Virus record (IMG/VR): IMGVR_UViG_3300042868_005081
Coordinates: 1 to 22,208 of that record
Length of the DNA stretch: 22,208 nt
Source of the DNA: a virus
Direction: 5' to 3' (one strand)
This document shows positions 1 to 22,208 of this stretch, piece by piece; position 1 is the stretch's first letter; every line of letters begins with the position of its first letter. Position numbers and translations under genes: made by a program. Below the pieces are notes generated by a model. That model saw nothing but the letters and a program-made list of their open reading frames with translations. It was not told the DNA's origin and ran no database searches.

Positions 1-53
1 GTCCCGACTCCGGGGAAAACCTACAAAAACTAAATTGAAACAAGGTAACGAGC

Positions 54-254
54 ATGAAAGGCTATGAATCAACCCCCACCGTCAAAGATGTGCACAGTCC
101 AGCCGGGCAACCGTTTCATGCGCCGAGATCGTTTGCCGATATGCCGGACTGCCCGTTCTGCCGATACGGAACGCCCGTGGAATACAGCGACAAATGGGTC
201 TGCATTGATTGCGGAGCGAAGATGAGCAAGGCTCAAATTATCCAAAAACCATGA
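54..254 (+). CDS. Small zinc-ribbon protein, function unknown
   Basis: This 66-residue protein has two CxxC pairs, Cys33/Cys36 and Cys50/Cys53, separated by 13 residues. That is the layout of a zinc ribbon or rubredoxin-like knuckle. The N-terminal 30 residues look disordered. The start is supported by AAGG at 42-45, 8 nt before the ATG, one of the few good ribosome binding sites in the window. The stop overlaps the start of the small terminase gene (ATGA at 251-254), so the two are probably translationally coupled. Small zinc-ribbon genes just before terminase genes are common in phages, but their role is usually unknown. DNA or protein binding is inference only. Confidence 0.7.
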   Translation: MKGYESTPTVKDVHSPAGQPFHAPRSFADMPDCPFCRYGTPVEYSDKWVCIDCGAKMSKAQIIQKP

Positions 255-781
255 GCGCGAAGAAACAACCATTGAAGAAGGCCCGACACGACGCCGATAC
301 GGTCACGACATCTCGGCTGGCTGAAATCTTCGGCATCAACCGAAAGACGCTGGCTCAATGGCGCAAGGAAGGCAAAAGCGTGCCGGACAAGGTAAGTGGC
401 AAAGAGCCGCTGGCGGAATGGCGCCGATGGTTTGAGGCAAACCCTGACGCTGGGCATTTCGATGGCAAGCCAAGCAAGAGCCGGGAGGAGTTGCTGGCGG
501 TAAAGGTTGCGGTTGAGATCGATCTACTTGAGATCAAGCGTGACAGGGAGCGAGGCAAACTAATTCCACGCGCCGAGGTCGAGGAACTGCTTGTTCAGAT
601 CGCCATGGCTATGCAATCCTATCTTCGCCGGTATGAGCGCGAGATTCCAGCCTTGTGCCTTGGGCTTGCACTTTCGCAATCGACGCCGCTTGTCAAAGCC
701 CGCACCCGCGAGCTGCAAGACGTGCTGGCAAACACCACCACCGATTTCTGGAACGAACACCCTGAGAACGAAACAGCATGA
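251..781 (+). CDS. Terminase small subunit, Nu1-like
   Basis: This 176-residue protein would recognise phage DNA and bring it to the large terminase. Residues about 17-40 read as a helix-turn-helix (TSRLAEIFGINRKTLAQW). A long charged helical segment follows at about 80-115, with the VAVEIDLLEIKRDRERGKLI pattern typical of Nu1/phage terminase small subunits, where it helps dimerisation. The ATG at 251 is preferred over an upstream in-frame ATG at 209, because 251 gives the 4-nt ATGA overlap with the zinc-ribbon gene and starts just before the DNA-binding domain. It overlaps the large terminase by 4 nt (778-781). Recognition rests on motif pattern and synteny. Confidence 0.85.
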   Translation: MSAKKQPLKKARHDADTVTTSRLAEIFGINRKTLAQWRKEGKSVPDKVSGKEPLAEWRRWFEANPDAGHFDGKPSKSREELLAVKVAVEIDLLEIKRDRERGKLIPRAEVEELLVQIAMAMQSYLRRYEREIPALCLGLALSQSTPLVKARTRELQDVLANTTTDFWNEHPENETA

Positions 782-2523
782 TTGAGACTTTTGCCCGCGC
801 CATGAAAGCACCGTCCGACCTTCACCCGGCAGACTGGTGCGCGGAGCATGTCTATGTCGAGAACTCGGAACGCTCCGACAAATTTGACCCATCGCAAACT
901 CGCTGGTGGAGAAAACCGATGGGACATTATGCCGATTATGAGACGCGGCAGATGGTTTGCTTGATGCCGACTGGCACTGGCAAAAGCACATTTTTTGAGG
1001 CGATCAACTGCTGGATCGTGTCTGAATCGCCGGGATCTGTGCTTTACGCATCCATCACTGACCCGAACGCTGAGCTGTGGGGCGAGACGCGATTTTTAAA
1101 AGCTGCCAAGAAGTGCAAGCCGCTGGATCACCTATGGCCGCGCAACGCCCGCAACTCGGTGCGCCGGGATGCGATCATTTGGCCGCACATGTTTATGGTT
1201 CTCGGTGGAGCCAACCGCAGCAATTTCCAAGAGGTATCCATCACGCACGGACACGGAGACGAGGCATGGGAGTGGAAGCACGGCATGGTCCGAGAATGGA
1301 ATGCTCGAAGCCATAACCGCGAAAACCGAAAGTTTGTTCTCGTATCGCAAGGCGGTGAGATTGCCAGCGAGGACGGCCACGGGCTGACTAGCGAGCTGCA
1401 TGCGGAGCATGACAAATGCCGGAAGTGGGATTTCGCGTGGCAATGCCCGGAGTGTTCGCATGTCCAAGCGTTTGCGTTCGAGTCACTGAAATTCCCAGAA
1501 ACCGGAACGAATCAAGAGCGGGCAGATGCGACCGTCATGGTCTGCGCTGGATGTCAGCATGAGTTTGCGGATGACATCGCTACGCGCAGGCAGTTGCATG
1601 ATTCGTATCAGCAAGATGATGGCTACCTTTTGACTAGTGACACTGGACAACGTGGATACGAAGGATTTCACACCGACAGGACAGCGGTCTGGTGGCAACC
1701 TTGGGGCGATGACGTTCTGCGAAAATTATCCGCTGACCAGCAAGCCAAAGCAGGAGACTACACCGCTCTAAAACAATGGACGCAGAAAGACCGTGCGCAG
1801 GGCTGGACTGATAACCTGCAAGCATCGGAAATAATCTTAAAGCCTAGCGGATATACCCGCGCAGATTTCACCGAAGGGCAGAAGATCGACGGCGAGGTAG
1901 TTAGGTTTTGCACAATTGATGCTGGTGGCGATCATTTTTGGCTTCGCATCCGAGCATGGTGCCAGGGCGGAGAATCAAAAGGCTTATTTTTTGGCTACAT
2001 CAACAGCGATGCGGAGTGTGAAGAGATCCGCGCTTGCTACAACGTCGAGCCGAAGCACACATTCCTTGATGTCGGTTTTGACCAGGAGCGCATGGCTGGC
2101 ATCATCGTTAAATATGGATGGCAGGGGATGAAAGGCGATGGCAACCGGAAAACCGGCTGGGACTGGCCACTTAAAGGTGATGATACAAAAAAAGAAGTCC
2201 GGCTATACTCCAAACGCTGGGTTGCACTTTCCAAGGAAAAAAAACCGGCGACTTGCTGGCACATTGCTACCGAGCCGATGCAATACATTCTGCAAAGGCT
2301 GATGTCAGGAGAGGGAGCTGCGTGGCTAGTCGAGGACGACGCGCCGCCCAGCTACGCAAAGCAACTAAACGGCGAACGACTCGAAACAGCAAAGGATGCA
2401 AAAGGTCGCGAGATTAAAAAATGGGTTAGGCACGGAGCGAACCACGGTCGTGACACCGAGGTCTATCAAGTGGCTGCGGCTCTCATGTTCAGAATCTTCA
2501 CCCCACCTAAATCTGATGAGTAA
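778..2523 (+). CDS. Terminase large subunit, GpA family (ATPase and nuclease)
   Basis: This 581-residue protein is the packaging motor ATPase and genome-cutting nuclease. The Walker A loop is PTGTGKST at 64-71. A Walker-B-like GDE lies at residues 160-162. A zinc knuckle formed by CPEC (223-226) and CAGC (256-259) is characteristic of the GpA family. The C-terminal nuclease region has candidate metal-binding acidic residues at Asp381 (TIDAGGD) and Asp431 (FLDVGFD). The length is near the 600-640 typical of GpA. It is translationally coupled to the small subunit through ATGA. GpA-type terminases usually generate cohesive ends, so a cos-type packaging site is likely somewhere, but none was identified here. 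Confidence 0.95.
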   Translation: MIETFARAMKAPSDLHPADWCAEHVYVENSERSDKFDPSQTRWWRKPMGHYADYETRQMVCLMPTGTGKSTFFEAINCWIVSESPGSVLYASITDPNAELWGETRFLKAAKKCKPLDHLWPRNARNSVRRDAIIWPHMFMVLGGANRSNFQEVSITHGHGDEAWEWKHGMVREWNARSHNRENRKFVLVSQGGEIASEDGHGLTSELHAEHDKCRKWDFAWQCPECSHVQAFAFESLKFPETGTNQERADATVMVCAGCQHEFADDIATRRQLHDSYQQDDGYLLTSDTGQRGYEGFHTDRTAVWWQPWGDDVLRKLSADQQAKAGDYTALKQWTQKDRAQGWTDNLQASEIILKPSGYTRADFTEGQKIDGEVVRFCTIDAGGDHFWLRIRAWCQGGESKGLFFGYINSDAECEEIRACYNVEPKHTFLDVGFDQERMAGIIVKYGWQGMKGDGNRKTGWDWPLKGDDTKKEVRLYSKRWVALSKEKKPATCWHIATEPMQYILQRLMSGEGAAWLVEDDAPPSYAKQLNGERLETAKDAKGREIKKWVRHGANHGRDTEVYQVAAALMFRIFTPPKSDE

Positions 2524-2830
2524 AAAACGCGGGGCATATCGAAGCCGAAAGCTGGAAACCAAAAAACGCAACGATGAGCGCAGGCGAGAAAGCGGCATCT
2601 ATTACGAGGATGACACGAAAAAATGGGTAAGCCTAAAAGGTCGAGAATATAAACATGTCATTCCCAAGCGCCGACTTTACATCAAGACCGAGGACATCGA
2701 CCCAGAGACAGAGGCCGAGCTTGGCAAAGCTATTGAAGGAAAATCTGACAAATTTGACAGATACGCAGCGGCAAGAATGATTGTTGCGCAGGCTATGGCA
2801 AAAGGACTGATTCAAGAAAGTGAAGAATGA
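2516..2830 (+). CDS. Hypothetical basic protein between terminase and head-completion genes
   Basis: This 104-residue protein has a strongly basic N-terminus (residues 1-28 are rich in Lys and Arg) and an acidic, helical C-terminal half. I do not recognise the family. The ATG at 2516 overlaps the last codons of the large terminase by 8 nt. The reading frame is open further upstream to 2396, but that extension lies entirely inside the terminase gene and has the composition of an out-of-frame read. The basic N-terminus could bind nucleic acid or the packaging machinery, which is inference from composition and position only. Confidence 0.65.
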   Translation: MSKKRGAYRSRKLETKKRNDERRRESGIYYEDDTKKWVSLKGREYKHVIPKRRLYIKTEDIDPETEAELGKAIEGKSDKFDRYAAARMIVAQAMAKGLIQESEE

Positions 2831-2842
2831 TATTTGCCTTTG

Positions 2843-2877
2843 TTTGACTTTCGCCAGTATGCGCTAAATCCTTTCAC
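2843..2877 (+). promoter_or_regulatory. Late-promoter-like element, copy 1 (exact)
   Basis: The element TTTGACTTTCGCCA lies at 2843-2856, followed 21 nt later by the ATG at 2878. Read as a promoter, the -35 is TTGACT (2844-2849). After a 17-nt spacer comes AATCCT (2867-2872), then 5 nt to the ATG, so a transcript would begin at or next to the start codon. The same 14 bases occur at 9494, 11043 and 16087, and with two changes at 5183. No Shine-Dalgarno sequence lies between the element and the ATG. The promoter role is inferred from recurrence and fixed spacing. Confidence 0.6.
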
Positions 2878-3156
2878 ATGGCATCAGCGTTTCGACAAGC
2901 TCAAGGTATCTTTCGCGCAATACGCGGAAACTCTGCGCTGATTGAAGCGCAAAAAGCCGCATATCAGGCGGCTGCGGTTGCACTGACATCAACGACCGGC
3001 GGCATTCAAGTCGAATCTGCTACCGTCAACGGACAATCTTTTTCTGGAAAAGCAACTTCTACGCCGGCTGAACGTTTTGACGTGTTGCAAATACTTATGG
3101 GCATGATTGAACGCGATTCTGCCGGAAACCGCACCACCCGCGCACGATTCTTATGA
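2878..3156 (+). CDS. Head-completion / head-tail joining candidate (gpW position)
   Basis: This 92-residue protein lies between the terminase and the portal, the position of lambda gpW (68 aa), which closes the filled head and receives the tail. The N-terminal half is helical and Ala-rich (about 1-38). A short beta region with the pattern VNGQSFSG follows at about 50-57, then a helix at 63-80, broadly the size and pattern of gpW-like joining proteins. The assignment rests mainly on position and size. The gene starts 21 nt after copy 1 of the repeated 14-bp element and has no Shine-Dalgarno sequence. Its stop overlaps the portal start (ATGA at 3153-3156). Confidence 0.6.
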   Translation: MASAFRQAQGIFRAIRGNSALIEAQKAAYQAAAVALTSTTGGIQVESATVNGQSFSGKATSTPAERFDVLQILMGMIERDSAGNRTTRARFL

Positions 3157-4610
3157 TACTTGACCAATTCGGAAATGCTGCAATATCTTATGTGAGCCGC
3201 AGGCCCTCACGCCACGCCAATTTAGGCGGCGGCGACAGGCCAAGCGAATCGCGCAACCTCCGCGATTTGCATAAGATCGTCACGAAATATGACAGGCAGA
3301 CGCTACAATCAGCAAGCCGAACGTTATATCTTAACTCTCCACTGATGGTCGGTGCATCTAATCAAATCGGAATTTACGCCGTCGGCAACGCATGGCTACC
3401 GACCTATAAGGGAAAAGACAAAAACTTTGGAGACATTGCGAAAGAGTGGCTAAAGGATGAATGGTATCCGATTTGCAATATCATTGGAGATATTGCAGAT
3501 TTCACCTCAGACATGTTTATCGATTCAGTTTCGATGGATCGTGACGGCGAGGTTTTTGAATACTTCACGTCATCGCCAAGCGGCTACCCACAAATCCAAC
3601 AAATCCCCTCGCACCGTATAGAAAGCGGCGGATTACCTGACGGCATACAGCAATCTGGCAAATACAAGGGATTTGATCTTTATGATGGTATCGTTTATTT
3701 CCCCAACACATCGATCCCAGTCGCTTACTCATTGTGCGACGTTGACGGCAAGCACAAGCAGTTTATTGATAAAAAATTTATCCTGCATGTCTTTGACCGC
3801 TACTGGCCCGAGCAACGCCGAGGACTTCCGCTCTTTTGGCATTCGCTGAACAACCTTCGCGACATCATGCAGAGCGAAGAGTGGGAACGCATGAACTTGC
3901 TTTCCATGTCATCGCTCAATTACACCGTTGAAAATGAAACTGGTGGACCAGACATGGAAGAACCCGGATACGAGCCAGCAGTTGACTGCGGCGAGCTTGC
4001 CGTTGAATTCTTACAAGGTGGTCGGATCATGTATGCAAAAGCCGGAGCTGGTGAGAAGATCACGCAGCATCAAAATTTCCGCCCTGGCAACCCATGGCAT
4101 GAGTTTTACGACATGCAGGCACGTCAATGTCTGGTCGGTGCATGCTTACCTGCAACCCTCTGGAAACCATCTGGACAAGGCACAGCGCAGCGCGAGGACA
4201 TCGGCAAGGCTTGCAGGTTTGTTGAGGATCGCCAATCGACGCTGGAGAAAATCGGCAAGTGGAGGGTCACCAAGGCAATCGCTTGGGCGATGGAAAACGG
4301 GCGCGTGCCGATGTCAGATCAATGGTATAACTGGGGCTTTACCAAGCCGCCAAAACTTACGATTGACGATGGACGCAGTCTTAAAGAGAAAATGGCACTT
4401 TACAAAGACGGACTGGTCAACGCCACGTCCATCATGGGCGAGCTATCTACAGACTTCGATGAATCTATTGACGAGCGCACCGAGGAAGCTGCCAAGCTTC
4501 TCGTGAAGATCGCAGAGAAGAATGCAAAATACGGGGTTGATATTGACCCGCGCAGCGTGCGACTTGTTACATCAAACGAACAACCAATCCAACAACCATT
4601 AGAACCATGA
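3153..4610 (+). CDS. Portal protein, lambda type (gpB-like)
   Basis: This 485-residue protein is expected to form the dodecameric ring at the head vertex through which DNA enters and leaves. Support comes from size, position after the terminase and before the prohead protease, and the lambda-portal pattern in the N-terminal third (RTLYLNSPLMVGASNQIG at about 57-74, then the DRDGEVFEYF segment). A typical C-terminal region contains the GxGTAQRED stretch at about residues 343-350. The extreme C-terminus is Gln/Pro-rich. It overlaps the gpW-like gene by 4 nt upstream and the protease gene by 4 nt downstream (4607-4610), indicating translational coupling. Confidence 0.9.
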   Translation: MILDQFGNAAISYVSRRPSRHANLGGGDRPSESRNLRDLHKIVTKYDRQTLQSASRTLYLNSPLMVGASNQIGIYAVGNAWLPTYKGKDKNFGDIAKEWLKDEWYPICNIIGDIADFTSDMFIDSVSMDRDGEVFEYFTSSPSGYPQIQQIPSHRIESGGLPDGIQQSGKYKGFDLYDGIVYFPNTSIPVAYSLCDVDGKHKQFIDKKFILHVFDRYWPEQRRGLPLFWHSLNNLRDIMQSEEWERMNLLSMSSLNYTVENETGGPDMEEPGYEPAVDCGELAVEFLQGGRIMYAKAGAGEKITQHQNFRPGNPWHEFYDMQARQCLVGACLPATLWKPSGQGTAQREDIGKACRFVEDRQSTLEKIGKWRVTKAIAWAMENGRVPMSDQWYNWGFTKPPKLTIDDGRSLKEKMALYKDGLVNATSIMGELSTDFDESIDERTEEAAKLLVKIAEKNAKYGVDIDPRSVRLVTSNEQPIQQPLEP

Positions 4611-5656
4611 TCACGATTGAAAACAAAGGCGGAAAAGTAAAGCTCAACGAAGCTGTTACCGGAGACAGCATTAAGCGCATGATTGACGAGATCGGGCGAC
4701 TGTTCGGAGCAAAAGCATCGGCAGAAGGCGCGAATTTCGGTGAGATTATGAACGCAGCGCAAAACGCTGTTGACGTTCTCGACATCGAAATCAATTCCCC
4801 CGGCGGCAGTGTCTTTGACGGATACACTATTTATCAAGAAATTAAATCCCTTCGTGATCGCGGTGTGATCGTCAATGTGACAATCACCGGGATGGCTGCA
4901 TCGATGGCATCCGTCATTGCAATGTCTGCTGATAAAATCTCTATGGTTAAACATGGGCGCATGATGATCCATGACGCATCCAGCGGAGCAGTCGGCAACG
5001 CGCAATCACTTCGCAAGACCGCTGACCTTTTGGAAGCAATCAGTGAGGACATAGCCGTAATTTACAGTGATCGCACCGGAATGGATAAAACTAAAATCAG
5101 AAAAATGATGATGAGCGAGACATGGATGAATGCAAGTGAAGCACTAGAAAACGGCTTTGTTGACGAAGTTCTAGGCGTGCAAGTTGACATTCGCCAAGCA
5201 TCGGAGGAATCTTCGCATATGAGCTTTCTTAATCGCCTCACAAATCCATCTTCCGAAGAGTCTATCGAGCGCATCGCTGCACTTGAAGCAGACATCACCG
5301 CGCAAGCCGCAGAATTTCAAGCAAAACTTGAAGCTGCTGAAATGGCACTTCAAGAAGCTGCCGAAATTACCGCCCAGAACATTGAGCTTCGCATTCAAGC
5401 AGAACTAGTTCCAACCTTGGAAGCTAAAATTGTCGAGCTGGAAGCAGCGAGAGCAATCAATGCCGAGAAGATTGACACCGCAGCCGCTCAAAAGCTCGCA
5501 GCGATGGGACACGGCGAGCCGCTGGATCTAGGTTCAAACTCACCAATCGAAGAAACTAAAAATCACCTTCAAATTCTCCAATCACTTACAGGCAAAGAGC
5601 GCAGCGAATACTACGCCGCACACTCTGCTGAAATCCGTTCACAAATCTCTAAATAA
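4607..5656 (+). CDS. Prohead protease, ClpP/S49-like, fused to C-terminal scaffold domain
   Basis: This 349-residue protein combines a serine protease with a scaffold. Residues about 1-195 are ClpP-like. The INSPGGSVFDG loop is at 62-72, the nucleophile Ser99 sits in GMAASMAS, and His122 sits in MIHDAS. The third catalytic residue is not certain; acidic residues lie around 155-160. Residues about 215-290 are a Glu/Ala/Gln-rich coiled coil of the sort found in scaffold proteins, followed by a short C-terminal domain. The arrangement matches lambda gpC with its nested scaffold Nu3. The enzyme should mature the prohead and remove the scaffold. An internal start at 5219 could make the scaffold alone. 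Confidence 0.92.
   Translation: MITIENKGGKVKLNEAVTGDSIKRMIDEIGRLFGAKASAEGANFGEIMNAAQNAVDVLDIEINSPGGSVFDGYTIYQEIKSLRDRGVIVNVTITGMAASMASVIAMSADKISMVKHGRMMIHDASSGAVGNAQSLRKTADLLEAISEDIAVIYSDRTGMDKTKIRKMMMSETWMNASEALENGFVDEVLGVQVDIRQASEESSHMSFLNRLTNPSSEESIERIAALEADITAQAAEFQAKLEAAEMALQEAAEITAQNIELRIQAELVPTLEAKIVELEAARAINAEKIDTAAAQKLAAMGHGEPLDLGSNSPIEETKNHLQILQSLTGKERSEYYAAHSAEIRSQISK
5183..5218 (+). promoter_or_regulatory. Late-promoter-like element inside the protease gene, copy 2 (12 of 14 bases)
   Basis: GTTGACATTCGCCA at 5183-5196 differs from the exact element at two positions, and one change turns the -35-like hexamer into consensus TTGACA. A 17-nt spacer is followed by GAATCT (5207-5212), identical to the hexamer in the 11043 copy, then 6 nt and ATG at 5219. 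A Shine-Dalgarno GGAGGA also lies at 5203-5208, 10 nt before that ATG, which is unusual for this window. Both signals point to expression of a free scaffold. Function is inferred. Confidence 0.55.
5219..5656 (+). CDS. Nested scaffold protein (internal start in protease gene, Nu3-like)
   Basis: Starting at Met205 of the protease, the same frame encodes a 145-residue protein made of the coiled-coil region and the C-terminal tail, without the catalytic domain. The start is supported by GGAGGA at 5203-5208 and by the 14-bp element whose end lies 22 nt upstream, the same geometry as at four other structural gene starts. Lambda makes its scaffold Nu3 from an internal start in gene C, so the arrangement has precedent. 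The free scaffold would guide capsid shell assembly and then be degraded by the protease domain of the full-length protein. The nested product itself is inferred. Confidence 0.6.
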   Translation: MSFLNRLTNPSSEESIERIAALEADITAQAAEFQAKLEAAEMALQEAAEITAQNIELRIQAELVPTLEAKIVELEAARAINAEKIDTAAAQKLAAMGHGEPLDLGSNSPIEETKNHLQILQSLTGKERSEYYAAHSAEIRSQISK

Positions 5657-5664
5657 TTAATCAA

Positions 5665-6558
5665 ATGGCTACCATTTCATTCAACGATACAATCTTTGCG
5701 CAAGAAGCCCTTAAAGCCTTCACCGCAAAGCTCGCCCCGCTCCGTGCATTCTCACGCTCTCTTGACGATTCCGCAAGAGGCAAAGGTGATGCCATTGTGG
5801 TCCCTTTCATCTCCGCGATGACCGCAACGACTTTCAACGCAAGTTCCGCCAACTATCAAACTGGTGGCGGCGCAATTACTCACAACACGGTCAACCTTAA
5901 CCAGCACAACATCGTCAGCTTCGACATCACCGACCTCCAGAATGCAAACAGCTCTGGCGCACGTTTTGACGAACTTGCAATGCAAGCTGGCCGCGCACTT
6001 GGTCAAAAAGTTCTGGAAAACATCTGGAAGCTGATCACCACGACCAACTTCGGAGCCGCTTCTGTGACGACTTCGGAATCCAGCTATGGATTGGCACAAC
6101 TCATCGCACTCCGCGCTGTCCTTGCCGGTCGCAATGTAGACGTTGATCCTGGCGTTTGCTCTTTTATTCACAACACCGTTGTAGGTGCATCGCTGCTTGG
6201 TTCTACCAACGTGCTTCAAGCCTACGCAATCGGTGATAACCAAGCAGCACGTCAAGGCACGCTTGGTCAGCTTGTCGGTTTCCCAACTTACGAAACCAAC
6301 ATTCTTCCAACCGCTGCAACTTCGCTTGTTTGCTTCGCAGCTCACCCTGATGCAATCAGCATTGCAATGCGTTATCTTGAGCCGCAAGCCGGTTCCGAGT
6401 ATCTCGCAGTCGAGCGCGCAGCCGATCCATCCGGAATCGTGATGGGGTATCGCCGCAGCTTCGACACAGCAACTGGTCAAATGTTCGGTGCTTTCGAGTG
6501 CCTTTACGGAACCGCAACTGGTTTGACCCTCGGTCTTGCATTCGGCACAAAACCATAA
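5665..6558 (+). CDS. Major capsid protein, probable HK97 fold
   Basis: This 297-residue protein is placed as the head shell subunit by position right after protease/scaffold and before a strong terminator, and by composition: many Ala, Thr, Asn and Gly, few charged residues, long beta-rich stretches. The N-terminal helix (FNDTIFAQEALKAFTAKLAP), the mid-region with ELAMQAGRALGQKVLENIW and the C-terminal MGYRRSFDTATGQMFGAFE segment fit coat proteins of the HK97-fold type. No separate decoration gene lies between scaffold and capsid. There is no Shine-Dalgarno sequence before the ATG; the upstream region is AT-rich (aataattaatcaa). Confidence 0.85.
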   Translation: MATISFNDTIFAQEALKAFTAKLAPLRAFSRSLDDSARGKGDAIVVPFISAMTATTFNASSANYQTGGGAITHNTVNLNQHNIVSFDITDLQNANSSGARFDELAMQAGRALGQKVLENIWKLITTTNFGAASVTTSESSYGLAQLIALRAVLAGRNVDVDPGVCSFIHNTVVGASLLGSTNVLQAYAIGDNQAARQGTLGQLVGFPTYETNILPTAATSLVCFAAHPDAISIAMRYLEPQAGSEYLAVERAADPSGIVMGYRRSFDTATGQMFGAFECLYGTATGLTLGLAFGTKP

Positions 6559-6587
6559 TTCTCTGGTGTAGTTCGTAGTTCATAAGA

Positions 6588-6619
6588 CGTCGCCCCGTAA
6601 AAAAGGGCGGCGTTTTTTT
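6588..6619 (+). terminator. Rho-independent terminator after the capsid gene
   Basis: The arm CGTCGCCC (6588-6595) pairs with GGGCGGCG (6605-6612), with one G-T wobble, across a loop rich in A, and is followed by seven T residues at 6613-6619. It lies 29 nt after the capsid stop codon. It separates the head genes from the glycosyltransferase insert and would boost or isolate capsid mRNA. It is the only clear intrinsic terminator seen in the window. Confidence 0.88.
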
Positions 6620-6630
6620 ATTGTCAAAAA

Positions 6631-8841
6631 ATGAATAAATCCCATATTCGATTCAGACATATGAAAAAAGATACAATCTCACTTTCCGTAATAACTGGAA
6701 ACTGCGAAAACTACATCGAAAGGTTTCTTGATAAATTCCAACACCATTTCGATGAGGTCGTTATAATCCGGGCAATCGGCAACCAGAAACCAGACCGAAC
6801 GCTTGAGATTGCGCAAAGTCGCGGCTGCATCATCGGTGAGTATTTCAACAAGATCGGACATTGGAACCACGTTGACGACTTTGGAGCAGCTCGCAACTTA
6901 TCAGCAAACCGAGCTACCTGCGACTGGATCATGTGGGCCGACACCGATGACATTATGACAGAAGATTCAGGTGAGCAAATCCGGCGCTTAATTTCCGACA
7001 TCAACGACAAAGCCGTTGACGGCATTTTGATGCGCTACGTCGTGCCGGAGGATAACATCATCAACTGGAGAGAAAGGATCTGGCGCAAAGGATCTGCCAT
7101 GTGGGAACATCCGGTGCATGAATGCTTGAAATTTAATGAAGGCACGAATCACATGAGATTCGACGGCGCCGAAATCATTCATGCCAGCGAAAAACGCAGC
7201 GCATCTAGAGATGAAAGGAATCTAAGGATCCTCGAATCCATACCGGAAAAGAAAAGAACCGTGTCGCAGAAATTTCACACCTTCCAAAGTTTGATTGCAT
7301 TGGATCGGAACGACGAGGCGATCCAAGCAGCTCTTGAGTTTGTGCAATCCGAAGGAGTCGGAAGAAATGAACTTTACGAAGCCTATTTCCAACTCGCTAG
7401 ACTTGCCGATGATGATGGCAGCAAAAAACAAATGCTTGTGGCTGCACTTGCAACAGATCCAAGCCGGCGCGAGGCATACGGAGAGCTCGGATTGGCATCA
7501 ACAATTTCCGACCCACAGTCAGCGCTTGGCTGGACTGAGGCAATGCTGGGGCTGGAGATGCATCCAGAGCCGCCATGGAACCTTCGCAGACCTTATTATG
7601 GCTCACTCGGCATCGGGCTGCGTGGCATGGCTCTACGCGCAAACAACCGCCGAGAGGAAGCCGACGCAATCGAAACCAATCATTTTATTCGGAACGGTGC
7701 GAAAATTTCACTTCTTCACGCTACACGAGGACGACCAGCGCAAGCCTGGCGCTCGAGAATGGAATGGCTGAGATCCGCAACCAATCCAGATTCGATTGAG
7801 CATATCTTCGCTATTGATGTTGACGACGTGGATTCATACCCATTGACCAACGCCAGATGCGTCATCAGCACGCACAACTCGGGGTGCGTTGGTGCATGGA
7901 ACGCAGCGGCCCAATCATGCAAGGGCGAGATACTAATTCAACTCAGCGACGACTGGAAACCATTCCAAGGTTGGGACGAAGCGATCATTCGCGCCATCGG
8001 CGACACATCGAAGCCTAAAGTTTTGGCGATTTCTGACGGTTTCAGAAAAGATGACCTGCTCTGCATGGCGATCATCACCCGCGCACGTTACATTGAGCAG
8101 GGACATTTCTTTCATCCAGAGTTCTTTTCGATGTTCTCAGATAACTGGTTTTCATACAAAGCCGCGCAGGACGGCGTAATCATTGACGCAAAAGCAGAAA
8201 TCGTTTTCGAGCATGTTCACCCGGCATTTGGGAAAGCAGAGTCAGATCAGACCTATGAGCGCAGCAATGATCAATATCACTACCTGACTGGGCAGGGCAT
8301 TTTTAAACGCTTAGTTTCCTCCTTGCCGGTATCGACAGATATTCACGGATGGTTTGATTTCCGAGATGTTTATGATTACGTCGCAAAAACAATCCCAGAA
8401 TGCGGGCAGTTCGTAGAGGTCGGAGCTTGGAAAGGCAAAAGCGCGGTCTATCTTGCAGACCGGCTGGAGGACATCAAAAAGCTGATCAAGTTCTCTGTCG
8501 TCGATACCTTCAAAGGCGATGACGAAACCGGCAGGATTGACGTGTTGGAGGAGTTCAAAAACAACCGAGGACCACGCGAGATTTCGATCATTGAGGGAGA
8601 CAGCGCAGGATCGGCGGCACAATTTGCTGACGATTCGCTTGACGGCGTTTTCATCGACGCTGCGCATGATTACGCCAGCGCCAAGCGCGACATTGAGGCA
8701 TGGCTTCCAAAGGTCAAAAAAGGCGGATTCTTTGGCGGCCACGATGCTGACTCGCCGGGCGTATCAAAAGCATTGGAATCACTAGGCATCAAATACAACA
8801 TGGCCGGCAGATGCTGGATCAAACAACTTGAAAAACTATGA
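6631..8841 (+). CDS. Multidomain GT2 glycosyltransferase - helical - GT2-like - SAM methyltransferase
   Basis: This 736-residue protein has several modules. Residues about 17-185 are a GT2 domain: Asp104-Thr-Asp106 forms the DxD metal/nucleotide-sugar site, and the RERIWRKGSAMWEHPVHE stretch (147-164) is typical of TPR-associated GT2 enzymes. Residues about 195-350 are helical, probably TPR-like. Residues about 356-530 are a second GT-A-like unit with DVDD (396-399) and SDDW (439-442). Residues about 575-736 form a class I methyltransferase of the Methyltransf_24 type: VEVGAWKGKS (595-604), Asp625, and IDAAHDY (675-681). It would transfer and methylate sugars on an unknown acceptor. The start could instead be ATG 6661, just before the GT2 fold. 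Confidence 0.88.
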   Translation: MNKSHIRFRHMKKDTISLSVITGNCENYIERFLDKFQHHFDEVVIIRAIGNQKPDRTLEIAQSRGCIIGEYFNKIGHWNHVDDFGAARNLSANRATCDWIMWADTDDIMTEDSGEQIRRLISDINDKAVDGILMRYVVPEDNIINWRERIWRKGSAMWEHPVHECLKFNEGTNHMRFDGAEIIHASEKRSASRDERNLRILESIPEKKRTVSQKFHTFQSLIALDRNDEAIQAALEFVQSEGVGRNELYEAYFQLARLADDDGSKKQMLVAALATDPSRREAYGELGLASTISDPQSALGWTEAMLGLEMHPEPPWNLRRPYYGSLGIGLRGMALRANNRREEADAIETNHFIRNGAKISLLHATRGRPAQAWRSRMEWLRSATNPDSIEHIFAIDVDDVDSYPLTNARCVISTHNSGCVGAWNAAAQSCKGEILIQLSDDWKPFQGWDEAIIRAIGDTSKPKVLAISDGFRKDDLLCMAIITRARYIEQGHFFHPEFFSMFSDNWFSYKAAQDGVIIDAKAEIVFEHVHPAFGKAESDQTYERSNDQYHYLTGQGIFKRLVSSLPVSTDIHGWFDFRDVYDYVAKTIPECGQFVEVGAWKGKSAVYLADRLEDIKKLIKFSVVDTFKGDDETGRIDVLEEFKNNRGPREISIIEGDSAGSAAQFADDSLDGVFIDAAHDYASAKRDIEAWLPKVKKGGFFGGHDADSPGVSKALESLGIKYNMAGRCWIKQLEKL

Positions 8842-9056
8842 GTCACAAAGGAAGCTGGAGCCGAGTTAAAGATACAAAAGCGTGGAATGAATGCCCACTT
8901 TGGAAAAACAAAAAAAAGAAAAATGATGAAACTAAGCATACTGACACCGACCATTCGCGGCAGGGAGAAGCAGCTCTACGCCCTACAAACCCGCATCGAG
9001 GAACAGAGTTCCGCGCTGAAGAGTTCGGGGCAGGTCGAGCATCTAATCTTGAGTGA
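8838..9056 (+). CDS. Very small basic ORF with a slippery A-tract; 3' end uncertain
   Basis: The ATG at 8838 overlaps the stop of the large glycosyltransferase (ATGA), a sign of a real coupled start. The first 25 or so residues (GSWSRVKDTKAWNECPLW, then Lys-rich) look like a small phage protein. After about residue 28 the zero frame merely shadows the next glycosyltransferase and ends at 9056 (72 codons). A canonical slippery heptamer A_AAA_AAG lies in frame at 8912-8918. A -1 shift there would end translation at TGA 8924-8926, overlapping the next gene's ATGATG and giving about 29 residues. No function is recognised. Confidence 0.4.
   Translation: MSHKGSWSRVKDTKAWNECPLWKNKKKKNDETKHTDTDHSRQGEAALRPTNPHRGTEFRAEEFGAGRASNLE
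8912..8918 (+). promoter_or_regulatory. Candidate -1 slippery heptamer A_AAA_AAG
   Basis: Eight A residues at 8910-8917 followed by G at 8918 are read in the 8838 frame as AAA AAA AAG. This is the A_AAA_AAG slip site known from bacterial -1 frameshifting. The -1 frame stops at 8924-8926, directly overlapping ATG codons at 8923 and 8926. The run could equally cause transcriptional slippage or indels. Frameshift function is inference. Confidence 0.35.
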
Positions 9057-9498
9057 CAACCGCACCCGCAGCATCGGGGAGAAACGGCAGGCATTGGTTG
9101 ATATAGCCAATGGCGAATATATTGCGTTTTGCGATGACGATGACGACGTATCTGATGATTACGTTTCGGAGGTATTGAAAGCCATTGAGACAAGAGCCGA
9201 TGTGATCACTTTCAATCAGAAAGCGATTTACAACAATTTGGAAAGCGTGGTGCATTTTGGGATCAAAAACCAAGACGGTCAGTTTAACCCGGGCGGCATT
9301 ACCCTGCGCGGACCGTGGCACATTTGTGCTTGGAATCGCCAGAAGGTCAAAGGCTGCGTCTTTGGGTTCAGCAATTACGGCGAGGATCTAGTTTGGTGCC
9401 ATCAAGCCAGAAAGCGGATCAAGACCGCGCATCACATCAGCAAGGTGTTGCATACCTACATCCACGACGCAGCCACCACCGCCGCTCCCGAGCTTTGA
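8923..9498 (+). CDS. GT2 family glycosyltransferase
   Basis: This 191-residue protein has the GT-A layout of a small GT2 enzyme: an N-terminal SILTPTI strand (4-10), a run of five Asp (71-75) in FCDDDDDVSDDY supplying the DxD-type metal site, and NYGEDLVW (151-158) with the acidic ED catalytic pair near the end. It lacks a membrane anchor. Two adjacent ATGs (8923, 8926) can start it; an upstream in-frame ATG at 8887 is less likely because it falls in the body of the preceding ORF. It probably works with the upstream multidomain enzyme on the same glycan. Its TGA stop (9496-9498) lies within the TTTGAC of the next promoter-like element. Confidence 0.85.
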   Translation: MMKLSILTPTIRGREKQLYALQTRIEEQSSALKSSGQVEHLILSDNRTRSIGEKRQALVDIANGEYIAFCDDDDDVSDDYVSEVLKAIETRADVITFNQKAIYNNLESVVHFGIKNQDGQFNPGGITLRGPWHICAWNRQKVKGCVFGFSNYGEDLVWCHQARKRIKTAHHISKVLHTYIHDAATTAAPEL

Positions 9499-9528
9499 CT
9501 TTCGCCACAATCCAGAAAAAACTACTTC
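9494..9528 (+). promoter_or_regulatory. Late-promoter-like element, copy 3 (exact)
   Basis: TTTGACTTTCGCCA at 9494-9507 ends 21 nt before ATG 9529. TTGACT (9495-9500), a 17-nt spacer, AAAACT (9518-9523) and 5 nt lead to the start codon. The element contains the stop codon of the upstream glycosyltransferase. It would restart transcription for the tail genes downstream of the glycosylation insert. No Shine-Dalgarno sequence is seen. Confidence 0.6.
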
Positions 9529-9864
9529 ATGTCTATTTTGAGCGATTTTATTGATACCGTAGCACCTATTGCTCGAACCGTGATCGGTGCGGAGACGCTA
9601 TCCATTGCTGGTGGCACAGCTATCAGCGGGACTTATTCAGAAGCCAGACATTCACGGGATTATGAGGATGGCGGATTTGAGCGAGACGCAATGCTTGATT
9701 TCGTAGTTCAAACAGCTACGTTCTCGACTGCCTACACCGCAGCGGTCACCAGCTACCTCGGCAAAGCAGCCGCAGGCCGTGGCGATACTTGGCGCGTATC
9801 ATCCATCAGCAAAGGCGCGTTTTTCGTCACGGTAGGGCTGGTATCTACCAATAAATCGGCATGA
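9529..9864 (+). CDS. Head-tail joining protein candidate (gpFII position)
   Basis: This 111-residue protein has the size and position of lambda gpFII (117 aa), the connector added to the filled head for tail attachment. It is mostly beta, with a GDTWRVSSISKGAFFVTVGLVS C-terminal segment that resembles small phage joining proteins forming beta-barrel interfaces. The first gene of the tail block, it starts 21 nt after an exact copy of the 14-bp element. It overlaps the following gene by 4 nt (9861-9864). The assignment is from synteny (FII-Z-U-V order), size and general pattern, not from a diagnostic motif. Confidence 0.6.
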   Translation: MSILSDFIDTVAPIARTVIGAETLSIAGGTAISGTYSEARHSRDYEDGGFERDAMLDFVVQTATFSTAYTAAVTSYLGKAAAGRGDTWRVSSISKGAFFVTVGLVSTNKSA

Positions 9865-10628
9865 TAACCACAAACATAGACACCAAGGGTCTACAACGGC
9901 AAATTATGTCGATGGCTAAAGATTTTGGTGAATCGAATGAAGCGGCGATTTGCCGCTGGGGTGTGGCTACTTGCCGCAGCCTAGTCAAAGGAACGCAGGC
10001 ATGGGGCGATGACAAGGACGCGAAAACAAAGCAGGAAGACGCGATCAAAAAGGATGCAAATCGGGCGGTTTACAGCGTATCCAAGGCAGCATACGTCAAT
10101 GGCGTGGCAAGGGGCAAACTGTCCGGCTTGGTTATCAACGGGCAGCTTGTGACATTCACGCCGGATCGAATCCTAAAGACCCCGGAAGAGGTCAACGCAT
10201 TTATTGACCGCAAGCAGACCAGCAAGCGCAACCGGGTGCCGACCATGAAGCGAAACGAAAAAGGGATCACATCGAGCGCAGCAATGACAAAGGCGCTGCG
10301 TATCCGCTACAAAAACTCAGGCAAGGCTAAGGGTGCATGGATCGGAGCCGGTCTAGCAATTGGCGCGAAACAGCGCAAAGGCTCACGCCTGACTATCGGC
10401 AAGAACGTGGCTGGATACGCCCACAAGTTCAAAAGCGGTGGATCGGCGCAGCTCATCTCCTCCCAATGGAATCCGATTGGAAAGATTACCAATAACATCT
10501 CCTACGTATCCACCGATTACGTTCTCAAAAAATCCGACGCAATCGACGCAATCAACACCGGCGGTCGAATGACCGTGAAATGGTATGAATCGGCAATGGC
10601 CGCAAAGCTCAAACGAAAAATAAAATGA
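9861..10628 (+). CDS. Tail completion protein candidate (gpZ position)
   Basis: This 255-residue, very basic protein has many Lys and Arg spread along its length and a Gly-rich central part (about 150-190). It lies between the FII-like and U-like genes, the place of lambda gpZ (192 aa), which acts late in tail completion and DNA positioning. The N-terminus (residues 1-45) is an amphipathic helix, as often seen in minor tail/completion proteins. It overlaps both neighbours by 4 nt. The call rests on synteny and composition. Confidence 0.55.
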   Translation: MITTNIDTKGLQRQIMSMAKDFGESNEAAICRWGVATCRSLVKGTQAWGDDKDAKTKQEDAIKKDANRAVYSVSKAAYVNGVARGKLSGLVINGQLVTFTPDRILKTPEEVNAFIDRKQTSKRNRVPTMKRNEKGITSSAAMTKALRIRYKNSGKAKGAWIGAGLAIGAKQRKGSRLTIGKNVAGYAHKFKSGGSAQLISSQWNPIGKITNNISYVSTDYVLKKSDAIDAINTGGRMTVKWYESAMAAKLKRKIK

Positions 10629-11047
10629 CAACTGACAAACTACTCGACGCATGGAAACGATGGATTCAACGCGGAACCACCCTGCCGGTGGCAATGCGCG
10701 ACACTGAGGACACAAAGGAATACCCTGGGGTTTACATCGAGGGCGACAGCGTTTCTCGATTTGAATCAGGAGGCGTTCAGGATGGGAATATCTTCAAGAT
10801 TGAATTGGAGACTAAGCTGGTCACAACGCCAGGAGAAGATGCACAGCAAGCCACCAGCAAGGCCGCGCATGATGCTTTGCGAAACGCTCTTGCCGAATAT
10901 ATTGAATCGGACCAAGCAGAAGCATGGATGGACGGGCAAATTGGAATCCGTGTATTCCAGTTGCTTGTCAACTCACCAGAAACAACCGAAGCAGATGGAT
11001 ACCGTGTGACGACTTGGAAGGTGACGGCTATATCTTGCGCAATTTGA
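10625..11047 (+). CDS. Tail terminator protein candidate (gpU position)
   Basis: This 140-residue protein is similar in size to lambda gpU (131 aa), the ring that ends tail-tube growth and joins the head. It has an N-terminal helix, an acidic central part with beta strands (IFKIELETKLVT at about 56-67), a helix rich in Ala and Glu at about 75-100, and a final strand (GYRVTTWKVTAIS), fitting the alpha/beta fold of tail terminators. It immediately precedes the tail tube candidate, as in lambda. The stop TGA (11045-11047) is embedded in the TTTGAC of the next promoter-like element. Confidence 0.65.
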   Translation: MTTDKLLDAWKRWIQRGTTLPVAMRDTEDTKEYPGVYIEGDSVSRFESGGVQDGNIFKIELETKLVTTPGEDAQQATSKAAHDALRNALAEYIESDQAEAWMDGQIGIRVFQLLVNSPETTEADGYRVTTWKVTAISCAI

Positions 11048-11078
11048 CTTTCGCCACGGTTGGCTGGAATCTTCATTC
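11043..11078 (+). promoter_or_regulatory. Late-promoter-like element, copy 4 (exact)
   Basis: TTTGACTTTCGCCA at 11043-11056 ends 22 nt before ATG 11079. TTGACT (11044-11049), 17 nt, GAATCT (11067-11072) and 6 nt precede the start. It overlaps the stop codon of the tail-terminator gene, as copy 3 overlaps the stop of its upstream gene. Position before the tail tube gene suits a strong late promoter, since the tube protein is needed in many copies. Confidence 0.6.
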
Positions 11079-11504
11079 ATGGCCGCACGCAACTTTTCCC
11101 TTGCCCGTTTTGGAACCGTCGATGAATCTTCAGCTACCGGACTTTATCTTGGTGAAATTACCTATGATTACCAATCTGACAAGGTTGACATCAAGAATCA
11201 CATCAGTTCTACGGTAGGATTTACGCTTTCCGACCCACGCACTGACATCAAACTTTCTGGAGTTGTAACGACCAAGACAGCAGGATTTACTCCAGCTATT
11301 GCATCGGTTCTTACGCTTGCAAACGGTTCATCCGATACGCTGACACTTAATACAAAAGGCATCTTCGGAACCGCAGTCGCCAGTGCTGGCGTGGTTGTCT
11401 ATGCAGCCAGCCTAAAGCGCGTCAACAGCGATTTTGAGACAGGCGATTGTTCCGCGATCTTCCACCCAGAAGTTGTGACAAACGCCCCAGTCAGCCTTAC
11501 TTGA
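11079..11504 (+). CDS. Major tail (tube) protein candidate
   Basis: This 141-residue, beta-rich protein with abundant Thr, Ser, Ala and Gly is placed as the tail tube subunit by position: after the U-like gene and before the G/G-T chaperones and tape measure. Strands such as GLYLGEITYDYQSDKVDIKNH and VGFTLSDPRTDIKLSGVV suit the tube fold. It lacks the extra C-terminal Ig-like domain of lambda gpV (246 aa), so it is a short, single-domain version. It starts 22 nt after an exact copy of the 14-bp element and has no Shine-Dalgarno sequence. Confidence 0.75.
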   Translation: MAARNFSLARFGTVDESSATGLYLGEITYDYQSDKVDIKNHISSTVGFTLSDPRTDIKLSGVVTTKTAGFTPAIASVLTLANGSSDTLTLNTKGIFGTAVASAGVVVYAASLKRVNSDFETGDCSAIFHPEVVTNAPVSLT

Positions 11505-11522
11505 CATCTTACCCTATGAAAT

Positions 11523-12080
11523 ATGACAGCAAACCTTTCCACCCATCGCACGGGTGACATTAATTTTTTCGCCGCATGCATGAGCATCGGCATAGCGCCG
11601 TGTTTTCCTGAGCCTGCCGAAGTAATCCAGTCCGACGATGGGCATGATTACCTCTCTTTCCGGCTTAACTCATTCTCAGAATGTGGACAATATGAGACAA
11701 GGGAGATCAACAAGGCATGGACTCACAAGGAGTCTTTCCGCCGCGAGTTTCCGTCTCATCCGTTTGTGATGATCATGGACTTTATTGATCATTCACGAGG
11801 AGCAAAATCAAAACCTGACTGGGTCGAAAAAGCCGCGTCTTTTCTCGGCATCGCACGGGACAGCATCCGCAAGGATTTGAATCGAGTTTCAGCCTTGGAG
11901 CACGAACTGCCAGAATCGCCTCTGACTTACATCTGCTGCTACATCGTCAACCGTTGGGCGGCAATTGACTGGGCAAAAACCGCCATTCCTAAAACCGTGG
12001 TGAACGCCGGACCATCCATCGTGATGCTCGACGGCAAGTTACCAAAAAACAAACAACTCCAACTTCTTTCCTATCTATGA
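11523..12080 (+). CDS. Hypothetical protein between tail tube and chaperone genes
   Basis: This 185-residue protein lies where lambda has no gene, between the V-like and G-like genes. It has an N-terminal segment with THRTGDINFFAACMSIGI, a central helical part with several Trp, Arg and Lys, and a C-terminal strand with SIVMLDGKLPKNKQ. I do not recognise a family. Its stop overlaps the start of the chaperone gene (ATGA, 12077-12080), so it is probably made alongside tail assembly proteins. The start at 11523 is the first in-frame ATG; another ATG at 11516 belongs to a short frame that stops quickly. Confidence 0.7.
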   Translation: MTANLSTHRTGDINFFAACMSIGIAPCFPEPAEVIQSDDGHDYLSFRLNSFSECGQYETREINKAWTHKESFRREFPSHPFVMIMDFIDHSRGAKSKPDWVEKAASFLGIARDSIRKDLNRVSALEHELPESPLTYICCYIVNRWAAIDWAKTAIPKTVVNAGPSIVMLDGKLPKNKQLQLLSYL

Positions 12081-12460
12081 AATCAGCACCCGCATACGCA
12101 ACACCGCAAACCGTCTCCGGCCACAAGGTCTATCCCTGCACTTATGGCCATATCCATTGGCTAACTGAGCGCAAAAACCCATTGATGACCCAGAAAGGCA
12201 ATGTCGATGATTACAGCCTAGCTGAAATCTGCTTTGCTTTCACGACCGATCCTAAGAGCCTTCAGAACGTCAAAGGAGCGCAAGCGAAAGCACGGGTGAC
12301 TACATTCCTCATGGAGTCTACAAGCAAGGTTTTAGTGGCACTCTGGACGCACGCAAGCAAAGAAATTGAGAACTACTTCGCCTCGATGACCGTGCCAAAA
12401 AAAGTCCCGGCGCAGGCAATCAAAAAGCGCAAGCCTGCGACCCGTGCGCGGAAGCGGTAA
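12077..12460 (+). CDS. Tail assembly chaperone, short form (gpG-like)
   Basis: This 127-residue protein lies directly before the tape measure gene, where siphoviruses encode tail assembly chaperones that bind and protect the tape measure protein. It has a helical middle (AEICFAFTTDPKSLQNVKGAQ and later helices) and a very basic C-terminal tail of Lys and Arg. The zero frame ends at TAA 12458-12460. A slippery A_AAA_AAA lies in frame at 12397-12403, 55 nt before that stop, and the -1 frame stays open to 12669, as in lambda G/G-T. Confidence 0.8.
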   Translation: MKSAPAYATPQTVSGHKVYPCTYGHIHWLTERKNPLMTQKGNVDDYSLAEICFAFTTDPKSLQNVKGAQAKARVTTFLMESTSKVLVALWTHASKEIENYFASMTVPKKVPAQAIKKRKPATRARKR

Positions 12461-12669
12461 TCATTTACACCCTCGGAAAATCCAACCTCAGCAGCGATCA
12501 AATCCTTTATGAACTACCCGCAGCATTCGTTAACCAACTCATGTCTTGCGCTTGGATCGAGGCAGGGCGCGAGATCGAAGGCATTGAGCAGCGAGGCAAA
12601 GTTGCCGATGACATCAACGCCAAGCTAGCGGCAATAGCAAGACGACCAAAACCAAAATTTAATTTTTAA
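12077..12669 (+). CDS. Tail assembly chaperone, -1 frameshift fusion (gpG-T-like)
   Basis: If ribosomes slip back one base at A_AAA_AAA (12397-12403), the first 109 codons join an 88-codon extension in the -1 frame, for about 197 residues. The extension covers 12403-12669 and reads as a real protein: an acidic/helical region with NLSSDQILYELPAAFVNQL, a helix CAWIEAGREIEGIEQRGK, and a basic tail ending at TAA 12667-12669, 5 nt before the tape measure ATG. No good independent start is seen for it, and it fills the otherwise empty 12461-12669 interval. In lambda the T part recruits tail tube subunits. Slippage is inferred; a second, weaker slip site is C_AAA_AAG at 12421-12427. Confidence 0.75.
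12397..12403 (+). promoter_or_regulatory. Programmed -1 frameshift site A_AAA_AAA
   Basis: In the gpG-like frame the codons read CCA AAA AAA GTC, giving an in-phase heptamer A_AAA_AAA. Re-pairing one base upstream keeps both tRNAs on AAA. The -1 frame then runs without a stop through the G stop codon to 12669. The site is at the 3' end of the G-like gene, exactly where tail chaperone genes carry such signals. Confidence 0.7.
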
Positions 12670-12674
12670 ACATC

Positions 12675-13940
12675 ATGGCACTCACCACTACATTCACCTT
12701 AAAATTTGCAGGCGCCGCCGTAGAGCGAGGACTTGCTCGCGTGCAATCGGCTTTCAAATCGCTCGGTGGCGTGGCGATGAAGGTGGGCAAAAGCTTGCTT
12801 TCACCGTTTGCAGCTCTGACTGCACTACTTGGAACCGGAGCATTGGTATCTGGGCTAATGTCTTTTGTTAAAGGATCATCTTCAGCAGCTGCATCCGTAG
12901 AGGATTTAACCATTCAACTTGAAGTTTTGACAGGTAGCTTTGAAACAGCCAAAAGCCTTATCAAGCAATTCCGTGAAGAAGAAAAAAAATCCGCTTTGAA
13001 TCTTGAAGATTATTCAAAGGCAGCAAAAACAATTTTGGCTTTTGGCGGATCAGTTCAAGACATCATGCCGACTCTCAGAATGCTTGGCGATGTGTCCATG
13101 GGCAATTCTGACAGGTTTGGAAGCCTTGCACTTGCCTTTGCCCAAACTACTGCGGCGGGCAGACTCATGGGTCAGGAGGTTTTGCAATTCGTCAACGCTG
13201 GATTTAACCCGCTTGAACAGATTTCACGAGATACTGGTCGATCAATGAAAGACTTAAAAAAAGACATGGAAGATGGAGCAATTTCCGTTGCCATGGTCAA
13301 ACAAGCTTTTGTAAACGCTACAAGTATAGGAGGAAGGTTTTTCCGCGCAATCGACAAGGGAAGTTCTGGAACAAACGCCAAGATCAACCAGTTTGGAGCA
13401 GCAGTAACAGAACTTAAAGTCGCGTTCGGAACCGGATTTAATGACGGATTGAAAGTCGCGTTGGATGCGGCAAACACTAAGCTGCCTCAACTCTTGGCAA
13501 AGTTCGCCGAGTTTGGGACTTTGATTGGAAAAACAATACAGGAAGCGGTTGGTGGAGATATGACGCGGCTTGCAAGGGTTGGAGAGCTAATTGGGACAGC
13601 TATCGCTGGAGGAATGAAAATCGGCATAAAAGCAGGAGGTCGAGAAATTGCACAATCATTTTGGGAAACCTTGGAAAACATCAACCCAATTAGAATGACA
13701 GCTTTGGGAGAGAAACAAGGCAAAATTAGTGATGCGTTTAAGGAAAACAAAGGGGATGCGATTAGAAAAGAAATTGAATCTTTGGTGGAAACCCTTCGTC
13801 CCATGGCCAACCTTGCAAAAAATCCAATCCCATCAAAATACTTGGGTGGAGCAGTGGAACCACCATCAAGCACGATGGATGGAAACAATGTAGTTAAAAT
13901 CCTCAGCAGCATCGACAGAAAACTTTCACCACAACCCTAA
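12675..13940 (+). CDS. Tape measure protein (short)
   Basis: This 421-residue protein sets tail length and probably assists DNA entry. Residues 41-65 are a hydrophobic, membrane-like segment. Residues about 75-250 match the tape measure domain, with the signature LALAFAQTTAAGRLMGQEVLQ followed by FVNAGFNPLEQIS (151-183). The rest is helical, ending in a short tail with HisAsp-poor, Ser/Pro-rich sequence. At about 1.5 angstroms per residue, a known relation for siphovirus tapes, the tail would be near 60 nm, under half of lambda. The C-terminal half (13500-13900) is more A-rich than the flanking genes. Confidence 0.88.
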   Translation: MALTTTFTLKFAGAAVERGLARVQSAFKSLGGVAMKVGKSLLSPFAALTALLGTGALVSGLMSFVKGSSSAAASVEDLTIQLEVLTGSFETAKSLIKQFREEEKKSALNLEDYSKAAKTILAFGGSVQDIMPTLRMLGDVSMGNSDRFGSLALAFAQTTAAGRLMGQEVLQFVNAGFNPLEQISRDTGRSMKDLKKDMEDGAISVAMVKQAFVNATSIGGRFFRAIDKGSSGTNAKINQFGAAVTELKVAFGTGFNDGLKVALDAANTKLPQLLAKFAEFGTLIGKTIQEAVGGDMTRLARVGELIGTAIAGGMKIGIKAGGREIAQSFWETLENINPIRMTALGEKQGKISDAFKENKGDAIRKEIESLVETLRPMANLAKNPIPSKYLGGAVEPPSSTMDGNNVVKILSSIDRKLSPQP

Positions 13941-13943
13941 TCC

Positions 13944-14762
13944 ATGGCAATTAAACAGTTTTTAAGCCCTTCACTTAAATGGGTTCCGCAACCCGGCTTC
14001 TCAGTTAATTACACTGAGAACGGAGGCATCGAGGCGTCGCAGGACATCTTAATACGCAACGCCGATCTTTCGACCGTAAATGTTTTTACTCGTGGCACTA
14101 CATGGGAATCTATTTTCCCACAAGTTCCAACAATTTATCGCTTTTTATCACTGAAAAATTTTGAACCGTCAGATCGGGGAGATGGTTTTTTAATCGTTAA
14201 GTGCATTTTCACAGGGTATCAGTTTTTCGGCCCCAATTCGAGTGGAACTGAAAGGGAACAAGCCACCAGCACGCTCACTGGGCAGCTTATAGCTGAACCG
14301 TTTTCTTCGCATCCGAAGTGGGAGCAATTATCGCAAACAGCAAAAACCGTGCTTGGATATCTTCTGAGCGGACAATACGTTTGGGACGGAGAAGTCAACA
14401 AAGTAAAAATCTTACTGGAAGATGGCAGTTTGGCTGTAAACGATACGCTTTCTGATTTCATTGTGGGCGATGCGATTAACTTTGCCAATATCATAGCTGA
14501 AGGCGACCAGACATGGGACAGAGGAGGCTGGACATACAGCTACCACACTGAGTCAGAAGAAGGATTTACACCTGCACAGCTCAATTCACTTGGCAAGATC
14601 GTTAATAATCCTCCCGGCGATCCAGCCGCCCCAGGGGCTGGCTGGACATGGATGCTTGCTTCACCTACCCAAAGCCAATCGGGACCAGAGAGGTTTATCA
14701 AAACACTTGATTTCCGATTGATCCAAGACAACGAAAAAAACCAGTTTCTTTACGATTACTGA
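13944..14762 (+). CDS. Hypothetical tail-tip protein, position of distal tail protein
   Basis: This 272-residue protein lies immediately after the tape measure gene, where distal tail or tail-tip (gpM-like) proteins are coded. It is beta-rich with many aromatic residues and begins with a short N-terminal strand region (KWVPQPGFSVNY). A Pro/Gly-rich loop occurs at about 223-233. I recognise no diagnostic motif. It overlaps the next gene by one base (TGATG at 14760-14764). Position makes a tail structural role likely; which one is not shown. Confidence 0.65.
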   Translation: MAIKQFLSPSLKWVPQPGFSVNYTENGGIEASQDILIRNADLSTVNVFTRGTTWESIFPQVPTIYRFLSLKNFEPSDRGDGFLIVKCIFTGYQFFGPNSSGTEREQATSTLTGQLIAEPFSSHPKWEQLSQTAKTVLGYLLSGQYVWDGEVNKVKILLEDGSLAVNDTLSDFIVGDAINFANIIAEGDQTWDRGGWTYSYHTESEEGFTPAQLNSLGKIVNNPPGDPAAPGAGWTWMLASPTQSQSGPERFIKTLDFRLIQDNEKNQFLYDY

Positions 14763-15310
14763 TGAAATTTAGACTACAAGGCAGCGTTACGATACCGAAG
14801 AGACCATCCACCGTTGGAGGGTTAATAGGCTGGGCGCGTGGAGTTAATAAGACATTGCAAGAGCTGAGAGACAGAAAGATTGTTGGATCGATCGCAATGA
14901 AAAATAGATTATCACAGTTGAAACTTACGATCAAACAAGGAACTGCTGAAAATAAATTTCAAATTATCCCCGGAACGGTCAACAGCGAAATGCCTACCCT
15001 TAATACCATTCCGCTAGACGCGGAGACTAAGCCGGAGATCACCGTCACCGCCGACACATGGGTTTGGGTGAAGTGCGTGGGGACGTTCGGCTCACCTGAC
15101 AGCTACGTTGTCACCATTGAGACATCAGCCACAGAAGACGTTCCATCTGGAACCGACATCACATCTACTGGATTCACATCTTTTCGGGGGCTTGGCAGAG
15201 TAGATTTCACCGCAGGCCCCCAAAACACGTTCGAAATAATAAACGTTTACAGCGGAGGGGATCTAGGAGTTGATTCCTACGGTTCAGTCAATCACTGGTG
15301 GAAGCAATGA
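14762..15310 (+). CDS. Hypothetical tail protein with N-terminal helix
   Basis: This 182-residue protein has a basic N-terminal region (1-60) containing a probable helical or coiled segment (NKTLQELRDRKIVGSIAMK), followed by a beta-rich domain with Thr, Val and Gly (70-182) and an aromatic C-terminus (NHWWKQ). Such a helix-then-beta plan is often seen in small tail-tip or fibre-attachment proteins, but I recognise no family. It is translationally coupled to both neighbours by short overlaps. Confidence 0.65.
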   Translation: MKFRLQGSVTIPKRPSTVGGLIGWARGVNKTLQELRDRKIVGSIAMKNRLSQLKLTIKQGTAENKFQIIPGTVNSEMPTLNTIPLDAETKPEITVTADTWVWVKCVGTFGSPDSYVVTIETSATEDVPSGTDITSTGFTSFRGLGRVDFTAGPQNTFEIINVYSGGDLGVDSYGSVNHWWKQ

Positions 15311-16029
15311 GCAGCCTCGTTATAGCAAGGGATGTTGGTTCATATTTTCCAATCGGTGGTAATTACGCGATAGATGCAGCATCACATTTACAGAATTACC
15401 GCTGCCAGATAACCTTTTCCGGGTCGCGCTCATATGAGGCGGATGGGGTGACATATTCCGAGACACTAGACGGGACATTTACCCAAGTATTCTCAAGGGT
15501 ATCAATTCGCCCGGACACTACCGGAGCGGTTATAACCACGCCGCCCTTCGATAGCAGCATCGGTGATGATAACGATGATTTTATTGACTTCTTTTTCGAC
15601 TTCTACTACCCGCAAGCTGAGGAATTTACGGCAGAAAATAGCGGGCGCCACATCGGGCAGCAGGAATTCTATATGACAGTTCCGTTAGGATTAGAAGTCG
15701 TTGGAACTTATGAGAGAACAGAGGACGGCGTTGCTCCGATTACCGGAGATATAACAGCAAACGTGCATTTTGTCCCTATATTCACAAACGGGACACAAAG
15801 GGTTCCGGCGACCTACTGGCTTGTCGCCGGTGACGGATCGGGAGGACCTAGCCATTTCGGGGATGGTGTGTCGATTGGTCCTACTGGAATAGACATTTCC
15901 GAATGGTCAATTTTTGAATGGAGATCTAAGATCGGAACATACAACGCTACACTGGTCGAAACATCGTGGAACATTGGCACAGGCGGGACTTCAAGCGTTG
16001 AAGTGGCATATGAATGGGAGTTTAGTTAA
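15307..16029 (+). CDS. Hypothetical tail protein, acidic and beta-rich
   Basis: This 240-residue protein is rich in Thr, Gly, Phe and Tyr, with a striking acidic/aromatic patch (SIGDDNDDFIDFFFDFYYP at about 83-101) that could bind metal or form an interface. I recognise no family. The ATG at 15307 is chosen because it forms an ATGA overlap with the upstream stop; a GTG three codons earlier is also in frame. It is the last gene before a 92-bp gap holding another copy of the 14-bp element. A tail-tip role is inferred from position. Confidence 0.65.
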   Translation: MSSLVIARDVGSYFPIGGNYAIDAASHLQNYRCQITFSGSRSYEADGVTYSETLDGTFTQVFSRVSIRPDTTGAVITTPPFDSSIGDDNDDFIDFFFDFYYPQAEEFTAENSGRHIGQQEFYMTVPLGLEVVGTYERTEDGVAPITGDITANVHFVPIFTNGTQRVPATYWLVAGDGSGGPSHFGDGVSIGPTGIDISEWSIFEWRSKIGTYNATLVETSWNIGTGGTSSVEVAYEWEFS

Positions 16030-16086
16030 AGCCTATACTTGCTGCGATCACCTACTCTCTCGACTTAGCGTAACAGTAAGCTGAAA

Positions 16087-16121
16087 TTTGACTTTCGCCA
16101 CTTGACGGGGAAATGTATTTT
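16087..16121 (+). promoter_or_regulatory. Late-promoter-like element, copy 5 (exact)
   Basis: TTTGACTTTCGCCA at 16087-16100 ends 21 nt before ATG 16122. TTGACT (16088-16093), 17 nt, AAATGT (16111-16116) and 5 nt precede the start. It sits in the only sizeable intergenic gap of the tail block (16030-16121). No terminator is seen in this gap. The spacing rule favours 16122 over the upstream ATG at 16113, which would fall on the -10-like hexamer. Confidence 0.6.
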
Positions 16122-16985
16122 ATGACTCTTTCCGGCACAGAAGTTCGTTACGGCATGATTGCTACGGCCGATCCCGGCGCAGTAAATGTTTCAGGCTCTC
16201 AAACAATCGGGACAGCACTCGCATCTGTTATTTACACAAACGCGCCCACCGTCGCCTATTCGATGGCGATGATCATTCAGCCAGCTGGCGTGCTTACACT
16301 TAACACGTCCACCGGCGCAGTCACAGGCACGGCAGCAGGAACTGCACAAGTCGAGACAGCTACGATTGTTGCAGCCGCTGGCGCAACCACGGCAGGCGAC
16401 TTAAACGTGACAGTGACATCTGCCCTTGTGACCGGCTCGCCCTTGCTCGTCCCCGTCGCACTGCTTTTGACAGATAACACCGCCAGCCTAGTTGCGACGA
16501 AGGTCAGGGCTGCCTTAAACGCCACCGCTGCCATCACCGCGCACTACACCGTCGGTGGATCTGGCGCGACTTACTCTCTCACCACCAGCGCGATAAACCA
16601 CGCTGCAAACGATGCTACGCTGAACATGGCACATGCCAACGGGACATGCGCGGGGATTACCACCGCAGCAACCTCGGCAGACACAACGCCAGGAGTCGGC
16701 ACTACCCGAGCCTATAAATTTAACGGCACCGCATGGAACGCAACTGACAACGAAGGAATCGCATTGCCGACTATGACGAAGCTGCATTCGATGCTGCTCC
16801 GCTCTGCATCGACCAGCGGCTCGGTGGCTATCGGCGAAGGTACCAACCTGCTGACTATTGCGGCGCCGTTTGTCCACTTGCAAGCATCGCAAGCAGGTGC
16901 GCATCCATTTACAGGCGATTCGGTTACATTTACAGGTGCAACCGCACCAGTCACTTTGATTCTGGACATCCACGCAGGAGAATAA
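16122..16985 (+). CDS. Ala/Thr-rich virion surface or tail protein
   Basis: This 287-residue protein has very high Ala and Thr content and few charged residues, with alternating beta-strand patterns. Residues about 80-165 contain a unit (TATIVAAAGATTAGDLNVTV, then VPVALLLTDNTASLVATKVRAAL) like a repeated beta-domain met in phage tail and decoration proteins. The final 80 residues look like a separate beta domain. The start at 16122 is chosen by the fixed distance to the 14-bp element; ATG 16113 would add three residues. It begins the fibre operon. An exact role (tail needle, decoration or second tube-like protein) is not shown. Confidence 0.65.
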   Translation: MTLSGTEVRYGMIATADPGAVNVSGSQTIGTALASVIYTNAPTVAYSMAMIIQPAGVLTLNTSTGAVTGTAAGTAQVETATIVAAAGATTAGDLNVTVTSALVTGSPLLVPVALLLTDNTASLVATKVRAALNATAAITAHYTVGGSGATYSLTTSAINHAANDATLNMAHANGTCAGITTAATSADTTPGVGTTRAYKFNGTAWNATDNEGIALPTMTKLHSMLLRSASTSGSVAIGEGTNLLTIAAPFVHLQASQAGAHPFTGDSVTFTGATAPVTLILDIHAGE

Positions 16986-16988
16986 GCC

Positions 16989-17297
16989 ATGGCAGACACG
17001 ATCTATCTAAAGCGCGGGCAAAACTTAGACATTACAGCCGAGTTTGTCGATATAGACGGCGTGCCAATCACTTTGGATGGCACTTACACTGCAACGTCAG
17101 CCATGCGACTAAAAGGCACTTGCGAGCCAATGCTTTTGACCTGCACGATTGCGGATGGCAAAGTCAAAATCGTCCAATCAACTGATGATTTAATTGCTGG
17201 CGTTTACGACATCGACATCATCGTCACCAACAATGCTGGCAGAGACATTACGGATATATTTTATCTTAACCTCGGCAAAACGATTACCCCAATATGA
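16989..17297 (+). CDS. Small beta-rich tail/baseplate protein
   Basis: This 102-residue protein reads as an Ig-like or BppU-N-like beta sandwich: KRGQNLDITAEFVDIDGVPI at the start, then alternating strands ending in FYLNLGKTI. Proteins of this kind often lie just before the tail fibre and anchor it. It has a clear Shine-Dalgarno sequence (AGGAG, 8 nt before ATG 16989), unlike most genes here. It overlaps the fibre gene by 4 nt (ATGA, 17294-17297), so the two are probably made together. Confidence 0.65.
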   Translation: MADTIYLKRGQNLDITAEFVDIDGVPITLDGTYTATSAMRLKGTCEPMLLTCTIADGKVKIVQSTDDLIAGVYDIDIIVTNNAGRDITDIFYLNLGKTITPI

Positions 17298-19462
17298 GCA
17301 ACGTGACGCAAACAGGAGCAGTTGGTGAAGTGGTCGTTACTCAGACTGGACAAGAAGCTGCTGTTACCGTTGTAACTGCACGCGGCCCAGCTGGCTCAAC
17401 CACAGTCGATCAAACGATCATCGACGGCAGCACCAACGCTGTCTCTGGCAACGCGGTGTTTGATGGACTCGCGCTCAAGGCACCGATCGCCAACCCTACC
17501 TTCACCGGCATCGTCACGGCTCCACGGATTACCGGCCGCTGCGATGGACTCGAAGTGTTTTGCAAAGCCGGACTTGCCATCAGTGCCGGGCAGGTGGTCT
17601 ATGTCACCGGCGCATCTGGAAACAACATCATCATCGGTCTGGCACAAGCCAACGCCGAGCTGACATCAAGCAAGACCATCGGCATCAGCGAGTCAACCCT
17701 CGCTAACAACGCCACAGGCTACGTCATCACCGAAGGGCTGCTTACAGTCAGCATCTCGGCTCCAACCGCCGTCGAGGGCGATCCGATCTGGCTATCACCC
17801 ACAACCGCTGGCGGGATGGTCTTTGGGGCAGCTAATAAGCCGGTGGCACCCAACCACATGGTTTATCTTGGCGTTGTCACACGCAAGACGGGCAACACGA
17901 TCGTTGAGATCTTCGTCAAGGTGCAGAACGGCTCGGAGCTTGACGAGCTTTCAGACGTCTTGATTACCAGTCCAACCGCTGGGCAAGCGTTGATGCGCGG
18001 GGCTAGTCTTTGGGAGAATCGCAGTCTTGTAAGCGCAGATATTTCGGATGCGACCGCAAACGCGACTCCGAACACTATTGTTAAACGCGGTTCGCAAGGT
18101 GGAGCATTTTTTGCAGGCACAAGCTCTATAGCAGTTTCCGCAAGTACAACTACCGCCACAGCTGTAAGTGCAGTTTCAACTAGCGGCACAGCTGTTTATG
18201 GGGAATCCGGATCATCTGATGGAGGTTTCTTTGGATCAGTTTTTGGAACCGGTTTATCAACTTATACCGACGCCGGTGACTACCACGCAAAGTTCGGAGA
18301 CTCATCAGGAGACAATCGTTCATTTGTAGCAAGAGTCAGCGGAGCGTTCGGATGGTGGAGAGGCGCATTCCGTGGCTTCCTCCAAGCTCCTACCTCGATC
18401 ACAAGCTCTGACAAGACCTGGACGCTTCCAAACAACACCGGCACCGTCGCGCTGACGACCGATGAGATGACTCCGACTGCGGCAGGCATCGCGTCGAAGA
18501 TTAACGGCGCAACTGAAAAAACAACCCTTGTCGATGCTGATGAGACAGTCCTGACCGACAGCGAGGCATCGTTCGGGCTGAAGAAGGTCACATGGCTTAA
18601 TGTCTGGAACTACATCGTGACAAAAATCGGCGCAATCACCAGTATCACGGCTGGCGGTGCTTGGTCGTTCTCATCGACAACCCGCCCGACTTCAGCAGCG
18701 GCGACTACAAGTGAACCAACATCAACCAGCATTATTACTCGAACTGATTTATCGATGGAAATCATGCGGCAAATTAGCCAAGTGCAATTTCTAGCTACGC
18801 CAGTAATGATATACAACTCGGCATCTGGCGGGTCGGCGTCCAGTGGTTCAGAGGGCGCAGCTCTTGCGAGTGGCACAACAGCAAATGCATACGCACGCGT
18901 TGCATTGACTCGGCAATGGTCAACATCTCCCGGTATCACGGGCGGAAATAACGCGTGCAATGTTCCTGTAGCTTTTGCATTTGGTGGGTTCTTTCTGGCA
19001 CCAACTGATACAAATTCCGTCATACGTTTTGTGGTTGGTGAAGTTGGGTCTGGTGCGCCTGCGCTTGCTTCAGCTGACGCTTTAGCTGCACGAGGATGGG
19101 GATTTGAAATTTATTGGAGTACATCAAATAGCCGAGTAGAATGCCGAATGTTTTCGCACAATGGCACAACTTACACCACATCTTCAGGTGTAGCTATAAC
19201 TGTTGGGACTAATCGTTTTAATAGCTTTATCGCAGCATCAGACGGAGCGGGTGTAACAAAACTTTTTCACGGCGTAGCAAATACAAATGGAACCGCTGTT
19301 CGTCCTGCTGAGTCACCTATCCTTACCCACACATCTCCATCTTCAGGTAACTATGGACAGTCGTTTGCATCGTTAATTTGTGTAAACTCCGCATCTACCG
19401 CCGCCACACAAACCATCGTTCGCGCACCTCAATTCCGTGTGCAAGTAGGACAAACTTATTGA
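17294..19462 (+). CDS. Tail fibre / receptor-binding protein
   Basis: This 722-residue protein is the likely host-recognition fibre. Residues 1-80 are the attachment part with a collagen-like GPAG turn and the fibre repeat VSGNAVFDGLALKAPIANPTFTG. Residues about 81-212 form a beta domain with KAGLAISAGQVVYVTGASG. Then comes a Ser/Thr/Ala-rich stretch with GTAVYGESGSSDGGFFG, a repeat style common in trimeric fibres. The last 250 residues or so (from about 18720) are a different, Ser/Gly-rich beta domain probably binding the receptor. DNA of this last part looks more AT-rich, as expected for an exchanged tip module. It has no Shine-Dalgarno sequence and is coupled to the upstream gene. Confidence 0.85.
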   Translation: MSNVTQTGAVGEVVVTQTGQEAAVTVVTARGPAGSTTVDQTIIDGSTNAVSGNAVFDGLALKAPIANPTFTGIVTAPRITGRCDGLEVFCKAGLAISAGQVVYVTGASGNNIIIGLAQANAELTSSKTIGISESTLANNATGYVITEGLLTVSISAPTAVEGDPIWLSPTTAGGMVFGAANKPVAPNHMVYLGVVTRKTGNTIVEIFVKVQNGSELDELSDVLITSPTAGQALMRGASLWENRSLVSADISDATANATPNTIVKRGSQGGAFFAGTSSIAVSASTTTATAVSAVSTSGTAVYGESGSSDGGFFGSVFGTGLSTYTDAGDYHAKFGDSSGDNRSFVARVSGAFGWWRGAFRGFLQAPTSITSSDKTWTLPNNTGTVALTTDEMTPTAAGIASKINGATEKTTLVDADETVLTDSEASFGLKKVTWLNVWNYIVTKIGAITSITAGGAWSFSSTTRPTSAAATTSEPTSTSIITRTDLSMEIMRQISQVQFLATPVMIYNSASGGSASSGSEGAALASGTTANAYARVALTRQWSTSPGITGGNNACNVPVAFAFGGFFLAPTDTNSVIRFVVGEVGSGAPALASADALAARGWGFEIYWSTSNSRVECRMFSHNGTTYTTSSGVAITVGTNRFNSFIAASDGAGVTKLFHGVANTNGTAVRPAESPILTHTSPSSGNYGQSFASLICVNSASTAATQTIVRAPQFRVQVGQTY

Positions 19463-19466
19463 AGTT

Positions 19467-19796
19467 ATGATTACTCTACATAAACCAACAACTCTCGATG
19501 CCGCTGCATTAGCTGGAGCAGAAGCCGCGCATCACCTTGCAACTGTCCTGCGTACGCAATCGACCGCATTTTGGCAGCGTGATCCTGCAATCGTGCTGGC
19601 AGAGATCGAATCCGATCTGCCGAAGACGCTCGCAATCTTCGCGCTCAATATGCAAGCATCCACCGCAGTCAATGCTTTGCTTGATGCAATCAGCGATCCG
19701 CGTTATCCAAACCGCGCACCGATTGATCTTCCTCCATACTGGAGCTTTGATGGGTCGGTTTTCACATACACCGCGCCCGCTCCGCCATCTGAATAA
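19467..19796 (+). CDS. Hypothetical protein after the tail fibre
   Basis: This 109-residue protein has an Ala-rich helical N-terminal two thirds (1-75) and a short Pro-rich C-terminus (RAPIDLPPYWSFDGSVFTYT). It starts 4 nt after the fibre stop, so it is co-transcribed. Genes here often encode fibre assembly chaperones or fibre-associated proteins, but no family is recognised and this role is inferred from position. Confidence 0.6.
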   Translation: MITLHKPTTLDAAALAGAEAAHHLATVLRTQSTAFWQRDPAIVLAEIESDLPKTLAIFALNMQASTAVNALLDAISDPRYPNRAPIDLPPYWSFDGSVFTYTAPAPPSE

Positions 19797-19805
19797 TTTC
19801 CCCCT

Positions 19806-19988
19806 ATGAACGAACACAGCACAGCCTATAATCTTCTGAACGGAATCATCGGTTCGGCAGCCTCCGCGCTCGGAGTTATTACCCAGTTTCAAGAACAGCT
19901 CGACTGGGCTTTGAAAACCACATCAACGTGCCTTCTGATCTGCGTATCACTCGTCACCCTCTACAACCTGCTCAAAAAGAAAAAGTGA
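19806..19988 (+). CDS. Holin candidate
   Basis: This 60-residue protein has two hydrophobic stretches, about 9-26 and 40-57, and ends in five-residue basic tail (LKKKK), the general plan of a class II holin. It would form membrane lesions that release or activate the endolysin. It lies two genes before the M15 endolysin. The next gene starts on its stop (GTGA at 19985-19988). The first segment is only weakly hydrophobic, so a single-span or other small membrane protein is possible. Confidence 0.6.
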   Translation: MNEHSTAYNLLNGIIGSAASALGVITQFQEQLDWALKTTSTCLLICVSLVTLYNLLKKKK

Positions 19989-20386
19989 ACGATTGCTTTC
20001 CAGATGTGGCGGTGTTCGCAGATGCCGGGATGCGTGGCGACAGCCGGATATTCCGTCTGACCGAATCATTCCGCTACCGTTCATCCGTCGGCACGATCCG
20101 CATCCCAAAAGGATTTCATACCGACGGCGCGAGCGTTCCCAAGATTTTCTGGAACATCTTTTCACCGTTCGGATCGTATTTCTCAGCCGCGCTTGTCCAC
20201 GACTTCCTTTATTCAAAAGACAGCGATTTGATTTTCCCAGCCGCAGACCGCGCCGAGGCGGATCGAATCTTCCTTGAGGCGATGTATAATGCCGGAGTCG
20301 GCTGGCTGACGCGCCACACCGTCCACAGCGCGGTCAGGCTCGGTGGATGGGCATCATACAAGAAAAAGCACTCACACGAGCCATGA
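19985..20386 (+). CDS. DUF1353 family protein in the lysis cassette
   Basis: This 133-residue protein matches the DUF1353 pattern: a strand region with TIRIPKGFHTDGASVPKIFW followed by an ALVHDFLYS helix with conserved His and Asp, then helical C-terminus (WLTRHTVHSAVRLGGW). DUF1353 genes are frequent beside phage lysis genes; their function is unknown. The GTG at 19985 is chosen because it overlaps the holin stop by 4 nt; the frame is open back to an ATG at 19928 inside the holin gene, and ATG 20029 would remove the beginning of the domain. Its stop overlaps the endolysin ATG. Confidence 0.8.
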   Translation: MNDCFPDVAVFADAGMRGDSRIFRLTESFRYRSSVGTIRIPKGFHTDGASVPKIFWNIFSPFGSYFSAALVHDFLYSKDSDLIFPAADRAEADRIFLEAMYNAGVGWLTRHTVHSAVRLGGWASYKKKHSHEP

Positions 20387-20949
20387 ACCGCCAACAAATC
20401 ATTGAAATGCAAAAGCGCATCGGCGCGACACCGGATGGTTTCTGGGGGCCGAGGTCGATCGCGGCTTGCCAAGCGCACCTCAGACAGCTCAGACCATCAA
20501 CCTCAATCTTCCCATCGACCAGCCAAGCCGCGCTCCAAGCGTTCTACGGCTCCCCTGGCGATGAGTCGCAGCTCGTCAATCTCAACGTCATCGAATACGG
20601 CGTTCGCTACGACTCCCAGCCAGTTCGCTCCATCCGCTGCCATCACAAGGTCGCAAACTCGCTTGAGCGGATTCTCGCCGGCCTTGCAGACATCCCAGCC
20701 GGACGCGACGTTCTCACGCGCTACGCTGGCTGTTATAACAACCGCCCGATGCGTGGCGGCTCTCTCCCATCGCTCCACGCACGCGGAGCCGCTATTGATC
20801 TTGACCCGGACGCCAACCGCAACAAACAAGCATGGCCGACTTCGGCAACAATGCCGCTCGAGGTGATGGAGGTCTTTGCTGCCGAGGGCTGGACATGCGC
20901 CGGAGCGGCGTGGGGACGCGACGCAATGCATATGCAGGCGACATCCTAG
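20383..20949 (+). CDS. Endolysin, M15-type peptidase with peptidoglycan-binding-like N-terminus
   Basis: This 188-residue protein should cut peptide cross-links of the cell wall as an L-Ala-D-Glu or D-Ala-type peptidase. Residues 1-36 resemble a peptidoglycan-binding repeat (IIEMQKRIGATPDGFWGPRS). The M15 domain follows: RGGSLPSLHARGAAIDLD provides zinc ligands His132 and Asp139, and GRDAMHMQ provides His183. The Glu at 168 before GW is the probable general base. It has no signal peptide, so release needs the holin. ATG 20383 forms ATGA with the upstream stop; an ATG at 20347 would add 12 residues inside the DUF1353 gene. Confidence 0.88.
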   Translation: MNRQQIIEMQKRIGATPDGFWGPRSIAACQAHLRQLRPSTSIFPSTSQAALQAFYGSPGDESQLVNLNVIEYGVRYDSQPVRSIRCHHKVANSLERILAGLADIPAGRDVLTRYAGCYNNRPMRGGSLPSLHARGAAIDLDPDANRNKQAWPTSATMPLEVMEVFAAEGWTCAGAAWGRDAMHMQATS

Positions 20950-20958
20950 CTTCAAATT

Positions 20959-21690
20959 ATGAGCTTTAAAAAATTCATCGTGGGAACCGACAATCACGGC
21001 GAGCTGGGTTGCCCAATCGCAATCAAGAAGTTCCTGGACTTCTGCGATGATTGGAAGCCTCATTACAAGATTTGCCTTGGCGACGTGTTTGACTTTGCCT
21101 GCCTTCGCCGGGGAGCATCACAGGAAGATAAAGCAGACGGCGTGAGCGAGGACTTCCACGCCGGCATGACCTTCCTCGAAGCATACCGCCCGCACTTCCT
21201 TACGCTCGGGAACCACGACGACCGCATCTGGATGAACACGGTGAAGTGTGGCGACGGGATACTGCGTGAGCGATGCCAGGAACTCGCCTCGGCCAGCGAG
21301 CGCCGGTTTAAACAACTCAAGATCAAATGGGTACCTTACGAGGTCGATGAATACATCAAGCTACCGGATACCAACTGCAAACTTGTCCACGGCTTCCCAT
21401 CTTCAAAACACCCAGCGGCCGCGCATCATCAATACTGGGGCGACTGCATTGCGGGACACGTCCACAAGCCTGACGAATACACGGCGAGGCACATTGACAG
21501 AGGGCAGGCTTTCACCGTAGGATGCTTAGCAGACATCAAAAAGATGACTTACGCCAACCGCTACCCGGCGAAGCTCGGATGGCGTCAAGGCTGGCTCTAT
21601 GGATACATCAATACAAAAACAGGCAAATGGAACGCATGGAACGTAAAAAACGATCAGGGAACGTGGTTAAGTCCAATGGGAATCCTCTAA
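20959..21690 (+). CDS. Calcineurin-like metallophosphoesterase
   Basis: This 243-residue protein carries the metallophosphoesterase motifs in order: Asp11-Asn-His13 (DxH), Gly41-Asp42, GNHD at 84-87, His144, and GHVH at 166-169. These hold two metal ions for phosphoester hydrolysis. The substrate is not shown. Lambda encodes a related-fold protein phosphatase, and other phage members act on DNA or nucleotides. It lies after the lysis genes with a 9-nt gap, and no Shine-Dalgarno sequence is seen. Action on host signalling nucleotides or damaged DNA is speculation. Confidence 0.85.
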   Translation: MSFKKFIVGTDNHGELGCPIAIKKFLDFCDDWKPHYKICLGDVFDFACLRRGASQEDKADGVSEDFHAGMTFLEAYRPHFLTLGNHDDRIWMNTVKCGDGILRERCQELASASERRFKQLKIKWVPYEVDEYIKLPDTNCKLVHGFPSSKHPAAAHHQYWGDCIAGHVHKPDEYTARHIDRGQAFTVGCLADIKKMTYANRYPAKLGWRQGWLYGYINTKTGKWNAWNVKNDQGTWLSPMGIL

Positions 21691-21914
21691 GCGCACTTGA
21701 TGCTTTCATCAAACAGCAGGCCGCCGCAATGCAGCCGATCCAGCCAAACGAGTTTACAATCTACGACTACATAGAAAGAATGAAAGATCAAGGCGTCAAT
21801 CTCGGCGTCTGCAAAGCCAGCAGGATGTTGGATGATTTATTTAATTCTGGCGCGATTACGTCGAGAAAAGGTGTCCAGAACGGCAAGCAGCGGAACTTTT
21901 ACCGCTTCGTCTGA
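21627..21914 (+). CDS. Small probable winged-helix DNA-binding protein
   Basis: From ATG 21627 the protein has 95 residues: a basic N-terminus, a helix (SALDAFIKQQAAAMQ), and a winged-helix-like unit with FTIYDYIERM, CKASRMLDDLFNSGAITSRKG and a final NGKQRNFYRFV strand pair. This resembles short phage regulators that control late genes or replication. The frame overlaps the end of the phosphoesterase out of phase by 64 bases and is open back to 21522, where the upstream part reads as a shadow. ATG 21636 is another possible start. DNA binding is inferred from the fold pattern. Confidence 0.6.
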   Translation: MERMERKKRSGNVVKSNGNPLSALDAFIKQQAAAMQPIQPNEFTIYDYIERMKDQGVNLGVCKASRMLDDLFNSGAITSRKGVQNGKQRNFYRFV

Positions 21915-21987
21915 AATTATTTTTCTTTATACAATAAAGGATTGCGGGCTTTCTTCAATCAATACGAAAAAAAGTCTTTTCTTTTTA

Positions 21988-22002
21988 TTAGGCAATGCCT
22001 AA
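21988..22002. promoter_or_regulatory. Perfect 6-bp palindrome with 3-nt centre, possible operator
   Basis: TTAGGC-AAT-GCCTAA is a perfect inverted repeat in the intergenic stretch 21915-22049, 47 nt before the next ATG. The same stretch is AT-rich and holds TACAAT (21930-21935), a reasonable -10 hexamer with no matching -35. There is no T-tract after the palindrome, so it is not a terminator. An operator for a regulator is a possibility. Confidence 0.3.
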
Positions 22003-22049
22003 CTTCCTCACATCGCCAACGCGACTTAACCAACCAACCGACCAAAACA

Positions 22050-22208
22050 ATGACAACGACCAACGCAGCAAAGAAACTTACAAAGGCAGGATTTACTGTT
22101 TCAGAAATCAAAGGATCTTTCCAAGCCTCACACCCAGCAACCGCCTACCTTATCGAATATATTCGCAATGGCGGAAGTGACAACATCATCTGCATCAATG
22201 TCCGCAGG
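22050..22208 (+). CDS. Hypothetical protein, truncated by window end
   Basis: ATG 22050 opens a frame that runs 53 codons to the window edge without a stop. It begins with a Thr/Lys-rich helix (MTTTNAAKKLTKAGFTVSEI) and continues with two strand-like segments ending in IICINV. This is the plan of small single-domain alpha/beta phage proteins of unknown role. It is preferred over the frame beginning at 21995, which starts inside the palindrome and reads as low-complexity, Asn/Arg-rich sequence. Confidence 0.55.
   Translation, partial: MTTTNAAKKLTKAGFTVSEIKGSFQASHPATAYLIEYIRNGGSDNIICINVRR

Follow-up and report, generated by a model that had tools for sequence, protein, structure and literature searches.

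Sequence evidence for a candidate leaderless late promoter inside the nested protease-scaffold gene of a freshwater tailed phage

Genes in which a scaffold is nested within the gene for the head protease are already known, from phages, where the scaffold arises by an internal ribosome start, and from herpesviruses, where it arises by an internal promoter. In phage lambda, Nu3 is made by ribosomes that start inside the protease gene on the shared mRNA. Within the Mu-like phages the internal scaffold start follows a Shine-Dalgarno sequence (PMC4378225), and in herpesviruses UL26.5 has its own promoter inside the UL26 protease coding region (PMC2949831). Leaderless bacterial genes are also relevant to the locus described here, as they carry a -10 box about 12 nt before the start (PMC3160421), and in Deinococcus a -10 box was found next to the start of the leaderless genes tested (PMC12340547). 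About 10% of the start sites of Akkermansia muciniphila, a verrucomicrobium, are leaderless (PMC4782308), and some Verrucomicrobia are poor in Shine-Dalgarno sequences (PMC10783764).

The window analysed here, the whole stretch of 22,208 nt (positions 1 to 22,208 of IMG/VR record IMGVR_UViG_3300042868_005081), is the structural region of a freshwater tailed phage, in which gene calls and Pfam and PHROG matches identify packaging, head and tail genes (Table 1). The protease ORF encodes 349 residues, matches Pfam CLP_protease (E 3.6e-30) and is classed by PHROG as a head maturation protease; its AlphaFold2 model matches ClpP in the PDB, and the catalytic-type serine and histidine (S99 and H122) are invariant in 35 sequences. 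The capsid gene begins 8 nt past the scaffold stop, and the terminator that follows it is also found in two relatives (L125 and L131). Between this terminator and the next element copy (6631-9498) lie a glycosyltransferase/methyltransferase-like gene and a second, small glycosyltransferase-like gene, their functions judged by eye, which by position resemble inserted cargo genes. Another local peculiarity was seen in the relative L126, where a stretch at 4100-5012 encoding ALNAFETELCLMRDPVDLEV... and the next 70-residue ORF stand in tandem repeat, the units at 4252-4464 and 4800-5012 being identical.

Table 1. Features of the window, with positions counted from its first nucleotide.
Feature	Position	Strand	Basis or remark
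TerL	778-2523		
Element TTTGACTTTCGCCA and second box AATCCT, before gene 2878	2843-2877	+	
Small gene before portal	2878-3156		
Portal	3153-4610		
Head maturation protease: ClpP-like domain (residues 1-190) and in-frame scaffold domain (residues 205-349)	4607-5656	+	Pfam, PHROG, AlphaFold2, PDB fold match
Element GTTGACATTCGCCA: -35-like TTGACA (5184-5189) and TTCGCC	5183-5196	+	
GGAGGA, judged incidental	5203-5208	+	Codon 200 variation; Shine-Dalgarno motifs at background
-10-like hexamer GAATCT	5207-5212	+	17 nt after TTGACA, 6 nt before ATG
Predicted separate scaffold, Met205 to shared stop, 145 aa	5219-5656	+	Met205 conservation, model
Major capsid protein, own element absent	5665-6558	+	PHROG major head protein
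Intrinsic terminator 3' of capsid gene	6584-6620	+	-18 kcal/mol, z -3.84
Element copy and second box AAAACT, before gene 9529	9494-9528	+	
Gene with upstream element copy	start 9529		
Element copy and second box GAATCT, before gene 11079	11043-11078	+	
Probable major tail protein gene	start 11079		Tail assignment from gene order only
Tape measure	at 12675		
Element copy and second box AAATGT, before gene 16122	16087-16121	+	
Gene with upstream element copy	start 16122		

The host is probably a verrucomicrobium, because the only named relative of the capsid is found in phage P8625 (NC_029047), which infects a Puniceicoccales strain and has the same gene order of terminase, small gene, portal, ClpP protease and coat. 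The coat proteins are 24.7% identical, the portals 25%, and the proteases 38% over 169 residues. This assignment stays uncertain on account of a contig of a Flavobacteriales MAG (L053; 45% identity, possibly misbinned), which is the sole host lead obtained via genome contigs.

As in the known nested genes, the scaffold domain is in frame and 3'-coterminal with the head protease. A first reading of this DNA from its sequence (the sequence-only reading) had proposed that Met205 opens a 145-residue coiled-coil protein; the ORF, the ATG and the shared stop agree with this, and the AlphaFold2 model, which shows one long helix (residues 217-299) plus short C-terminal helices, fits a coiled-coil scaffold. 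Residues 192-211, between the ClpP-like domain and this helix, are modelled with pLDDT below 50, and protein constraint on this linker should therefore be low. Met205 is invariant in 31 close relatives and is kept in at least 90% of the 35-sequence alignment, down to about 49% identity, so that a conserved internal start codon stands at the domain boundary. Moreover, a methionine heads the helical domain even in relatives with an unrelated linker and without the upstream element described below, for which reason the internal start looks older than the element. The invariance of Met205 supports the suggestion of a separately started scaffold, and the second half of the protease gene is probably expressed as a protein of its own.

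The element in question, TTTGACTTTCGCCA, is 14 bp long and occurs in four exact copies in the window; a fifth copy with two mismatches, GTTGACATTCGCCA, is found within the protease gene, where it falls in the linker preceding Met205, and all five are on the plus strand. From each copy it is 35 or 36 nt to an ATG that opens a gene; for the internal copy this ATG is Met205, as the sequence-only reading had observed. At 16087 the element places the gene start at 16122 and not at the first in-frame ATG, 16113. When the element, the second box (see below) and the ATG are all required, these five copies are the only matches in the window with up to 5 mismatches, and simulations returned zero matches with up to 4. 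Relatives were sought among viral contigs, where searching with the protease yielded 48 loci and searching with an alignment as query yielded 80. The 48-locus set holds 100 forward copies with at most 2 mismatches against a single reverse one, and of its 57 unique copies all except 4 show this spacing of 35 or 36 nt to an ATG; among the relatives the element stands ahead of the scaffold, the small gene upstream of the portal, and genes like those starting at 9529, 11079 and 16122. Upstream of TTTGAC no conservation is seen within 50 nt. RNA structure was rejected as the basis of the element, as no secondary structure is predicted in it. Termination-reinitiation was rejected as a general reading as well; the TTTGA of the element supplies an upstream stop codon at 9494 and 11043, but the copies at 2843, 16087 and 5183 do not lie at a stop.

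A second conserved box, absent from the sequence-only reading, is found between the element and the ATG. It is a hexamer of the form xAxxxT that begins 17 nt after TTGACW and is followed by 5-6 nt and the ATG; in the protease gene it reads GAATCT and overlaps the supposed Shine-Dalgarno sequence. Among 86 unique copies of the phage group the A is present in 84 and the T likewise in 84, and a pyrimidine precedes the ATG in 85 of the 86, as against 13 of 17 at the other starts of the window. Two phages of the 9529-like class carry an additional nucleotide between the hexamer and the ATG, and in them the hexamer keeps its register with TTGAC and not with the ATG, which counts in favour of a promoter. 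An exact-pattern scan of viral contigs that required TTTGACTTTCGCC and the ATG and left the box free yielded 31 new copies, 14 of them before homologous genes of the phage group (homology judged by first residues). The box is present in 14 of these 14 and in none of the 17 copies in unrelated settings; the latter look like chance matches, and use of the element outside the phage group was accordingly rejected.

Taken with the pyrimidine-purine step at the ATG, the arrangement TTGACW, 17 nt, xAxxxT has the geometry of a sigma70-type promoter whose transcript starts on the ATG. The -35-like TTGACA and the 17-nt spacer follow the sigma70 pattern, and the hexamer, 11-12 nt before the start, has the A and the final T of TANNNT, its first T being absent. 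A plain E. coli sigma70 promoter was rejected, since a standard E. coli sigma70 scan misses the element sites. The conserved TTCGCC behind the -35 is not explained by sigma70 alone, which suggests that sigma70 is not the sole reader of the element.

Selection on the copy inside the protease gene was examined in 31 distinct sequences of that gene, all at least 70% identical. Their codons 193-196 (5183-5194; GTT GAC ATT CGC) show 0 synonymous differences where about 506 pair differences were expected; no other four-codon window is as low, and nowhere else in the gene do two or more codons without synonymous change (zero codons) adjoin. Shuffling the zero codons placed all four at 193-196 in about 1 of 10,000 trials, which, as the sequences are related, is not a strict probability. 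The replacements V193F and I195F fall only at positions where the non-coding element also varies, and the GAC and CGC of the element never change codon among the 31 relatives. Codon 202, which is part of the hexamer, is TCT in all 31, TCT being 15% of serine codons, and the codons between the element and codon 202 vary. The comparison of synonymous sites across 5183-5218 that had been suggested as a check finds codons 193-196 and 202 constrained and the codons between them variable, and the claim that the element is real, and selected as nucleotides within coding sequence, is borne out by codons 193-196. Synonymous change is also low past Met205, in 5231-5269 (codons 209-221), which a promoter does not explain.

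We consider it likely that a late promoter lies inside the protease gene and gives rise to a leaderless mRNA for the scaffold and, with it, the capsid. A dedicated internal promoter had been proposed before, and it is still the likeliest function; what has to be amended is its extent, as the 14-bp element would supply the first of the two parts of a -35/-10-like promoter. This phage-specific late promoter, composed of TTTGACTTTCGCC, about 11 nt, xAxxxT, 5 or 6 nt and ATG, would head several structural genes, and one copy of it would be embedded in the coding sequence for the flexible linker that joins the ClpP-like domain to the scaffold domain. RNA polymerase would start the transcript at the A of the ATG of Met205, and the leaderless mRNA would encode the 145-residue scaffold and then the capsid protein and end at the terminator near 6600. 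That scaffold and capsid share one transcript is inferred from the 8-nt gap between their genes, the lack of an element before the capsid gene and the terminator behind it. The full-length protease-scaffold fusion would be translated from transcripts begun upstream, for example from a longer one that starts at 2843 and runs through portal and protease, and the outcome would be little fusion and much scaffold, that is, scaffold in excess over protease.

The same features could be attributed to an RNA-level signal, either one that recruits ribosomes without a Shine-Dalgarno sequence or a regulatory one, which would act on a long late mRNA and allow internal initiation at Met205 with no promoter of its own. 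The element always lies on the sense strand, immediately ahead of start codons and at a nearly fixed distance from the ATG, as would suit such a signal; relatives that have no element still keep the internal start, and a distant group of phages, considered below, has a spacing of 20-27 nt to the ATG that is easier to reconcile with an RNA signal than with a -35. We nevertheless hold this reading to be unlikely, in view of the A and T of the hexamer, whose 17-nt register with TTGAC holds although the position of the ATG shifts by one and which are the two bases most important in a -10 box, and in view of the pyrimidine-purine step at the ATG and the lack of RNA structure in the element. It is improbable, too, that no separate scaffold exists and that only the full-length fusion is made and then cut by its own protease, the conserved stretch being due to protein sequence or to the recent spread of a module. 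A motif (V/F/L)D(I/F/T) does recur at this place in the distant phages L116 and L096, without fixed distance, and the low synonymous change continuing past the start would suit this reading; yet the phenylalanine replacements sit exactly where the non-coding element varies, the GAC and CGC codons are fixed, the methionine is kept across unrelated linkers, and other copies of the element lie outside the protease gene.

The sequence-only reading had further taken GGAGGA, 10 nt before the ATG, as the Shine-Dalgarno sequence of the scaffold, and if this were so ribosome entry would, as in lambda, take place at Met205 of the shared mRNA. The hexanucleotide and its spacing are indeed present in the window, but its role as a working Shine-Dalgarno sequence did not withstand comparison: just 3 of the 31 distinct relatives have GAG at codon 200, from which the hexanucleotide arises, and among the relatives whose sequence was inspected L005 alone, 100% identical at this place, shares the exact GGAGGA with the window. 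Moreover, a Shine-Dalgarno core stands before 2 of the 22 gene starts in the window against a background of 11%, so that such motifs are not above background in this phage. GGAGGA was therefore rejected as a Shine-Dalgarno sequence, and entry of the lambda type, already largely refuted by conservation, is very improbable.

The preferred reading, a promoter inside the protease gene, meets a difficulty in distant relatives. A distant group (L096, L101, L109-L112, L115, L053 and L114) has TTTGACA before the small gene, the scaffold and a tail gene, at only 20-27 nt from the ATG, which is too close for a -35; this is counted against the promoter model, which leaves the spacing unexplained. TTTGACA may serve some other purpose in these phages; otherwise the resemblance would be due in part to chance and, in the scaffold, to the protein sequence (FDT). 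In the same group the ATG that follows TTTGACA lies within inverted repeats such as AGCCATTAATGGCT and GCCATTTCAAATGGC (L053:190, L096:10650, L112:4015, L115:526), which could be operators or start-codon hairpins. At the scaffold of the distant phages L098, L121, L116, L099 and L122 the element is absent, several distant relatives keeping the methionine there, and a search of element-less relatives for repeated words gave nothing clear. The second box is weak in L039, L041, L091 and L095. Three intermediate relatives (L039, L092 and L087) have an element variant of their own, at -35/-36 and with a weak second box; it precedes the scaffold and, in addition, one or two genes elsewhere, and speaks for a co-evolving factor.

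It is possible, and we put it forward tentatively, that these sites represent a phage-specific class of late promoter in which an extended -35, TTTGACTTTCGCC, is read by a phage-encoded or recruited factor together with the host RNA polymerase, and from which leaderless structural mRNAs are made, one of them starting inside the protease gene and setting the ratio of scaffold to protease. Among the early-region proteins searched, which cover part of the early regions, no sigma factor or RNA polymerase was seen, only a weak PadR-like hint. A small protein at the end of the late region (window 21522-21914; L124 13159-13437) gives a weak PadR-like winged-helix hint, below the Pfam cut-off, and is a possible candidate for a late regulator.

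Among described phages P8625 offers a close comparison, as it has TTGACA or TTGCCA 36 nt before the starts of gp08, gp13 (start re-read), gp15 and gp22. Its element differs in that it runs on into a palindrome, GTATCC-N7-GGATAC, and its protease gene showed no promoter of this kind ahead of an internal start. The repeated element of P8625 (L133), consisting of TTGACA, the palindrome and ATG, occurs at 5426, 9634, 10750, 15573 and 17515, before homologous structural genes, with TTGACA at -36 in 4 of 5; inside the protease gene the palindrome recurs exactly, at 8089, there with neither a -35 nor a following start codon. The leaderless genes of Deinococcus and actinobacteria resemble the present sites in having a -10-like hexamer some 12 nt ahead of the start and in lacking a Shine-Dalgarno sequence (PMC3160421, PMC12340547), whereas the phage has a long conserved -35 block, TTTGACTTTCGCC, and is without the first T of TANNNT. 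If the promoter reading is right, these sites would define a leaderless late promoter for the phages of the Verrucomicrobiota, a phylum from which very few phages have been isolated.

With C/Nu3 of lambda and I/Z of Mu the locus has in common a scaffold that forms an in-frame, 3'-coterminal part of the head-protease gene and begins at an internal start codon. It differs in that theirs depend on ribosome entry on a shared mRNA, while here a promoter is predicted and no conserved Shine-Dalgarno sequence precedes the internal start; for this reason the phage arrangement is a variant of the nested protease-scaffold gene and not the same mechanism. In the herpesvirus UL26/UL26.5 pair the scaffold is likewise encoded in frame by the 3' part of the gene for the maturation protease and has an internal promoter, which in the phage is predicted from sequence only. 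Conversely, the herpesvirus protease has the assemblin fold and is expressed by eukaryotic transcription, whereas the phage protease is ClpP in family and in fold, so that the predicted arrangement works like UL26.5 without being a member of the herpesvirus family. A search of the titles and abstracts of open-licence papers found no internal promoter for a phage scaffold, and to our knowledge this would be the first phage counterpart of the UL26.5 promoter. As the apparent internal promoter of this phage has a form that can be read from sequence, it becomes testable whether phages and herpesviruses converged separately on this solution.
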